A stretch of 64,000 nucleotides of DNA, taken from contig NZ_CP054140.1 of the NCBI RefSeq assembly GCF_016446285.1, positions 2,399,501 through 2,463,500 on the forward strand, given 5' to 3'. Origin of the DNA: Desulfobulbus oligotrophicus. Its GTDB lineage: Bacteria; Desulfobacterota; Desulfobulbia; Desulfobulbales; Desulfobulbaceae. How positions within the stretch are numbered: the stretch's first letter is position 1; every line of letters begins with the position of its first letter. The translations under genes were made by a program, and so were the position numbers. The notes below the pieces were generated by a model. That model saw nothing but the letters and a program-made list of their open reading frames with translations, was not told the origin of the DNA and did no database searches. Positions 1 to 64,000 of the stretch are shown in pieces.

Positions 1-473
1 AGCAGTTGGCCAACGGGCTCAACGTTTCGAGCCCGACGCTTTCCAACAATTACGCCGACGTCAACTACTCCAGCCTCCGCCAGGCCCTGCTGGAGGATCG
101 GGAAGGGTGGCGCTGCCTGCAGGCGGAAATGATCGACGGTTTTTATCAGCCGCTTTTTGATGAGTGGTACGATTGGACCGTGTACGGGACGGGCCGCATC
201 AAAGCGCCTGCCGCGCGCCGGGCGCAGGATCCCGTTGTTGTCTGGCAGCCGCGCGGGTGGCCGTGGGTGGATCCGCTGAAAGAGGTCAACGCCCAGGTGA
301 AAGCGATAGATGCACACCTGCGGACCCGGCAAAGCATTATCGCCGAGACCACCGGCGCTGATTTTATCGAGATGGTTGACGAATTGGCGGTGGAGCAGGA
401 AACCTTGGTGGAGCGCGGTTTAAAAACCGCTATTCCGGATGATATGGCGGAAAATTACAGAGATAGAGGGTAA
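1..473 (+). CDS. Phage portal protein, C-terminal part (cut by window edge)
   Basis: The frame is open from the left edge and ends at a TAA-type stop at 471-473, leaving about 156 residues. The piece has the aromatic-rich C-terminus typical of lambda-type portal proteins: a run of YSSLRQALLE followed by WRCLQAEMI, FYQPLFDEWYDW and WQPRGWPWVDPLKE, the last being the usual motif just before the portal tail. Portal proteins form the dodecameric ring at the capsid vertex through which DNA enters and leaves. The next gene starts 5 bp downstream, so this is the first visible member of the late operon. The rest of the portal and the terminase should lie left of the window. The family call is by recognition of these motifs, not by alignment. 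Confidence 0.8.
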   Translation, partial: QLANGLNVSSPTLSNNYADVNYSSLRQALLEDREGWRCLQAEMIDGFYQPLFDEWYDWTVYGTGRIKAPAARRAQDPVVVWQPRGWPWVDPLKEVNAQVKAIDAHLRTRQSIIAETTGADFIEMVDELAVEQETLVERGLKTAIPDDMAENYRDRG

Positions 474-478
474 GAACG

Positions 479-1672
479 ATGAGTAAAAAATGGTTGGATA
501 CCCCTTGCTTACGGGCGAAACCAGCAGCGGTTGACCGTGAATCCAGCATTATCAGCGGCATCAAGGTGTGTTCTGAAGGTGAGGCCAAAGGGCATGGGGT
601 CTGCCTGGACAGCGAGTTTATAGAGACGGTCAGGCAGCAGGGAGCAGCGGCAAAACGGGGTGTCAAGGCTCGGTTCGGCCACCCCAACATGTGCAGCGAG
701 TCGTTAGGGACCTTTATCGGAAGGTTTAAAAATTTCAGCAGCGGCACAACGGTCCGTGAAGACGGCAGCGTTGCCGTCTGTTGTTTCGCCGACCTCCATT
801 TGAGCCTGACCGCCAGGGAAGCGCCGGCCGGCGACCTGTATGCCTACGTCATCTCGATGGCCGAAAACGAAGCCGATATGTTTGGAACCTCCGTCGTTTT
901 TTCGCAGGGAAACCGATACAGGCGCAACGAGAAGGGCGAAAAGGTGTACCCCCGCTTGAAGGACGGCCGGTTGAACGATGAATTTGACCGGGTGGGTGGG
1001 CCTGATTTTGTCGAGTGCAAAAATCTGATCGCCTGTGACTGCGTGGATGACCCGGCCGCAAATGACGGGCTTTTTTCGGCGGACGCCGGCGCCACTGTTG
1101 CCGGCCGGATCACCGAGTTTTTAGATCTGCATCCGCACGTTTTCCAGATACTGGAAAACAACCCGGAGGTAATAGAGGCGCTTGCCGGTTACGGCGACAA
1201 GTTTGATGAATTTTTTACCCGCTATCGAGCATACCGGGCGAAACAAAAACAGGAGCATGGACCAATGAAAGAAGAGAAAACGACCACCGCTGATCCCCAA
1301 ATCCAGCAGACGGAAACGTTGAACGCGGTTGATGGTGTTGCCGGGGAGCTCCTTGCCGCCGAACCGCTCATTGACGTGAAGGCGGAAGTTGCGGCGGCGC
1401 TCAAGGCTGACCGGCAGCGGCAAGCCGACATCCGTGATCTGGGCCGCCGCTTCGGGTTTGATGCCGATGCTGAAATCTTTGCCAACAGCGACAAGAGTTT
1501 GTCCGATTTCCAGACGCACATTCTGGCAAAATCGCCGGATGCCTGGAAAGCGTCCCTGGCGATCAAAAACCCGGCGCAACAGGAAACCGAATCCGACAGT
1601 CGGGAGCTGGCGGAGGGTTCGGCCGTTGTCGCCAAAATCAAGGAAAAACGAAAAGCCCGTTTCGGCAACTGA
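479..1672 (+). CDS. Phage prohead protease with scaffold-like C-terminus
   Basis: This 397-residue protein sits between portal and major capsid, the position of the head maturation protease and scaffold. The N-terminal 200 residues are compact and include a conserved-looking FGHPN stretch near residue 60 and an ISMAENEADMFG segment. The remainder is charged, proline/glutamate/alanine rich and probably helical, as in scaffolds. A fused protease-scaffold is therefore the simplest reading. An internal ATG near 1264 (MKEEKTTT) with a GGAG-like sequence upstream could give a separate scaffold from the same frame, as lambda does with C/Nu3. The catalytic residues cannot be assigned with confidence. 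Confidence 0.6.
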   Translation: MSKKWLDTPCLRAKPAAVDRESSIISGIKVCSEGEAKGHGVCLDSEFIETVRQQGAAAKRGVKARFGHPNMCSESLGTFIGRFKNFSSGTTVREDGSVAVCCFADLHLSLTAREAPAGDLYAYVISMAENEADMFGTSVVFSQGNRYRRNEKGEKVYPRLKDGRLNDEFDRVGGPDFVECKNLIACDCVDDPAANDGLFSADAGATVAGRITEFLDLHPHVFQILENNPEVIEALAGYGDKFDEFFTRYRAYRAKQKQEHGPMKEEKTTTADPQIQQTETLNAVDGVAGELLAAEPLIDVKAEVAAALKADRQRQADIRDLGRRFGFDADAEIFANSDKSLSDFQTHILAKSPDAWKASLAIKNPAQQETESDSRELAEGSAVVAKIKEKRKARFGN

Positions 1673-1730
1673 CCGGCCCCGGTGCCGGCGCGCCCCAATC
1701 ACAATAATTTGATTCTCAAGAGGTAACACC

Positions 1731-2687
1731 ATGGCATTAACTCTCTCAACCGCCCAAATCCTGGACCTGGTCATGGACGCCTTCAAGGTGCGTCTGCCCT
1801 TCCTGGTTACCGCCTTTGCCACCGATTTCAGCGATGAAAAGGCAAAGCTCGGCCAGACCGTCACTGCCCGCATTGCTGGTCTGCCCACGGTGCAGGACTA
1901 TGACGCCACCACCGGCTACAAGGCCAACGCCGCCGAGTCCAAAACCTTAATGAATGATGTGCCGGTGGTGATCAACCGTCATAAGCACGTGCCGATCAAG
2001 CTCGATTTCCTGGATGCGGCCTCCACCGTCAGCCAGATCAAGCTGCTGGAAGAGTCCACCATGAACTGCGGCTATGTCCTGGCAAAAAGCATGGCCGATT
2101 ACTGCCTGTCACTGGTGCTGGCCGCCAATTTCAGCCAAGTCTCGACCTTCACCGCCGCCAACAGCGACCTGGACATGCTGGCGAACATCCGCGAAGACTT
2201 GAACGCCGTCGGGGCGAGCACCTTGGGCCGGTTCGGAATCGTCGGATCCGGCGTCATGACCACCCTGACCACGGATAGTCGGGTTGCCAGCGGTGATTAT
2301 TACGGTCAGCGGATCGGCGCGGAAGCGCTGGGCCACCTCCAGGGTATCCAGGGTTTTGCCGATATCTGGGAATATCCGGACATGCCTGCCAATGCCCACA
2401 ACCTGATCGGATTTTTCGGCACCAAGGAAAGCATTGTCTTGGCGACCCGCGTCCCCACCGACGCCAACGAGATTGCCCGGGCGGCAGGTATCCCGCAGAT
2501 CGCCAGCTTTGAGACGCTGACCGACGAGGACACCGGCTTGACCCTGTTGGGGATCAAGTGGGTCGAGACGGGCACCTTCGACGTGTACTGCACGGTGGCG
2601 GTCATGTACGGGGCGGTTGCCGGCAGCCAGGGCGGAGACGCTGGAGATAAGACCGACTACGCCGGGCATCGACTGGTTTCCGCCTAA
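1731..2687 (+). CDS. Phage major capsid protein
   Basis: A 318-residue protein with AGGTAACACC just before its ATG, directly after the protease/scaffold gene. Features typical of capsid proteins are an N-terminal arm, a segment (ATDFSDEKAKLGQTV) leading into a glycine/alanine-rich core, and a C-terminal beta-rich part that ends in a short variable tail. It resembles P22 coat-like or gpE-like HK97-fold subunits in length and context. The call rests mainly on position and overall character. No catalytic or metal-binding motif is expected. The icosahedral shell would be built from several hundred copies after scaffold-directed assembly. Confidence 0.7.
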   Translation: MALTLSTAQILDLVMDAFKVRLPFLVTAFATDFSDEKAKLGQTVTARIAGLPTVQDYDATTGYKANAAESKTLMNDVPVVINRHKHVPIKLDFLDAASTVSQIKLLEESTMNCGYVLAKSMADYCLSLVLAANFSQVSTFTAANSDLDMLANIREDLNAVGASTLGRFGIVGSGVMTTLTTDSRVASGDYYGQRIGAEALGHLQGIQGFADIWEYPDMPANAHNLIGFFGTKESIVLATRVPTDANEIARAAGIPQIASFETLTDEDTGLTLLGIKWVETGTFDVYCTVAVMYGAVAGSQGGDAGDKTDYAGHRLVSA

Positions 2688-2725
2688 TCCCGGCGGGAAT
2701 TGAAAACCCTTAACCGGATAACGCC

Positions 2726-3013
2726 ATGAGACAATTTATCGTACTCGGATTTTTGAGCAACAGCGCAAACACCCCCGGCGAGTGCCTGTACCTGGGCACG
2801 GACCGGGGGGCGGCAATGGAGACGGTCAACGAGCAGGGCGAGTATGCCCGTCGCGAACTGTACGAGCTGGCAACCCCGCAACTGCGGCGGCACGCTGCGG
2901 TTGACCCGGAACCCGGTGACGAAGACGGTGACCCGGAACCCGGTGACGAAGACGGTGACCCGGAACCCGGTGACGAAGACGGTGACCCGGAACCCGGTGA
3001 CGAAGACGCATGA
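2726..3013 (+). CDS. Small phage protein with acidic nonapeptide repeats
   Basis: A 95-residue protein. The first 60 residues form a small ordered domain (FIVLGFLSNSANTPGE, then YELATPQLRR). The last 36 residues are four copies of the nonapeptide DPEPGDEDG, the last ending in A. The tail carries a very high negative charge and should be disordered. The position directly after the capsid gene matches small head-completion or decoration-type proteins of similar phages. Its stop overlaps the ATG of the next gene (ATGA at 3010-3013), so the two are probably translationally coupled. No family is recognised. Confidence 0.55.
   Translation: MRQFIVLGFLSNSANTPGECLYLGTDRGAAMETVNEQGEYARRELYELATPQLRRHAAVDPEPGDEDGDPEPGDEDGDPEPGDEDGDPEPGDEDA
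2903..3010 (+). repeat. Four tandem 27-bp repeats, coding
   Basis: Four essentially identical 27-bp units lie head to tail, beginning GACCCGGAACCCGG. Each encodes DPEPGDEDG. The near-perfect nucleotide identity points to recent slippage-type expansion, and copy number may vary between isolates. Confidence 0.9.
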
Positions 3014-3333
3014 TTGAGTTCGAAATGGACCAGGTCATCAATCACGAGACAGGCGTCCAGCCGATGATCAACGGGGTGCAATCGGCCATCTGGATCATAC
3101 CCATGCTTGATCGTTCGACTTCGTTTTCCGGGGGTGCCTTTGGCGGCTCATGGGGAACCATCGATCATGTCGGGCCGTATGCCATCGCCACCATGAATGA
3201 TGTCGAGGGCCTGGGTTTGGCCGCTGGTGATGATGGCGACACCCTAACCATCAACGGCACCGACTACACCCTCCTGGCTATCGATCCGGATGGCCAGGGC
3301 GGCGCTGTGCTGAAGCTGGATGAACAACCATGA
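3010..3333 (+). CDS. Probable head-tail joining protein
   Basis: A 107-residue protein in the head-tail connector slot. The C-terminal half contains GDTLTINGTDYTLLAIDPDGQGG, the pattern of a small beta-barrel connector domain (as in FII/gp17-like joining proteins). Its ATG overlaps the previous stop, and its end overlaps the next start at 3330-3333, so it belongs to a tightly coupled block. Function is inferred from position, size and the beta-rich C-terminus. Confidence 0.5.
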   Translation: MIEFEMDQVINHETGVQPMINGVQSAIWIIPMLDRSTSFSGGAFGGSWGTIDHVGPYAIATMNDVEGLGLAAGDDGDTLTINGTDYTLLAIDPDGQGGAVLKLDEQP

Positions 3334-3755
3334 TGCGGGCCGATATCGCCCAGGCGATCAAAGGCATGCTGGCGGCTACCGGCAAGTTCGGCGCCGTGTG
3401 CGGGCTTGGCAGCGACAAGCCCGCGTATCCGCTGGCCCGGGTGTGGATCAACGGGTGCCCCAGGGACGGCAATATCGACAACACCCCGGACGCGCTCCTC
3501 GATCTGCGCGTGGCCGTGCAGATCGAGACCTGGCTGCCGAAAGACAATGACGGCAACAGCATCGACACAGCGCTGTACGACCTGGTCGACACGGCGTTTG
3601 CCGGGTTGCACAACAAAAAAATTCCAGGAAAGGGCACCCTACCCCTGATCGCCTACGATCACCCCGGCCTGGGAGCATACAGCAGCGACGGCCCGGCCGT
3701 TTACACCATCCAGGTGTCGGTCAGGGTGGCGCCGCAACACTTTTCAATCACTTGA
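3330..3755 (+). CDS. Probable tail terminator / minor tail protein
   Basis: A 141-residue protein starting with two Met codons, placed between the joining protein and the tail tube gene. This is the position of gpU-type tail terminators, which cap the tail tube. An N-terminal helix (RADIAQAIKGMLAATGKF) followed by strands (LDLRVAVQIETWLP and YTIQVSVRVA) agrees with the alpha/beta fold of that group. Assignment is by context and predicted secondary structure only. Confidence 0.5.
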   Translation: MMRADIAQAIKGMLAATGKFGAVCGLGSDKPAYPLARVWINGCPRDGNIDNTPDALLDLRVAVQIETWLPKDNDGNSIDTALYDLVDTAFAGLHNKKIPGKGTLPLIAYDHPGLGAYSSDGPAVYTIQVSVRVAPQHFSIT

Positions 3756-3791
3756 CACCGGTCCGCCTACAACTGGGGCCAGGAGAACAGC

Positions 3792-4754
3792 ATGCAAAAC
3801 GCACAACAAGGAATGATACTCGGCGGAGATCTCTATTTCGATTTTCTGACCGATGCCGGCGCTTCCACCGGCTTCGGCCTGGCCGGCAACGCCAACCGGC
3901 TCATCCCCAAGGTGGAAAGCGAGACCCTGGAGAACAAGCTCAACGGCCGCGACACCCTGGGACAGACCGGCGACTCCTACACCCGCATCACCAGTTCCAC
4001 CATCTCGTTCACCATGAACCGTTACGATCCCGATATCGTGGCCGCGTTCTTCATGGGTTCGGCGGTGGACCTGCCCGCCGTCGCTGCCGAGGCCTACACG
4101 GCCACGGTGACGGCAGACCATGGCGAGTGGGTGTCCATCGGCACGTCCCGCCTGGTCACCTGCGTGGTCCGGAACTCCACCGACACCATCACCTATGCGG
4201 TCGGCGAAGATTACGAAGTCGATCTTCTCCTCGGCCGGATCCGAACATTGGCTGCCGGCGACATCGTTGACGCCGCCACGCTCCATGTCAGCGGCACCGC
4301 TGCCGGGCCCTACACGGCCACGGTGACGGCAATCTCCGACAAGTGGGTGCCCATCGGCAAGGACGGCCTGGCCACCTGCGTGGTCAAGAACGCCGACAAC
4401 ACCCTCACCTATACGGTCAACGAAGATTACGAAGTCAATCTGCGCCTCGGCCTGATCCGGGTGTTGAGCGGAGGCGATATCGTTGCCGGTGCGACGCTCA
4501 ATATCAGCGGCGCCGTGGAAGCGGCAACCGGCCGCAAGATCACCGGCGGTACCCGGCCGGTCATCAATGTGGGGCTGCTGCTGGACGGGAAAAACTACGT
4601 CAACGGCGCCAATGTCAAGCTGCGGGTCTGGCAGGCGCAGATTCGCGGGGACGGTGATTTTGATCTGCTTGCCCAGGATGGATTTCCCGCGCTGCAATTT
4701 TCCGGGACCATGGTCACCCCGGCCGGCAAAACCGCGCCGTTTGAACTGTGGTGA
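3792..4754 (+). CDS. Major tail tube protein with duplicated domain
   Basis: A 320-residue protein immediately upstream of the tail chaperone and tape measure genes, as tail tube proteins usually are. Residues 1-100 and 245-320 read as the split tube domain. Residues 102-173 and 174-243 are two copies of one module: both start YTATVTA, both carry TCVV, DYEV, LGLIR/LGRIR and GDIV signatures, and the spacing is 72 residues (216 bp). The inserted pair probably decorates the tail exterior, like the Ig-like insertions known in other tube proteins. AGGAGAACAGC precedes the ATG. Confidence 0.7.
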   Translation: MQNAQQGMILGGDLYFDFLTDAGASTGFGLAGNANRLIPKVESETLENKLNGRDTLGQTGDSYTRITSSTISFTMNRYDPDIVAAFFMGSAVDLPAVAAEAYTATVTADHGEWVSIGTSRLVTCVVRNSTDTITYAVGEDYEVDLLLGRIRTLAAGDIVDAATLHVSGTAAGPYTATVTAISDKWVPIGKDGLATCVVKNADNTLTYTVNEDYEVNLRLGLIRVLSGGDIVAGATLNISGAVEAATGRKITGGTRPVINVGLLLDGKNYVNGANVKLRVWQAQIRGDGDFDLLAQDGFPALQFSGTMVTPAGKTAPFELW

Positions 4755-4758
4755 TGGG

Positions 4759-5181
4759 ATGCCGGCAATGCAGAAAATCAAGACAATCCAGATAGGTTCC
4801 AGGTCCTTCACCCTCAAGGAGCTGCCGGTCCGGGCGGTGTGGGACCTGGTCAACAATGAACAGCAGGAAGCAGCGGTCAACATGGTCGACCGCTGCCTGG
4901 ATCTGCTCCGCATGGCCTGCCCCGAGCTGACCCAGGAGGTGCTGATGGATCTGTATCCCTCGGAAGTCGAGGAGCTGTGGCAGGGATTCCAGGAGGTGAA
5001 CGCCGCTTTTTTGGGAGTGGTGCGCCGGATCGGGCTGATCGATATCCTGATCGATTCGTTGAAGCCGGTGATGATGGCGGAATTCGGCAAGGCAATGCTG
5101 ACCTTGACCGATGCATCTGCCACCTCATTACCTCCGGCCACGGACCAGTCGTTTGGGACTACGGATACAGCTTCTTCCTGA
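4759..5181 (+). CDS. Tail assembly chaperone (G-type)
   Basis: About 140 residues from the ATG at 4759 (or 137 from the ATG at 4768). It lies between tail tube and tape measure, the invariant position of tail assembly chaperones. Residues FTLKELPVRAVWDLVNN and the helical LIDILIDSLKPVMMAEF segment fit this class. In many siphoviruses this gene is extended by a programmed frameshift, and a matching -1 frame is open here (separate entry). No enzymatic activity is expected; the protein would coat the tape measure before tube polymerisation. Confidence 0.6.
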   Translation: MPAMQKIKTIQIGSRSFTLKELPVRAVWDLVNNEQQEAAVNMVDRCLDLLRMACPELTQEVLMDLYPSEVEELWQGFQEVNAAFLGVVRRIGLIDILIDSLKPVMMAEFGKAMLTLTDASATSLPPATDQSFGTTDTASS

Positions 5182-5219
5182 CCGCGCTCAATTGTCTGGT
5201 AAAACCGTCAGGGAAATAG
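5007..5219 (+). other. Possible -1 frameshift extension of tail chaperone (GT-type)
   Basis: The chaperone frame contains a canonical X XXY YYZ heptamer, T TTT TTG, at 5007-5013 in the correct phase. The -1 frame is then open to a TAG at 5217-5219 and ends in HLITSGHGPVVWDYGYSFF, which looks like a conserved protein segment. The stretch between 5013 and about 5110 in the -1 frame looks poorly protein-like, so the true shift may lie further downstream than the heptamer. Confidence 0.35.
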
Positions 5220-5384
5220 GAGACGCACCATGGCGGCGGCGCCCCAGGCAGCAATCATGAGCAGCGGCAGGCCCACCAGGAGGCCGAAGACCAGCAGTTT
5301 GCCGGGCTGCAGCAGGGACAGCAGGGCATAAATACCAGGCCCGGCAAAAAGAGCGAATATAACGAGAGGCAGGTTCCAGCGCAT
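5208..5384 (-). CDS. Candidate small two-helix membrane protein, antisense to late genes
   Basis: The 58-residue minus-strand frame has two strongly hydrophobic segments (LPLVIFALFAGPGIYALLSLL and LLVFGLLVGLPLLMIAAWG) separated by QPGK, and it looks like a genuine small membrane protein. It fills the roughly 200-bp space between tail chaperone and tape measure, which otherwise has no convincing + strand gene (only a 31-codon frame from 5230). It lacks an obvious ribosome-binding site and its start codon overlaps the tape measure start. It could be a moron gene or a chance antisense frame. Confidence 0.35.
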   Translation of the reverse strand: MRWNLPLVIFALFAGPGIYALLSLLQPGKLLVFGLLVGLPLLMIAAWGAAAMVRLLFP

Positions 5385-8300
5385 GGCGACAAACAACAAA
5401 AGAATCGAAGTTATCATTTCAGCGTTTACCGCTGAATTTGAAAAAAGATTACGCGCTTCCACGTCGTCTGTCAAGGACCTTGACGCTGCTTCCCGGCAGG
5501 TGGAACGAGGCGGACTGTCAGCTGCCCGGCGTGGCGTGCAGTCCATCTCCCAGTCGCTGGAGAGCATGCGCCGCGCCGCCATCGCTGCTTTTTCCATCAA
5601 AGCCATCCGGGGGTATGCGGCCGGTTTCGTGCAAACCGCCGATGCCATGCGCGCCATGGATCAACGGCTGCTGCTGACAGCCAGGAACACCAACGATTAT
5701 GCCGCCGCCCAGAAGACGGTGGTGGAGATAGCCAGGGACGCACACCAGGGTCTGGGCGAGGTTGCTCAACTCTACACCCGCATGGCCCAGGCCACGGCCA
5801 ACCTCAATGTCAGCCAGAAGGATCTGGCCGAGGTGACCCGCACCGTGGCCCTGGCCACCGCCTTGTCGGGCTCGTCGGCCCAGGAAGCAGCCGCCGGCCT
5901 GCTCCAGTTCTCCCAGGCCATGGGGGCAAACAGGCTCCAGGGCGATGAGCTGCGCTCGGTCCTGGAAAACATGCCGATATTGACCAAGGTGTTTGTCGAC
6001 GCGGCCGGTGGCTCCATTGCCAGGCTCAGGGAGATGGCCACGGCCGGAGAGCTGACCACCGAGTGGATGATCAATGCCATCAAGGCGGGCAGGGACACCA
6101 TCGAGGCCCAGGCCAAGGCCATGCCCGTGACCGTGGGCGCGGCCATGGCCGACCTGCGCAACGAGGCATCGATATATATCGCGTCGGTGAATCAATCGAC
6201 AGGAGCGACCGACAAGCTGGCGGCAGCGATCAAGTGGTTGGGCACACATCTCGATACGGTTGCCCAGGGCGGGTTCCTGGCGCTTTCGGCCGCGCTCTCT
6301 TACCTGGTCGGCCGCGGCTTGTCGGCGGCAACTGCCGCTATCAGCGGGTTTATCGGCAAGCTCGCCGTCACGCCTGTGGTTGCATCGGCGGCCACCGCTG
6401 CGGTCTCGGCCAACGCGCGGGCCTTGACGAGTTACGGAGCAGCCGCATCGATAGCCACCGCGCAAACAGCGGCCAATACCGCTGCCCAGACTGCCGCGAC
6501 CGCCGCCCAGACTGCCGCCGGAACGGTGATGTCCCGTCTGCCGGGGGCATTGCTCGGCCTCGTTAACCCGATCACCGCCGTCACCACCGTCCTTGGACTC
6601 GGCGCCGCCGCCTGGTTGACGTGGGGCCGGTCGGCGGATAACGAGCTGGCCAAGGCAAAAGGTAGGGTGGCCGAGCTGCAACGCACGAATCAGATGCTCA
6701 AGGAACTCTCGGACCCCAGCCTGCGGTTGCAGGCAACGTCCAGGAACATTACCGCCGCCCGGGCAGAAGTGGCCAAGCTGGAAAAGGACCTTGCCGATGC
6801 GGTGGCCGAACCATCCGGGATTCCTTTTGATAACACCATCGGGCGGACCGCCAGGCAGCTCGAAGAGGCCCGCAAAGATCTCAAAGACAATGAGCAGGAA
6901 CACGCCGAGATCCAGGAGAATATCCGGCTCACGACCGAGCAGCGCGGTGCCAAGCAAATCGCGGTGGAGATGTCGGTCACCGACGAGATCAGGAAACAAA
7001 ACGAAGAGCGCCGCAAGTTAACGGCAAGCAAGCTCGAGAACGACCTGGCCGAGATCGAGAAGAAGCGGCAGGCTGAACTGAAGTCCATCGAATCGCGCTT
7101 CCAGGGCGAGGATGGGGTGCGGGTGCGGCAGGCCGTCAATGCCCGTTTCGACGCCGAGGCCGCCAAGGCCAGGGAAGGAGCCGCCGAGAAATCGGCCAAG
7201 AAAGGAGATGCGGCGGCGCGCAAGGCCGAGGCCGAGGCCAAGCGCCGGGAAAGGGAACTGCTCAAGGAGCAAAAGATTCAGAGCAAGATCGATGCAGAAA
7301 CCTTGCGGGCCGAGAGCGAAAAAAGAATTTTGGCGCTGGAAGGTGAAAAGCTCGGGGCTGAACGGCTTGGCTCGGAACTTGAACGGGCTGAGGCGTTGCT
7401 GGAGATCAACCGGAAGATCGCGGCGGAACGCATTGCCCTGAAAGAGCAGGAAGCCCGGCTCATCGCCGACGATCCCAACAAGACGCAGGCCGACCTGCTG
7501 CGGGCACAATCGGAGATCACCAGAGAAAGGATATCCGCCTTACAGCAGGAACACACCGATCTGGCCTCAGTGGCGAGCGCCGGATTGGCGGACATCGAAC
7601 AGGCCTGGCGACGCGGGACCGGGTCGGTCGAGGCGTACCGGCAGGCGGTGCAGGAAGCCCTGGCAGCCGGCGTCATCCTGGAGGAAGAGGCCAGGGATCG
7701 TATGATCGCCTCGGGCGACGACATGGGCGCGGCGCTCAGCCTGGGCATGCAGCGGGCGCGGGAGCGGATGCAGACCGACGCCGAGATGATGATCCAGATC
7801 GGCACCGAACTGGGAGACCGCATTTCGGACGGGCTGGTCTCGGCCTGGGACAGTTGGATCCAGGGAACCGCATCCGCCAAAGAGGCGCTGATCGACTTTG
7901 CCCGCTCGACCATCTCCTGGCTCTCCCAGGTGATCTTGAAGCAGATGCTGATGAACGCCCTGATGGGTGCGCCCGGCACCACCGGCGGCGGCCTGCTCGG
8001 CATGCTGGGCATGGCCACGGGCGGAACTGTCCAGGCCCTGGCTTCCGGCGGATCGGTGCGCGGCTGGAGTCCGTCCCGGACCGCCGATAACATCACGATC
8101 CGGGCCACTGCCGGCGAGTTCATGCAACCGGTGCGGGCGGTGGACTATTACGGCCTCAACTTCATGGAGCGCATCCGGCGGCTGGAGCTGCCGCGCGACA
8201 TCGCCCATGCCCTGGCCGGTGGAACCGTGCCCTCCGTTCCTTCCGGATACCGGCTCGCCCAGGGCGGCATGCCCGAGGCAGGACCCCAGACCACGGTCAA

Positions 8301-8445
8301 GGCAGGCGACACCAAACTGCGGGTGATCAATGTGCTCGATAAGAACATGGTGGGCGATTTTCTGCGCACCGCCGACGGCGAGACCGCCATCATCAACATG
8401 ATCCGGCGCAACGGCGCCACCATTCGCACGTTAATAGGGGGTTAA
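5383..8445 (+). CDS. Tail tape measure protein
   Basis: The longest gene of the prophage (1020 residues). Residues 1-300 hold the conserved N-terminal tape-measure region (QLYTRMAQATANLNVSQKDL, SGSSAQEAAAGLLQFSQAMG, RLQGDELRSVLENMP). Residues 300-420 are alanine-rich and hydrophobic, and residues 430-760 are long charged coiled coil (KRRERELLKEQKIQSKI and similar). The C-terminus is glycine rich. This order is standard for a protein that sets tail length and is ejected into the host envelope. The ATG at 5383 follows a GAGAGGCAGG site. Confidence 0.9.
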   Translation: MATNNKRIEVIISAFTAEFEKRLRASTSSVKDLDAASRQVERGGLSAARRGVQSISQSLESMRRAAIAAFSIKAIRGYAAGFVQTADAMRAMDQRLLLTARNTNDYAAAQKTVVEIARDAHQGLGEVAQLYTRMAQATANLNVSQKDLAEVTRTVALATALSGSSAQEAAAGLLQFSQAMGANRLQGDELRSVLENMPILTKVFVDAAGGSIARLREMATAGELTTEWMINAIKAGRDTIEAQAKAMPVTVGAAMADLRNEASIYIASVNQSTGATDKLAAAIKWLGTHLDTVAQGGFLALSAALSYLVGRGLSAATAAISGFIGKLAVTPVVASAATAAVSANARALTSYGAAASIATAQTAANTAAQTAATAAQTAAGTVMSRLPGALLGLVNPITAVTTVLGLGAAAWLTWGRSADNELAKAKGRVAELQRTNQMLKELSDPSLRLQATSRNITAARAEVAKLEKDLADAVAEPSGIPFDNTIGRTARQLEEARKDLKDNEQEHAEIQENIRLTTEQRGAKQIAVEMSVTDEIRKQNEERRKLTASKLENDLAEIEKKRQAELKSIESRFQGEDGVRVRQAVNARFDAEAAKAREGAAEKSAKKGDAAARKAEAEAKRRERELLKEQKIQSKIDAETLRAESEKRILALEGEKLGAERLGSELERAEALLEINRKIAAERIALKEQEARLIADDPNKTQADLLRAQSEITRERISALQQEHTDLASVASAGLADIEQAWRRGTGSVEAYRQAVQEALAAGVILEEEARDRMIASGDDMGAALSLGMQRARERMQTDAEMMIQIGTELGDRISDGLVSAWDSWIQGTASAKEALIDFARSTISWLSQVILKQMLMNALMGAPGTTGGGLLGMLGMATGGTVQALASGGSVRGWSPSRTADNITIRATAGEFMQPVRAVDYYGLNFMERIRRLELPRDIAHALAGGTVPSVPSGYRLAQGGMPEAGPQTTVKAGDTKLRVINVLDKNMVGDFLRTADGETAIINMIRRNGATIRTLIGG

Positions 8446-9270
8446 ATGGCCTATACCAGCGGCACGGCATCACATTACAAGGAGTTGCTCTCCATCCTCG
8501 CCACCTTCGCGGCGGCCAACGGCTGGACCATCCTGGAACAGAGCGAGACCAGAATTTATTTACGTGGCGAGGGGTTGAGCGGGCTGGATGAGATCTATGT
8601 CGGCGCCGAAGCTTACGAAAACACCATTGCCGGGTATTACAACTGGCGGGTGGCCGGAGCATGGGGATGGCGGGCTGGTCGCGCCGTTGACGCTCATCCG
8701 ATGAGCAGCGCCCTGCGCTATCTCTATCTGTGGAACACCGCCATCCCGTATTGGATGTTCGGCCATGCCGGGCGTCTGATCGTGGTGGTCAAGGTGAGCC
8801 ATGTTTATCAGATGCTGTACCTGGGCTTTGGCCTGCCTCCGGCCACCAGTAATCAATACCCGTATCCGCTCATTATCGGGGGTTGCGGTACTTCAGGAAC
8901 GGCTCTCTACAGTGCCACCGGCAACAACAATACCATGTTTTGGGCCAACAACGCACCAACAGGGCTCATTTGCCGCCCCGGTGGCGACTGGGACCAGATT
9001 GGCCCGGCCAACTGCCCGCCTCTTAATGTGGGCTGGCGGTTTGTATCATCTGTACAACCCGCTGTAGACGGGTCCTATCTGCTGGAGGAAATCTTTGTGA
9101 CCGACAGTAACCGCGCATCTATATACTGCGCTCTGGACGGTATCTATCGAGTCAGCGGGTTTGGTAATTCGGCGGAGAACATCATTACTGTGGGCGGTAT
9201 CAACTATCTGGTAGTGCCGGACGTGTATCGATCAGCTATTGAAAATTATTGCGCAGTGAGGATGGTGTAA
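8446..9270 (+). CDS. Phage tail structural protein, paralogue 1
   Basis: A 274-residue protein beginning one base after the tape measure stop. It starts with a helix ending in ANGWTIL and continues with aromatic, glycine-rich beta structure (YYNWRVAGAWGWRAG). Its opening pattern of a short helix plus a GW(T/G)I motif is shared with the next gene product, so the two appear to be diverged tandem copies. Location behind the tape measure suggests a distal tail or receptor-contact role. No named family is recognised. Confidence 0.5.
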   Translation: MAYTSGTASHYKELLSILATFAAANGWTILEQSETRIYLRGEGLSGLDEIYVGAEAYENTIAGYYNWRVAGAWGWRAGRAVDAHPMSSALRYLYLWNTAIPYWMFGHAGRLIVVVKVSHVYQMLYLGFGLPPATSNQYPYPLIIGGCGTSGTALYSATGNNNTMFWANNAPTGLICRPGGDWDQIGPANCPPLNVGWRFVSSVQPAVDGSYLLEEIFVTDSNRASIYCALDGIYRVSGFGNSAENIITVGGINYLVVPDVYRSAIENYCAVRMV

Positions 9271-10145
9271 TGGGGTACGCATTGTTTCCGGACGCCACGG
9301 TCGATCAGTTTTTGGAAAATTTAAAGACTACAGCAGAAGCGTATGGGTGGGGGATCGACTATTGGGGCACCTATAGTGGGGCGAATTATCGGCTACATCT
9401 GCATAACACCGCCAGCGCGCATTTTGATTTTGTGTATAAAAATGCAAATTTAGCAACGGTGTATGGGTGCACTGGGTATTCAGCTGGTGCAGCCCCAGCA
9501 GCCCAACCAAACGCCAGTGCAGGGATGGACGTATATGTAATCCGATCTCATTTAATTGTCGTCGGACCGGACGCTATCTTTATACGCCATGCGTCATCTT
9601 CTGTTGCCGAATCACGGGCTTGGCAGATCGGGGCCATCACCGAAAAGGTAGGCAATTGGCCTGGGGTTGGTGTGTGTATATCGGGGGTAATGGCGCAAAT
9701 ACTGGCTAATTACAGAAATACATTATGGGGGGCGCACACAACCGTAAGCGGTGATATGGCTGCTGTATCTTCTGTCGGACTGATCAGTCAAGTTTTGCTG
9801 GGTGGAGGATGGACAGCCAACGCCGTTAAAATGTACAATAACTACCCGGTAGACACTATCGCCTCGGCAGCGGAGAGGGGAATTCTGTTTAAACAGCCAA
9901 TGGCATATAGTGGTGGAATTTTACCAGTGCCGTTGCTCCTATATAGGGTTACCTCCGCATCACCAGTATTGCTGCAGCCCATAGGCTATGCACCTGGAGT
10001 TTTGTATGCATATGGTGGTGATGTTTACCGGGAGTTCGATGTTACCATTATTAATGGGACAAGGTGGTTGTGGGTTTGCCAAGAGTATAATGATGGTAGT
10101 GTACCACCAAATATGCTTGTACAAATACCGGCATTAGGAGGTTGA
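9270..10145 (+). CDS. Phage tail structural protein, paralogue 2 (AT-richer)
   Basis: The start ATG at 9270 overlaps the previous stop (TAATG), giving 291 residues. The N-terminus (FLENLKTTAEAYGWGID) parallels that of the preceding protein. The body is glycine/alanine rich with many short strands. The gene is visibly richer in A and T than its neighbours, with frequent ATA, TTA and AAT codons. That suggests a separately acquired cassette, as often seen for receptor-binding proteins. Function is inferred only from position and pattern. Confidence 0.5.
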   Translation: MGYALFPDATVDQFLENLKTTAEAYGWGIDYWGTYSGANYRLHLHNTASAHFDFVYKNANLATVYGCTGYSAGAAPAAQPNASAGMDVYVIRSHLIVVGPDAIFIRHASSSVAESRAWQIGAITEKVGNWPGVGVCISGVMAQILANYRNTLWGAHTTVSGDMAAVSSVGLISQVLLGGGWTANAVKMYNNYPVDTIASAAERGILFKQPMAYSGGILPVPLLLYRVTSASPVLLQPIGYAPGVLYAYGGDVYREFDVTIINGTRWLWVCQEYNDGSVPPNMLVQIPALGG

Positions 10146-10146
10146 C

Positions 10147-10473
10147 ATGGGACTTGTCGCAGCAGCATCGGGCATACAAACGGCCCAGGTTGGCTCTGAG
10201 CATGTGCTGGCCACCAACACCACCACCGGAATTTTTGTCTTGGTAGTGGACACCAACGACATGGCAGTCGGCGACAGCCTGACCCTGCGCATCAAGACCA
10301 TGGCCATCGGCGGCGGAGACACCCGTTTGGCGTATACTCTGAACTATGCCGACCTGCAGGGTGAGCCGGTAAAGTATTCGGTGCCAGTGCCGAGTAATAA
10401 CAGTATCACCTGCACCCTGGAGCAGACCGCAGGCACAGCCCGTACCTTCCCCTGGAGTTTGTTGCGGGCCTGA
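10147..10473 (+). CDS. Small phage tail-region protein, unknown
   Basis: A 108-residue protein with AGGAGGTTGAC before the ATG. The sequence is beta-rich (GIFVLVVDTNDMAVGDSLTL), and no signal peptide or cysteine motif is seen. It sits between the tail paralogues and the tail-tip genes and is likely a minor structural protein. The family is not recognised. Confidence 0.5.
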   Translation: MGLVAAASGIQTAQVGSEHVLATNTTTGIFVLVVDTNDMAVGDSLTLRIKTMAIGGGDTRLAYTLNYADLQGEPVKYSVPVPSNNSITCTLEQTAGTARTFPWSLLRA

Positions 10474-10474
10474 C

Positions 10475-10768
10475 ATGAATCTGCTCAAACATTCTCTGCT
10501 TTTGACCCATGGCACCGTCTATGGGCGGATTGATCCGTTACCCTGGTTTGACCTGTCCCCCAAGTCTACCAATATAGATCAGTGGCATAATCCGGCCTAT
10601 GATTGGAAAGTCGGCCTGTTCGAGCAACGAGCCATGGCCGCCACCGTAACCGGACCAATGACTGACAACTCACCAATAGATTTTATCCACTGGACGGTAG
10701 CGGGTGCGGTTGACATGTCCGCCATGACCCAGTGGCAAGGCTGCCTCAAGCTACTGAGGCATATCTGA
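10475..10768 (+). CDS. Small phage tail-region protein, unknown
   Basis: A 97-residue protein whose ATG follows the previous stop by one base. It contains several Trp residues (PWFDLS, IDQWHNPAYDWKVG, IHWTVAG). Its TGA overlaps the next ATG at 10768. No family is recognised; the tight spacing argues for co-translation with the surrounding tail genes. Confidence 0.5.
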   Translation: MNLLKHSLLLTHGTVYGRIDPLPWFDLSPKSTNIDQWHNPAYDWKVGLFEQRAMAATVTGPMTDNSPIDFIHWTVAGAVDMSAMTQWQGCLKLLRHI

Positions 10769-12333
10769 TGGCTGATATCGGCACACTAAACCCATTATCC
10801 CTGGTACCTCTCGCTGGCCTGTCTGCACGCTCCACCAACCATGCGGCGCAGTGTTACATCATCGATGAGGCTGCCGTGCGCGATGTCGGGTATGTCACCA
10901 AGGACAAGAGGGTTGTCGTCTGGCTGTGGAACGGCTCCGCCACCGACGCAAACCTGACCAGGATCAACGGCAACGGCGAACAGGCGGACGGCATCGGGTG
11001 GGACGCCACCCCTCCCGACCTGCTCATACAGGGGACATCGCAACGGATTGTCATCACCGTAACCATCGATGGGCCGCTGGAATACGAGGCCCTGCTGACC
11101 TTTCTGTCCTCCTGTGCCCATAGCCCGACCTTGACCATTATCGGCACCAGGGCGCCACACCTGAGCGGCGATATCGCCTACCTGCTCATGCCACACAATT
11201 GGGAGAACGGCCTGGATGAGTCGCTGGCCTGGAAGACCGATGTGCTGGTAGCCCACGATCGCACCGAACAGCGCATCCAGCTCCGCACCCTGCCGCGTCG
11301 GGCCTGGGACCTGCGGCTGGTAGTGGCCGGCGCGGCCAGGCGCAAGCTGGAAACCTGGCTGGGGTTGCGTAAAACCCGCTACCTGTTCTCGCCGGTATGG
11401 CGGGATGAAGCCCGGATCACCGCGGCCATAGTTGCCGGGGCTTCCATTGTGCAGGTTGGCACCGGATACCTGGATTTTGCCGTTGGCAGGTGGCTGGTGG
11501 TATACGATGCCTGGGATCACTTCGAGATCCGCACCATCACCGGCATTGGCATCAATTACGTGGCCGTGGACGCGCCCTTTGCCGAGGAGTGGCCGGAGGG
11601 TTCGCTGGTGGCGCCCTGCCGCTACGGCATCGGCATCGAGCAGCGGCGGGTGTCCCGCTTCACCGAGAGCGTGGGCGATTATCGCATCCGCTTCGAGGCT
11701 CGCGACGAGTCGGCCATGCCGGCCATCGCCACGCCCGATACCTACCGCGACCTGGTGGTGTGCCCCTTCGTGCCCTCGTGGACGGGCGGCGAAGAGACCT
11801 GGGACAACAAGTGGGTGCGGCTGGATAACGATACCGGCGTCATCGAGTTCGATATCCAGGCCATCGAGCCGGTGCTGTCCAGGGCGGCCCAGTTCCGCCT
11901 GATCGGCCGGGTCGGGATCGACACCTTCCTCCGCTTTCTCTTTTACTGCGCCGGGCGACTTTCGCCTTTCTGGCTGGCGGCCACGGATCGCGGGTTTGAA
12001 CTGGCCCTGCCCGCACCGGCAGGCGCCACAGCCATCACCATCGGCAATATCGGCTATGAGTACGCGTTTTCCGGGTCACCGGCCCGTGAGCATATCGAGA
12101 TGATCGCCACGGACGGCACGATCATCCGCCGGCGGATCATGGCGGTGGAAACCCTGCCCACCGGCGAGGAACAGCTCACCCTGGACAGCGGCCTGCCGAT
12201 GGATATCTCGGCCTCGACCCTCAACCGCTGCGCCTGGCTGGAACTGTGCCGGCTGGACAGCGATGCGATCGATCTCAAGTGGTGGGGCCATGACTGCGTG
12301 GACGCCACCCTGCCCATCGTGGTGCTGCCATGA
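10768..12333 (+). CDS. Phage tail-tip/baseplate protein
   Basis: From the ATG at 10768, which overlaps the previous TGA, the product is 521 residues. It precedes the BR0599-family gene, the usual place of a large distal-tail protein in phages with this tail-tip cassette. The sequence is mainly beta structure with repeated D/G turns. A hydrophobic patch (FLRFLFYCAGRLSPFWLAATDRG) lies near residue 385. Its TGA overlaps the next ATG at 12330. Role in tail-tip assembly is inferred from context. Confidence 0.55.
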   Translation: MADIGTLNPLSLVPLAGLSARSTNHAAQCYIIDEAAVRDVGYVTKDKRVVVWLWNGSATDANLTRINGNGEQADGIGWDATPPDLLIQGTSQRIVITVTIDGPLEYEALLTFLSSCAHSPTLTIIGTRAPHLSGDIAYLLMPHNWENGLDESLAWKTDVLVAHDRTEQRIQLRTLPRRAWDLRLVVAGAARRKLETWLGLRKTRYLFSPVWRDEARITAAIVAGASIVQVGTGYLDFAVGRWLVVYDAWDHFEIRTITGIGINYVAVDAPFAEEWPEGSLVAPCRYGIGIEQRRVSRFTESVGDYRIRFEARDESAMPAIATPDTYRDLVVCPFVPSWTGGEETWDNKWVRLDNDTGVIEFDIQAIEPVLSRAAQFRLIGRVGIDTFLRFLFYCAGRLSPFWLAATDRGFELALPAPAGATAITIGNIGYEYAFSGSPAREHIEMIATDGTIIRRRIMAVETLPTGEEQLTLDSGLPMDISASTLNRCAWLELCRLDSDAIDLKWWGHDCVDATLPIVVLP

Positions 12334-13127
12334 GTTACACCGCCCGCGAGCAATCGGCCTACGACGGCCATCCCCTGGAACTGTACCGCTTCGCCCTGGG
12401 CGGAGAGCAATGGCTCTACACCAGCGCCGATCATGAGGTTGCCTACGGGGCCGACCTTTATCAACCGGCATTCATCAAGCGGGGCGGCTTCACCAGGGGC
12501 GGCGACACCCGCAAGTCGACCATCGAGATCGAGGTGGCCGCCGGAAACCCGGTGGCCCTGCTGTTCCGCACCGGTTGGCTGGCCGCGACCATGGTGGTTA
12601 CCATCTTCCGCCACCACCACGAGGATTCGGAGTTTTCCGTGCTGTGGAAAGGCCGGGTCACCGGCTGCCGGTGGTCCGGATCAATGGCCACCCTGACCAG
12701 CGATAGCGTGTTCACCCTGTTTCGCCGAGCCGGGCTGCGACGGGTCTATCAGATCGGCTGTCCGCATGCCCTGTACGGGCCGGGCTGCGGCCTTAACGCC
12801 AATGCCTGGCGGGTGCAGTCGACCATCTCGGCGGTGGCAGGCAACCAGGTAACCGTGGCCGGCGCCGGGGCCTATCCCGGCGGCTGGTTTGCCGGCGGCA
12901 TGCTCCTGGCCGGGGCCGAGTACCGGCTGATCACCGCCCACAGCGGCAATATCGTCATCCTGGTCGATGCCGTCGACAGTGCCGTGGCCGGTGGACCGGT
13001 GAGTTTATGGCCTGGGTGCGACCGGGCCATGGCCACCTGCAACAACCGGTTCGGCAATCTCGACAACTACGGCGGACTGCCGTTCCTGCCCGCCAAGAAT
13101 CCGTTTTCCGGCGACGCCCTGGTCTGA
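12330..13127 (+). CDS. Phage BR0599/DUF2163-family tail protein
   Basis: A 265-residue protein with the family hallmarks as recalled: an early LYRF/YTSAD segment, RGG..RG preceding the strand STIEIEVAAGNPVA, the cysteine-bearing IGCPHALYGPGCG, and a C-terminal CDRAMATCNNRFGNLDNYGGLPFLP block. The equivalent protein in gene transfer agents and related siphophages is part of the tail-tip hub. It lies between the baseplate gene and the split tip-attachment genes, the conserved order. Confidence 0.75.
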   Translation: MSYTAREQSAYDGHPLELYRFALGGEQWLYTSADHEVAYGADLYQPAFIKRGGFTRGGDTRKSTIEIEVAAGNPVALLFRTGWLAATMVVTIFRHHHEDSEFSVLWKGRVTGCRWSGSMATLTSDSVFTLFRRAGLRRVYQIGCPHALYGPGCGLNANAWRVQSTISAVAGNQVTVAGAGAYPGGWFAGGMLLAGAEYRLITAHSGNIVILVDAVDSAVAGGPVSLWPGCDRAMATCNNRFGNLDNYGGLPFLPAKNPFSGDALV

Positions 13128-13139
13128 GGAGGTAACGAG

Positions 13140-13373
13140 ATGTGGCAACTGGTGGTATGGATCGGCCTGCAGATCGTCTCGGCCCTGTTGTTCCGGCCGA
13201 AAAGCAACAATCAGGCCAACATCACGCCCGGCGAGGTGTCGGCCACCACCGTGGATGCCTCCGGGCCGGTGCCGGTGCTATTCGGGACCCGGCTGATCAC
13301 CGGCGCCAACTGCATCTGGTACGGCGATGTCGGCACCACGCCGATTGTCAGGTGTAATAGGGGGAAGAAGTGA
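13140..13373 (+). CDS. Tail-tip attachment protein, N-terminal cistron
   Basis: A 77-residue protein with a membrane-like N-terminus (WQLVVWIGLQIVSALLF), then PGE, VPVLFGTRLITGANCIWYGD and TTPI, which matches the start of lambda J-like host-specificity proteins. The frame ends soon after, at 13373, in a GKK. The rest of the J-like protein resumes in the gene at 13627. In several other phages with this tail-tip cassette the J homologue is, from recall, similarly divided into separate cistrons. TGATG overlaps the next start. Confidence 0.6.
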   Translation: MWQLVVWIGLQIVSALLFRPKSNNQANITPGEVSATTVDASGPVPVLFGTRLITGANCIWYGDVGTTPIVRCNRGKK

Positions 13374-13618
13374 TGGATCGGAGGGTGTATTTTTGGCATT
13401 TGAAGGCCCTGGGCTACTGCAACCGGCAGATGCGGGTGTGGTGCAAGAGCCATGGCATTTCCTGGCGTGGCCTGATCAACGATGGCATCGATGCCGACCA
13501 TCTGCTCTCCATCGATGATTCGGCCATGGCTCAGGCTGCCGTGGCCTTTGCCGAGGCGTCCGACTGGTCGGCAACGCCAATGCCCGGCGGTACAGTGATT
13601 GCAAAAAAATGTCTGTGA
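13373..13618 (+). CDS. Small phage protein between the tail-tip cistrons
   Basis: About 81 residues from the ATG at 13373, which overlaps the previous stop. The pattern (LKALGYCNRQMRVWCKSHGISWRG then GIDADHLLSIDD and helical AQAAVAFAEA) resembles a small helical protein often found at this position in such phages (from recall, no named function). It splits the J-like protein into two cistrons. Confidence 0.5.
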   Translation: MDRRVYFWHLKALGYCNRQMRVWCKSHGISWRGLINDGIDADHLLSIDDSAMAQAAVAFAEASDWSATPMPGGTVIAKKCL

Positions 13619-13626
13619 GGTGAGGT

Positions 13627-15801
13627 GTGGGTGGCGGAAAGAAACAGTGCGCAACAGTAGGCTTCCGATACTATGCCGGGCTGCATCTGGTGTTCTGCCA
13701 TGCCATGGACTACCTGCTCAAAATACGGGTCGGGGAAAAAGAGGCCTGGACCGGAGTGGTGGGCGGCAATACCGCCATCCGCATCAACCAGCCGAATTTG
13801 CACGGCGGCGAGGAACGCGAGGGGGGCGTGGTCGGTACGGTGGATGTCTGCTTCGGCGGCGCCGACCAGGGTCGCAACGGCTATCTCCAGTCGGTGCTGG
13901 GGGCCTACATCCCGGCCTTCCGGGGGTTGTTCGGTCTGGTGGTGCGCAAGAGCATGCTGTCGGCCAACAATCCCTACATCAAGGAGTGGTCGATTCTCGG
14001 TCGTCACAGCCGCATCGGCTGGCGGGACGATCTGGCCGACATCGTCGCCCCCGACGGCCACGTTGATATGAACCCGGCACACATCCTCCTGGAGGCCCTG
14101 ACCAACACCACCTGGGGCGGCCTGGGCTATCCGTTGGCCGACATCGATCTGCCCAGCTTCCAGACCGCCGCTATTCTGCTCAATGTGGAGGGATTCGGGC
14201 TGTCGCTCCTCTGGGCCAAGAACACCAGCATCGAGGAGTTCATCAAGATCATCTGCGACCACATCGATGCCAAGGTGTTTTACAGCCACGTCACCGGCCT
14301 GCTCAAGATCAAGCTGATCCGCAACGATTACAACATCGGCGCCCTGCCTATCCTCAACGAGTCAAACATCATTGAGCTGGTCGACTTCACCGGCCCGGCC
14401 GCCACCGAAGCTGTCAATCAGGTCACGGTCAACTGGGTCGACCGCGACAACCAGCCGCAGGCGGTGACCGTGCAGGATATCGCCGGCCTGGCCCGCACCA
14501 ATGGCCAGGTCAACGCCGTGACCCTCGATTTTGTCGGTATCGCTTCACCGACCCTGGCGGCTGCGGTGGCCGGCAGGGAACTGCAGCAGTTGTGCATGCC
14601 CATCGCCTCGTGCACCCTGGTGATCAATCGCACCCAGAGCCGGCTGGAGCCGGGCGACTGCTTCAATTTTACCTGGGGTCCGCTGGGGATCGCCAACATG
14701 GCCATGCGGGTCGACACGGTCGAAGTGGGCCTGCACACCGACAGCCAGCTCCGGATCACGGCGGTGCGCGATGTCTACGGACTGGGGGCGATCAACCTGA
14801 CCACGCCCGAATCCAGCCTATGGACCAATCCGATCAACGCCCCTGCCGCCGCCGTGCGGAGACGGGTATCGGAGATCACCTGGTGGCAGTTTGTCCAGGA
14901 ATATGGCGAGTCGGCTGCGGTGATGGCCGAGCTGGACGATACCTCGACCATGGTCATCTGTTACTGTCATCGGCCCAGCGCGGACGCCATCAATTACGAG
15001 ATGTGGACCCGCAACACCGGCGGCGAGTGGGTGCACCAGGACACCGACAGTTTTCCGTGGGTGGGCAGCCTGGCGGCTGCGGTGGGTCCGGAGGTCGAGT
15101 CGACCCTGGTCATGCTGGACGCCATCGACTCCAACCTGGTCAGAGCCGGCGCCTACGCGGCGCTCGGTGACGAACTGGTGGCCATCACCGGCGTTGACGC
15201 GGCAGCCGGGACAATCACCGTCGACCGGGGCGTGCTCGATACCATCCCGGTCAGCCATGCGGAGGGAGCCTATCTGTGGTGCCATGAGAGCTTGTTCGGA
15301 CTCGACCGCACCGCACGGGTGAGCGGGGAGTCGGTGGATGTGCGCATTCTGCCGTCAACCGCCATGGGCCGCCTGTCCCTGGCCGATGCGCCGACCAACA
15401 GCCTCCTCACCGTGGGACGGATGATGCGGCCCTATCCGCCGGGTAACGTGCGGATTAACGGGTCGAGGTGGCCGGTATCGATCGGAGCGGCCGAAGAACT
15501 GATCGTCACCTGGGCGCATCGCGACCGGATCACCCAGACGGTTTCCCTGGTTAGCCAGGACACCGGCAATTTTGGACCGGAAGCCGGGGTGACCTATACG
15601 CTCCGGATTTACGGCGAGACCGGCACCCTGCTCCGTACCGTCACCGGCGTGACCGGGACTGCGTACACCTATGCCTCGGCCGATGAAATCGCCGACAGCG
15701 GCCTGGGTCGGCTCAACACCAGCCTGCGCGTGGAGCTTGAGAGCGTGCGTGGCTCGCTGGTGAGTCTGCAGCTGTGGGATCTCGCCGTGGCGAGGAGTTG
15801 A
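13627..15801 (+). CDS. Tail-tip attachment / host-specificity protein (J-like)
   Basis: A GTG start at 13627 after GAGGTGAGGT gives 724 residues. The N-terminus (GGGKKQ, then VGFRYYAGLHLVFCH and LLKIRVGEKEAWTG) is the continuation of J-like proteins after the WYGD...TTPI block of the preceding cistron. The middle contains segments seen in phage tip hubs (AHILLEALTNTTWGGLGYP and WVDRDNQPQAVTVQDIA). The C-terminal 250 residues are Fn3-like beta modules. This protein probably forms the tail tip and contacts the receptor. Confidence 0.7.
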   Translation: MGGGKKQCATVGFRYYAGLHLVFCHAMDYLLKIRVGEKEAWTGVVGGNTAIRINQPNLHGGEEREGGVVGTVDVCFGGADQGRNGYLQSVLGAYIPAFRGLFGLVVRKSMLSANNPYIKEWSILGRHSRIGWRDDLADIVAPDGHVDMNPAHILLEALTNTTWGGLGYPLADIDLPSFQTAAILLNVEGFGLSLLWAKNTSIEEFIKIICDHIDAKVFYSHVTGLLKIKLIRNDYNIGALPILNESNIIELVDFTGPAATEAVNQVTVNWVDRDNQPQAVTVQDIAGLARTNGQVNAVTLDFVGIASPTLAAAVAGRELQQLCMPIASCTLVINRTQSRLEPGDCFNFTWGPLGIANMAMRVDTVEVGLHTDSQLRITAVRDVYGLGAINLTTPESSLWTNPINAPAAAVRRRVSEITWWQFVQEYGESAAVMAELDDTSTMVICYCHRPSADAINYEMWTRNTGGEWVHQDTDSFPWVGSLAAAVGPEVESTLVMLDAIDSNLVRAGAYAALGDELVAITGVDAAAGTITVDRGVLDTIPVSHAEGAYLWCHESLFGLDRTARVSGESVDVRILPSTAMGRLSLADAPTNSLLTVGRMMRPYPPGNVRINGSRWPVSIGAAEELIVTWAHRDRITQTVSLVSQDTGNFGPEAGVTYTLRIYGETGTLLRTVTGVTGTAYTYASADEIADSGLGRLNTSLRVELESVRGSLVSLQLWDLAVARS

Positions 15802-15804
15802 CGA

Positions 15805-16527
15805 GTGTCAGGTTATGGATGCGCTGATATGGATGCACTGGTCATAGCCCCAGCCCCGACCAACCTGGTTGTCAAGGCCGGAGCGGACATCCTGTCGGCT
15901 GGATGGAATACGGTTATTGATGCCGATGGATATCAGGTGTCCATGGTGGTTGATGGTGCAGAGGTGTATGGCCTGTTTGTTTCAGATTCATCGGTCGAGA
16001 TCAATCCGGGCAGGCTGGCGGAGATAGGTGGTCCATGGCCCAGCTTTGAGATCCGTGTTGCCGCTCTGGTCAACAACATGCCGGGAAGATCATCGGCGAG
16101 GCGCCGAATCTGCCCTATTACGAGCTGGAGGCATGATTCTGTGTTTTTTGAGGATATCAATTTTTGGTTACCGGTTATCTCGGCCGTATGTGGCATGGTT
16201 GGCGGTATCTTCCTGGCCGGCAAGAAACAGGGCGCGCACGAGAGTGTTGTGGAGCGCCAGGGCAAGGATATTGAAGGTATTAAGGATGAGCGTTCAAAGC
16301 TGCTGGCAGACCTTAAAGAGGCGGTCTGTGATGGCTTCAGGCTGGCCATTGCCGAGTTGCGCGTTGAGCAGGCTCAGCGCCACGGTGGCCATGATGCAGC
16401 CCTGGCAGCCCTGGCCGTTAAGATGGCTAGCGCTGAGAGTGATATTGTTGAGATCTTTGGCCGGCTAAACCGTCGGGAGTACGATTACGGCCGCCCCGAA
16501 GGTGATCGCCGGAAAAACATTGCATGA
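15805..16527 (+). CDS. Phage protein: Fn3-like domain plus membrane helix and coiled coil
   Basis: A GTG start 3 bp after the previous stop gives 240 residues. Residues 12-95 read like a fibronectin type III domain (APTNLVVKAGADILSAGWNTV...YQVSMVVDG). Residues 118-138 are a transmembrane segment (LPVISAVCGMVGGIFLAGK), and residues 140-225 are a charged coiled coil. It stands between the tip protein and the endolysin and may anchor tail-tip or lysis components. The combination is unusual, and a fusion of two smaller genes is possible. Its end overlaps the endolysin start by 4 bp. Confidence 0.5.
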   Translation: MSGYGCADMDALVIAPAPTNLVVKAGADILSAGWNTVIDADGYQVSMVVDGAEVYGLFVSDSSVEINPGRLAEIGGPWPSFEIRVAALVNNMPGRSSARRRICPITSWRHDSVFFEDINFWLPVISAVCGMVGGIFLAGKKQGAHESVVERQGKDIEGIKDERSKLLADLKEAVCDGFRLAIAELRVEQAQRHGGHDAALAALAVKMASAESDIVEIFGRLNRREYDYGRPEGDRRKNIA

Positions 16528-17111
16528 ACCCCTGGTTCTGGATGCGGCTGCTACGGTGGTGTCTCATCCTGGCTACGATTGCAGCAGCCTGGCTGCTGAT
16601 AAAGGTTTACACGGAGGAGCTGGTGACAAATTTTGATAGGGCAATTGTACACGTGTTGGCTAACGAGGGCGGATACAGCAATAACCCCAAGGATCCCGGC
16701 GGGGAAACCATGTGGGGCATTACCAGGGCCACAGCCACAGCTGCCGGTTATAGCGGAGAAATGAAAGATTTACCTTTGCGGATTGCAAAAAAAATCTATA
16801 GGGAACGCTATTGGCGGCTGGAATACGAGAGGATGCCCTATGTGGTGGCGGTGCAGGTGTTTGATGCGGCCGTGAACTCCGGTCCGGTTGCGGCTATCAA
16901 ATGGCTGCAACAGGCGGTGGGTACCAGGCAGGATGGTGTTATTGGTCCGCTGACCATGGCGGCGGTCGGGCGGCGCGATCCATTACAGATCGTGCTCCGA
17001 TTTTGTTCAGCTCGGTTAAAATTTTTAACCAGTCTGCCAACCTGGCCATCGTTCGGCCGTGGTTGGGTTAACCGGATTGTCGGAAATATGCTCATTACTG
17101 ATAATGATTAA
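16524..17111 (+). CDS. Phage endolysin, GH108-type muramidase with signal anchor
   Basis: A 195-residue protein. Residues 7-27 are a hydrophobic N-terminal anchor (WCLILATIAAAWLLIKV), so export by Sec as a SAR-type lysin is plausible. The catalytic block HVLANEGGYSNNPKDPGGETMWGIT has the family glutamate in NEGGY and the following PGGETMWGIT signature of glycoside hydrolase 108. A C-terminal peptidoglycan-binding region contains QQAVGTRQDGVIGPLTM. It would cleave the host cell wall at the end of infection, helped by the putative holin next door. Confidence 0.85.
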   Translation: MNPWFWMRLLRWCLILATIAAAWLLIKVYTEELVTNFDRAIVHVLANEGGYSNNPKDPGGETMWGITRATATAAGYSGEMKDLPLRIAKKIYRERYWRLEYERMPYVVAVQVFDAAVNSGPVAAIKWLQQAVGTRQDGVIGPLTMAAVGRRDPLQIVLRFCSARLKFLTSLPTWPSFGRGWVNRIVGNMLITDND

Positions 17112-17114
17112 GAG

Positions 17115-17372
17115 GTGAATGTGAATCTGAAACTGATACCGGAATGGAAAGATGGGCTGAAGATGTACTCCGTACAGGTGCAGGCTGTTATTGGCAGCCT
17201 CTGCGCCATCTATCTGGCAATCCCGGAAAAACTGCAGGATAAAATCGAGATGTGGTGGCTGTTGGTGCTGTTTATGGTGTTGGTGGTGGTTGGCATTGTC
17301 GGCCGCCTCATCGACCAGGGCATTACCGTCCACCATAAGGGGCGTAGTGATGATGCACCAGCTGACCGTTGA
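17115..17372 (+). CDS. Putative holin
   Basis: A GTG start gives 85 residues with two hydrophobic segments (VQAVIGSLCAIYLAIP and MWWLLVLFMVLVVVGIVGRLI) and a short charged C-terminus. Size, two-helix topology and adjacency to the endolysin fit a class II-like holin that permeabilises the inner membrane. The next gene overlaps its end by 23 bp. Confidence 0.65.
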   Translation: MNVNLKLIPEWKDGLKMYSVQVQAVIGSLCAIYLAIPEKLQDKIEMWWLLVLFMVLVVVGIVGRLIDQGITVHHKGRSDDAPADR

Positions 17373-17562
17373 TAGTCGCCACTGCCGGGGGCTGCATCTC
17401 TGCCACCAGTGTGAGGCCATTACACCGGGCCTGGTGCATTACTGTGAGATGCACGGCAGGGTGTTGATCAGCTGGCCTAATACGGCCGCGAAGCAGCCTC
17501 TGCTGTCTAAATTGATTGTTAATTGCCCGGACCGGGCAATCATGATGAAACCTGTTGAATGA
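17350..17562 (+). CDS. Small cysteine-containing phage protein
   Basis: 70 residues from ATG 17350, overlapping the holin end in another frame. Four cysteines (HCRGLHLCHQCE and HYCEMHG) could bind a metal, giving it the look of a small zinc-ribbon-like protein. Function is unknown. The overlap on both sides is typical of compact lysis cassettes. Confidence 0.45.
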   Translation: MMHQLTVDSRHCRGLHLCHQCEAITPGLVHYCEMHGRVLISWPNTAAKQPLLSKLIVNCPDRAIMMKPVE

Positions 17563-17569
17563 GAGGTGT

Positions 17570-17956
17570 ATGATGAGAGTGGTATTGTTTTTTTCGTTGA
17601 TGATTGCGTGTCTGTTTCCGGCTGGTCCGGCTGCTGCCTATGATGCGGTGTTTAATTTCAGCCACGCGGCTCCGGATACGGTCAAGGAGTTTAAAGTCAA
17701 GTACGGCCCCACAACCGGCGGGCCGTATCCGTACACCGTGGAGTGCGGCAAGCCGCGGCTCCGTAACGACGGGACCTACAATTGCACCGGCAATAATATC
17801 AACCTGGATCCCATGTATGCGGTGGCCTATGCCTACGATGAGGCCGGCGGTGAATCTCCGCCCAGTAATGAGGCCATGTACGATCCACCACCAATAGCCC
17901 CAAAAGAGCTTAAATATACCATCACTGGTACGGTGGTGCTCACCCCTACCGACTGA
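17570..17956 (+). CDS. Secreted Fn3-like small phage protein
   Basis: From the first of two ATGs at 17570 after GAGAGG, about 128 residues. Residues 1-25 form a clear signal peptide ending AAA-YDA. The mature part contains EFKVKYGPTTGGPY and YAVAYAYDEAGGES, characteristic of a fibronectin III-like fold. It lies at the end of the lysis region, so it is likely a lysogenic-conversion or envelope protein rather than a virion part, though this is inference. Confidence 0.5.
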   Translation: MMRVVLFFSLMIACLFPAGPAAAYDAVFNFSHAAPDTVKEFKVKYGPTTGGPYPYTVECGKPRLRNDGTYNCTGNNINLDPMYAVAYAYDEAGGESPPSNEAMYDPPPIAPKELKYTITGTVVLTPTD

Positions 17957-18155
17957 TAATATCCTGGTCGACGGCCGCTGCGGCCCGATAACCCTGGACC
18001 GCTTCCGCCGCTACATGGAGTCTTCGCCACCCTCGATCGAGGCCCGGCGGGCTCTCCTTCTCAACGTCCTGGCCTCGCTTTACCAGTGCCGGATCATCGC
18101 CTGGATGCGCGCCAACCCGGCGAGAGAGGAATATCGTGGCCTCCTGATGCGGTGA
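17955..18155 (+). CDS. Short phage-like reading frame, start uncertain
   Basis: A frame shifted by one from the preceding gene runs from about 17955 to a TGA at 18153-18155 and looks protein-like: LVDGRCGPITLDRFRRYME, then RRALLLNVLASLYQCRIIAWMR. The first ATG is at 18015 (46 residues). No ATG, GTG or TTG lies in frame before that, although the upstream residues also look coding. It may be a small gene using the internal ATG, a frameshifted extension of the preceding gene, or a remnant. Confidence 0.4.
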   Translation, partial: DNILVDGRCGPITLDRFRRYMESSPPSIEARRALLLNVLASLYQCRIIAWMRANPAREEYRGLLMR

Positions 18156-18182
18156 TTTCCACTGTCCGCTGGACAATGGAAT

Positions 18183-18213
18183 AAAAAAAAGCCGGAAGCA
18201 GTAAGCTCCGGCT
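18183..18213 (-). terminator. Intrinsic terminator after tRNA-Pro
   Basis: On the minus strand a 7-bp stem (AGCCGGA/TCCGGCT, 18190-18213) is followed by eight T residues (18183-18190). It lies downstream of the minus-strand tRNA gene and should end its transcript. Confidence 0.75.
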
Positions 18214-18220
18214 TATCCCT

Positions 18221-18240
18221 GGTAAGCATTGGTAAGCATT
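18221..18240. repeat. Tandem 10-bp direct repeat
   Basis: Two perfect adjacent copies of GGTAAGCATT lie between the prophage end and tRNA-Pro. They might mark a recombination junction, but the unit is short and nothing else supports that. Confidence 0.6.
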
Positions 18241-18262
18241 TTATCAAGCAATGTCTTCTAAA

Positions 18263-18340
18263 TGGTCGGGAAGAGAGGATTCGAACCTCCGACCCCAGCG
18301 TCCCGAACGCTGTGCTCTACCAGACTGAGCCACTTCCCGA
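18263..18340 (-). tRNA. tRNA-Pro (anticodon CGG)
   Basis: The minus strand folds as a full cloverleaf: 7-bp acceptor stem TCGGGAA/TTCCCGA, anticodon stem CAGCG/CGCTG with loop TTCGGGA (anticodon CGG, codon CCG), and a TTCGAAT T-loop. The CCA end is encoded (18263-18265). Its 3' end points at the prophage, consistent with use of the tRNA as integration site, but the other attachment half is outside the window. Confidence 0.95.
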
Positions 18341-18518
18341 TCCAGATTTTTTTTTACATCTCTACATAGTGGATAAGTATGTTTTGGAGGCTTCCATTTA
18401 GCATGGTTTTATTGCTCTGTCCAGCCATTTTCATTGAGAGGCAACCCCGAAACACTGGAGCAATACTATGTATTGCTCACTGTGCTCTGCAGCACTTTAA
18501 AGTGTCTCTTCACAATAA

Positions 18519-18545
18519 AAAAAGCTGACGAGCTGCCAGCTTTTT
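18519..18545. terminator. Intrinsic terminator, probably of the HU gene
   Basis: AAAAAGCTG (18519-18527) pairs with CAGCTTTTT (18537-18545), so each strand has a T-tract after the stem. It lies just past the stop of the minus-strand HU gene and could also work on the + strand. Confidence 0.7.
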
Positions 18546-18565
18546 CACCATTTTACAGTTACCTG

Positions 18566-18838
18566 TCAGTTGACGGCATCTGTTAGTTTGCTGCCTGGTT
18601 TAAATTTAGCGATTGTCTTAGCAGGAATCTCAATCGGAGCTCCAGTACGCGGGTTTTTCGCTGTCCGTGCCGCACGCTTGACAGTTGAAAACGTTCCAAA
18701 ACCAATCAAAGTCACTTTGTCGCCTTTGCTCAAAGCGCTTGATACAGCCATCAGCATGCCATTTAATGCTTTTTCTGCTGCGGTTTTACTGATATCCGCT
18801 GCCTCCGCCATGGACTCAACCAATTCCTTCTTATTCAT
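18566..18838 (-). CDS. hup: HU-family DNA-binding protein
   Basis: 90 residues from the ATG at 18838, which has GGAGGGAAGA upstream. A longer upstream frame exists but is not homologous. The sequence begins MNKKELVESMAE and contains the HU signature GFGTFSTVKRAARTAKNPRTGAPI, the beta-arm region that clamps DNA, then PAKTIAKFKPGSKL. It is a dimeric nucleoid protein that bends DNA. A monocistronic arrangement with its own terminator fits a housekeeping role. Confidence 0.95.
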   Translation of the reverse strand: MNKKELVESMAEAADISKTAAEKALNGMLMAVSSALSKGDKVTLIGFGTFSTVKRAARTAKNPRTGAPIEIPAKTIAKFKPGSKLTDAVN

Positions 18839-19011
18839 TCTTCCCTCCAAGAAATTTAAACATCGCCACTGCTTTGCCCGGCAATAACTGCCAGAGCAGC
18901 ATCTGTTGACAACGAACAGAGGAACTAAAATCAAAAAAGGAATCTTTGTCAAAGAAAAAAACATTCCTCTTGTTGGGCGGGTATCGTGCACCAAAAAGAA
19001 TGTCCTTTGAC

Positions 19012-19815
19012 TCAGCCTCTTCCTGCCAGATCAAGAAGCACGGAGTCAACACCGTAGCGTCGGAAAAAATCGAGCACTGCCAAGCGGATGCTTACCTCTG
19101 AAAATGTTGAAAATTCATTGTTTTGAATAGCAATATGCACTGTGTCGTGCCGATGTGGATTGAGATACACCCGACAACCAATAAATCCAAATCGCCGCAG
19201 TCCCTCTTCAAAGAGTGCCACCAATTGCAATCGTTCTTCGTTGATAGACATACCGGTTGGAATCCTGGTTGCCAGGCAAGAGGCAGAAGGCCGATTCCAG
19301 GTTGTCAGATTCAATTGACGGCTCAGCCCCCGGACATCATTTTTATCAAATCCGGATGCAACCAGAGGTGTTTGCACCTGAAGTTCATCAATTGCACGAA
19401 GCCCGGGACGATGACTGTTAAGATCGTCGCAGTTGGTTCCATCCAGCAAATACGAGTATCCACGCTCTTGCATCCGTGTACGAAACAGCTGGTACAACTG
19501 TCTTTTACAATGATAGCAACGGTTATCCGGATTCGTGATAAATGTATCCCATTGCAGGGGGGTAACTTCGACAATATCCAGACAAAGATCCTGCTCACAG
19601 TTATTTTGCACAGCCCACTGCTGTACGTGCTCAATCTCGCCGGGAGTCTGTAACGCCGATCGTGCAAACAGAGCTAGAACATGACGTCCTCCCAGGACAT
19701 CAAGAGCACACTTTAACAATAAAGAGCTGTCGGCTCCTCCGGAAAAGGCCACAGCCACCCTTCCATAACCTTGCAGAATAGACTGCAGTTGTTTCTGTTT
19801 TCTCTTCAGGCTCAC
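19012..19815 (-). CDS. larE: LarE-like ATP-dependent sulfurtransferase (PP-loop)
   Basis: A 267-residue N-type ATP pyrophosphatase: the PP-loop SGGADSS is at residues 25-31, NPDNRCYHCKR carries Cys100 and Cys103, DDLNSHRPGLRA follows, and NRPSASCLATRIP holds Cys180. The last matches the position of the sacrificial cysteine of LarE, which supplies sulfur for the nickel-pincer cofactor. Having three cysteines rather than one would also fit an iron-sulfur type that does not destroy itself. No larA, larB or larC is visible nearby, so its real substrate may differ. The divergent neighbour at 20152 is a polyamine importer. Confidence 0.8.
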   Translation of the reverse strand: MSLKRKQKQLQSILQGYGRVAVAFSGGADSSLLLKCALDVLGGRHVLALFARSALQTPGEIEHVQQWAVQNNCEQDLCLDIVEVTPLQWDTFITNPDNRCYHCKRQLYQLFRTRMQERGYSYLLDGTNCDDLNSHRPGLRAIDELQVQTPLVASGFDKNDVRGLSRQLNLTTWNRPSASCLATRIPTGMSINEERLQLVALFEEGLRRFGFIGCRVYLNPHRHDTVHIAIQNNEFSTFSEVSIRLAVLDFFRRYGVDSVLLDLAGRG

Positions 19816-20151
19816 CTGACCACCTCCTTGAATTTTCTGAATGCCGGGAAGCAGGTGCCTCTACCTATATCATTGACATTAACTGCAACCTTTCAATGTT
19901 TAAATAATCGAATTAAAGAACACCGCATGAGGGCTGGAAGCAGCCGGAAAACCACACCTCATGGAGGTACACAACAAATGTGATTTGGACTGTTTAGTAA
20001 GCCTTTTGGGGTGCATATATTTCACATCTTTTTTACTTTTTCCAATTGCTGGACATGTTTTGTTCATTATAGTAAGACGCCACACCGTCAGACAGGCATC
20101 AATGAAGCCGAACAACATCTGCCCATGGACGCAGTAAAGAGGTAACGACAG
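19816..20151. other. Intergenic region between divergent larE and potA
   Basis: These 336 bp separate divergently transcribed genes and must hold both promoters. I see an AT-rich stretch around 19870-19920 with a TTGACA-like box, but no convincing -35/-10 pair, riboswitch or RNA gene. Confidence 0.4.
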
Positions 20152-21273
20152 TTGACAGACAAAACGGTAGTTGAATTGCGCCGAGTATCAAAGGCTTACG
20201 GTGACGATCATGCATTGGTTGATATCTCATTGACCGTGGCTGATGGTGAATTTCTTTCTCTCCTTGGTCCTTCAGGCTGCGGAAAAACCACTTTACTGCG
20301 TTTGATCGGCGGATTTGAGCAGTGCACTGCCGGTACTCTGCTCCTTGACGGTATGGCTGTTGAAGGAACGCCTCCGGAAAAACGGGCAGTCAACACGGTT
20401 TTCCAGAACTACGCCCTGTTCCCGCACATGACAGTGTTTGACAACGTTGCCTTTGGCCTGCGCATGGCCAAAAAACCAGACGATGAAATTGTCGCTGCAG
20501 TTGCTCAGGTGCTGCATCTTGTCCAGCTGTCCGGGATGGAGCGGCGAAAACCATCGGAACTCTCCGGAGGGCAGCAACAACGAGTTGCCATTGCCCGGGC
20601 TGTTGTCAATAAACCTCGAGTCCTCCTTTTGGACGAACCGCTCTCTGCTCTTGATCATCGCCTGCGCAAGCAGATGCAAAAGGAGTTAAAACAACTGCAG
20701 CGTACCCTGGGGATCACCTTTATCTTTGTAACCCACGATCAGGATGAGGCCTTTGCCATATCGGACCGGGTTGTGGTCATGCAGAATGGGAGAATTGAGC
20801 AAATCGGCACCCCCATGGAGATTTACGAAGAGCCGGTCAACCTTTACGTTGCAAGATTTGTCGGTGACATCAACGTATTAGACGGTATCATTCAAGGAAG
20901 AATTGATCAGAACTCCTATCGGGCACTTGTGGAAGGAGCCTCTGTGCGTCTACGTAGCCATCGATCGTTCGTTCCCAATCAACCGGTGCATATCTTATTG
21001 CGCCCGGAGGACTTTCGAATGGAGCTGGAACAGGATGTCAGTGACTCACAGGAGTTGATTGCCAAATTCCAGCAGGCACGACTGAAAGGTATAGTTCGTC
21101 GCCTTTTTTATCATGGCGCCACGTATACTGTTGAAGTTGACCTTGCAAGTGGTTCCCAGGTACAGATCACTGAATTTTTTGATGAGGACAGCGATGATCT
21201 GAGTTTTCAATCAGGTGATGTGGTAACACTCGGCTGGCATGAAGGCTGGGAGGTTGTTCTACCCCATGAATGA
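20152..21273 (+). CDS. potA: Polyamine ABC transporter ATPase
   Basis: 373 residues from a TTG start preceded by AAAGAGGTAACGACAG. Walker A is GPSGCGKTT (residues 42-50), the signature is [15 protein letters not shown], and Walker B is LLLDEPLSALD followed by the H-loop THDQDEAF. A C-terminal TOBE-like regulatory domain begins near residue 270. It energises uptake of spermidine/putrescine with PotB, PotC and PotD encoded downstream in overlapping order, the standard potABCD layout. Confidence 0.95.
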   Translation: MTDKTVVELRRVSKAYGDDHALVDISLTVADGEFLSLLGPSGCGKTTLLRLIGGFEQCTAGTLLLDGMAVEGTPPEKRAVNTVFQNYALFPHMTVFDNVAFGLRMAKKPDDEIVAAVAQVLHLVQLSGMERRKPSELSGGQQQRVAIARAVVNKPRVLLLDEPLSALDHRLRKQMQKELKQLQRTLGITFIFVTHDQDEAFAISDRVVVMQNGRIEQIGTPMEIYEEPVNLYVARFVGDINVLDGIIQGRIDQNSYRALVEGASVRLRSHRSFVPNQPVHILLRPEDFRMELEQDVSDSQELIAKFQQARLKGIVRRLFYHGATYTVEVDLASGSQVQITEFFDEDSDDLSFQSGDVVTLGWHEGWEVVLPHE

Positions 21274-22120
21274 GAGTCTCTTTTTTCGCCGGTTATTAAT
21301 TGGCACCACCTGGACCTGGGTTCTCCTGCTGGCCCTTGTTCCCTATATTATCCTTCTTGGAGCCAGCTGGTTGCAACCGGGAACCGACACGCTGGTGTTG
21401 CCGACGCTGACAAAAGAAAATTACAGCCATCTGTTATCCTCAACGGCTTTCACCATAACCGCTGAATCTGTTCTGTTGGCTGCATGTACCGCTGTTCTTT
21501 GTCTGGCGATCGGTTATCCTTTTGCAGCCATCCTGGCCAATGCCCCTGCAAAACGGCAGCCATTGCTCCTGCTGCTGGTCATGATTCCTTTTTGGACCAA
21601 CTCACTGATCCGCACCTATGCACTGGTCATGCTGCTCAAAGCGGATGGCCTGATCAACGCAGCCCTCATCCGCACAGGCCTGATAACCGAGCCTCTGCAG
21701 CTCATGTACACTCCCTTTGCCGTGTTCATTGGGCTGGTTTACACACTGCTGCCCTTTATGATTCTTCCTCTTTATGCGGCGCTGAAAGCTGTTGATCCCA
21801 AACTGCTTGAAGCTGGACGGGATCTTGGTGCCAGCTGGCTGCAAAATTTTTTAAAAATCACAATCCCCCTGACCATGCCCGGCATTATCGCTGGTACAAT
21901 GCTGGTTTTCCTGCCGGCACTCGGTATGTTTTATGTTTCAGATATTCTCGGCGGTGCCAGAACCATGCTCCTTGGCAACTATATCCGTGACCAGTTTTTA
22001 GTCTTCCGCAACATTCCAATGGGCTCGGCAGCCAGTATCACCATGACCTTGGCCATGGGTCTACTTTTACTGCTGTACTACTTAGCCACCCGACGCTCCG
22101 GTGAGAAGGTGATGCAATGA
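21266..22120 (+). CDS. potB: Polyamine ABC transporter permease PotB
   Basis: The likely start is the ATG at 21266, which overlaps the potA stop by 8 bp and gives 284 residues. An alternative start at 21239 would add 9 residues. About six transmembrane helices surround the permease EAA-type loop EAGRDLGASWLQNFLKITIPLTMPGI, which docks with the ATPase. The end overlaps potC by ATGA. Confidence 0.93.
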   Translation: MNESLFFRRLLIGTTWTWVLLLALVPYIILLGASWLQPGTDTLVLPTLTKENYSHLLSSTAFTITAESVLLAACTAVLCLAIGYPFAAILANAPAKRQPLLLLLVMIPFWTNSLIRTYALVMLLKADGLINAALIRTGLITEPLQLMYTPFAVFIGLVYTLLPFMILPLYAALKAVDPKLLEAGRDLGASWLQNFLKITIPLTMPGIIAGTMLVFLPALGMFYVSDILGGARTMLLGNYIRDQFLVFRNIPMGSAASITMTLAMGLLLLLYYLATRRSGEKVMQ

Positions 22121-22884
22121 GAAGATGTGTGCAATGGGGTTATGCCGGCAGTGTTTACCTGTTCTTGTACCTGCCACTTGCTATTGTTGCTGTTTTCTCC
22201 CTGAACAATTCCAGATATTCGCTGGCATGGAAAGGTTTCACCTTTGACTGGTATGTTAAACTGTGGAATAATACTGATCTTATGACCGCAGCTCTTCATT
22301 CGCTGGTCATTGCCGCCAGTGCCGCTACTCTGTCCACGTTACTTGGAACAGGGGCTGCCTTTATTCTCCACCACTATCGCTTCACCGGTCGTCGTGCACT
22401 GTTTGGTGTGCTTTTTGTCATGATGATGTCGCCTGATATCGTGATTGCCATTTCACTCTTATTGTTTTTTTTAGCCCTGTTCCTGCCGCTGGGGTTCATT
22501 ACCCTTCTCATCGCACATACTGCCCTCTGTGTCCCCTTTGTTGCCATTACTGTTTATTCGCGTTTTCACGGTTTCCCCACCGACATCGTTGATGCGGCCC
22601 GAGACCTCGGTGCCAACGAATACCGGGTGTTCCGGCAGATTGTTCTTCCCCTTGCCGCCCCTGCAGTTATTGCCGGCTGGTTGCTCAGCTTCACCCTGTC
22701 TCTTGACGATGTCATTATCAGTTTCTTTACGACCGGCCCGGATTATGAAGTTTTACCGCTACGTATCTACTCCATGGTGCGCCTTGGCATTAAACCCGAT
22801 GTTAATGCACTGTGCGTGGTGCTGATGATCATCACGGCAACCGCATTGGTTCTTACCCGAAAATTACTCAAGGAAAAAACATGA
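22117..22884 (+). CDS. potC: Polyamine ABC transporter permease PotC
   Basis: 255 residues with six predicted membrane helices. The EAA loop DAARDLGANEYRVFRQIVLPLAAPA is present, as is the conserved TLSLDDVIISFFTTGP segment of PotC-type permeases. It is coupled to potB by a 4-bp overlap and to potD by another. Confidence 0.95.
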   Translation: MRRCVQWGYAGSVYLFLYLPLAIVAVFSLNNSRYSLAWKGFTFDWYVKLWNNTDLMTAALHSLVIAASAATLSTLLGTGAAFILHHYRFTGRRALFGVLFVMMMSPDIVIAISLLLFFLALFLPLGFITLLIAHTALCVPFVAITVYSRFHGFPTDIVDAARDLGANEYRVFRQIVLPLAAPAVIAGWLLSFTLSLDDVIISFFTTGPDYEVLPLRIYSMVRLGIKPDVNALCVVLMIITATALVLTRKLLKEKT

Positions 22885-23924
22885 AAACGTTTCTTACTTC
22901 GGCATGCCTGATTCTTTTCATGCTCATGGCAGCTGTTTCCACCAGTTTGAGTGCAGATAAAGTGCTGAACCTTTTTATCTGGTCTGAGTACATGCCCGAT
23001 GAGGTGCTGGCAGACTTTACCAGGGAAACCGGTATCCGTGTCAACATTGCCACCTATGACAGCAACGAGGCAATGTATGCCAAAATCAAGCTGGTGGGAA
23101 AAGGGTATGACCTCATTGTCCCGTCCTCAGATTATGTTGGTCTGATGCGACGTCAAGGTATGCTCAACCCGATCGATGTCGATAAAATCAGCAACTTTCA
23201 GTTCATTGCCCCTCAGTTTGTCAACCAGTCTTTTGATCCGGGCAACAAGTATTCAATCCCTTACATGTGGGGTTCAACAGCCCTGGCAATCAACACCGCC
23301 CTACTTCCTGCTCAAACAGTTCAAAAACTGGCAGACCTCTGGAAACCTGAATTAAAAGGCAGGCTGCTCCTGCCCAATGACCCTCGCGAAGTGATTGGAA
23401 TTGGCCTTAAAACACTTGGCTATTCCATCAATGAAAGAGATCCGGAGCACTTGCAACAGGCCTTTGAAAAACTCAGATTACTGAAGCCGTCGATTCGAGT
23501 CTTTGATTCGGATTCCCCGAAACAGGCAATTTTATCCGGTGAGGTTGCGGCGGGAGTGATGTGGAATGGCGAAGCGTTCATTGCCAACAAAGAAAACAGT
23601 ATGATTTTATATACGTATCCAGCAGAAGGGTTCAGCCTCTGGCTCGATAGTTTTTGTATACCTAAAGGGGCAGTCAATATTGACGCTGCACACCGTTTTA
23701 TCGACTATATTCTTCAGCCGAAGGTCGCCGCTTTTTTAAGCCGGTCCATCGGTTACTCTTCGCCAAACGCCAAAGTCTCTGAACACCTGCCCGAAGAGAT
23801 GATGAATAATCCTATTGTGTATCCCCCTGCCGAAGATTCCGCTCGCGGTGAATTCCTCGACAGTCTTGATGAAAAGACGATGAAACTGTACGAACAGTAC
23901 TGGATACAGATCAAAAGCAAGTAG
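22881..23924 (+). CDS. potD: Polyamine-binding periplasmic protein
   Basis: The ATG at 22881 overlaps the potC stop, gives 347 residues and puts a clear signal peptide first (residues 1-23, ending SLSA). The mature protein starts DKVLNLFIWSEYMPDEVLADF, a typical PotD/PotF opening, and contains NIATYDSNEAMYAKIKL and YSIPYMWGSTALAIN lining the binding cleft. It delivers spermidine or putrescine to PotBC. A frame starting further upstream is not used here because it would lose the signal peptide. Confidence 0.95.
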   Translation: MKTFLTSACLILFMLMAAVSTSLSADKVLNLFIWSEYMPDEVLADFTRETGIRVNIATYDSNEAMYAKIKLVGKGYDLIVPSSDYVGLMRRQGMLNPIDVDKISNFQFIAPQFVNQSFDPGNKYSIPYMWGSTALAINTALLPAQTVQKLADLWKPELKGRLLLPNDPREVIGIGLKTLGYSINERDPEHLQQAFEKLRLLKPSIRVFDSDSPKQAILSGEVAAGVMWNGEAFIANKENSMILYTYPAEGFSLWLDSFCIPKGAVNIDAAHRFIDYILQPKVAAFLSRSIGYSSPNAKVSEHLPEEMMNNPIVYPPAEDSARGEFLDSLDEKTMKLYEQYWIQIKSK

Positions 23925-23966
23925 CCGTCCTCTTTACGGATGTGCAGCAGAACGCCGGGAGGACGG
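23925..23966 (+). terminator. Terminator-like hairpin after potD
   Basis: CCGTCCTC (23925-23932) pairs perfectly with GAGGACGG (23959-23966) right after the potD stop. The T-tract is weak (TTCGTT), so termination may be partial. Confidence 0.5.
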
Positions 23967-24035
23967 TTCGTTCAGACGGCGTTTTGCACAGAGATGAACG
24001 ATCTGCCAATTCTCTGCAAAGACAGCTTGAAATAT

Positions 24036-25256
24036 TTAATCATGGATAGTGTCCGGCTGTTCAGAGGGCTCTCCTGTCGGTTGAGAACCGATTTGAGCAA
24101 CAGTCCATCGCAATCGTTGCAGACAAAATATAGCACCGAATACCATGACAATCAGGCTGCCCAGAAAAACCCTCCAGCCGAAATGCTCGTAGAATACCCC
24201 CGGGGCAAATGAACCTATGGTCCCCCCAAGATAATAAAAGGAGATATAAACACCGTTGGCTATCCCCTTTTTGCTTTTAGCCAACGTGTTGATATAACCT
24301 GAAAGCAGGGAATGGGCCATGAACATGCCGGTACAAAAGACAAACATGGCAATAAACATGGTGCGGTGATCCGGCAACATAAACCCGAGTATGCCGAAGA
24401 TATACAAAAAAAGCCCGCTCATGGCCACCTTGGTTTCCGAACCAAACAGTCTGATCAGCCAACGGACATTAAGCGAAACCAGTATACCCATCACATAACC
24501 GAAGTACATGAAGCCGATACCTGTTTCACGAAAGGAGGGATTGATCGCCTTTAACTGAAAAGGCAAAAAGTTGAGTAACCCGGCAAAGACAAAAAAGACT
24601 GAAAAAATTGTGCAGTACAACCAGAAAAATTGAGGCTGCCGGACCAACGCAATGACCTCGGCCCCTGAAGGACGGCTGTACTCTAAGTTAGCGTCTTTCT
24701 CCAGGGTACGAAGAAGAAAAAAACTCCACAGCAAGAGCACGCCCAGCAAAAAAAAGAAAAAACGCCAGCCAAACAGATCAGTGAACAGTCCGGACAGGAA
24801 GCGACCGAGAAATCCTCCTAAAATAGTCGCCGCAATGTAGCGGGCAATTGCAGCCTGTACATCTTCACGACTGGCGGTAAACGATATGTAGCTGACCAAT
24901 GAGGTGAGAATGGCCGGTATGGCCAATCCCTGCAGTCCTCGAAGGGCAAGTAAGACAAAATAATTATTGGTCAGACTGAACACCAGTTCAAGGACACCGA
25001 GGAAAAGGACCGCAGTTCTCACGATCAGTCTGGCCGATAACCTCTCCAGCAGAACACCGTAGAACATGGGAGCAAAACCCAACGGCAGCATCATTAAGGT
25101 TGTGAACAGGATGGCCTGAAAGGAAGTCAGCGAAAATTCGTGTTGAAAAACCGGCTGAATCGGTTGAGCCGCATACAGTGAACAGAAGGTGATGACTGTA
25201 CAGAAATAGATTTTGCTCAAGGTGCCATGTGAATGAAGGGGGGTATGAATCGACAC
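24036..25256 (-). CDS. MFS transporter (YnfM-like)
   Basis: 406 residues with about 12 transmembrane helices. The pattern SLYAAQPIQPVFQHEFSLTSFQA and the GFAPMFYGVLLERLSARLIVR loop match YnfM-type major facilitator efflux carriers. The central loop near residue 195 separates two six-helix halves. The substrate is unknown. It faces the potD gene tail-to-tail, with only 111 bp between them. Confidence 0.8.
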   Translation of the reverse strand: MSIHTPLHSHGTLSKIYFCTVITFCSLYAAQPIQPVFQHEFSLTSFQAILFTTLMMLPLGFAPMFYGVLLERLSARLIVRTAVLFLGVLELVFSLTNNYFVLLALRGLQGLAIPAILTSLVSYISFTASREDVQAAIARYIAATILGGFLGRFLSGLFTDLFGWRFFFFLLGVLLLWSFFLLRTLEKDANLEYSRPSGAEVIALVRQPQFFWLYCTIFSVFFVFAGLLNFLPFQLKAINPSFRETGIGFMYFGYVMGILVSLNVRWLIRLFGSETKVAMSGLFLYIFGILGFMLPDHRTMFIAMFVFCTGMFMAHSLLSGYINTLAKSKKGIANGVYISFYYLGGTIGSFAPGVFYEHFGWRVFLGSLIVMVFGAIFCLQRLRWTVAQIGSQPTGEPSEQPDTIHD

Positions 25257-25324
25257 TATTGATTCCTGAAAAGTGGAGATTTTAAAAGTTGTACAGATTC
25301 ACCTTGTGTCTGATACCGCTCTTA

Positions 25325-26221
25325 TCAAGAACGAACAACACGGTCAATGGACACCACCCGAAAGACCTGCAGGAGAGTGCAGCTGATAAGAAGAGCTGCT
25401 GTGAAACGAACACCTATTATAACCCAATAGTTGGCACCAAAAAGAACAAAGAGCAACACATCTTCAACAAGTGAATGGCAAATCATCAGAAAAGTGCTGA
25501 TAAAAAAAATGTCCTTGCGACTCAGAGTCCCCTGAGTGGTTTCACGAATCAAAATACCGGCGCCGTAGGTAATGCCCAGCAGTTGACCAACGATAATGGA
25601 AAAGGAGGTGTTCACTTTGGCCAGACGCTGTTGCACCCATGAACTTGCTTTCACTGCATCCATAACGACAATGATGACGCTGATCAGTACTATGATCTTG
25701 CATGACAGCACAAAAGCACTACTCGCCGAATGTACAAGCATCTGCTGAAACGAATCATGATACGGCAGTGTAATCGTCTGAGCCTGTTCTCCTGTTTTAA
25801 AAAAAGAGGTCGGCATCCATAACACCGGCAGAACCGTTACACAGGCCCCCACTCCCCTGAGAATAATGGAGTAGCCATAAGATATACCCAGCTTGGCCAT
25901 GATGGCAGATTCGACAATCATCGAATGACACACACCAAGAAACACGGCAAGCACTGTCCATTGATAGGGTGTCAGTTCAAGGGGTGCAGCAAAGGCAATT
26001 CCTGCATAAATATTGAGCAAAACACCGCTGATCAGGGCCATTGCCGCTTCTCCCGGCAAATCGAGCAGTTTGGTGACCGGTGTAAACAAAAAGGCAAGAG
26101 GCGTGAGGGTACCGGTATACAGAAGAATATCAGCAAGGATGTGCAACGGTACAACAAATTTTAAAATCAATAAAGCGCTTGTTCTTGCAGATTTAAGACT
26201 GTTTTTCACATTGATATACAT
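25325..26221 (-). CDS. Gate-domain (nucleoside-recognition-like) membrane protein
   Basis: 298 residues with 7-8 hydrophobic segments. Two repeats of the Gate motif are visible: PGEAAMALISGVLLNIYAG in the first half and the more diverged GQLLGITYGAGILI in the second. The FLGVCHSMIVESA and FLMICHSLVEDVL segments are matching halves with buried charged residues. Similar proteins (SpmA/FeoB-gate type) act in membrane transport, but the substrate is unknown. The 68-bp gap from the MFS gene suggests co-transcription. Confidence 0.65.
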   Translation of the reverse strand: MYINVKNSLKSARTSALLILKFVVPLHILADILLYTGTLTPLAFLFTPVTKLLDLPGEAAMALISGVLLNIYAGIAFAAPLELTPYQWTVLAVFLGVCHSMIVESAIMAKLGISYGYSIILRGVGACVTVLPVLWMPTSFFKTGEQAQTITLPYHDSFQQMLVHSASSAFVLSCKIIVLISVIIVVMDAVKASSWVQQRLAKVNTSFSIIVGQLLGITYGAGILIRETTQGTLSRKDIFFISTFLMICHSLVEDVLLFVLFGANYWVIIGVRFTAALLISCTLLQVFRVVSIDRVVRS

Positions 26222-26552
26222 GAGTCCACCATGACTGGTGCGAAGTGCAGTGTATGGTCAATGCTCAAAAGCCACACACTGCCCAACGGAAAAGTTACTG
26301 TCTGTCGACAGGTAAGGTACAACTTTGTCAACAATCAGTGCAGTACCCTTTATTTTCATCATACGACAACACCTTCCTGCAGAGCCGCACGGACAGCATG
26401 CGAATACTTCAATCGCAGATCACAGTCGGCCGTTCATTGCCAACTCGAAAATAAATCCTTAAAATGTACACGGTCTGTTTCCACCCTTTTGGACGTACGC
26501 GCTACGTTCACTGACGCTCACGACAAGCTCTTCACCTTACAGGATTGGATCT
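26222..26552. other. Intergenic region, promoters expected
   Basis: These 331 bp lie between the divergent Gate-protein and DUF6600 genes. Short frames inside it do not look like proteins. The stretch CTGACGCTCACGACAAG just before the downstream gene has no clear function. No RNA gene or repeat was seen. Confidence 0.4.
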
Positions 26553-29003
26553 ATGCGTACCATTTTATACGGTTTCATACATACTCTTTTTGTTTTCATG
26601 GCCACCCTGCTGGTATCCGGAGCTGTGGAAGCTGTAACAGAGCCAAACGATATCCTTGTTGGCCGTATTTCATTTGTGGAAGGTAAACTGCTCCGCTACG
26701 TCACAGAAGACAAAGACTGGGTCATGACTGTCCAAGATGCGCCCTTTGGCCTGCAGGATGCTCTGTATTCCGGGGAAAACAGCAAGGCTGAATTCATTCT
26801 TCCAAACAGGACCTGGTTACGGGTCGGAGAGTACAGTCAAGTGCAACTGCTGACCCTGTCCGACGAGGTCACAGCAATGGATATTGCCTCCGGAACCAGC
26901 CGTTTATACAACAAAAGCCGGGATGTGGCCTGTAAAACCACCACCCCGTTCGGGTATGTGGTAGCATACGGTGGCTCGGTTTTTGATCTGTATGTCGGTG
27001 ATGATTCCATGGAAGTAATCGCCATTGACGGTGCTGTTGATGTTGTTGCTCATGCCACTCAAGAAAAATACGAGGTAAGGGAAGGTGGGCCGTCACTCGT
27101 TGTCAGCAACAAAGTAACCCGGGGCAACGGCATGGTTGATGGTGTATGGGATGACTGGAATGAGGAACGCGATCGTCTCTGGTCAAAACGATTACACAGC
27201 AACACGTCCACATCGTATCTGCCGGAACCTCTCCAGGATGAATCTTATGTACTTGAAGAAAACGGCCGCTGGGAGCGAGTATATTACGAGGATGATTATC
27301 ACAACATGTGGCGTCCGACCAAGGTTGAACCGGACTGGCAACCATATACCGTTGGCCGTTGGTCACTGTACTATGATGACCACTGCTGGATTCCCAACGA
27401 GCCCTTTGGCTATCTGACTCACCATTACGGCTCCTGGGTGTATATCAACTCTTTTCATGCCTGGTACTGGCTGCCGCCGGTTCGCCGGGTTGTTATCTCA
27501 ACACCCCGCTTCCTGCCGGTCTTTGGCTGGTTTCCGGGAAGGGTCGGCTGGATACACCGTGGGCACTCGATCGGCTGGATCCCTTTAGCACCTCATGAGG
27601 TCTACTATGGTCATCATCCCTGGGGAAGACGCACCGTGGTGTTCAAACGTACCGCTGTTCCCGCATTGAACCTGTCAACCTATCGCTATCTTGACCAGGC
27701 GGTCATTATCCCCCGTGATTATTTCTACCGGGGAAATCGTTACACACCTCACCTGGAACGCAATATCAATCGCGCAGTTCTCATCAATACCTACCAGCCT
27801 GCCGTGGTGATCAACAGGACGGTGATGCATAACTTTGATACTGATACACGCCGCTTCACTTTGACTGACACCAGAATAAACCGCAGGCCGCACAATGTTG
27901 TGGTTGACCGCATTCGCAACAATCAACAGTTTATTCGAAATACACCGCCGTCTAATCGAGGGCGTATTACCAGCGAGCTGGGGCAAGTGACCACAGGTGC
28001 CCCACCAATGTCAACACCACCCGGCAACAGCCCGCACCTGACCGGAAAACTTGTTCCTGCTCAAAACGCCACCAAACCCTGGTCGGCATATGCTGCACCA
28101 AAGGTGTACATAAAACCTCAGGAAAGGCAGAGGTCACTTTTCACAAGGGATGGACGGAATCAGCAAACGATTATGCCGGAAAACCGCCAGCATGGACAGT
28201 TGACCGTACCGGCAAATAACCGATCATCGGAACGAAACATAACCCCAGATAGAGCTGATACATCTCGACCAATACCTGTTAGCCGTACCTGGTCCCCCTC
28301 TCCTTCAAAACCATCACCTGCAGTGGGCAGTGCCACAACAAAACCAGCTGATTCATCTCAAAAACAACCAAAGAGGCATCCTGCTGCTGGTCAACAAGTA
28401 CAGACAGGAAAGAGCCCACAAGTACAAGATAATCAAAGACCCACCTCTTCTTCCGCATCAGCTCCTGCAAGACACTCCCTGCCTGAGTCAACTACCCAGC
28501 CACCGCAGCGATCATGGAGCCGGCAGGCAGGACAACCCGAAAACGTTTATCAGCAACCTGCTGAACAAATACGCCGACCAGTGGCCACTTCACCACAGGT
28601 GCAGGAGCGCAGGCAAACGTTGCAAAAACCCTCTACCATCCGCGGAGAAGTCAGGCCATCCGGCAATGAGGTGCGACAGGGGCAGACCAGCCGGCACCAG
28701 ATGCAGCGTCAACAGCAGCCGGTTCAGCGCCATGAGACCGTTACCAACAATCAACAACAAGAGATGGCCAGGCGCCAGCAATTGGAGCAACAACGGCAAC
28801 AACAACAGGAGACAACAAGACGGCAACAGCTGGAGCAGCAGCGGCAACAACAACAGGAGACAACAAGACGGCAACAGCTGGAGCAGCAGCGGCAACAACA
28901 GGATATGAGCAGACAACAACCAGAACCACAACGACAGTGGGAAGGAAGGCAACCAAGCCAGCTACAGCCGCAGGGAAGACAACGGCCACATCGGGAGAGA
29001 TAA
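26553..29003 (+). CDS. FecR/DUF6600-type envelope protein with Q-rich tail
   Basis: 816 residues. Signal peptide at 1-27 (ending AVEA). Residues 35-185 resemble a FecR-type domain (GRISFVEG, then WVMTVQDAPFGLQDALYSG and LPNRTWLRVGEYSQVQLL). Residues 250-320 carry the aromatic DUF6600 block (WQPYTVGRWSLYYDDHCWIP and HHYGSWVYINSFHAWYWLPP). Residues 460 to the end are disordered, rich in P, Q and R, with three 16-residue repeats near 735-785. It is likely exported and envelope-associated; the role is unknown. A frameshift-free frame and a clean signal peptide support the start. Confidence 0.7.
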   Translation: MRTILYGFIHTLFVFMATLLVSGAVEAVTEPNDILVGRISFVEGKLLRYVTEDKDWVMTVQDAPFGLQDALYSGENSKAEFILPNRTWLRVGEYSQVQLLTLSDEVTAMDIASGTSRLYNKSRDVACKTTTPFGYVVAYGGSVFDLYVGDDSMEVIAIDGAVDVVAHATQEKYEVREGGPSLVVSNKVTRGNGMVDGVWDDWNEERDRLWSKRLHSNTSTSYLPEPLQDESYVLEENGRWERVYYEDDYHNMWRPTKVEPDWQPYTVGRWSLYYDDHCWIPNEPFGYLTHHYGSWVYINSFHAWYWLPPVRRVVISTPRFLPVFGWFPGRVGWIHRGHSIGWIPLAPHEVYYGHHPWGRRTVVFKRTAVPALNLSTYRYLDQAVIIPRDYFYRGNRYTPHLERNINRAVLINTYQPAVVINRTVMHNFDTDTRRFTLTDTRINRRPHNVVVDRIRNNQQFIRNTPPSNRGRITSELGQVTTGAPPMSTPPGNSPHLTGKLVPAQNATKPWSAYAAPKVYIKPQERQRSLFTRDGRNQQTIMPENRQHGQLTVPANNRSSERNITPDRADTSRPIPVSRTWSPSPSKPSPAVGSATTKPADSSQKQPKRHPAAGQQVQTGKSPQVQDNQRPTSSSASAPARHSLPESTTQPPQRSWSRQAGQPENVYQQPAEQIRRPVATSPQVQERRQTLQKPSTIRGEVRPSGNEVRQGQTSRHQMQRQQQPVQRHETVTNNQQQEMARRQQLEQQRQQQQETTRRQQLEQQRQQQQETTRRQQLEQQRQQQDMSRQQPEPQRQWEGRQPSQLQPQGRQRPHRER
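28760..28905 (+). repeat. 48-bp coding tandem repeats
   Basis: About three units of 48 bp encode RRQQLEQQRQQQQETT-type repeats within the C-terminal tail. Two are nearly identical at the DNA level, and the first is more diverged. They extend the glutamine-rich region and probably vary in number. Confidence 0.8.
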
Positions 29004-29195
29004 CAGTTTTCCCGGGGTCAAGATCTCTTCACTATTCTAAAATAGGATATTCAATCAGGTGCCCGGAAGACAAGCAGTCTGCTGTTCCCACTGATATAGT
29101 GGCGACTCAACTGTTTCGGCACCGGTTGAATCGATCAAGAAAGCTTTGACAGTGATCAAATGAACCAAAAAGACAAACTGATGTCGTATCTTTCA
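29001..29195 (-). repeat. Dispersed repeat, copy A
   Basis: This stretch matches 33777-33985 along its length at roughly 70-75 % by eye; an exactly shared block is ACTCAACTGTTTCGGCACC. Read on the minus strand, both copies encode a similar peptide (KA.LI.STGAETVE) and many differences fall at third positions. It may therefore be the remnant of a small gene or element. It begins immediately after the DUF6600 stop. Confidence 0.6.
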
Positions 29196-29600
29196 GGCGG
29201 GAAGAGCCGGTAGCATCAGCTTTTGTTGTATGATGGTTTGTTCAGCCGGTTTCACAGAAACCTGTGATTGACAGGCTTAAGGCCAAGAATAAAAGGAAAG
29301 TTTCAACTATTGCAGATCCTCGATATGGGATGCATTGCTGCTCAGCACATCTTCATTGTCACTCTGTTGCGGTACGTTTTCTTCAGATAGCGGGGAACGT
29401 CGGTCATGTCACAACCGTGTGCAGATTTTCCAGTTCCCAGCGCCGGTGATCTGCCGCGGTATGGTCTGCATGCACCGGTCCGGGCGTATTAACCGGCAAC
29501 ATTGACGTGAAGATCACCGTTGTGATGGCTGTATCAACCTGTGACGCAAGTGAACATGCAGGAACTCCTCTTGCAATGGCTGCTCTTAATATTGTTGTGG
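29196..29600. other. Intergenic region, no gene seen
   Basis: About 400 bp between repeat copy A and the DUF2325 gene (transcribed toward it). Short frames on both strands look non-coding. No terminator hairpin with a clear T-tract was found. Confidence 0.4.
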
Positions 29601-30914
29601 TTACTGGGTAATCTCATTCAGCCCTTTAGCCAGGGAAGAAAGCCCGGCACTGCGCATGAGTACAAATGGCTTTTGATTACGTTTACACATTTTCTTGATG
29701 CACTGGCAGGCGTCGTGACTGATGCAGTCCAGAGGACAAAAGACAGCGTCTGCCGTATTAAGCAGTTTTGGCAGGATGCTTCTCGAGCATTCCACCCCGC
29801 CGTCATGATGAAGAAAGCGCCCGCCGGATTTCTCCACCAGCTGACGATAATGTGGTACCATTTTGTTCAGTCCTCCAACATAGAGGACCGTTTTTCCGCA
29901 TAAATTTAAACCTGGACAATGTTCTGTGTTATGATCTTTGCACTTAGCGCAAGAAACTTCCTGGATGGCATGAATGAGCATCTGTTCAAGACTTTCGATC
30001 TCCCGCTCCTGCTCAACCTCTCGTCGCTCCTGCCTGCACAGTGCCGCCTTCAGTTCCTCTACCTGTGCAAGTGCTGCTGAGCGTTCAAGCCTGACTGCTT
30101 CAAAGTTTCGGACCGTTTCATCCAACTCTCCGCAGAGCGAGTTGTTCATCTGTCGAAGGTCGGCAATCTTTTGCACATTGGCCTCATCGGTGCCTTCCGA
30201 TGCAGCTGTTCGTAGTTGCCGGTGGAACCGGTCCGCAGTGTTGCGCCATTTTTGATTTTCATCGATCAAAGCTTTGTTGATTGCAGCCAATTTCCTGGCC
30301 TGGTCAAGATCCGCAATCAGTTCTCTCTTTTCTTTCCGGTAGATTTGACGCTCGGAACCAAGCACTTCTTCGAGCAGGCGGATTTTATTTTCCTGTTGCC
30401 GGGCATGCAGCATTCTAGGGCGGTAATTACACAGAAAATCATGGCTGAGCATATGCAAATCCCTGTACAGCGTGGCGACAAGCTGTTCGGATGCATGCGG
30501 ATGGCTGAGGATGCCCCACCAGGCACTGTCCAGCCATCCTTCCGCAACATCTTTCTCCCAAAGGATTTTCAACTCTTCGTCTGAAACCGCCTTGAGATAG
30601 GGCTTGATCGCTGTTCTGTATTTACGCTGAAAATATTTTTGCAGGGCCTTCCCGGGCAGATCGGTTCGATCGGAAATAGCAATGAAACGTGAATGCAACT
30701 GATAATCACTGAGCTTGCTTTCGATGCTGAATACCTTTTTTTTGGCCAATGTCCTTAATTCAAGGCGATTGAGACAGGTGCCTATGAGAGAACATTTATA
30801 GCAATTTTGGATCTCCCATAGTTTCTTTTGCACTCCCGGCCCCTCCTCTATGGGCATCTGAACTGAATATATTCCTCGTTTGAATCCGGGTGAAGATAAA
30901 GAGATCGAATGCAT
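29601..30914 (-). CDS. DUF2325-domain protein with coiled coil
   Basis: 437 residues. An N-terminal CYKCSLIGTC motif (near residue 38) could bind metal. Residues 180-320 are a long coiled coil (EEVLGSERQIYRKEKREL through REVEQEREIESLEQML). The C-terminal 95 residues form a DUF2325 domain: KTVLYVGGLNKMVPHYRQLVEKSGGRFLHHDGG, then CPLDCISHDACQCIKKMCKR. The last resembles domains thought to act in signalling or redox sensing, but the role is unknown. It is monocistronic here. Confidence 0.7.
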   Translation of the reverse strand: MHSISLSSPGFKRGIYSVQMPIEEGPGVQKKLWEIQNCYKCSLIGTCLNRLELRTLAKKKVFSIESKLSDYQLHSRFIAISDRTDLPGKALQKYFQRKYRTAIKPYLKAVSDEELKILWEKDVAEGWLDSAWWGILSHPHASEQLVATLYRDLHMLSHDFLCNYRPRMLHARQQENKIRLLEEVLGSERQIYRKEKRELIADLDQARKLAAINKALIDENQKWRNTADRFHRQLRTAASEGTDEANVQKIADLRQMNNSLCGELDETVRNFEAVRLERSAALAQVEELKAALCRQERREVEQEREIESLEQMLIHAIQEVSCAKCKDHNTEHCPGLNLCGKTVLYVGGLNKMVPHYRQLVEKSGGRFLHHDGGVECSRSILPKLLNTADAVFCPLDCISHDACQCIKKMCKRNQKPFVLMRSAGLSSLAKGLNEITQ

Positions 30915-31643
30915 ATTTCGTTACCTTTCATTTTATTTGAAGAGTCTACATTCAACGACGACAAGATGTTTGCATGGTCAGGTTTCCTCTTTCGGGAGAT
31001 TCAATATAGCGAAAATAAACACGCTGACAAGTGTTTTTTTAGACTATCCTAAATTTATTTGGAAACACTACGTGAAGCGGCGGAAAATATTCGCTATTTA
31101 CCTGGAGCTACTCTCAATCTATGTGAAATTACGTAAAAAATAACTGGGATCAAGGTGTGCCAGGATCGACTTTGTTCTGAATAATTTCGCATGACTGCAC
31201 GATCGGCTTCGGATATGGTTATGCGAAACTCCATGAAAAACAGATTTTCATCCTCAATGCGCCGACAGAAAAAAATGTCTGGTTGATGATAAATTTGTCA
31301 TATTTTCCTGTTGATGAAACAACAGGGCGTTGATGGTCCGCCGCAGCGGACCCGTTGAGACGAAAAAATACAAGATATTAAAGATTCCTGCAACTTATCG
31401 AGCAATCTCAAGGATGGTTCAAAAAGGAGTCGGTTTAATAACAGCTGACGCGCTTTCGTACCGACTAAACATTAATGTTACTTGTTCATATGGATACGGT
31501 TTTGATTGACAACTATATATTTTATAAAATATAACGAAAAAATTATTAATCCGGAGCCTCGCAAAGAGACACGGCCAACTCAACAGCCGGGATAACAAAC
31601 AGAAATATTCTAAAAACACAGTTCCGTGACAAGGAAGTTCAGC
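30915..31643. other. Intergenic region upstream of the cytochrome pair
   Basis: About 730 bp of AT-rich sequence. It contains a 7-bp hairpin GGTCCGC/GCGGACC (31335-31352) about 290 bp before the first cytochrome gene, of unknown use. No convincing reading frame is present. Promoters for the divergent DUF2325 gene and for the cytochromes must lie here. Confidence 0.45.
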
Positions 31644-32078
31644 ATGCACCGAACATTCGTTTTTTTGCTTTTATTCGTTTTTTTATTTAGCTTGCAAAAA
31701 ATAACCGTGGTTTCAGCCGATAACACCGAACCTCCTGTTCAACCAGCATATACAGGACCGGAATCTGTCATTATCCGATCAACCGTGGATGTAGAGGAAG
31801 TCCCCAAGCCGGCCTACTTACCTCACAAAAAACATCAATGGCTGGAATGCTATGGATGCCATCACGGCGTGGGACCTGACGGCAAGAAGAGCGATGCTAA
31901 ATTTGGATTTAAAATTGAGAAATGTGAAACATGTCATAACAGCACAAACGAATTGCCGATAAAAGTTGCAACACTCAAACGAGCCAGTCACAGGTTATGT
32001 CTGGGATGTCACCAGAAACAAAACAAGTTACTTGCACAATGTGATGTGTGTCACAAGGCACCAAGTGAACGACACTGA
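31644..32078 (+). CDS. Tetraheme cytochrome c (class III-like)
   Basis: 144 residues from the ATG at 31644, which has AAGGAAG upstream. A GTG at 31626 would add six residues without a better ribosome site. The signal peptide covers about 1-25. Four CxxCH heme sites (CYGCH, CETCH, CLGCH, CDVCH) and the PHKKHQWLECYGCHH opening are typical of class III cytochromes c, periplasmic electron carriers with low potential. The pentaheme gene follows 33 bp downstream, so the two probably act together. Confidence 0.85.
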   Translation: MHRTFVFLLLFVFLFSLQKITVVSADNTEPPVQPAYTGPESVIIRSTVDVEEVPKPAYLPHKKHQWLECYGCHHGVGPDGKKSDAKFGFKIEKCETCHNSTNELPIKVATLKRASHRLCLGCHQKQNKLLAQCDVCHKAPSERH

Positions 32079-32111
32079 TCAATAATTTATCGAAACAAAA
32101 CAGGAGGATGG

Positions 32112-33467
32112 ATGATATTTTATAAAAAGATTTTCACTGTCTTTGTTTTAGTATGCCTCCTGGATTATTCAGGAACAGTGTTTTCTGAAACCACAGACAG
32201 CGTCCCGATCGTTACGAAGACAACAGAATCTTCATCAGAGCCCAAGGCAAAAACAATTGCAGAACTGGCCGCTCGGTACGATTCGGCTCCATGCATGGAT
32301 TGTCATATGAATGTTTATGACGAATGGGAAAAATCACTCCATGCGCGATCAATCTTCGGCCCTGAAAAAGTCGGCAGAACAGCGGCAACGTTTAAAACAT
32401 TCATTGAAAATGGACTGAAGGAATGGCCCTACTCAGGAGTGAAAACACCGGAAGATGTGCAGATCAAGCATCTTATGCTGTGTGCAAAATGTCATCTTCC
32501 CCAACTCCAGGAAGCCGAAGAGAGTGTTGCCAAGGAACTGGTCGAAACTATTTATGCATACGTGGATGATCCGGACGACGAGGAGGCAAAAGAAGCCCTG
32601 GAATCATTGAACATCGGTTGCATGGTATGTCACAATCGCAACGCAATCACACATAAGTGGACAGATGGGACACCGGAAAAAGGTGTTGTGTATGGCAGCA
32701 AAGATGATGTCCATATGGATGACAAACATCCTTTCCTGAAAAAAAGCCCAATCATGAAAGAGTCCATCCAGTGTGGACAGTGTCATGGTTTAGGGCCAAA
32801 TTTTGAGCTCGAGAACCCTACCCAGTGTGCCACACTCTACGGAATTCACCTCTACACCTATATTCCTGATGGCGGCCAAGAGACCTGTCAGGAGTGCCAC
32901 ATGAGAAAAAGTGGGCTGGGTCACAATATCCAAAGTTATCGTGCTCAGGAAATGGTGAAAATGGCCCTGGATGTTCATGTTGAAGCCAAGGCATATCAAT
33001 GGCGCGACGTGACAACAACAACTCCAGAGGCGCATGTCATAGTCGAACTGACCAACAAAGCCGGCCATGCTATTCCCGATGGCTGACCGACCCCAAACCG
33101 AGTGGCACTGTATGTGACCGCAAAAACAAAAGATGGAAAGGAATTTTATTCTGAAGAAAAAATTTTCATGCCGATTCCACAGCAAATGGGTCGGGGTGAT
33201 AAGATGGGTCGGGGACCGTACGAAAAGAGTGGATTAATTCGTGACACCAGCATACCTCCTCTTCGAACCCTGAAAGAAGAGTTCACGATTCCGGTATACA
33301 CGGAAGGCGAGAAAGACGGAAAGATTCTAAGAAATATTATTGCCAATGACTTTATCGTCGATGTTGAGGTCTGGTATCTGCCCTACGGTAAAAAGGATGA
33401 CCCTGGTAATGCACAAAAATGGTTCGCAACGTCCAAAACGTTGCGTATAGAAAAGGGTGGAAAGTAG
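32112..33467 (+). CDS. Pentaheme cytochrome c, probable selenoprotein (UGA at codon 325)
   Basis: Read through the in-frame TGA at 33084-33086, this is a 451-residue periplasmic protein. The signal peptide covers about 1-25. Heme sites CxxCH are at residues 61, 124, 170, 221 and 259, and the WEKSLHA segment after the first matches cytochrome c554-type proteins. A C-terminal beta domain follows, starting NKAGHAIPDG, then the UGA, then PTPNRVALYVTAKTKDGKEF in the same frame. In related cytochromes, as I recall them, this GH..P.G.P..R motif is unbroken, so the downstream part belongs to the same protein. Alternatives are a nonsense mutation or a base-call error; a conserved frame with a SECIS-like hairpin argues against both. 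Partner oxidoreductase unknown. Confidence 0.7.
33102..33121 (+). promoter_or_regulatory. SECIS-like stem-loop downstream of UGA
   Basis: GTGGCAC (33102-33108) pairs with GTGACCGC (33114-33121) with one bulged A and a G-U pair, leaving a 5-nt apical loop TGTAT (33109-33113) that contains GU. The loop begins 22 nt after the UGA, inside the range known for bacterial SECIS elements read by SelB. Confidence 0.55.
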
Positions 33468-33561
33468 GGTGAATCGCGCGATCCGGTAAGCAAAATCCAA
33501 TCAACTGTCACAACAGATTGTAGAAGGCCAGTTCCTGGCTGCGGCATCAAAGCACAACCAC

Positions 33562-33606
33562 CTGCAAAGAGCGTCATGGCGAAAGCGAACCTGACGCTCT
33601 TTGCAG
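33562..33606. terminator. Perfect 15-bp inverted repeat after the cytochrome operon
   Basis: CTGCAAAGAGCGTCA (33562-33576) and its exact complement (33592-33606) enclose a 15-nt loop, 94 bp past the cytochrome stop. There is no long T-tract on the + strand. It could be a factor-dependent terminator, an mRNA-stability hairpin or a binding site. Confidence 0.5.
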
Positions 33607-33776
33607 AAAAACATGAACAACAGAAAAAGTCCGCACACTGGAAAGAGAGCACAATTACAGGGCGATCAACAACACACCTCTTCTTCCGTATCAACCCCAT
33701 CGATACAGCCCCTGTCCAAGCCAACTACCCCCCTCTACCCTGCCGTCGCATAGCGAAGCCAACAGCCACTTTGAGA

Positions 33777-33985
33777 GAGAACAGTCTTCCCGGAGCCAGC
33801 TCTCTTCATCATCCTAAAAAAGCTATTCAGCTAAATGCCCAGAAGGTAAGCGGTCTGGCTGTTCCCTATTGGTATACCAGCAACTCAACTGTTTCGGCAC
33901 CAGTTGAATTGATCAAGAGAGCTTTGGCGGTCACGATATGGACCAAAGAGACGGATTGGCGGACTATCTGCCAACAGGAAAAATT
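33777..33985 (-). repeat. Dispersed repeat, copy B
   Basis: The second copy of the element at 29001-29195, same orientation and similar length. It lies in the 536-bp stretch between the cytochromes and pldA, which holds no other feature apart from the 15-bp inverted repeat. Confidence 0.6.
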
Positions 33986-34003
33986 TGCAGGTTGAACAGC
34001 ACA

Positions 34004-35035
34004 TTACAACCAGTCAACCAACGACACGCCGATGCCGATACGATTAACATAGTGATTATAGTCGATTAGACTCTCACCATAGCCTGTGAAGTACTGAACA
34101 TAGCCGCGTAAAAACGGCCAGTTGCCAAAAGGAAAACTCCAGCTCACCTGCAATGTTCCTCGCTGGAAATCAGATTCCAGTGCATTCCGGGTCATGAGGC
34201 TGAAGGTATGGTCATCCCATTTATAGGCGGCACTGATCTCATAATGCCCCAAATATCTGGTGATGTCGGGATTATCATCACTGTTTGTGCCTTCTGGTAT
34301 TCGATACCATGGCATAAAGGTGAGGCCCAGATCCCCTACTTCAAACGTCATGCCAGCAAAAAGACGGTTCCAGCTGCGTGAGAGTTCACCGCTCTGCCCA
34401 TTGGACTGATGGTTAATACCAAAAGAGTTGCTGGAATTGACAATACCAAACGCTTCCCAGCCGGGTTTAAACTGCACCCATGCCTCTGGTTCATGGTTCG
34501 TCTCACGAAAGGGTGACGAAATATCCCTGTTGTACACCTGCCAGAAACTATGATTTGTGTAGGCAGCATACACGTCCATGGTATTGTCAAACAGCCCTAC
34601 CATCAGTGGTGTCTTAATGCTGATCTGAAACTGTGTCTCGATCCAGTCAAATGCATAAGAATCGTCGTTCTTACTCTGTTGATGGTAGGAGGAGTTATAT
34701 CCGTGCGAATTGTAAACAAAGGCCAGAATATAGTTGGGCCTGTGAGGCATAATGCTGAAGGGCCGGAATATATTTTTTTGCTCCTGAACAAGTCGTTTTT
34801 CAACGGCTCCCGGCACTTCAGGGACTGTCTGTTCATCCGTTTGTATGCTCGACAGGCAGTGTTGGCGTAACTCGCCGACTGTCATGGTGTCTGAAGCTGT
34901 TCCCAGCTGGGTTCGCATACAGTCCTCAAGCTGATCAGCACAAACCCAGGGCACCGCTCCAATGGTTGTCATCATAAAAACAGAGAAAACAGACCGCAGC
35001 AGATGGCGTATATCAGAAAAATATCGGGAGTTCAT
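34004..35035 (-). CDS. pldA: Outer membrane phospholipase A1
   Basis: 343 residues with an N-terminal signal region and a 12-strand-type outer membrane barrel pattern. The active-site block INHQSNGQSGELSRSWNR carries the catalytic His, the Ser two residues later and the Asn 14 residues after the His, matching the H142/S144/N156 spacing of E. coli OmpLA. It hydrolyses membrane phospholipids when the barrel dimerises with calcium. The barrel begins near residue 110 (YILAFVYNSHGYN) and ends in the hydrophobic VSLVDWL. It is monocistronic here. Confidence 0.9.
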   Translation of the reverse strand: MNSRYFSDIRHLLRSVFSVFMMTTIGAVPWVCADQLEDCMRTQLGTASDTMTVGELRQHCLSSIQTDEQTVPEVPGAVEKRLVQEQKNIFRPFSIMPHRPNYILAFVYNSHGYNSSYHQQSKNDDSYAFDWIETQFQISIKTPLMVGLFDNTMDVYAAYTNHSFWQVYNRDISSPFRETNHEPEAWVQFKPGWEAFGIVNSSNSFGINHQSNGQSGELSRSWNRLFAGMTFEVGDLGLTFMPWYRIPEGTNSDDNPDITRYLGHYEISAAYKWDDHTFSLMTRNALESDFQRGTLQVSWSFPFGNWPFLRGYVQYFTGYGESLIDYNHYVNRIGIGVSLVDWL

Positions 35036-35064
35036 TGTCAGTACAACAGAGTGTTGCGTTGATT

Positions 35065-35268
35065 TTAACGACGATTGACATTACAAGACTGTACCTGCGC
35101 AATCACAAGTGCCAGCTGTTCAAAAAAGAGCGCTGCCGGCGCATCAGCAGGATCATTTTTACAACGATCTTCAAAACGAACAAAAAGATGCGTCAGCACC
35201 TGATACGCCTGATCCTCTTCAATTGAGCCTAATAGTTCCCACAGATCGAGCAGCTGATCATCCCCCAT
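35065..35268 (-). CDS. Small hypothetical protein
   Basis: 67 residues from the ATG at 35268, which lies within the end of the upstream gene. Highly helical and acidic at its N-terminus (GDDQLLDLWELLGSIEEDQAYQVLTHLFVRFEDRCK). Coupled to the cysteine-motif gene by an 11-bp overlap. Family not recognised. Confidence 0.5.
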   Translation of the reverse strand: MGDDQLLDLWELLGSIEEDQAYQVLTHLFVRFEDRCKNDPADAPAALFFEQLALVIAQVQSCNVNRR

Positions 35269-35455
35269 TTTCTCCGCCCTCCTCACTTTCCGCAGTGGAT
35301 TGAATATCCGGATCAGGTGAATCTTCAAAAACAGAGCCGACTCCACAGCAGGCCGGGCACTCTTCGCGGGTCACGAAAAACCGGCTTTCACCCTGAAAAA
35401 AACCTATTTCACCACTACCGCCGCACGTGTTGCACACCTTTTTATCTGTCTTCAT
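35258..35455 (-). CDS. Small protein with DnaJ-type CxxCxGxG zinc-finger motifs
   Basis: 65 residues holding two cysteine motifs, CNTCGGSGEIG and CPACCGVGS, like half a DnaJ central zinc finger. Such proteins probably bind zinc and may act in folding or assembly. The C-terminus is acidic. It lies between folD and the small helical protein in an apparent operon. Confidence 0.65.
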   Translation of the reverse strand: MKTDKKVCNTCGGSGEIGFFQGESRFFVTREECPACCGVGSVFEDSPDPDIQSTAESEEGGENGG

Positions 35456-35480
35456 AATGCATCATGGTTTGAACGTTGGG

Positions 35481-36380
35481 TTACAACAGGCCAACAGCCT
35501 GCTTGGCAGCCTGTACGGTATTTTTCATGAGCATGGTAATGGTCATAGGTCCAACCCCGCCCGGTACCGGAGTTATAGATCCGGCCTTATTGACCACATC
35601 AGCAAAATCAACATCGCCGGCCAGGATGGCCTTGCCGCCGGCGGTTTGGCCGATTCGGTTGACGCCCACATCAATGACAACCGCGCCCTCTTTAATATGT
35701 TCGGCCTTGATCATGTTGGCAACTCCGGCGGCAACAATGAGGATATCGGCTCTCCTGGTATGAAAAGCCATATCGCGGGTCCGGGTGTGGCAGACCGTAA
35801 CAGTGGCGTTACCGCCCGGTCGTTTCTGCAGCATCAGGTTTGCGATCGGCTTGCCCACAATGTTTGATCGCCCCACGATCACGACTTCGGCACCGGATGT
35901 ACTGATATTCGTCCGTTCCAGCAACTCAAGGATACCCTGCGGCGTACAGGGAAGAAGGCAGGGTTCACCAAGCATCAGCTTGCCGACATTGACCGGATGA
36001 AAACCATCCACATCCTTTTCCGGAGAGATGGCAAAGAGGATGTTGGCCTCGTTTATATGAGACGGCAATGGCAACTGCACCAGGATACCATGGAAAACAG
36101 AATCGCGGTTACAGGTGTGCACGAGCTGCAGCAGTTCACTTTCACTGGTGTGTGCAGGCAAGGTGATCTGTTGAGAGTGGATGCCGAGAACACGTGCCGT
36201 CGCATTTTTAGCACGGACGTAGGACTGTGAGGCCGGATCATCACCAACCAGGATGGTCACCAGCCCGGGGATCAGGCTGTGCTGATCTTTAAGGCGACTG
36301 ACTTCAATGCTTATTTCGTCACGGATGGTGGCAGCAATAGCAACACCACTGATCAGGGTAGCCGGCATAATTTTATTCAC
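35481..36380 (-). CDS. folD: Methylenetetrahydrofolate dehydrogenase / cyclohydrolase
   Basis: 299 residues. The catalytic region YVRAKNATARVLGI includes the Lys-bearing helix; GILVQLPLP and the PEKDVDGFHPVNVG loop follow, then the Rossmann-type VVIVGRSNIVGKPIANLML and the C-terminal TPVPGGVGPMTITML signature. It interconverts methylene-, methenyl- and formyl-tetrahydrofolate with NADP. In acetogens and sulfate reducers it serves the C1 branch of the Wood-Ljungdahl pathway. Confidence 0.97.
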   Translation of the reverse strand: MNKIMPATLISGVAIAATIRDEISIEVSRLKDQHSLIPGLVTILVGDDPASQSYVRAKNATARVLGIHSQQITLPAHTSESELLQLVHTCNRDSVFHGILVQLPLPSHINEANILFAISPEKDVDGFHPVNVGKLMLGEPCLLPCTPQGILELLERTNISTSGAEVVIVGRSNIVGKPIANLMLQKRPGGNATVTVCHTRTRDMAFHTRRADILIVAAGVANMIKAEHIKEGAVVIDVGVNRIGQTAGGKAILAGDVDFADVVNKAGSITPVPGGVGPMTITMLMKNTVQAAKQAVGLL

Positions 36381-36640
36381 ACCACATTAAGGGAAGGGAG
36401 CTGAAGGCGATAACTGTTTTGAGAAAGTTACCCTATCACAGCATCGCATTTTTGCAAGTTGAGACTACGACAAACCACTGGAATTTCCGATCTCTATCTG
36501 CGGATGCTGCCGATGTTTGTTGCGCTAACTGGAAAGTTGTCGCATCAGATGGACAAAACTGTCTGTCGTTGTTGCGAATCCTGATCGTTTATCGCTGTTT
36601 TGCACCTGTTTAGCAGGAATCAGTCAACTCGTGTTGTTTT

Positions 36641-38554
36641 TTATTCACCCTTCATTTTACGCCACAAAGTGTGTTCACTGATGCCCAGCTGTTGTGCGGT
36701 GAGACTTTTATTCTGATTATTCTTTAAAAGAGTCTGGCGGATGATTTTACGTTCATGGCGTTCAACTTGCTGCTTTAACGATACATTTACAAGGAGTGAA
36801 CTTTCTGCCCCCATTGTATTGGGGGTGGCGGTCAACTGTGCAGAAGAATCAATAAGTTCCTGCAGCAGTTCTGCCAGAAGGTTGCTGTTGGGCTCTTCAT
36901 CCTGTTTGAGAAGCACATACCGATGCAGCAGGGCAGCAAGCTCTCTGACATTTCCCGGCCATGCATATGTGCTCAGCAGTGAATATTCTGCAGGGGATAG
37001 AAGGTGTGAAGAAAAGCCCAGACGATGAAGCAGTACACCGCAGATCTCCGGTATATCTTCTACGCGGTCACGCAGAGGAGGGATCTGCACATTCAAGGTT
37101 GTCAGACGATAGTACAGATCGGCTCTGAATCTGCCGGCCTGTACTTCCCGAGCAAGATTTTTCCAGGAAGAGCTTACAACACGGACAGAAATAGGGATTA
37201 CTCTGACCCCGCCAACCTGAAATATTTCCTGAGATTCTAAAACACGCAGCAGTCGTACTTGCAGCAAGGCAGAGATATCTGCTATTTCATCAAGAAAGAT
37301 GGTTCCCTTATTGGCAAGGAGAAATAATCCTTCCTTTCCTCCCTTTCGTGCACCTGTAAAAGCCCCCTCTTCATACCCGAAAAGCTCACTTTCCAGGAGG
37401 CTGTCAGGGAGGGCGGCACAGTTGACGGCAACAAAAGGCTCATGAGCCCGAGATCCTGCATTATGCAGGGCATGGGCTAAAAGTTCTTTCCCGGTTCCGG
37501 TTTCCCCCTGAATGAAGATGTTGGCATCTGTTTGTGCAAAACGTTGTGAACGCTTGCGCAATGCACGCATGTTTGCACTCTGGCCAATCAGATCAGTAAA
37601 AGTATATTTAGCAGTAAATCCACGATTCTTAACATGCTTACGTAACTTACTGTCAATGGTGCGCAGATATGTTGCTGGTCGGAATGCTGCGATGGCCCCG
37701 TCAATATCACTGTTTATGCGAATAGGGCGAATATTGGTCACAAAACTGCGGTTATCAAACGAACATATATTATCTGGAATATATTCTCCGTTTCTGAGCA
37801 CCTGATCTATCTGTATTACATTCAGAAAATCAGTAAATATTGAGCCCTCATTCTTTTGATCTGTATTCAGGAAATCAGCGGCTTTAGTGTTGCTAAACAG
37901 GATCGTTCCTGCTTCATCAACACCAACTATTCCCTCATGCAAAGAATCCAGGGCTCCTTCAAGCCAGGCGGCATGTTTTTGACTGCTATGTTGAGATTCG
38001 GCTATATTGACCGCCTCTTCCAGGGCACGCTGGATTACTTTTGAGCTCGGAATAATGGTAGATCCTCTGCATCCCATCTCCCGGGCTGTTTCCATGCAGA
38101 TTCCACCTCCAATCACATAGTCAACACCACTGTCTATTGCCTGTGAAATGCCGTCTGTTAATTCCTGTGTGGAGTGAAAAACAATGGGTTTTATACGGAT
38201 GTTAAGCAGATCTGCAAAAAGATTCAGCCCTTCGGTTATCTCTCCATACGAGGTAATAGCAACATACTTAGCCGCATGGCGAATTCTGAACAGGGTGCGC
38301 AGAATATCAAAATGCGTACGACTGATGGTTACAACAGGCTGTTTGAGTTGCTGGCGTAACAGTTTTCCTGTCCCGCCACCACCAAGGATAACATTTATCC
38401 CTGCATCTATAAGCTCTTGAGCAACAGGTAAGGCGTCTTCCATGGTCGCAAGGCGAACAACCATTGATATACCCTGAGAAGTCGCATGCCTGTAGACAAC
38501 CTTACTGATGGTTTCAGAATTTGAAACAAAGGCAAATTTATAGCTTTTCCCCAA
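36641..38554 (-). CDS. PrpR-type sigma-54-dependent activator
   Basis: 637 residues in four parts: a PrpR_N sensor (1-200, with GGGGTGKLLRQQLKQPVVTI), a PAS-like region (205-310), an AAA+ sigma-54 interaction domain (about 330-560, Walker A GETGTGKE, GAFTGA loop, Walker B-like GTIFLDEI) and a Fis-type helix-turn-helix at the end (SLTAQQLGISEHTLWRKMKG). PrpR_N domains bind small organic acids. It follows the torD-like gene by 66 bp and most likely activates the -24/-12 promoter at 46987-47001 that precedes this cluster. Ligand unknown. Confidence 0.85.
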   Translation of the reverse strand: MGKSYKFAFVSNSETISKVVYRHATSQGISMVVRLATMEDALPVAQELIDAGINVILGGGGTGKLLRQQLKQPVVTISRTHFDILRTLFRIRHAAKYVAITSYGEITEGLNLFADLLNIRIKPIVFHSTQELTDGISQAIDSGVDYVIGGGICMETAREMGCRGSTIIPSSKVIQRALEEAVNIAESQHSSQKHAAWLEGALDSLHEGIVGVDEAGTILFSNTKAADFLNTDQKNEGSIFTDFLNVIQIDQVLRNGEYIPDNICSFDNRSFVTNIRPIRINSDIDGAIAAFRPATYLRTIDSKLRKHVKNRGFTAKYTFTDLIGQSANMRALRKRSQRFAQTDANIFIQGETGTGKELLAHALHNAGSRAHEPFVAVNCAALPDSLLESELFGYEEGAFTGARKGGKEGLFLLANKGTIFLDEIADISALLQVRLLRVLESQEIFQVGGVRVIPISVRVVSSSWKNLAREVQAGRFRADLYYRLTTLNVQIPPLRDRVEDIPEICGVLLHRLGFSSHLLSPAEYSLLSTYAWPGNVRELAALLHRYVLLKQDEEPNSNLLAELLQELIDSSAQLTATPNTMGAESSLLVNVSLKQQVERHERKIIRQTLLKNNQNKSLTAQQLGISEHTLWRKMKGE

Positions 38555-38620
38555 AACACCTCCCCATTGGTATACATATTTGGGTTGTTATGGCTCGGGT
38601 AAATTTTCTTTTACAGCCTG

Positions 38621-39280
38621 TTAATAGTAGAGTTTTTTCTCAATTCTTTCCGCTTGAAATATTTCGGAAAGATGGACAAACAGGTTTTTGGTCAACTTGC
38701 CCAGAGCCTGGTAAAAAGATGATCGGGCCAGCTCTTCCTGCAACTCTAAACAACGATAGACCCATGTGTTTATATGCATTCCCAAAAAATCCCGAAGGAC
38801 CTGAGCAGTGCCTTCATTTGTAACTGTATCGTTACAAAATCGTTCCAGAAATACCGCCAGGGCAGAAAGAACCAGCCCCAGATGATCCAGAGGTTCTCTC
38901 GCATGCAGGGTGCAGACAAGGTCTGCCTGAGCCAAGAAAGATTCGAGTGCCAGACATGATGGCCCCAGGAGTAAATTCTCTTTATCCAGGTAGACGCTTC
39001 CCCAGAGAGGAACCTGAGGCATGCCCAGCCCGATAAACAAATTCAGATGTTCCTCCTGCAGGGTTCCTTGCAGTGCAGACAGGCTCGCTTCCTGTTCAAG
39101 TTCTGCATGCAAATGCATCAAGACATCCACGCTGTGTTGATCATGTGCAAAGGGCCATTGACTGGCCAGATTCTGTTGAGCTAATTCCTGTACAAGCTCC
39201 AGGCCGGGTGGATTGATATAGAGACTGGAAAAAAGACGGGCAAAAAATGCTGCGCCATGGGCTTGTTCTACTGTCAACAT
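38621..39280 (-). CDS. TorD/DmsD-type molybdoenzyme chaperone
   Basis: 219 residues, all helical. The segments PLWGSVYLDKENLLLGP and EPLDHLGLVLSALAVFLERF fit the TorD/DmsD family, which binds the twin-arginine leader of molybdoenzymes until cofactor loading is finished. It follows dmsA after a terminator-like hairpin and is most likely its dedicated chaperone. Its presence supports the view that the DmsA gene product normally carries a Tat leader. Confidence 0.8.
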   Translation of the reverse strand: MLTVEQAHGAAFFARLFSSLYINPPGLELVQELAQQNLASQWPFAHDQHSVDVLMHLHAELEQEASLSALQGTLQEEHLNLFIGLGMPQVPLWGSVYLDKENLLLGPSCLALESFLAQADLVCTLHAREPLDHLGLVLSALAVFLERFCNDTVTNEGTAQVLRDFLGMHINTWVYRCLELQEELARSSFYQALGKLTKNLFVHLSEIFQAERIEKKLYY

Positions 39281-39347
39281 GGACGGTCCTTGTTCACCCC
39301 TTCGGAGGGGCGGTGTGCAGGGGCCTTAATTGATTGATCTGACCTTG

Positions 39348-39385
39348 AAAAAAAGTGACCGGATGACCGAATAATGGGCATCCGG
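39348..39385 (-). terminator. Intrinsic terminator after dmsA
   Basis: Minus strand: CCGGATG (39379-39385) pairs with CATCCGG (39359-39365) and is followed, after four bases, by seven T residues (39348-39354). It should reduce transcription into the chaperone and regulator genes, possibly giving polarity within the cluster. Confidence 0.7.
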
Positions 39386-39403
39386 TGGCACTGATATTGT
39401 ATC

Positions 39404-41813
39404 TTAAACAGCTTTGACATCCACTAAACAGGTGTTCACGGCATTGGCTTTGACCACATGGGAGCGTCCGCCAAGTTTTGTCAAGGTATTGGCGCAGTGC
39501 CCTGTATCCACCCCTCGGGTGTCAGGGGAATACTGTGTACCTTCTGCTTTAGCGACAACTCCAGGCATGATTCGCGGGGTAATACGAACCGGCACATGAA
39601 TTTTTCCCCGATCATTAAAAACCTCCACCAGTTGATGCTGCCGGATGTTTCTGGCCTGGGCATCAATGGGGTTGATATGCAGGCAATCTTCCACTGCTTC
39701 CTGTAACCAGGGTATATTGCCAAAGGTGGAATGTGCCCTGGAACGCGGTTTGTAACTGATAAATTGTAAGGGATATTGGGATTTACCAGTTTCGCTGTAC
39801 CCTTCCCATGTTTCACAGTATTGCGGGAGAGGGGTAAGTTTTTCCCCTTCAGGCATTATCCAGGTTTGTGCCCTTTGAGCCAGTTCCAAAGAGTATATTT
39901 CAATTTTCCCTGAAGGTGTTTTCAAAGGGTTTGCGCCAGGATCCTGCCGGAATTTTTTCATGCCGAATCGTTCTTCATCAGGGTCATAGGGCAAGCGTAT
40001 GGCTTTTTTGGCTTTCAGTTCTTCGATGGGCGGAAGATTAGGGCTTTTTTCCCTGGTTTGCACATACAGATGATCTTGCCATTGATCCCAGGTACGACCT
40101 TCTGTAAACTGCTTTTCAACGCCAAAACGTCGGGCCAATTCTGTGAACACATCATAAGGGTGAGGACAGCCAAAAAGCCTTTCTACCACGGGTTCAGCAT
40201 AAACAGCATAGGTACCATAGACATTATAGCGGGAATTTTCGGGCCAGGTGATACTAGGCAACAGAATATCTGCATACCTGGCACTGGCGGTCATGTGGTT
40301 TTCCATGATGAAGATGAATTCCAACTTGCTCTCATCACGTAAAAGTTCAGCCAACTGGTTGGTACCTCCATGCTGATTGAGGAGCCAGTTACCCTGGTAC
40401 TGGACCACACATTTAATATCGGTTTTCAGACCATCCGCTCCGCGAATACAATCTTTTTTCGCAGTCATATTTTTGCCGTCAAGAACAGCCTGGGGCCAGA
40501 GAAAACAAGGAACTTTGGCTTTTACTTTGTTGTCACCAAAAGGCATCATTACCATGTTGCTTTCCGGTGCAGAAAAGGCGTTGGCACCATTACAGGTTCC
40601 ACGCATACCCAATTTACCCACCAAAATAGGCAGCATGCACACGGCACGGCTGTTTTGTTCTCCAGCAGCCTGTCGTTGCAAGCCCCAGCCCTGGGCAATA
40701 AAAGGAGCCCGGGCATTCGCAATGTCACGGGCCAGCTGGACTATAGTCTGCACAGGCACACCACAGATCGGCGCGGCCCATTCGGGGGTTTTGGGCGTTT
40801 CACCGGGTGCAGTACCCAGAATATAAGCTTTATATCCCAGATGGGCCGGTAAAGGGGGAATGCCTTTTTCCGGATCACCCTCTTCAGCATCATAACCATA
40901 GCAGTGTGTGCGTAAAAACCCCTCATCCACACGATTTTCAGTGATCAAAACATAGGCAACGGCTTCCACCAAAGCAGCATCAGTGCCGGGTCGAATGGGA
41001 ATCCACTGGTCTTCACGACCACAGGCGGTTTCAGTGTAACGGGGATCTATGATAATGGTCCGTGCCTTGCTTTTGTTTTTGCCCACCTGATACAGATAGG
41101 TTCCGCCCCCGCCACTCATGCGCGTTACAGCCGGGTTATCTCCAAAAAGCACAATAAGGTCGCTAAAGGCCATTTCCATGGGGGAAGAATCATTAAAATG
41201 TCCACCATACGTGAGCTTGACGGCTTCATTAATTTGAGCGTTACTGTAGTTGCCATGCGCCTCAACATGCCCCCCTATGGAATTGAGAAAACGCTCCACA
41301 AAATGATAGGGGCCGGGAATGCTATTGTAGCCGATCCGACAAAAGATTGAGTCATTTCCATATGTAGCAATGATATTCTTTAGTCGCAAATGCACTTCTT
41401 CATATGCTTCTTCCCAGGTGATACGCTCGAATTTACCTTCACCTCGTTTACCGACACGACGCAGGGGATATTTGATACGGTCAGGGGCATAGGTCCGCTT
41501 ATGCAGAGAGCGTCCGCGAAGACAGGCCCTGGTCTGATGCATACCAAAGGTGTCATCACCCATGTCATCTGTTTCCACGCGCTTAATTCTATCTCCTTCC
41601 ACGACCATTTTTAACAGACAACTACAATGGCAATGTGCCCAACAGTTGGACCATACTGTTTTTTCACCTGCAGGAATATTACCGGCAATGGATGGCAGAC
41701 CGTACAGGTCTACAAAAGCTCCTGTACCCAGGAGAAGACCCAATTTCATAAATTCGCGTCTACCTATAGAAGGTGCATATAGGTTGGACTTGACTATTTT
41801 TTTTACTCTTCAT
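39404..41813 (-). CDS. dmsA: DmsA-family molybdopterin oxidoreductase, leader out of frame
   Basis: 781 residues from the internal ATG at 41749; 802 if the leader is joined. It has the [4Fe-4S] cysteines CWAHC..C (near residue 36) and RACLRGRS, then YPLRRVGKRGEGKFERITW and the SGGGGTYLYQ segment closest to E. coli DmsA. The upstream frame encodes a Tat motif GRREFMKLGLLLG but no usable start; the good start at 41811-41813 (GGACGAGG upstream) is one base out of frame across the A8 tract (minus strand) at 41797-41804. With seven A residues the frame closes perfectly. It likely reduces an S- or N-oxide with DmsB and DmsC; the substrate is unproven. Confidence 0.85.
41797..41804 (-). other. Homopolymer A8 at which the dmsA leader changes frame
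   Basis: An eight-base A tract (T8 on the + strand) between codons 4 and 6 of the leader. It is a candidate for phase variation, transcriptional slippage or a base-count error; each has the same visible signature. Confidence 0.6.
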
Positions 41814-41828
41814 AATCGACCTCGTCCT

Positions 41829-42674
41829 TTAGTACGCAAAAATCTGTAACATCCCGGAAATTTTCTGCATATTGTAAAAAGATATCCTGCCTGATAACTC
41901 ACTCCCAAACACACACAAGAAAATGAATGTATACATCAACCATGACGAGTAAATATCTTTTTCCAATGCTATTATTAACAATGAAATGCTTACAGCCAAT
42001 AAAACAAGTCGTATGATAATCAAGATCCATTCATGGGTGTTAACATCAAATTGTACAACAAGATTCCCAGCCCATTTATTATACAAAACAATAGTAACCA
42101 TAAGCAGGAAGAGGATACCTATGGCAACAATGATCCATATCTTCATTGATTCTAAAAAATCTTCTTCCTGTTTCCGACTGTGGATAAATAAGAAACCTGC
42201 TACTCCCAGAGCCAGAGCCGACATGAAAAACTGTATGGTTGTCCAGGCAGAATCCCATGCAGGAACAGTCGGCAAGGTATAGACTCTTGAGATGGCATAA
42301 CAGAGGACCAAACCAGCAAAAACAGTTGTTCCAAGAAGAACATTGTATTTTTGAATCTGCGTTTTCTTCCAGGTTAAGACGTTGTAGATCAGCAGCAGAG
42401 CTCCAAAAACAGCCACACTGACCACTTCCAGGCTTAAAGGTGACCCGGTTTTAATTCCCTGCAAGACATTAAAAACGTTGCTGGGTTTGCCCAGGTGCAA
42501 AAAAGAGGCCAGTGAACCTGATAGAAATAAGACCCACAAAATTATCTGTAGTGTCATACTGTTGGCCCATGGTGCTTTGTCTGCTGATCGAAACTGTTTA
42601 ATACCTGAAAAAAACAATATTCCAGTGGTTGCCTGAACGAGCACAGTAAAAAAAACAAGGGGTATTTGATGCAT
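41829..42674 (-). CDS. dmsC: DmsC-type membrane anchor subunit
   Basis: 281 residues with eight predicted transmembrane helices and the DmsC opening PLVFFTVLVQATTGILFF. It should bind menaquinol and pass electrons through DmsB to DmsA. It starts 2 bp after the dmsB stop, and its own stop lies 15 bp before the dmsA leader ATG, which is strong support for that start. Confidence 0.85.
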   Translation of the reverse strand: MHQIPLVFFTVLVQATTGILFFSGIKQFRSADKAPWANSMTLQIILWVLFLSGSLASFLHLGKPSNVFNVLQGIKTGSPLSLEVVSVAVFGALLLIYNVLTWKKTQIQKYNVLLGTTVFAGLVLCYAISRVYTLPTVPAWDSAWTTIQFFMSALALGVAGFLFIHSRKQEEDFLESMKIWIIVAIGILFLLMVTIVLYNKWAGNLVVQFDVNTHEWILIIIRLVLLAVSISLLIIALEKDIYSSWLMYTFIFLCVFGSELSGRISFYNMQKISGMLQIFAY

Positions 42675-42676
42675 AA

Positions 42677-43303
42677 TCAGAACTCCTTTTTGTTGAGCAC
42701 AGTGCCATCTTTGCTCAAGGCCGACCGGGCATGTCTGCCGCCGGTGATGACTAAGTTGGGGCTGGTATATTTTTTTTCCGGTAAAGGGGCGATTTCATCT
42801 TGAAGCCCGTATCTCTCTCGCATTTTGGTCACAGGACCAAAATCCAGAGCCCGAAGCGGGCACGCTGTAACACACATGGCCTGCTCTCCCCTGTTTAACC
42901 TGTCTATGCAGCCGTCACATTTGGTCATTTGTCCACGCTGGGAATCAAACCGTGGAGCTCCATAGGGACAGGCCCACTCGCAGTACCGGCAGCCTATGCA
43001 TTTTTTATGATCTACCAGGACAATCCCTGTTTTTTCGTCTTTGTGCATGGCTGTAGTCGGGCAAACACGGACACAAATGGGTTCATCACAGTGGTTGCAG
43101 CTAATGGAGACATGGTAAGCAAAAACATCCTGATGCCAGGTTTTATCGCTGTTTTCCTGCCAGCTGCCACCAGCGTATTCATAGACGCGACGATAAAATT
43201 TACCTGTTTCAGATTCTTTCAAAGATCTGCACGCCACCTGGCAGGTCTTGCAGCCGGTGCATTTTTCAACATCCACGTGAAAGCCATACTGTTCCTTCAT
43301 CAT
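42677..43303 (-). CDS. dmsB: DmsB-type iron-sulfur subunit
   Basis: 208 residues with four ferredoxin-type clusters: CTGCKTCQVAC, CNHCDEPICVRVCP, CIGCRYCEWACP and CDGC...CVTACP. The start QYGFHVDVEKCTGCKTC is nearly that of E. coli DmsB. It carries electrons from the anchor to the molybdenum subunit on the outer membrane face. The first of two Met codons is taken, with GAGGGCCC upstream. Confidence 0.95.
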   Translation of the reverse strand: MMKEQYGFHVDVEKCTGCKTCQVACRSLKESETGKFYRRVYEYAGGSWQENSDKTWHQDVFAYHVSISCNHCDEPICVRVCPTTAMHKDEKTGIVLVDHKKCIGCRYCEWACPYGAPRFDSQRGQMTKCDGCIDRLNRGEQAMCVTACPLRALDFGPVTKMRERYGLQDEIAPLPEKKYTSPNLVITGGRHARSALSKDGTVLNKKEF

Positions 43304-43328
43304 GGGCCCTCATGATTATTTGAGTGTT

Positions 43329-43391
43329 AAAAAACAGAGTCACCGCATGAGGGCATTCTTTTTGAAGTTGATGCTCTTCTGTGGTGACTCT
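43329..43391 (-). terminator. Terminator-like hairpin between DASS and dmsB
   Basis: AGAGTCACC (43383-43391 read in minus direction) pairs with GGTGACTCT (43336-43344), with a 38-nt loop and six T residues right after (43329-43334). It probably lowers read-through from the DASS gene into dmsB. Confidence 0.55.
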
Positions 43392-43402
43392 TGGTGAATG
43401 TA

Positions 43403-44899
43403 TTACACTGCCGGCGGCATAGTATAAAAACTTGCATCCAGCAAAACTATAGCAACATAAAAAAAGGCAATGGTTATAATCACAGAAACCGCAGCAGCAG
43501 CTAACCCCCATATAAACATAGTCCGCAGGTTAGCGCCATAGCCCGCAACAATCCCTTGAGCACCTGTAGCTGAAGCCACAGCATAACTCCAGCTAACAGC
43601 TGATCCCGTTACCCAGATCCAGGCCACAGATCCAAAATCAAGTCCTCGCCAATTATTCATGCTTTCAATGGCCAGGGGGACCATAACTCCAGCAGCAGCA
43701 GTGTCTGTAGTCACCTGGGACAGAGCATTGCCGGTTATTGTCCAGGCAGCAATGGACATCAGGTCATTGATGTTAAGAAACGGTGTTATCCATCCTGCAA
43801 AAACAGTGGATGCGCCTGTTCCTGAAATAATTTTACTTAAAGCTACAGATGCCGGCCACATGAACAAGATGGTGACGGGAAAGAATTTTTTCAAGGCACT
43901 GGTTGAAAGAATATTCTCTTCCGGAACAGATCTGGAAGGCATAAAGAAAAGAAACATGGGAATCATACAAAATATTTTGGTTGGATTGAGCCAGCCAAAA
44001 AAGGGAGATTCCCTGGTGTAGGAGGCATATACCGGCTCAAGAAGAGCCAGACCGATAGCAACAACAAAACCTCCCAGGGAGATTTTTTCCTCATAGCTCA
44101 TGGGGCCCAGCTTGGCCAACTCCTGTTTATAATACTCCTTGGTTCCGCTGAAACGGTCCATATCCGTGTCCATGAAGTACATAAGAACGGCCACTCCAGC
44201 AATAACACAAAGCGATACGGGGATCATACGAATGGACCAGTCTGTAAAGTAGATCTGGTAGCCGATATACTTGTTGAGCAAACCGTATGTGATAACCGAT
44301 TGACCGCCACCAAGCGGGGTTGCCATACCACCAACAGATGCCCCCCAGGCAACAGCAATAAGGATGTTGGAGGCAGCCTTGGAGTTCCAGCGGTCATCAT
44401 TTGTCTTAAATCCTGAATACATCAGGGCAGCTACAGCAATGGGTGCAAACATGGCAGCCACCGTGGTGTTGCCGACCACAAAACTGATGATACCACAAAG
44501 AACAAACCACCCTGCGGTTTGCGCACGCACATTGCCACTGATACGCATAAGGAAGTTAAGGGCTAACCGTTGGGAGAAACCCCACCGCACCCAGGCTACA
44601 ATAATTGCTGTGGCTCCAAAAATAAGCGCCGCCTCCTGGTGCACGTAAGCTTCAAGTACTTTTCCCAAGGGCATGTACGCGTACAAACAGGCTACAAAAA
44701 TAGGCACCAGACAGGTTACCTTGATGTCAATGATCGCGGATATCCACCACCAGACCATCCAGAACAAAATGCCAAAACCAAAACGAGCTTCAACAGGGCC
44801 AAACAGAGGCAGGCTGACAGTCAGGGCCAGCAGGGCCGGCCCTAACAGTATGTTGAACCACTGTTTCGATGTAAATCTTGATGAGATCACTTCGCTCAC
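43403..44899 (-). CDS. DASS/SLC13-family anion transporter
   Basis: 498 residues, about 11 membrane helices, GTG start with GGAG upstream. Two family loops are visible: VGNTTVAAMFAPIAVAA in the first half and SQVTTDTAAAGVMVPLA in the second, the paired SNT-type motifs that bind substrate and sodium in divalent anion carriers. Substrates of the family include dicarboxylates and sulfate. In this cluster an organic anion or sulfonate is plausible, but not shown. Confidence 0.8.
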   Translation of the reverse strand: MSEVISSRFTSKQWFNILLGPALLALTVSLPLFGPVEARFGFGILFWMVWWWISAIIDIKVTCLVPIFVACLYAYMPLGKVLEAYVHQEAALIFGATAIIVAWVRWGFSQRLALNFLMRISGNVRAQTAGWFVLCGIISFVVGNTTVAAMFAPIAVAALMYSGFKTNDDRWNSKAASNILIAVAWGASVGGMATPLGGGQSVITYGLLNKYIGYQIYFTDWSIRMIPVSLCVIAGVAVLMYFMDTDMDRFSGTKEYYKQELAKLGPMSYEEKISLGGFVVAIGLALLEPVYASYTRESPFFGWLNPTKIFCMIPMFLFFMPSRSVPEENILSTSALKKFFPVTILFMWPASVALSKIISGTGASTVFAGWITPFLNINDLMSIAAWTITGNALSQVTTDTAAAGVMVPLAIESMNNWRGLDFGSVAWIWVTGSAVSWSYAVASATGAQGIVAGYGANLRTMFIWGLAAAAVSVIITIAFFYVAIVLLDASFYTMPPAV

Positions 44900-44942
44900 A
44901 ACGTGCTCCTTTATTCCTTTTTTAAAAATATGCAGAAGGTTT

Positions 44943-44975
44943 ATTCAGGTTTGAAATTACATTTCAAACCTGAAT
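44943..44975. promoter_or_regulatory. Perfect 15-bp inverted repeat between sulfotransferase and DASS genes
   Basis: ATTCAGGTTTGAAAT (44943-44957) and its exact complement (44961-44975) flank a 3-nt loop. There is no T-tract beside it. It may be an operator, an attenuator or an RNA-processing hairpin. Confidence 0.55.
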
Positions 44976-44996
44976 GGCAAGAAGCAGACACGAAGA

Positions 44997-46151
44997 CTAG
45001 AGGACGACTTCTCCCTCATAGCGTCGTTTAATGCAAAAATGCTGCTTCCACTGCGTCCAGGCCCTTTGTCCAATGATCATCTCCTCATCCGGGTCTCCAA
45101 TGGGGAAATGGCGGGGGTTGTCACTTTCTTTCCAAATGCCCTTCTTCAAGCGCTCTTTGCGTTGATCAATGAGCCAGTCATTGTAGCTTTCATAGACAAT
45201 ATGGCCTTCAAAGCCGTCCAGGGTTGCTGCACGGATACGGCTGTCAAAATTGATGTATTTTTCGATTATGTGCGGTTCGGGCATCTCGGGTGAGACATCG
45301 TTTTTATAGCCGGCCTCCTCCAACTCTTTCCCGGCAACAGCTGCAAAGATCCGCTGATCACGCTGACTGAGCAGATCTTTATAAATACCCACGTACTTAT
45401 CACTGATCGAATGTCCCAGTGGGGCATGATCGCGAGAGGCGCCCCGTGCCCTGGCCAGATCTGTTTTGTAAAAATCAAACATGGCTTCTTCAAAGGGCTC
45501 ATCCAGGAAAGTACAGACCGCACGCATGACCTCTTCCGGATGCCTTACCAGATCCTCATAGCGAACATCGAGCCACAGACCCTTGTCCTGTAAGGGTTGG
45601 CGCCACTGTTTAACTGCATTCCAGCAACGCTTCCAGGAATGAGCGGCACAGTAAATGTTTGTGGGACCAAAGGAAGATTCCATATAGTCAACACTTGCAT
45701 CACGGCCATCTCTGGTAATGTAAATAAATTGAGCATTGGGAAAGTGCTCGTGCATGGGGCCTGTAAAGTAGAGGTTGTGCGGTGTTTTTTCTCCCCAGCG
45801 GGGTTTGTTCACATAGTTTGCAAAGCGCAGATGCATGCCGGCATACAGACCGGCAAAGCTGCGCTCCGGTGCCAGCTCGATCACCTCATCAACAATGGTA
45901 CGGGGGTTCACTTGCATCCCCCAGAAGGGAGTTTTCAGGCCAAAAACCATTTCCGTGGCCAGAGTGCGAAAGTTCGATTCAAGGGAAAGGTCACCATAGG
46001 TATGCAGGTACGGATAAAAACGCGGGTAATACCACACAACTTCAGGCACAGCGATACGTGAATGACAACCTAAAAGAGCCATGACCAGAGTTGTTCCTGA
46101 GCGCTCCGCTCCAATCATAAATACTGGCCGTTCATTTAAAATAATGGACAT
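44997..46151 (-). CDS. PAPS-dependent sulfotransferase family protein
   Basis: 384 residues from the ATG at 46151, which has AGGAGG upstream; an ATG 36 bp earlier lacks a site. The 5'-phosphosulfate loop GAERSGTTLVMALL lies near the N-terminus, and the 3'-phosphate binding segment ITRDGRDASVDYMESSF near residue 145. The family moves a sulfuryl group from PAPS to an alcohol, sugar or amine. It stands between a TSUP permease and a DASS carrier in a DmsABC cluster, an uncommon combination, so its acceptor is unknown. Confidence 0.85.
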   Translation of the reverse strand: MSIILNERPVFMIGAERSGTTLVMALLGCHSRIAVPEVVWYYPRFYPYLHTYGDLSLESNFRTLATEMVFGLKTPFWGMQVNPRTIVDEVIELAPERSFAGLYAGMHLRFANYVNKPRWGEKTPHNLYFTGPMHEHFPNAQFIYITRDGRDASVDYMESSFGPTNIYCAAHSWKRCWNAVKQWRQPLQDKGLWLDVRYEDLVRHPEEVMRAVCTFLDEPFEEAMFDFYKTDLARARGASRDHAPLGHSISDKYVGIYKDLLSQRDQRIFAAVAGKELEEAGYKNDVSPEMPEPHIIEKYINFDSRIRAATLDGFEGHIVYESYNDWLIDQRKERLKKGIWKESDNPRHFPIGDPDEEMIIGQRAWTQWKQHFCIKRRYEGEVVL

Positions 46152-46180
46152 GTTTTCCTCCTTTACGTTTTTTAAATGGT

Positions 46181-46924
46181 TCACCATGAACGTAGAAAAA
46201 TATAACTACCGACAATAACGCAAACGATTGAGACAATCTTTTTCAACAGAGAGCTTGATGCAGTATGTGCAAGGTATACCCCTATAGAAACACCAAGCAG
46301 TTCTATAAGAGTGATCCACCAGGCAACGGAAAAATCGATAAATGCATGTCTGAAGTTTCCAATACTTCCAGATAATGCAGCCGTAATCTGCACCACCTGG
46401 CTGGCAGCAATAGAGGTGAGAGGATGAAATCCGAAAGCAACCATAATAGGTACAGATAAGACCGGGCCTCCAACACCGGTTAATCCAGAACCAAAACCAA
46501 CCATTGATCCAATCAGCAGTAATAGAATAAATCTATTGAGCTTTCCCTTACCATCTGAGCTGATAATGCCCGTGTGTGGTTTGAGAGCATATACTCCAGC
46601 AAATATAATAACAGCAGCAAGAAGAAGATTTAAACTTCGTACTGATGTGTTTGCATTCGTAAGAGATCCAACATATCCGAACAACAATGCACCTAAACAA
46701 AGAGGTATTGTTACTTCCCAATTAATACTGCCTCTCCGCTGATACAGATAGGTACCCAGTATACCTGTAAAGATAAAACTGAACAGTGCAGTACCCATAG
46801 ATACATGTGTTGACAGACCAGCAAAGGAGCCAAGTGCTGGAATCAGAAGAATACCCCCTACCCCGACAGTCCCTATCAAAGTACCGACAAGGAGAGTGAT
46901 GAACCCAAGAACGAGAAGATGCAT
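46181..46924 (-). CDS. TSUP (TauE/SafE) family anion permease
   Basis: 247 residues from the ATG at 46924, with AGGGATATT upstream. About eight helices carry the two TSUP repeats GTLIGTVGVGGILLIPAL and GFGSGLTGVGGPVLSVPIMVAFGF. Family members move sulfite, sulfoacetate and related sulfur anions. It is the first gene behind the -24/-12 promoter. Confidence 0.85.
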   Translation of the reverse strand: MHLLVLGFITLLVGTLIGTVGVGGILLIPALGSFAGLSTHVSMGTALFSFIFTGILGTYLYQRRGSINWEVTIPLCLGALLFGYVGSLTNANTSVRSLNLLLAAVIIFAGVYALKPHTGIISSDGKGKLNRFILLLLIGSMVGFGSGLTGVGGPVLSVPIMVAFGFHPLTSIAASQVVQITAALSGSIGNFRHAFIDFSVAWWITLIELLGVSIGVYLAHTASSSLLKKIVSIVCVIVGSYIFLRSW

Positions 46925-46986
46925 GTTAATATCCCTAGAAAAGTGATCAGCCGGAAAGTATGCCAAAACAGACTGCTACCTATCAG

Positions 46987-47001
46987 GCAAAAATCAGGCC
47001 A
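46987..47001 (-). promoter_or_regulatory. Sigma-54 (-24/-12) promoter
   Basis: On the minus strand, TGGCCTGATTTTTGC has the GG and GC doublets at the exact 10-bp spacing of the -24/-12 consensus. The predicted start lies roughly 50 bp before the TSUP ATG. A sigma-54 activator is encoded at the far end of the same cluster. Confidence 0.7.
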
Positions 47002-47065
47002 ACTCACCAAAAATGATAATGTATTGATATGACAGTAGAAAATATTTTGACAGCAGGACTAGTGG

Positions 47066-47100
47066 TTGCAATAATGCAAACATTATCTGCATAATTGCAA
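47066..47100. promoter_or_regulatory. Upstream inverted repeat, likely activator site
   Basis: TTGCAATAATGCA (47066-47078) and TGCATAATTGCAA (47088-47100) are complementary at 12 of 13 positions. They lie 65-113 bp upstream of the -24/-12 promoter, the usual distance for an enhancer bound by a sigma-54 activator. Confidence 0.55.
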
Positions 47101-48051
47101 AAACAACATGCAGGCTACAGGAAAACCGTTGACAGTGTCCATGGTGTGCAGCGGTGCGGAAAGAGGGATGCCAATGCCGTGTATCTGCAATAACTTCGGT
47201 TGGCACCGTGACATTCTGCACGCATTCAATGTTGAGATAACGCCGGCAAGCTCCTTGACTGATGCAAACGTCCGGGTGATCGTCATCGTTTCTCTTCAGA
47301 CCACTTTGTGGACCGCAGCAAAGAAAAATGTAACTTCCGGGTTGCTGATGTCACAGGATTGCAAGCTGCATCATCCTGTTGTCGTTGACCATACACTCAA
47401 AATTTTGGTGACATATTCCATATTTTGTTCGTGTATTCGGATGCACGAACCAAGCACCTGTCACGAGATCGTGTTGAGGTGTTGATGGTACATTCCCTTT
47501 TGATCAGGCTGAATCAGAGCAGCGCTTGCAATACCCGCCCCCCTCCAGAAGAATCTTTCTCGAGCAGCCACTGTGCAGAACTTCACTTCTATTTGAACGA
47601 ATCAAAGCTTTTTGGTTCGGTGGAAACCGCAGAAACGTTTGCAATGACAAGGAGGTTGAACATCGCCGGTCAAGTCTGCACGCTCCCGCACCTCTAAAAA
47701 AACAACCAGGTGATCCGGATGTCGATGAGTGCTATGGATGTTCCGCCCGAACCGGACGCAAAACAGTGCTCACAGCATTTTAATGAAAGCAGGCAAAAAA
47801 TGGTTGATCAACACAGAGTGGCAACAGTCATAAAATCCATCGGTCGACAAACTCCATTTCACGGTCCCGACACATCCCATGGCTCGATGAACAGTGACGA
47901 TCCAGCTGCCCATAACTGCGCCTTGAGGTGGCCTTAAAATCAGCTACCCATCTGCATCATCATGACATGTTACACGTTCGACTATACTATGAATTTTTTC
48001 TTGTATTTCCAGACGTTGGACCATTGATGAAAAAGAATTGAAATTGTTTTC
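47101..48051. other. Long intergenic region, no gene recognised
   Basis: About 950 bp with several short frames on both strands (for example 47425-47697 and 47710-47937). None has protein-like composition, a good ribosome site or a known motif. It may be decayed coding sequence. No RNA gene was recognised. Confidence 0.45.
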
Positions 48052-48080
48052 TTGTCTGATCAATTAAATGATGCTATACT
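48052..48080 (+). promoter_or_regulatory. Sigma-70-type promoter for nfu
   Basis: TTGTCT (48052-48057) and TATACT (48075-48080) are separated by 17 bp. The -10 box lies about 45 bp before the NFU start codon. Confidence 0.6.
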
Positions 48081-48125
48081 CTCGCACTCTTAATAGGAAA
48101 CTGCAGTCCGGTAAAGGAGTTATTT

Positions 48126-48359
48126 ATGGAGCAATTACAGGAAGCTGCAAGAAAAGTGCTGGAACAGATCCGGCCAACTTTACAACGTGACGGCGGAGAC
48201 GTGGAATTTGTCGAATTGAGTTCCGACCAGGTACTCAAAGTCAGGCTCACCGGAGCCTGCCAGGGATGCCCCATGTCACGCGTTACCTTGAAAGAAGGAA
48301 TCGAGAAGTTTGTTAAAAACGAACTTCCGACTATCCGAGCCGTAGAGGCGGTTGAATAA
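48126..48359 (+). CDS. NFU-domain iron-sulfur cluster carrier
   Basis: 77 residues, a stand-alone NifU C-terminal domain: RPTLQRDGGDVEFVEL then GACQGCPMS, whose two cysteines hold a transferable [4Fe-4S] cluster between subunits. AAAGGAG precedes the ATG. It would deliver clusters to apo-proteins such as ThiC or ThiH encoded downstream, although any client is a guess. The next gene starts within 5 bp. Confidence 0.9.
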   Translation: MEQLQEAARKVLEQIRPTLQRDGGDVEFVELSSDQVLKVRLTGACQGCPMSRVTLKEGIEKFVKNELPTIRAVEAVE

Positions 48360-48363
48360 CGTT

Positions 48364-48765
48364 ATGCCTATTGGATTTGTCGAAAGTTTACTTTGGCTGA
48401 GTCTTAACATCTATCATGAATCACGCGGCGAACCCGAAATCGGACAACTTGCCGTAGCCCATGTCACCCTCAATCGTGCCCTTGAAGACAACAAGAGTAT
48501 TGCTGACGTTGTCCTTGCACCCTACCAGTTCAGCTGGACCTTCCAGAAAAAATCCTATGTGCCGCTGGAGATAAACCCCTTGCAGGAGAGCTTGCGTATT
48601 GCTCTCAAGGCCATGGTCACCTCGGATTTCACCAAAGGTTCCACCTTTTATCACCACGTGAATGTCGCCCCGAAGTGGGCGGTGGGAAAAGCATACATCG
48701 GTCGCTACGGATCCCATAAGTTTTATCGGGACACTGCACAGCCCATATCTGCCGCTCTCTTCTGA
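48364..48765 (+). CDS. SleB-like cell wall hydrolase
   Basis: 133 residues from the ATG at 48364; a TTG at 48352 inside the nfu end would add four. The family pattern is clear: LNIYHESRGEPEIGQLAVAHVTLNR with the catalytic Glu in YHESRGE, then FSWTFQKK and FYHHVNVAPKWAV. These are lytic transglycosylase-like peptidoglycan hydrolases. No signal peptide is seen, so export, if any, is by an unusual route. Confidence 0.75.
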   Translation: MPIGFVESLLWLSLNIYHESRGEPEIGQLAVAHVTLNRALEDNKSIADVVLAPYQFSWTFQKKSYVPLEINPLQESLRIALKAMVTSDFTKGSTFYHHVNVAPKWAVGKAYIGRYGSHKFYRDTAQPISAALF

Positions 48766-48861
48766 CAGATCCACACCCGTTTATTTTCAGCATTCCCATC
48801 CCTGCAGACAACACCGTACCTTTGTGTTGACAAAGCACCTGTTGTTTTTTATAAGGAGTGC

Positions 48862-48943
48862 ATCGCTAGGGGTGCAATCTCGCTGAGAGGAAACCATCCA
48901 ACCCTATGAACCTGATCCGGGTAATACCGGCGAAGGGAAGCGG
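48862..48943 (+). ncRNA. TPP riboswitch (THI box)
   Basis: All the conserved blocks are present in order: CTAGGGGTGC, CTGAGAGG, ACCCTATGAACCTGATC, GGGTAATACCGG and GAAGGGAAGC. P1 pairs CGCT with AGCG. It lies upstream of a terminator hairpin and the thiS gene, so it should stop transcription of the thiamine operon when thiamine pyrophosphate is plentiful. Confidence 0.97.
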
Positions 48944-48990
48944 TCAAGACACTGATTATCTGAATTCCTTTCGGTACTCTATGCCTTCAG

Positions 48991-49026
48991 GCCGTCTGTT
49001 CCTTCCCGGGACAGACGGCTTTTTTT
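48991..49026 (+). terminator. Riboswitch expression-platform terminator
   Basis: GCCGTCTGT (48991-48999) pairs with ACAGACGGC (49011-49019), followed by seven T residues. It is the attenuator controlled by the upstream TPP riboswitch. Confidence 0.9.
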
Positions 49027-49041
49027 ATTGCAGAGGCATAC

Positions 49042-49242
49042 ATGGTACAGATCATTGTCAACGGAACGCCGGAAACCGTCTCTGTCTGCTCTATTGCCGA
49101 GTTGGTGATACAAAAAGGACTGAGAACGGAAGCACTGGTGATTGAATGGAATCGACAGATCCTGAAACAGGAGGAATGGCCATTCATCCAACTGCAGGAG
49201 CAAGATCAACTTGAGCTGTTGCAGTTTGTCGGTGGAGGTTGA
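49042..49242 (+). CDS. thiS: Sulfur carrier protein ThiS
   Basis: 66 residues with a ubiquitin-like fold, ending in the required C-terminal GG (VGGG). ThiF adenylates this end and a thiocarboxylate forms on it, which ThiG uses to build the thiazole ring. AGAGG precedes the ATG, and the gene immediately follows the riboswitch terminator. Confidence 0.95.
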
Positions 49243-49244
49243 AC

Positions 49245-50033
49245 ATGGCAAAGGTCTGTTTACCTGACGACAGTTTACAGCTGGGACCGATTCGTTTTAC
49301 CAATCGCCTGTTCACCGGCACCGGCAAGTTTGCAGCAAACAATCAGATTCCGGAGATGTTGGCAGCCAGTGGATCAGAGATGATAACCGTGGCCCTCAGA
49401 CGGGTTGATCTGTTGAGCCCTTCAGAAAACATCCTTGATTGCATCCCTAAGAATGTCACCCTCTTACCCAACACCTCGGGAGCCCGGACAGCAGAACAGG
49501 CTGTTCGTATTGCCCGTATTGCCCGGGAGGCCGGCTGCGGAGACTTCATCAAGATCGAAGTGATCACCGATATGAAGTATCTGATGCCGGACAACTGGGA
49601 AACCCTGCAAGCAACCGAAACTCTGGCCAATGAGGGGTTTGTTGTTCTTCCTTATGTTCTGCCGGACCTTCCTCTGGCCAAGCGGCTGGAAAATGCGGGG
49701 GCTGCTGCTGTCATGCCATTGGGTGCTCCCATTGGCTCGAACCGCGGCCTGGAGACTAAAACGCTCCTGGCACTCTTAATTGAAAACTGTACTGTCCCCA
49801 TAGTGGTGGATGCCGGTCTTGGTCGCCCCTCACATGCGGCAGCTGCCATGGAAATGGGGGCCGATGCCGTGCTCGTCAATACGGCCATAGCAACAGCCCG
49901 CGATCCGGTGGCCATGGGACAGGCTTTTGATCTGGCGGTCAAAGCCGGTCGGACTGCCTATTTAGCCGAGTTGGCCGAGCAATCGGCCATGGCCAGACCA
50001 TCATCGCCGCTTACCGGTTTTCTTGATGAGTGA
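49245..50033 (+). CDS. thiG: Thiazole synthase ThiG
   Basis: 262 residues from the ATG at 49245, preceded by GGAGG that overlaps the thiS end. A TTG two codons earlier is less likely. The sequence [12 protein letters not shown], then [10 protein letters not shown] with the Schiff-base lysine, and [32 protein letters not shown] near the C-terminus are characteristic. It condenses deoxyxylulose-5-phosphate, dehydroglycine from ThiH and sulfur from ThiS. Confidence 0.97.
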
Positions 50034-50057
50034 ACTTCTGTTATCCGGGAACTGATC

Positions 50058-51170
50058 ATGTCTTTTTTTGACACCATTAAACAGTATCATGCATTTGAGT
50101 TCACGCAATTTTTCAACACCGTAACCAGCACTGATGTTGAACGGAGTCTGGCTAAAAACAGGCTCAACACCTTTGATTTTCTGACTCTGCTCAGCCCTGC
50201 TGCCGCCGGATACCTGGAGGCAATGGCTCAAAAGGCACATCAGATCACAGTGCAGCAGTTTGGCCGAACCATACAGATATTCATTCCCCTGTACATCTCC
50301 AATCACTGCACCAACCACTGCCTCTACTGCGGCTTTAATCATAACAATCGGATTGCACGGCGCAGGCTCACTCTGGATGAAATCGAAGCAGAGGCCGCAG
50401 TCATTGCCTCCACCGGCATGCAACATGTCCTGTTCCTCACCGGCGAAGCCCCGCATTTCACCCCCATGAACTATCTGGTTGAGGTGACCCGCTGCCTGAA
50501 GCGTTTCTTTGCCTCTGTTGCCATTGAGATCTATCCACTGGAAGTTGAAGAGTATCGGCAGTTATGGGAGGCCGGGGCCGACGGCATGACACTCTTTCAG
50601 GAGACCTATGACCAAGGTGTCTATCAACGAGTGCATCCGGCAGGGAGAAAGCGTGATTTTCACTGGCGGCTCAATGCGCCGGAGCGGGCCGCCCAGGGGG
50701 GTATGCGAGTAGTGAATATCGGCCCTTTGCTCGGGCTCACTGAACCGAGGAGTGAAATTTTCTTTACCGGACTGCATGCCAAGTATCTGGAAGACAGGTA
50801 TCTCGAAACCGAGGTGGCTGTCTCGTTACCCCGATTCAATCAGGCCGAAGGCAACTTCATACCTGATCACCTGGTTGCTGACAGAGATTTTGTCCAGTTC
50901 ATGACCGCCCTGCGCCTCTTCCTGCCGCGGGCAGGATTGACCATCTCCACCCGAGAAAATGCAGCCTTCCGTGATCGTCTTCTTCCCTTGGGAGTAACCC
51001 GTTACTCAGCCGGGTCCAGCACCGGTGTCGGCGGTTATGCCGAGCTTCTCTCCTCAGGACAGACACCACAGTTTGAAATAACCGACAAGCGCAGTGTTGC
51101 AGAGGTGGCGGCAGCGATCATTGCCCATGGGTATCAGCCGGTTTACAAAGACTGGGACCGGATCGAGTGA
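50058..51170 (+). CDS. thiH: Radical SAM tyrosine lyase ThiH
   Basis: 370 residues with the radical SAM motif CTNHCLYCGF (residues 92-100). The C-terminal part RYSAGSSTGVGGYAE is also typical of ThiH. It splits tyrosine to give dehydroglycine for ThiG under anaerobic conditions, consistent with an anaerobe and in place of the oxygen-dependent ThiO. The end overlaps thiF by 4 bp. Confidence 0.95.
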   Translation: MSFFDTIKQYHAFEFTQFFNTVTSTDVERSLAKNRLNTFDFLTLLSPAAAGYLEAMAQKAHQITVQQFGRTIQIFIPLYISNHCTNHCLYCGFNHNNRIARRRLTLDEIEAEAAVIASTGMQHVLFLTGEAPHFTPMNYLVEVTRCLKRFFASVAIEIYPLEVEEYRQLWEAGADGMTLFQETYDQGVYQRVHPAGRKRDFHWRLNAPERAAQGGMRVVNIGPLLGLTEPRSEIFFTGLHAKYLEDRYLETEVAVSLPRFNQAEGNFIPDHLVADRDFVQFMTALRLFLPRAGLTISTRENAAFRDRLLPLGVTRYSAGSSTGVGGYAELLSSGQTPQFEITDKRSVAEVAAAIIAHGYQPVYKDWDRIE

Positions 51171-51715
51171 AGATAGCTATTGTCGGAGTCGGCGGCATTG
51201 GTTCCAACGTTGCGGTCAATCTGGTGCGCAGCGGTATCACCTGGTTGCGGATTATTGACTTTGACCGGGTGGAACCCTCCAATCTTAACCGCCAGTTTTA
51301 TTTTTATGAGCAGATCGGTCGTCACAAAGTTGAGGCCCTTGCAGAAAACCTTCGTCGGATCCAACCTGAGGTGCACATCGAGACCATCACTGCCAAAATC
51401 AATGCAGAGAACTGTTGCCTGCTGTTGGCAGACTGCAACCTTATCGTGGAAGGCCTTGACCAGGCCGCGGATAAAAAAATACTGCTGGAAAAGCTGGGCA
51501 ATGAACGCCTAATCGTTTCCGCCTGCGGCATTGCAGGCATGCATCTGGACAACATCAGCAGCCGTCAGATCGGTAACTGTCATATCAGCGGTGACTTTAT
51601 CACAGCCTGTGGTGTTGCACCACTTTATGCCCATAAGGTCTGCACAGTTGCCAACCACATGACCGCGTACATCCTTCACGTATGGAGTGAACAGCATGCA
51701 AATTCTGCCGGATAA
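51167..51715 (+). CDS. thiF: ThiS adenylyltransferase ThiF (short type)
   Basis: 182 residues, GTG start overlapping the thiH stop. The ATP-binding glycine-rich motif VGVGGIGS is followed by DFDRVEPSNLNRQFYF, standard for ThiF/MoeB enzymes. At 182 residues it is shorter than the E. coli protein and lacks the C-terminal zinc cysteine pairs, as in the smaller ThiF group. Confidence 0.9.
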   Translation: MKIAIVGVGGIGSNVAVNLVRSGITWLRIIDFDRVEPSNLNRQFYFYEQIGRHKVEALAENLRRIQPEVHIETITAKINAENCCLLLADCNLIVEGLDQAADKKILLEKLGNERLIVSACGIAGMHLDNISSRQIGNCHISGDFITACGVAPLYAHKVCTVANHMTAYILHVWSEQHANSAG

Positions 51716-52343
51716 ACCCACTCTTCCACCTGGTCTCTATGGCATCACAGCAGAAAAGTTTTCCGCAGGCCGTTCCAACATCGAGGTGGTTGCAAAGATG
51801 ATAGAGGGCGGTATTCGCATTGTCCAGTATCGTGAAAAACGCCCGTACAAAAGTTACGGCCAGATGCTGGCCGAATGCCGGATCATTCGCAAACTGACCC
51901 GTGATGCCGGAGTACTGTTTATTGTCAACGATTATATTGATATCGCTCTCTTGACAGATGCCGATGGTGTGCACGTCGGCCAGGATGATCTTCCGGTTCC
52001 TGAGATACGCAGACTGCTCGGCCCTGACAGACTTATCGGACTCTCCACCCACGACCCTGAGCAGGCCGCTGCAGCGGTGGACGCGGGAGCCGACTACATC
52101 GGTGTCGGACCGCTGTTCAGCACGCAGACCAAAGAAGATGTCTGTGCACCGGTCGGTTTGGCATATCTTGAACATGTGGTTCGTACAAGCCCCCTTCCCT
52201 TTGTTGCTATTGGTGGTATCAAAGAGAGCAATCTGCCGGAGGTGATCGCACGAGGCGCCAAAACCGTCTGTCTGGTGACAGAAATTGTTGCAGCCTCTGA
52301 CATTGTTGCCATGGTGCAACGGCTGAATGCTGCATTTCTTTGA
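51696..52343 (+). CDS. thiE: Thiamine phosphate synthase ThiE
   Basis: 215 residues from the ATG at 51696, with GGAG 8 nt upstream, all inside the thiF end; a GTG at 51687 would add three. The TIM barrel has IRIVQYREKRPYKSYG, FIVNDYIDIAL, DGVHVGQDDLP and IGVGPLFSTQTKED. It joins the thiazole and pyrimidine halves to thiamine phosphate. Confidence 0.95.
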   Translation: MQILPDKPTLPPGLYGITAEKFSAGRSNIEVVAKMIEGGIRIVQYREKRPYKSYGQMLAECRIIRKLTRDAGVLFIVNDYIDIALLTDADGVHVGQDDLPVPEIRRLLGPDRLIGLSTHDPEQAAAAVDAGADYIGVGPLFSTQTKEDVCAPVGLAYLEHVVRTSPLPFVAIGGIKESNLPEVIARGAKTVCLVTEIVAASDIVAMVQRLNAAFL

Positions 52344-52376
52344 TGTTCTCTTCATATTTCTTCAGGAGACTATCCC

Positions 52377-53678
52377 ATGACCTTCTTAACTCAGATGGCT
52401 GCAGCACGCTGCGGCACCATCACCCCTCAGGTGCGACAGGTACTCATCGATGAGAAAATCCATGAAAACGATCTGTTAACACGGATAGCCGAAGGCAGGA
52501 TCGTTATTCCTGCCAACCGCAACCACACCAGTCTGCTTGCCAAGGGTATCGGCGCCGGCCTGACCACTAAGATAAACGTCAACCTCGGCGTATCAGAAGA
52601 TTGCTGCAATGTTGAAGCGGAATTACAAAAAGTACGGCGTTCAATAGAACTCAAGGCCGACGCGATCATGGATCTCAGTACCTTCGGTGACACAAGGGCT
52701 TTTCGAAAACGAGCCGTTGAAATCAGTCCGGCCATGATCGGCACGGTCCCGGTTTACGATGCAGTGGCCCGTTACGGCAAGGACGTGGCTGCTATTACTG
52801 TGGACGATTTCTTTGACGTTGTCCGCATGCATGCCGAAGATGGGGTTGATTTCATGACCATCCATGCAGGTCTCACGCAAACGGCCATCCAGCGTTTGCG
52901 CATCACCCCCCGCCTTACCCATATCGTCAGTCGCGGCGGTTCCCTGCTGCTCGACTGGATGACTGCCAATGATAAGGAAAACCCCTTTTATGAACACTTT
53001 GACCGGTTACTCGAACTGTGCAGACAGTATGATGTTACCCTCAGTCTGGGGGATGGGCTGCGACCGGGCAGCCTGCGAGACGCAACAGATGCCGCCCAGA
53101 TACAGGAGTTGATTTTTCTGGGTGAATTAACCAAGCGCTGCTGGCAGGCTGAGGTGCAGGTCATGATCGAAGGACCGGGACATGTACCGCTCAATGAGGT
53201 GGCAGCCAACATGCTGTTGGAAAAGAAACTCTGCCATGGTGCTCCGTTTTACGTGCTGGGTCCGATTGTGACCGATGTTGCACCCGGGTACGATCATATC
53301 ACCTCAGCCATCGGCGGTGCTCTGGCAGCTGCCCATGGTGCTGATTTTCTCTGTTATGTAACCCCTGCCGAACACCTGCGTCTGCCGGATCAGGATGACA
53401 TGAAAGAGGGCATAATTGCCGCACGCATTGCTGCCCATGCCGCTGATATCGCCAAAGGCATTCCCGGCGCCATTGACTGGGATAATGCCATGAGTGCGGC
53501 ACGTAGAGATCTGGACTGGGATCGGATGTTTGGTCTTGCTCTTGACCCGGAAAAGGCAAAAGCCTACCGCGCCTCATCAAAGCCTGTTGATCAGGAGGTG
53601 TGCACCATGTGCGGCGATCTGTGTGCAGTCAAGCGAAGTCGAACCATTCTTCAACCCGAGACTGACGCAGCAAGTTGA
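52377..53678 (+). CDS. thiC: Phosphomethylpyrimidine synthase ThiC
   Basis: 433 residues. Radical SAM-type enzyme with the C-terminal cluster motif [11 protein letters not shown], plus [25 protein letters not shown] and EGPGHVP, all hallmarks of ThiC. It rearranges AIR to the hydroxymethylpyrimidine phosphate. AGGAGACTATCCC precedes the ATG. Together with thiSGHFE this completes both halves of de novo thiamine synthesis except the kinases. Confidence 0.97.
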
Positions 53679-54023
53679 GTGTAAAAGCGCAGGACGTAGC
53701 AGAGAAAATACCCTGTGGTGCAGTATTAGGTATACATGGATGGGGTATGCCGCTTTAGCAAACGACAAGTTTCCGGAAGTCCGGATAACCGGTTATTGCG
53801 AGCACGCCTCATCCTACAACAGGTACATCTGTTGTTGATTTCGAAAATTTTCAGGTCAATGAGACTGCCTGAGGTCGGTTAGACTGCATATCTTTGCCGG
53901 TGCTGTTGCTTAACATCGGTAACAATTATATTCTGAAAACATGCCGGACTCCTGCTGCACACTGACAAGAGGTGCAGAAATACCTGCCTGCCAGGTCTGG
54001 ACTCTTGGAAACAGAGGCTACAC
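53679..54023. other. Intergenic region after the thi operon
   Basis: 345 bp between the convergent thiC and ABC ATPase genes. No gene, RNA or clear terminator hairpin recognised. Confidence 0.4.
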
Positions 54024-54785
54024 CTACAGAATCTGTCGAAGAAAATCACGGGTGCGCTCTTGTTGAGGTTGCGTAAAAAACGCTTGGGTTTCGGCCTCCT
54101 CAACAAGCCGGCCGTCCACCATGAACGCCACCCGATCGCTCACCTCTTTGGCAAACCCCATCTCATGGGTCACGATCACCATGGTCATGCCCTCCTCCGC
54201 TAGCCTGCGCATCACGTCGAGCACCTCACCGATCATCTCAGGATCCAGAGCACTGGTGGCCTCATCAAACAACATCACTTTTGGATGCAAAGCCACGGCT
54301 CGGGCAATAGCCACCCGTTGCTGCTGCCCACCTGAAAGTTCATCAGGATAACTGTGAATCTTTTCTGAGAGCCCGACTTTAGCAAGCAGCACCCTGGTGG
54401 TTTCGGTTGCTTCTGATTTGCGTACACCGCGGACAAGACGCTGCGCCAGGTTGATATTTTCAAGGACAGACAGATGCGGGAAAAGATTAAATGCCTGAAA
54501 AACCATGCCGACTTCCCGGCGTATGGCAAAACGATTTGCCTCATGATTGTCAAGGGGGATACCGTCAATAACAATCCGACCGCTGTCAATGCTTTCCAGT
54601 CCGTTGAGACACCGCAGCAATGTTGATTTCCCTGATCCCGAGGGGCCAATCACCACCAGCACTTCGCCACGCTGAACCTGAATGGTAAAATCATCCAGAG
54701 CCGTTACCGGGCCGGGAAAGGTCTTCATCAGGTGCTCGGTCACGATGATTGGATCGTGATCAGCTCTGGTAATATGGTCTTTCAT
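54024..54785 (-). CDS. Polar amino acid ABC transporter ATPase
   Basis: 253 residues. Walker [12 protein letters not shown], signature [15 protein letters not shown], Walker [15 protein letters not shown] and H-loop THEMGFA place it in the GlnQ/HisP-type family. It starts directly after the permease stop, so the two form one unit. The substrate-binding protein is missing here and must be encoded elsewhere. Confidence 0.9.
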
Positions 54786-55577
54786 TCAGGCGATCCTTGG
54801 AAAGCGTCGTTCAATGGCATGGGCAAGACTGGAAAGGGCAAGGGTAAGGACAAGATAGATGGCGGCAACCACAAACCAGACTTCAAAGGAAAGAAAGGTT
54901 TCTGCAACGATCATTCGTCCCTGCATGGTTAAGTCGGAGACAGCGATGGTGCTTACCAGGGCCGAATCCTTGATAAGAGAGACTGCCTGCCCGGTCAGTG
55001 GCGGTAAAACACGACGTACTGCCTGCGGCAGAATGACATGCTGAAAACTCTGCGACCGACTCAGTCCGAGACTGTAACAGGCTTCCCACTGTCCTCTGCC
55101 AATGGAAGTGATCCCGGCCCGAAAAATTTCTGAAGCATAGGCGCCTTCAAAAAGACTCAGTGCCAGGATAGCCGTGGTGGTCCTCTCAAAGTCGAACAAA
55201 GGGGCAATAACAAAATAAAGAAAAAAGATCTGCACCAACAGCGGAGTGTTACGGACTGTTTCAAGATAAAACCGGGCTGCCCCCCGACCGACAAAAGAAT
55301 TCGAAAGCCTGAGCATCGCAGTGCACAGACCGATTATCGTGGCACCCAGTATGCTGACCGCCGTTATTTCCAATGTGACCAGCAGTCCCTGCATAAGTGG
55401 ACCAAAGGAACAGGTACCATCGGAGCAGGTCCACAGGTAGCGCGGGATCTGTCGCCAATGCCAGCTGTAACCGAGTCGTTCAGCGCCACGCAGCACCAGC
55501 CAGATTAAGGCCAGACAGCTAACCGCAAAGGCAAACCAGTGAAGAAGTTGAGCAGACGCCCGGCGAGGAAGAGACAC
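54786..55577 (-). CDS. Polar amino acid ABC transporter permease
   Basis: 263 residues with about five membrane helices and the EAA loop EACYSLGLSRSQSFQHVILPQAVRRVLPPL; ETVRNTPLLVQIFFLYF is another family segment. A single permease of this type can homodimerise. Adjacent to its ATPase but with no binding protein or second permease nearby. Confidence 0.9.
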   Translation of the reverse strand: MSLPRRASAQLLHWFAFAVSCLALIWLVLRGAERLGYSWHWRQIPRYLWTCSDGTCSFGPLMQGLLVTLEITAVSILGATIIGLCTAMLRLSNSFVGRGAARFYLETVRNTPLLVQIFFLYFVIAPLFDFERTTTAILALSLFEGAYASEIFRAGITSIGRGQWEACYSLGLSRSQSFQHVILPQAVRRVLPPLTGQAVSLIKDSALVSTIAVSDLTMQGRMIVAETFLSFEVWFVVAAIYLVLTLALSSLAHAIERRFPRIA

Positions 55578-55805
55578 AGTATAAAAAACCTAACAGCAGA
55601 TTTGAACAGTCGTATGAACAGTGATAACCAAAGAATCAGCAAAGCGTGTATTCCATGAACACAACCGATGCTGTTGTCCACAACAGATGTACACCATCTG
55701 CGCCTTGTTTTTCAAGACAGGAATCGATTTACCGATCTTTGCCGACCGCCGCACAGACGATTATCTCCTGTTGCTCTTACACTGACCCTCGGGTAAAATT
55801 CGGCG

Positions 55806-57479
55806 ATGTTCTCTCCTGATCAACACGGCAACCCGCCGCCGCTTCTGACCATCGATAATTTTTCCCTCACCTTCCATGATGTTGAGGGTAACCGTTTCCC
55901 GGTTCTGCATGATATCTGCCTGCAGATCGCTGCCGGTGAATGCCATGCCCTGGTTGGTGAATCCGGCTCCGGAAAATCGGTGACTGCTCTGTCCATTCTC
56001 CGTTTGCTCGAAGAGACCAGCAGGATCGAACAGACCGGATCCATTCGTTTTGACGGCCAGGAAATAACCACGTTGCCCAAACAGAAGATCCGTGCCATCC
56101 GCGGCAACCGGATTGCCATGATCTTTCAGGAACCGATGACATCACTCAACCCGGTGTATACCATCGGCACCCAGCTGATGGAACCGCTGCTGCTTCACCA
56201 GTCCGTCTCCAAAGAGGCAGCCCACCGGATGGCCCTGCAGTTGCTTGAACGCACAGGTATCGATAACCCTGATGAACGTATCCGTTCCTATCCTCACCAG
56301 TTATCCGGTGGACAACGTCAGCGTGTCATCATAGCCATGGCCCTGGCCTGCCGGCCGCAGCTCCTGATTGCCGATGAACCGACCACAGCCCTTGATGTGA
56401 CCATCCAAAATCAGATTCTTGATCTCATCATCGACATTCAGCAGGAGTATGGGATGGCTGTCCTTCTCATCACCCATGACCTGCCGATGGTGAAGAAGAT
56501 TGCAGACACAGTTTCAATTATGCACTGCGGCCGAATCGTTGAACAGGGGGCTGTTGAAACCATCTTTTCCGCGCCCAGTAAAAAGTATACCAGGCACCTG
56601 CTAGCCGCTGTTCCCACCGGTATTCAGCAGACCCGCACCGGCGGACATAAGCTCATCGAAATCAACACGCTCAGCTGTAGCTTTACCATTAAAAGCCCCT
56701 GGACCAGTCTTTGGTCGCGGTCCGGACAGGTGCGCAAGGCCGTGGATGAGGTCAGTTTGACGCTTCATGCCGGCACCACCCTTGGTCTGGTCGGTGAATC
56801 CGGTTCAGGGAAAACCACTCTGGCAATGTGTCTTTTGGGCCTTCTTCCCTACAGAGGTTCAGTCACCTATATTCCGGAACCAGGTATCACCTACAGCCTC
56901 TCCAAGCTGTCAGGCCGGCGGTTCCGACCGTTGCGCAAAGAACTGCAGATCGTCTTCCAGGACCCCTTTTCATCGCTGTCACCACGGATGACCATTGCAC
57001 AGATCATTGCTGAAGGGCTGGAGGTGCATGGCCTTGGCGGCACAAAAAGTGAGCGGCAGTCTCTGGTTGAACAGGCACTCAACGATGTCGAACTTGACCC
57101 TGCCCTGGCAGGACGTTTCCCCCACGAATTTTCCGGTGGACAACGCCAGCGCATCGCCATTGCCCGTGCTGTTATTCTCAGGCCGAAACTGCTGATTCTC
57201 GATGAGCCGACCAGTGCCCTGGACATGACTATTCAAAAACAGATTCTGAGCTTATTGCGTCAGCTGCAAGACCGTTTTCAATTAACCTATATTTTCATTA
57301 CCCATGACCTGCGCACAGTCCGATCCGTTGCCGATCAGCTGGCGGTCATGCGTCAGGGCCGGATTGTTGAAAGCGGGCCGGCCGCAGCTTTGTTTGTCAA
57401 CCCGCAGCAGGCCTATACAAAACGACTTTTTGATGCCGCCTTTCATCGTACCCCCACTCAAGGAGGATATCCGCTATGA
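55806..57479 (+). CDS. Tandem ABC ATPase of peptide/nickel type (YejF/GsiA-like)
   Basis: 557 residues holding two complete nucleotide-binding domains. First: GESGSGKSVTA and LSGGQRQRVIIAMAL, with Walker B LLIADEPTTALD. Second (from residue 285): GESGSGKTTLA, FSGGQRQRIAIARAV and LLILDEPTSALD. Both lie in the oligopeptide class. No permease or binding protein is encoded beside it, so its partners are elsewhere. Its TGA overlaps the next ATG (ATGA). Confidence 0.9.
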   Translation: MFSPDQHGNPPPLLTIDNFSLTFHDVEGNRFPVLHDICLQIAAGECHALVGESGSGKSVTALSILRLLEETSRIEQTGSIRFDGQEITTLPKQKIRAIRGNRIAMIFQEPMTSLNPVYTIGTQLMEPLLLHQSVSKEAAHRMALQLLERTGIDNPDERIRSYPHQLSGGQRQRVIIAMALACRPQLLIADEPTTALDVTIQNQILDLIIDIQQEYGMAVLLITHDLPMVKKIADTVSIMHCGRIVEQGAVETIFSAPSKKYTRHLLAAVPTGIQQTRTGGHKLIEINTLSCSFTIKSPWTSLWSRSGQVRKAVDEVSLTLHAGTTLGLVGESGSGKTTLAMCLLGLLPYRGSVTYIPEPGITYSLSKLSGRRFRPLRKELQIVFQDPFSSLSPRMTIAQIIAEGLEVHGLGGTKSERQSLVEQALNDVELDPALAGRFPHEFSGGQRQRIAIARAVILRPKLLILDEPTSALDMTIQKQILSLLRQLQDRFQLTYIFITHDLRTVRSVADQLAVMRQGRIVESGPAAALFVNPQQAYTKRLFDAAFHRTPTQGGYPL

Positions 57480-57826
57480 TCTATCGGGCAGTCTTTCATG
57501 TTGACCTTGATGAGGTCAAACCCTTTGCCATTGCTCTGTCCAATATCAGTAACCTGCTACGCGCCATCCCGGAAAAACACTACGACCTGGTTCTGCTCTG
57601 CAATGGTCCGGCCGTCGTCCTGTTACAAAGTGATGCCTGTGCACCGCACCGGGAGGAGATCTGGCAGCTACAACAGGCCAGGGTGTCGTTTAAAGTCTGC
57701 CGTAATGCTTTAAATCGGTTTAATATTGATCCGGACAACCTGATTGAAGGCTGTGAGATCGTTCCCGCCGGAATTGTCACCTTAATTGAACTGCAGCAGG
57801 ATGGATACGCCTACATCAAACCCTGA
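57476..57826 (+). CDS. DsrE-like family protein
   Basis: 116 residues. The opening YRAVFHVDLDEVKPFAIALSNISNLL and the alternating strands and helices match DsrE/YchN-like folds, used in sulfur relay by sulfur-oxidising and sulfate-reducing bacteria. The usual active cysteine could be in FKVCRNAL. Overlaps the ABC gene (ATGA) and the uvrC start, so it lies in a tightly packed run. Confidence 0.65.
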   Translation: MIYRAVFHVDLDEVKPFAIALSNISNLLRAIPEKHYDLVLLCNGPAVVLLQSDACAPHREEIWQLQQARVSFKVCRNALNRFNIDPDNLIEGCEIVPAGIVTLIELQQDGYAYIKP

Positions 57827-59678
57827 CGCATTGCCCAAAGAGTCTTCTTCTCCGTTGAGTACGGACTTTCTGGCAACAGTCAGTCACGGACCAGGCGTGT
57901 ATCAGATGCTCGGTAAAAAAGAGGTCCTCTATGTGGGCAAGGCACGCGATCTTCGCAAACGCCTCAGTCAGTACGTCCATTATACCGGGCCTCCCCATTC
58001 AAAGACTGCCGCCATGCTCTCCCGTGTGGCACGGGTGGAAACCTTCCTCACCACCACGGAAAAAGAGGCACTGATTCTTGAAGCCTCTCTGATCAAACAA
58101 CACCGCCCCCGCTACAACGTCATCCTGCGTGACGATAAAAACTATCCGCTGATCAAGGTGACAACCAGTGAACCATGGCCCAGGGTCATCGTTACCCGTA
58201 AGCGGTTCCGGGACGGCAACCGTTATTTTGGCCCCTATGCGTCCTCTACGGCCATGCGTGCCACCATACAGTTACTCTCCCGTCTGTTTCCGTTACGCCG
58301 ATGTGCAACCATGCGTGAACGTTCCCGTCCCTGCCTCAACTTTCAGATGAACCGCTGCCTGGCACCCTGTGCGGGCAAAGTCGACTCTGCAGAATATCAG
58401 CGCATGGTGGAAAGTATCATCATGATCCTGGAGGGAAAGGCTGACAAGGTTATTGCAAAGCTCACCGCCAAAATGACAAACGCGGCCGCAGAACAGGCCT
58501 TTGAACAGGCGGCATTCTATCGGGATCAGATACAGTACCTCGAAAAGACCATAGAACATCAGGCTGTTGTTGCGACGCATGATCTGGATCAGGATGTCAT
58601 CGGGTTTCATCGACAGGATGCAGCTGTCGGCATTGCTGTGCTGTTTGTTCGAGGCGGTATGCTGACCGGCAGCCAGACTTTTTTCTTATCCGAACCTCTG
58701 GGTGATGACAGTACGGTGTTAACGCAGAGTATCCTGCAGTACTACAGCAACGATCGCCAGCCTCCGCGTGAACTTTTACTCCCCTTCTCCCTCGAAGATC
58801 AGGGACCGATCACTGAACGATTGGCAGAACTGCGCGAAGGGGCGGTTACTCTGCACACCCCTCAGCGCGGCAAACGGATGCAGCTGATGCGGATGGCCGG
58901 GACCAATGCTGCACAGATTTTTTCAGAACAGGCAAAAAAACAACAGTCCTGGAACAGTCTGGCCACTGCCCTGCAGACGAAGCTTCACCTGAAGAATCGT
59001 CCGGAAACCATTGAATGCCTGGATATATCCAACTTGCAGGGAAGGCAGGCTGTGGGCTCTTTAGTGTGCTTTATTCAGGGCGAGAAGGCTGCCGGCCGGT
59101 ATCGTCACTACCGTATTCGCTCTCAAGACACGCCGGATGACTACGCCATGATGCGGGAGGTTCTGGAACGGCGAATGCACAAGGCGGTTCATGAAAACGA
59201 TCCTCTGCCGGATCTGCTCCTGCTTGATGGCGGCAAAGGTCAGTTGGGAGTCGCGGTTGATGTACTGAACCGTTTCGACCTGCTGAATCGTATTGATCTG
59301 GTGGCCATTGCCGAAGAAAAAGAAGAAGAAGGTGAAAAACTGTTCCGGCCGGGACGAAAAAACCCGATTCTCCTGCAACCGCACTCACCAGTCCTGCTCT
59401 ATCTCATGCGGATACGTGACGAAGCGCACCGATTCGGTATCACTCACCATCGTCGACTACGCTCTAAAGATCAACTGCACTCCCGGCTGGACAACTTGCA
59501 GGGAGTGGGGCCACAGCGCAAGAAGTTATTGTTGCGCAGTCTGGGGAGTGTGCAGCGGGTCCTTGCCGCAGACCGCCAAACTCTGGCAGAAATTCCCGGT
59601 ATCGGATCCAGATTGTCTGAAAAAATTTATCAACAGCTTCACCCGAACAACGGCAGCAGCTCGGATGAGAAGGTTTAA
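57801..59678 (+). CDS. uvrC: Excinuclease ABC subunit C
   Basis: 625 residues from the ATG at 57801. GIY-YIG nuclease domain first (GPGVYQMLGKKEVLYVGKARDLRKRLSQY), then the UVR segment and a second nuclease domain (LLLLDGGKGQLGVAVDVL), and a final helix-hairpin-helix (LQGVGPQRKKLLLRSLGSV, IPGIGSRLSEKI). It makes both incisions during nucleotide-excision repair with UvrAB. It overlaps the DsrE-like gene. Confidence 0.97.
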   Translation: MDTPTSNPDALPKESSSPLSTDFLATVSHGPGVYQMLGKKEVLYVGKARDLRKRLSQYVHYTGPPHSKTAAMLSRVARVETFLTTTEKEALILEASLIKQHRPRYNVILRDDKNYPLIKVTTSEPWPRVIVTRKRFRDGNRYFGPYASSTAMRATIQLLSRLFPLRRCATMRERSRPCLNFQMNRCLAPCAGKVDSAEYQRMVESIIMILEGKADKVIAKLTAKMTNAAAEQAFEQAAFYRDQIQYLEKTIEHQAVVATHDLDQDVIGFHRQDAAVGIAVLFVRGGMLTGSQTFFLSEPLGDDSTVLTQSILQYYSNDRQPPRELLLPFSLEDQGPITERLAELREGAVTLHTPQRGKRMQLMRMAGTNAAQIFSEQAKKQQSWNSLATALQTKLHLKNRPETIECLDISNLQGRQAVGSLVCFIQGEKAAGRYRHYRIRSQDTPDDYAMMREVLERRMHKAVHENDPLPDLLLLDGGKGQLGVAVDVLNRFDLLNRIDLVAIAEEKEEEGEKLFRPGRKNPILLQPHSPVLLYLMRIRDEAHRFGITHHRRLRSKDQLHSRLDNLQGVGPQRKKLLLRSLGSVQRVLAADRQTLAEIPGIGSRLSEKIYQQLHPNNGSSSDEKV

Positions 59679-59805
59679 ATCCGGGTAGAAGAACGAACTG
59701 AGCCGGTTGTCAGGAGAGCATCATACCAGTCGTCCCACCAGCTGCTTGGCAGCATCCAATACAGACATGTCTGCCTTTAACAGCATGAACATCGATTGGC
59801 TACAG

Positions 59806-60525
59806 TTACGGTACAAAGTGAACCAGACTGACCTCATAGGCCAGCCGTTCATACAACCGCTTCTTCTTTTTTTCATCAAGATCAAGAAATTGTACTGCAA
59901 ACTGCTGATCAGTAACGCGGACGACACGTCCTTTTACACGAAAATCAATAATCAGCTCATCATGATCGGCAAAAATAATGTCCAGATCGATGATGCTGTC
60001 TGCAGTAAAAGTAACAGGAGATAACGGTTCAACGGCACACCCGCTAGCCGAAATGTTTACAATGGTTCCCTGTCCGGGTGTATCGTTGAATGCATACTGT
60101 ACCGACAAATTTTTAAGTTGAAACCTGACGGCATCTCGCTTCATTCCCTGCTCAAGTTTTATCTCCGCATCAGCGACACTCTCCGCAAGAACCGGCTTAA
60201 TGGTTTGGATCTTATTGTAAAAATTGATAATCTGTTTGGAGCTGATATTGTTGTTCCTGACAATCCGAACTGTTTCCCCAGCGTTGTTGGCAATTAAATA
60301 GTCGATTATTTTTTTGTACACTGAAAAACTGTTGATATACAGCAGGTTACATGCAGATATATCGCTGATCACCTCAAACCCTGCCCTGAGATCAGCTACA
60401 CAACACTGGACGTAAGAGAATAACTTCTCCAATGATTCCGCATCTATATTGCCGGAAATAGTAATATACAACCGATTTTTCTTAATATTGGCACCGGCTT
60501 TCACCATGGGTTTTGTCTTGGTCAT
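59806..60525 (-). CDS. PilZ-domain protein with STAS-like N-terminus
   Basis: 239 residues. The N-terminal half (MVKAGANIKKNRLYITISGNIDAESLEKLFSYVQ) resembles a STAS-type domain. The C-terminal half carries the PilZ signature: RDAVR (RxxxR) followed by NISASG (D/NxSxxG), the c-di-GMP binding residues. It is a likely c-di-GMP effector; target unknown. Confidence 0.8.
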   Translation of the reverse strand: MTKTKPMVKAGANIKKNRLYITISGNIDAESLEKLFSYVQCCVADLRAGFEVISDISACNLLYINSFSVYKKIIDYLIANNAGETVRIVRNNNISSKQIINFYNKIQTIKPVLAESVADAEIKLEQGMKRDAVRFQLKNLSVQYAFNDTPGQGTIVNISASGCAVEPLSPVTFTADSIIDLDIIFADHDELIIDFRVKGRVVRVTDQQFAVQFLDLDEKKKKRLYERLAYEVSLVHFVP

Positions 60526-61527
60526 AAGTGCACGGAATCTGTTGTGAACGTTTTGTTGGCTAGAAGAGAAAAATGGGGAGGAAGCAGCTTGAAAACGAGG
60601 ACGTACTACTTGCGTATATCAGCCGGATAACCGTGTTGTTTTGTCTTTGGAAATTTCTTTACGCGCCATGGCTCTGTCCATGGATTAGTGTCATGAAAAA
60701 TACATCCTCATATTACTTTAAAGTATATGTGCATTGTCTACACGTTGTCAAAGCATATGCACCTGTATTTAACCCGTACACACTTCAGCAAAACTTCAGC
60801 ATATCGGTGCCATTACAGTACATTTTAGCTGATATCCCCTGCCAGGATACATTGTGTTGTTTTTAATGCCGAACCGGACGTATTTCTCAGTGCGAACACC
60901 TGACACCTCTTGCATGCCCTGCAAACCTTTTTGAATAATATTATCGGAAAGACAGTCGTTTACTTGCCACAGTTTATGTATAACTAAAACAAGAACCAAG
61001 AGATGAGGGAAAAATTCAGCCATTCAGTAACCATGGGAGTTCGGCCCTCTTGAAGGCCGACAACGTCCAGCGCCACCGGAGGAAAGGGCCGTCCTGAGGC
61101 TGTGACGGCATGAAACATAGCCAAAAATGATGTGATTTCATTGATAGGATGAAGAGACAGACTGAAACAGTCAGATCGTGGTCCGGGAGCAGATTAGTCT
61201 TCAGGTTCTGACAGTATCCGATAGCCACTGCACTGTTGCTTTAAAGAGCATTGAGCCTGTTCGCTAAGCGATCAAACCCCACAACAGTGCATATATGCGG
61301 CGTAGCTGAAGAGCCCGGAAACAGTACCATTACCGAAATCCAGGGCATCCATTACTGTGGCAGCTGAATCTTCAGCAAGATGATGGCTTCAGTTCCTTTT
61401 CAGCCGGTAGCACGCAGCTCGTCCTTCATCCCCTGCAGCTTCTTCCTGATCAGGATCTTGCCACTGAACACGCACATTGTTCTTTAATGGACACTGTCAA
61501 AAAAAGCAGCCATGCAACGGTTTAAAA
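60526..61527. other. Long intergenic region, no gene recognised
   Basis: About 1 kb with only short, unconvincing frames. On the minus strand near 61400-61480 a stretch reads GKILIRKKLQGMKDELRATG, which looks protein-like but lacks a full gene around it and may be a remnant. No RNA gene or clear promoter recognised. Confidence 0.45.
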
Positions 61528-62601
61528 TCAAACCTGCTCCATGAAGGGATAATCAACATACCCCACCGGCCCTGCCTTGTAAAAGGTCGAAGGATTCGGT
61601 GTGTTGAGTGATGCTCCGGCCCGAATACGCTCCGGCAGATCAGGATTGGCAATATAGGCTGTTCCAAAGGCGATGGCATCAAATTGACCGGCACCGATGG
61701 CCTCCTCAGCCTCAGCTGCAGAATACCGTAAATTGGCTATCAGTACGCCCTGGTAATGTTCACGAAACGGTGTCAGAATATCGCCCTTTAATTCGCCCAT
61801 AACATCGCCACGGACCAGATGTATGTAACCAAGGTTGTACGCATTGAGTCGATCAGCAAGCCAGCAGGCCAGTCCAACGGGGTCACTGTCACCCATACTG
61901 TTGAAACTCGACAACAGAGACAGGCGAACCCCTACTCGATCACTGCTCCAGACTGTGCAAACCGCCTCTATCACCTCAAGCAACAGTCTTGCGCGGTTTT
62001 CAATACTGCCGCCATAAGGCCCGGTGCGCTTGTTACAGCCGTCTCGCAGAAATTGATCAAGTAAATACCCATTGGCGCCATGGAGTTCTATACCATCAAA
62101 ACCGGCCTTCTGTGCATTCAGTGCAGCCTGCCTGAACAGATCGATGATACCGGGCAGCTCGTTATCGAGTAACATCCGCGGTACCACATAATTTGCCTTG
62201 CCCCTGGGCGTATGCGTGTAATCATTGGTAATGGCTTCCGCACTGGCAGATACCGGTTCTATGCCCTCATTTATAAACGGATGACAGGCACGTCCACCGT
62301 GCCAAAGCTGCAGAAAGATTCTGCCTCCCTTCTCATGAACAGCCCTGGTGACCTGTTGCCAGCCCTCAACTTGCTTCTGATTATAGATTCCAGGTTCGGT
62401 CTGAAACGCCGAGTGTCCTTCCTGTATCATGGTCGCCTCGGCAATGATCAGACCGGCGCTAGCACGTTGGCCGTAGTATTCAGCCATCAGTGGAGTTGGA
62501 ATATGGGTGTGATCTGACCGGCAACGAGTTAATGGCGCCATACAGATTCGGTTTGGCAGTGTCAGCGTTCCAAGTTGCAGAGGCTGAAAAAGGTAGTGCA
62601 T
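61528..62601 (-). CDS. Old yellow enzyme-type NADH:flavin oxidoreductase
   Basis: 357 residues. FMN-binding TIM barrel with NRICMAPLTRCRS at the start, GGRIFLQLWHGGRAC, FDGIELHGANGYLLDQFLRDGCNKRTGPYGGSIENRARLLLEV and a C-terminal AFGTAYIANPDLPERI. The HGAN motif and the GGSIENR block mark the alkene/nitro-ester reductase group (NemA-like). It is usually a general detoxification enzyme; the actual substrate is not apparent. Confidence 0.9.
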   Translation of the reverse strand: MHYLFQPLQLGTLTLPNRICMAPLTRCRSDHTHIPTPLMAEYYGQRASAGLIIAEATMIQEGHSAFQTEPGIYNQKQVEGWQQVTRAVHEKGGRIFLQLWHGGRACHPFINEGIEPVSASAEAITNDYTHTPRGKANYVVPRMLLDNELPGIIDLFRQAALNAQKAGFDGIELHGANGYLLDQFLRDGCNKRTGPYGGSIENRARLLLEVIEAVCTVWSSDRVGVRLSLLSSFNSMGDSDPVGLACWLADRLNAYNLGYIHLVRGDVMGELKGDILTPFREHYQGVLIANLRYSAAEAEEAIGAGQFDAIAFGTAYIANPDLPERIRAGASLNTPNPSTFYKAGPVGYVDYPFMEQV

Positions 62602-62665
62602 ATCTATTCTCCAAAAAGACGTTTATCAGAAAATACAGCTGAGCAGGGATTGGCAGGCGTACCTG

Positions 62666-63532
62666 TCAAACCACCAGTCTGGTACGAGAACGTGCTTTCT
62701 GCTTTCCCTTTCTGGTCAGACCTATGGCCTGTGTGGCCTGTACAGCGATCTCCTCAATGGAACGGCCCTCCACATTAAGGATCTTTATACTATGCCGCAT
62801 ATACAGTTGTTTAGCCTGCTGCAGTTCTTTAGTACAGTTGGCTAAGCTGGCATAGGTGGAACCAGTGTATCGTTTTTCACGAATTGTATGCAGGTACCGT
62901 GGCGAACAGACCAGGCCAACCACCTTCTTCCGGTTGCGCACGATTTCCTTGGGCAGCTCATCTTTGTCAAGGTGATCTGAGGTGAGTGGAAAATTCGCTG
63001 CTTTGAGTTCCATGTGGGTGGCCAGATAGATGCTGACCGGAGTTTTTCCTGATCGCGATACACCTATGAGGATGATTTCCGCCTCATCATAGTCGTCAGG
63101 TTTGGTACCGTCATCATGTTCCAGGGAAAAATGAATGGCATCAACCCGTTTATCCATACGGGAAATGGTGAAGTGCCGGGAATATCCGGGTTCTCGTCTT
63201 GCCGGAATCTCAAGTGACTGCTCAAGCAACTCCAGGGTGCTAAGGAAAATATCAAAGAACCTAATCTCCGGGCAATTGAAGATGTTCCTGGTTTCCTGAT
63301 CCATAAGGGTGCAAAACACCAACGGCTGCATACCTTCAGACTGTTTGAGGATATGGGCCAGGGCGCGCTGAGCATCACTCGGGGTATGAACAAAGGGAAT
63401 TTTTTCCTCACGGAAACGAATCCCGGGAAACTGTGCCAACAGAGCCCGACCCATATCCTCAGCAAGGATGGCCGTAGATCCAGAGACATAGTAGACATCG
63501 TACATTTGAACTGCTGGTGCTGTCTCGTTCAT
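62666..63532 (-). CDS. ppsR: PEP synthase / pyruvate-phosphate dikinase regulatory protein
   Basis: 288 residues from the ATG at 63532. The DUF299 signature GVSRSGKTPVSIYLA (P-loop-like) and YYVSGSTAILAEDMGRALL are present. These bifunctional enzymes phosphorylate and dephosphorylate PEP synthase or PPDK in response to ADP and phosphate. The start overlaps the upstream gene by ATGA. Confidence 0.9.
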   Translation of the reverse strand: MNETAPAVQMYDVYYVSGSTAILAEDMGRALLAQFPGIRFREEKIPFVHTPSDAQRALAHILKQSEGMQPLVFCTLMDQETRNIFNCPEIRFFDIFLSTLELLEQSLEIPARREPGYSRHFTISRMDKRVDAIHFSLEHDDGTKPDDYDEAEIILIGVSRSGKTPVSIYLATHMELKAANFPLTSDHLDKDELPKEIVRNRKKVVGLVCSPRYLHTIREKRYTGSTYASLANCTKELQQAKQLYMRHSIKILNVEGRSIEEIAVQATQAIGLTRKGKQKARSRTRLVV

Positions 63533-63789
63533 TTTCGCTTGTGACAAAAGAGGCATCGATATTTGGGGGGATGGGTTTCCGGCAATTGATTTTTCTTCCC
63601 TGGTCCGTGACAGCTGTCACAGGCCTGTTCCGCCTCCTTTTTCCTCATGGTCATGAAACGTTCATGATCCTGATCCCGAGGAAGAGGTCGTGTGGTCTCA
63701 GGAGGCGCATTCAGTAAGAAGTAAAGAAGCAGGCAACTTCCCGTAAGAAACAGGATGTTTGCAAGAATCCTTTTGTATTTACTCATCAT
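63529..63789 (-). CDS. Small diheme cytochrome c-like protein
   Basis: 86 residues from the first of two ATGs at 63789. A longer start at 63861 has no better site. A hydrophobic segment (ILANILFLTGSCLLLYFLL) near the N-terminus could be an anchor or signal; two CxxCH sites (CDSCH and CLFCH) predict two hemes. Ends in the ppsR start (ATGA), so co-translation with a regulator is likely, an odd pairing for a cytochrome. Confidence 0.65.
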   Translation of the reverse strand: MMSKYKRILANILFLTGSCLLLYFLLNAPPETTRPLPRDQDHERFMTMRKKEAEQACDSCHGPGKKNQLPETHPPKYRCLFCHKRK

Positions 63790-63829
63790 AGGGTTGTCAA
63801 GGTAATGGGAACTGCTCGGCAGTTTCAAG

Positions 63830-64000
63830 CTAATCTGCCATTTCCAGATGCCGAAATGCAATCATTTTCGATCGCAAAAGCATAATCATCACCTCCATCA
63901 TCAGCGAACCAATACGCGGTCTGGCCATGACGGAAGCAAGAAGTCGCCTGTGCAAACCATGTTTTCGGACCAGCATCTGCAGCCGTTTAGGCGTATAATC
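63830..64000 (-). CDS. C-terminus of an unidentified protein (window edge)
   Basis: A minus-strand frame is open from the right edge to a TAG at 63830-63832, giving 56 residues. It is rich in M, L and R (RRLLASVMARPRIGSLMMEV). It lies upstream of the cytochrome gene and overlaps only its optional longer start. The fragment is too short to name. Confidence 0.45.
   Translation of the reverse strand, partial: DYTPKRLQMLVRKHGLHRRLLASVMARPRIGSLMMEVMIMLLRSKMIAFRHLEMAD

Follow-up and report, generated by a model that had tools for sequence, protein, structure and literature searches.

A conserved in-frame UGA is very probably read as selenocysteine in an ExtKL-family pentaheme cytochrome c of Desulfobulbus oligotrophicus

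Codon 325 of a pentaheme cytochrome c gene from Desulfobulbus oligotrophicus is an in-frame UGA that, with very high probability, is decoded as selenocysteine (Sec), and the product is assigned to the ExtKL (MccSep) family. The gene occupies positions 32112..33464 on the plus strand of the window, the whole stretch of 64,000 nucleotides that was analysed; the UGA lies at 33084..33086 (plus strand), and the product has 451 residues if the UGA is read as Sec. This reading is based on the continuity of the gene, the conservation of the UGA, a hairpin 3' of it, the replacement of Sec by Cys in paralogues, and the decoding machinery. The Sec call is correct and is a rediscovery rather than new, because ExtKL is already known from Geobacter papers, a review table, and the PDB entries of MccSep with a U325A name among them. 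The first-pass annotation, which had rated a Sec in a multiheme cytochrome as notable, overestimated its novelty: ExtKL is an established selenoprotein family in NCBIfam (NF040886), in the PDB and in the literature. The contributions of the present analysis are the pairing with a cytochrome c3 gene, the history of Sec and Cys in the family, and a lead concerning Cys239; priority is not claimed.

The open reading frame begins with an ATG at 32112, reaches the TGA at codon 325, and continues for another 126 open codons to a TAG at 33465-33467. The translation contains five CXXCH motifs (C61, C124, C170, C221, and C259), which is the number expected of ExtKL and the reason why the label "pentaheme" is correct. 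The UGA is embedded in the motif GHAIPDG-U-PTPNRV, in agreement with the pattern GHxxPDG-[UC] (in-frame UGA or Cys) that marks the family. The frame, the 126 codons that follow and this motif were thus reproduced as the first-pass annotation had given them. In order to compare the two parts of the gene, substitutions relative to five relatives (loci L001, L002, L003, L005, and L014) were counted. Past the UGA, the numbers at codon positions 1/2/3 were 10/5/64 for L001, 17/6/66 for L002, 25/16/63 for L003, 26/16/64 for L005, and 15/14/73 for L014. The same excess at third positions was found 5' of the UGA, and the amino-acid identity to the five relatives is 75-91% after the UGA and 74-89% before it. 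These patterns indicate that purifying selection at the protein level persists past the UGA.

The assignment to ExtKL follows from profile and sequence searches. The protein matches NF040886, "multiheme c-type cytochrome (seleno)protein ExtKL", with 585.9 bits, which is more than twice the equivalog cut-off of 250 bits; the match spans residues 28-446 and positions 15-422 of the 423 positions of the profile. Among the Pfam families, Cytochrome_C7 alone scored above its cut-off, and other heme families gave weak matches. The complete genome (3.10 Mb, one contig) contains one NF040886 match, with one TGA. A phmmer search of the PDB yielded MccSep (9WT8) with 540 bits; it is a full-length homologue whose Sec is likewise numbered 325. 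The entries 9WT8, 9WTA, and 9WTB, "Multiheme cytochrome c selenoprotein (MccSep)", have an X at residue 325, and 9WT9 and 9WTC, listed under the names MccSep U325A and MccSep, have an Ala. A literature search for MccSep found no paper on it.

In the available part of PMC5877670, gsu2937-gsu2936 (extKL) is proposed to encode a selenocysteine cytochrome, and a preliminary study is quoted as suggesting a role of extKL in selenite reduction. The gene cluster of the Geobacter homologue has been tied to the reduction of selenite and tellurite and to metal respiration in those portions of the published work that were accessible. The ExtKL protein of Geobacter sulfurreducens (GSU2937-2936) resembles the window protein in being pentaheme, in having one UGA/Sec, and in its C-terminal part past the UGA. 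The table of a 2026 review lists ExtKL and NF040886 with the redox motif entry "-" (PMC13188914, table section). For the small and large pentaheme cytochromes (sPHC and lPHC) of cable bacteria, membership in one family with ExtKL was proposed by the authors in the consulted excerpt of PMC11976967. For one cable bacterium, the same paper reports a structure of two genes, and the terms "selenocyst" and "selenoprotein" have 0 occurrences in it; as far as the excerpt goes, this two-gene homologue may be an unrecognised selenoprotein split at a UGA.

The UGA is conserved across the family. A contig search yielded 50 loci, 46 of which carry a UGA at the aligned codon. These are all of the loci L001-L046, including the broken copy L045 and L029, whose frame is interrupted. 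No UGA is present at this codon in the four distant loci L047-L050 (23-25% identity); L048 has an Ala, L049 an Asp, and L047 and L050 are not aligned at this position. A sequencing error is therefore not a tenable explanation, and a chance UGA was rejected as well, the codon recurring across dozens of separate genomes. In a search of 395 genomes of the phylum with NF040886, 40 genomes had matches above the cut-off. Of the 50 matches in all, 43 contain one TGA, six contain no stop, and one contains a TAA. Each of the 43 TGA-bearing matches was read, and in every case the TGA is codon 325. The remaining seven comprise four with Cys325, one with Ile (G027), one with Val (G203), and one that ends before the codon at a contig edge (G203). 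The four Cys-for-Sec paralogues are L102 (G281:C10), L104 (G027:C12), L107 (G327:C21), and L109 (G289:C11), and all four genomes with a Cys copy also possess a UGA copy. The check that had been proposed, an alignment of orthologues at this position, consequently gave a UGA in nearly all of them and a Cys in a few; they do not end there. Within the genus of the window, the gene was found in four of the six genomes listed, with no match in G014 and G052; the listing left out 201 of the genomes that had no match.

Several copies in these genomes deserve separate mention. The Cys copy of G027 lies in tandem with the Ile325 copy. The Cys-form copy of G289 (L109, 4132-5382, minus strand; also L156) carries a TAA in frame, within the 3' part, and may for this reason be decaying or contain a sequence error. 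The second ExtKL copy of Desulfogranum mediterraneum (L045, 2296-3515; same place in L154) loses its frame just past the UGA and is apparently a pseudogene; elsewhere this species has an intact copy with the UGA (L155).

It was further considered whether the UGA is a genuine stop, so that an ExtK protein would end at residue 324 and ExtL, initiated at the GTG at 33102, would be a separate small protein. The two locus tags of G. sulfurreducens, gsu2937 and gsu2936, are compatible with two genes (PMC5877670 and PMC6148476, in the sections available), and the GTG is located only 15 nt past the UGA. The TGA is indeed placed between extK and extL in the accessible text of PMC6148476, where a single protein is also considered possible. 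However, no Shine-Dalgarno-like sequence is seen by eye ahead of the GTG, as the first-pass annotation had remarked, and the GTG forms the base of the hairpin described below. Moreover, codon 325 is a UGA in 84 distinct alignment rows and a Cys in four. The position of the break also argues against two genes. An AlphaFold model built on alignment A1 (39 rows) has a pLDDT of 75.1 and a pTM of 0.73, and consists of a helical part with the heme motifs and a C-terminal beta-sandwich. This Ig-like sandwich comprises residues ~282-451 (32955..33464, plus strand; most VIA-align rows span residues 281-449), and the UGA site is a loop between the strands 302-315 and 330-339. A stop within this loop would therefore leave a broken domain. 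In addition, the hairpin is present past the UGA, and one PDB entry is named MccSep U325A. The two-gene explanation was rejected on these grounds and is regarded as highly improbable.

The best structural match of the model is the penta-heme cytochrome c552 of Thermochromatium tepidum (5ZE8; Foldseek E 2.4e-12), with a VIA-align Z of 18.7 and an rmsd of 4.1 over 302 aligned residues at 21% identity. Its overall fold is similar to that of the window protein, it retains a PHAMPTGAP motif, and one of its Cys residues aligns with C239, but the Sec position is occupied by an Ala. The other Foldseek rows appear generic (Ig-like) or spurious, and the MccSep entries are absent among the best 50 Foldseek matches listed (structure library to April 2026).

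A bSECIS-like hairpin is located at 33102..33121 (plus strand). Its arms are GTGGCAC (33102-33108) and GTGACCGC (33114-33121, with one bulged A), and they enclose the loop TGTAT (33109-33113). The stem begins 15 nt and the apical loop UGUAU 22 nt after the UGA, so that the stem-loop predicted about 22 nt downstream was found in place. The rule for bSECIS elements, said to go back to Zhang and Gladyshev in 2005, is reportedly a G within the first two loop positions, and the loop UGUAU of this hairpin just 3' of the UGA has a G at its second position. A search of Rfam gave no match in 32950-33300.

The stability of the hairpin was assessed by means of synonymous re-codings. With the codon usage of the gene outside the hairpin region, the 30-nt hairpin segment has -9.0 kcal/mol compared to a mean of -4.3 for the re-codings, and 9 of 300 re-codings were equally low in energy. 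When the usage was instead taken from the pooled hairpin regions, which makes the test too conservative, 41 of 200 were equally low, which is not significant. The stability of the window's own hairpin is thus only moderately unusual. For 73 Sec loci, which are mutually related and therefore do not represent 73 independent tests, the mean z was -2.10 with each gene's own usage, compared to -0.12 for 437 control stretches taken from these genes, and 39 of the 73 had at most 5% of re-codings as stable; with pooled usage the mean z was -0.99. A stem at the position seen in the window or ~6 nt earlier is present in 72 of the 73 loci, a count that, like the two that follow, is descriptive because the stem patterns (A, A2, and B) and their thresholds were picked after inspection of the folds. 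In 15 loci, of the Desulfuromonas and Geobacter types, ACCGAC is paired with GTCGGT (at least six of seven pairs). In 57 loci the stem is located ~6 nt further on, like GTGG(T/C)../..GACCGC, with at least five of seven pairs. The SECIS stems of the Geobacter lineage and of the window's lineage thus differ in position by ~6 nt. The broken copy L045 has neither layout. Three of the four Cys forms likewise have neither pattern; the fourth, L109, forms six of seven pairs of one pattern, partly as G-U, and its stability is not unusual. The Cys form L104 has a low fold energy under pooled usage, with 0 of 200 re-codings as low.

The machinery for Sec incorporation is complete. The search for selA, selB, selC and selD, which had been suggested as a check, found all four in the genome, each with one match above its cut-off: tRNA-Sec with 71.5 bits (cut-off 47), SelB with 347.7 bits (cut-off 242), SelA with 619.2 bits (cut-off 268), and SelD with 361.5 bits (cut-off 125). 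SelB and tRNA-Sec would decode UGA325 at the hairpin that begins 15 nt 3' of it. The selD match (L069, C1:1078205-1079146) contains one TGA itself, and SelD is for this reason probably a selenoprotein here. One may also imagine that a different residue, such as Cys or Trp, is inserted at the UGA through near-cognate read-through or under a reassigned code, and the four paralogues with Cys as replacement would fit such a reading. Given the complete Sec machinery, the single TGA in each of the 43 matches, and the stability of the hairpin, it was rejected and is even more improbable than a genuine stop. Selenocysteine is the reading retained in the following.

The history of the site was deduced from a tree of 103 rows, a quick IQ-TREE calculation with SH-aLRT values only, which contains long branches and for which the program warns of possible false joins. 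In this tree, a well-supported branch has on one side 13 related multiheme cytochromes whose residue at the site is Ser, Thr, Asn, Asp or Val; the Val row among them (L125) is one long, unsure branch. All 84 Sec rows are on the opposite side, and the four Cys rows, the Ile row, and the Val row of the paralogues are nested among them. All labels can be accounted for by five state changes; for Cys, three are required. Given the rooting on these 13 outgroup cytochromes, Sec looks ancestral in the ExtKL clade, which includes rows from Nitrospirota and Desulfobacterota, and Cys looks derived from Sec about three times, in genomes that retain a Sec copy. Deep branches of the clade are formed by divergent Sec cytochromes (L041-L044, L046, and L119) with the motifs GHxIP[HY]GU and PHRVPDSU; the five divergent Sec cytochromes from Nitrospirota have 28-32% identity.

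A candidate for a partner of Sec325 is Cys239 (32826..32828, plus strand), which falls between hemes 4 and 5 and is the sole invariant Cys of alignment A1 outside the heme motifs and position 325. It is present in all 88 distinct rows with Sec or Cys at position 325 (84 of 84 and four of four, respectively). Among the 13 outgroup rows with another residue at 325, 12 are without C239 and one, L130 with Asp, contains it; in such distant rows the C239 column is loosely anchored. A second outgroup locus with Asp325, L121, also has C239 and was too short for the count of 13, and the Ile325 and Val325 paralogues retain it. A strict coupling of the two positions was therefore discarded: it holds in one direction only, C239 being found also with Ile, Val, Asp, and, in T. 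tepidum, Ala. Since C239 thus occurs in some relatives lacking Sec or Cys325, it is a candidate partner and not an exclusive one, and a redox pair of Cys239 and Sec325 is possible and should be taken as a lead.

The second group of residues to be considered are the heme ligands. His319 of the GHxIPDG motif (33066..33068, plus strand) is invariant in A1 and is a candidate distal ligand. Altogether, A1 contains four conserved candidates of this kind (H77, H201, H271, and H319) for five hemes, so that one heme could be open or weakly ligated. Sec325, predicted to be located in the loop of the Ig-like domain six residues past His319, might itself be an axial heme ligand rather than the redox partner of Cys239; its closeness to H319 and the missing fifth His would agree with this role. 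Such a ligand is hard to reconcile with the Ile or Val at position 325 in two paralogues and with the Ser, Thr, Asn or Asp in outgroups that retain GHxxP[TS]G. Furthermore, a heme whose sixth position lacks a strong ligand would be well suited to catalysis, and sPHC, the group to which ExtKL was assigned, is named among cytochromes with pentacoordinated hemes in the available portion of PMC11976967. Ligation of a heme by Sec325 is consequently considered unlikely. Sec325 probably has a more than structural role, in redox chemistry or substrate binding beside a heme and possibly in concert with Cys239.

The gene neighbourhood suggests a possible electron partner. A tetraheme class III cytochrome c of 150 amino acids (PF02085, E 3.6e-10) is encoded directly upstream at 31626..32075 (plus strand; ORF to 32078). 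Its stop codon is 33 nt upstream of the ExtKL start, and the two genes probably belong to one operon. Further upstream are genes for a DUF2325 protein and a DUF6600 protein; downstream are a phospholipase A1 gene, on the other strand and next to ExtKL, and a gene for tetrahydrofolate dehydrogenase/cyclohydrolase. Among L001-L046, a multiheme ORF directly upstream was found only in L001 and L002, both from Desulfobulbus and the nearest rows to the window in the tree; L003, L023, and L038 had too little upstream sequence for a judgement. L006 and L030, also from Desulfobulbus, have no multiheme ORF directly upstream. A promoter scan did no better than chance (4 sites compared to 4.6 expected), and 6 terminator-like sites were found compared to 2.8 expected. 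The last ExtKL codons contain an inverted repeat of nine pairs, one of them G-T, at 33425-33445 with a T-rich tail on the minus strand; it may be the terminator of the convergent phospholipase A1 gene.

This arrangement differs from that of the Geobacter ext cluster. In the published cluster, as described in the part of PMC5877670 at hand, the porin gene extI precedes extKL, and genes for cytochromes with 12 and 10 hemes follow. In the Geobacter-type loci L017, L019, and L021, a non-heme ORF of ~380-410 codons lies upstream and ORFs with 12 and 9 hemes lie downstream, the 9-heme ORF extending to the end of the locus in two of the three; by ORF pattern, this layout resembles the cluster set out in those pages. 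In L024, the upstream non-heme ORF alone was found. The window's ExtKL gene, in contrast, follows the tetraheme c3 gene and is followed by the phospholipase A1 gene on the opposite strand; neither the porin ExtI nor other ext genes of an extHIJKL-type cluster are found beside it, which is no bar to membership of the protein in the ExtKL family.

The N-terminal hydrophobic stretch and the c-type hemes suggest that the product is secreted and periplasmic, where it would exchange electrons with the tetraheme cytochrome c3 encoded upstream. A more speculative model, less likely than not but somewhat more probable than heme ligation by Sec325, makes ExtKL a heme-wired selenoenzyme. In it, Sec325 and Cys239 would form a pair of the selenenylsulfide type adjacent to a heme that is open or weakly ligated, and this two-electron chalcogen centre would exchange electrons with the one-electron hemes. 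Such a design would have arisen a single time, Sec being present since the base of the clade, and in the lineage of the window it may act as a periplasmic reductase linked to c3 instead of belonging to an outer-membrane conduit.

A selenocysteine inside a multiheme cytochrome represents unusual chemistry. With the window, the ExtKL family gains a further member, encoded by a Desulfobulbus-type bacterium in a different gene neighbourhood, and the comparison yields two testable points: the identity of the partner residue of Sec, and the reason why Cys is found only beside a retained Sec copy.
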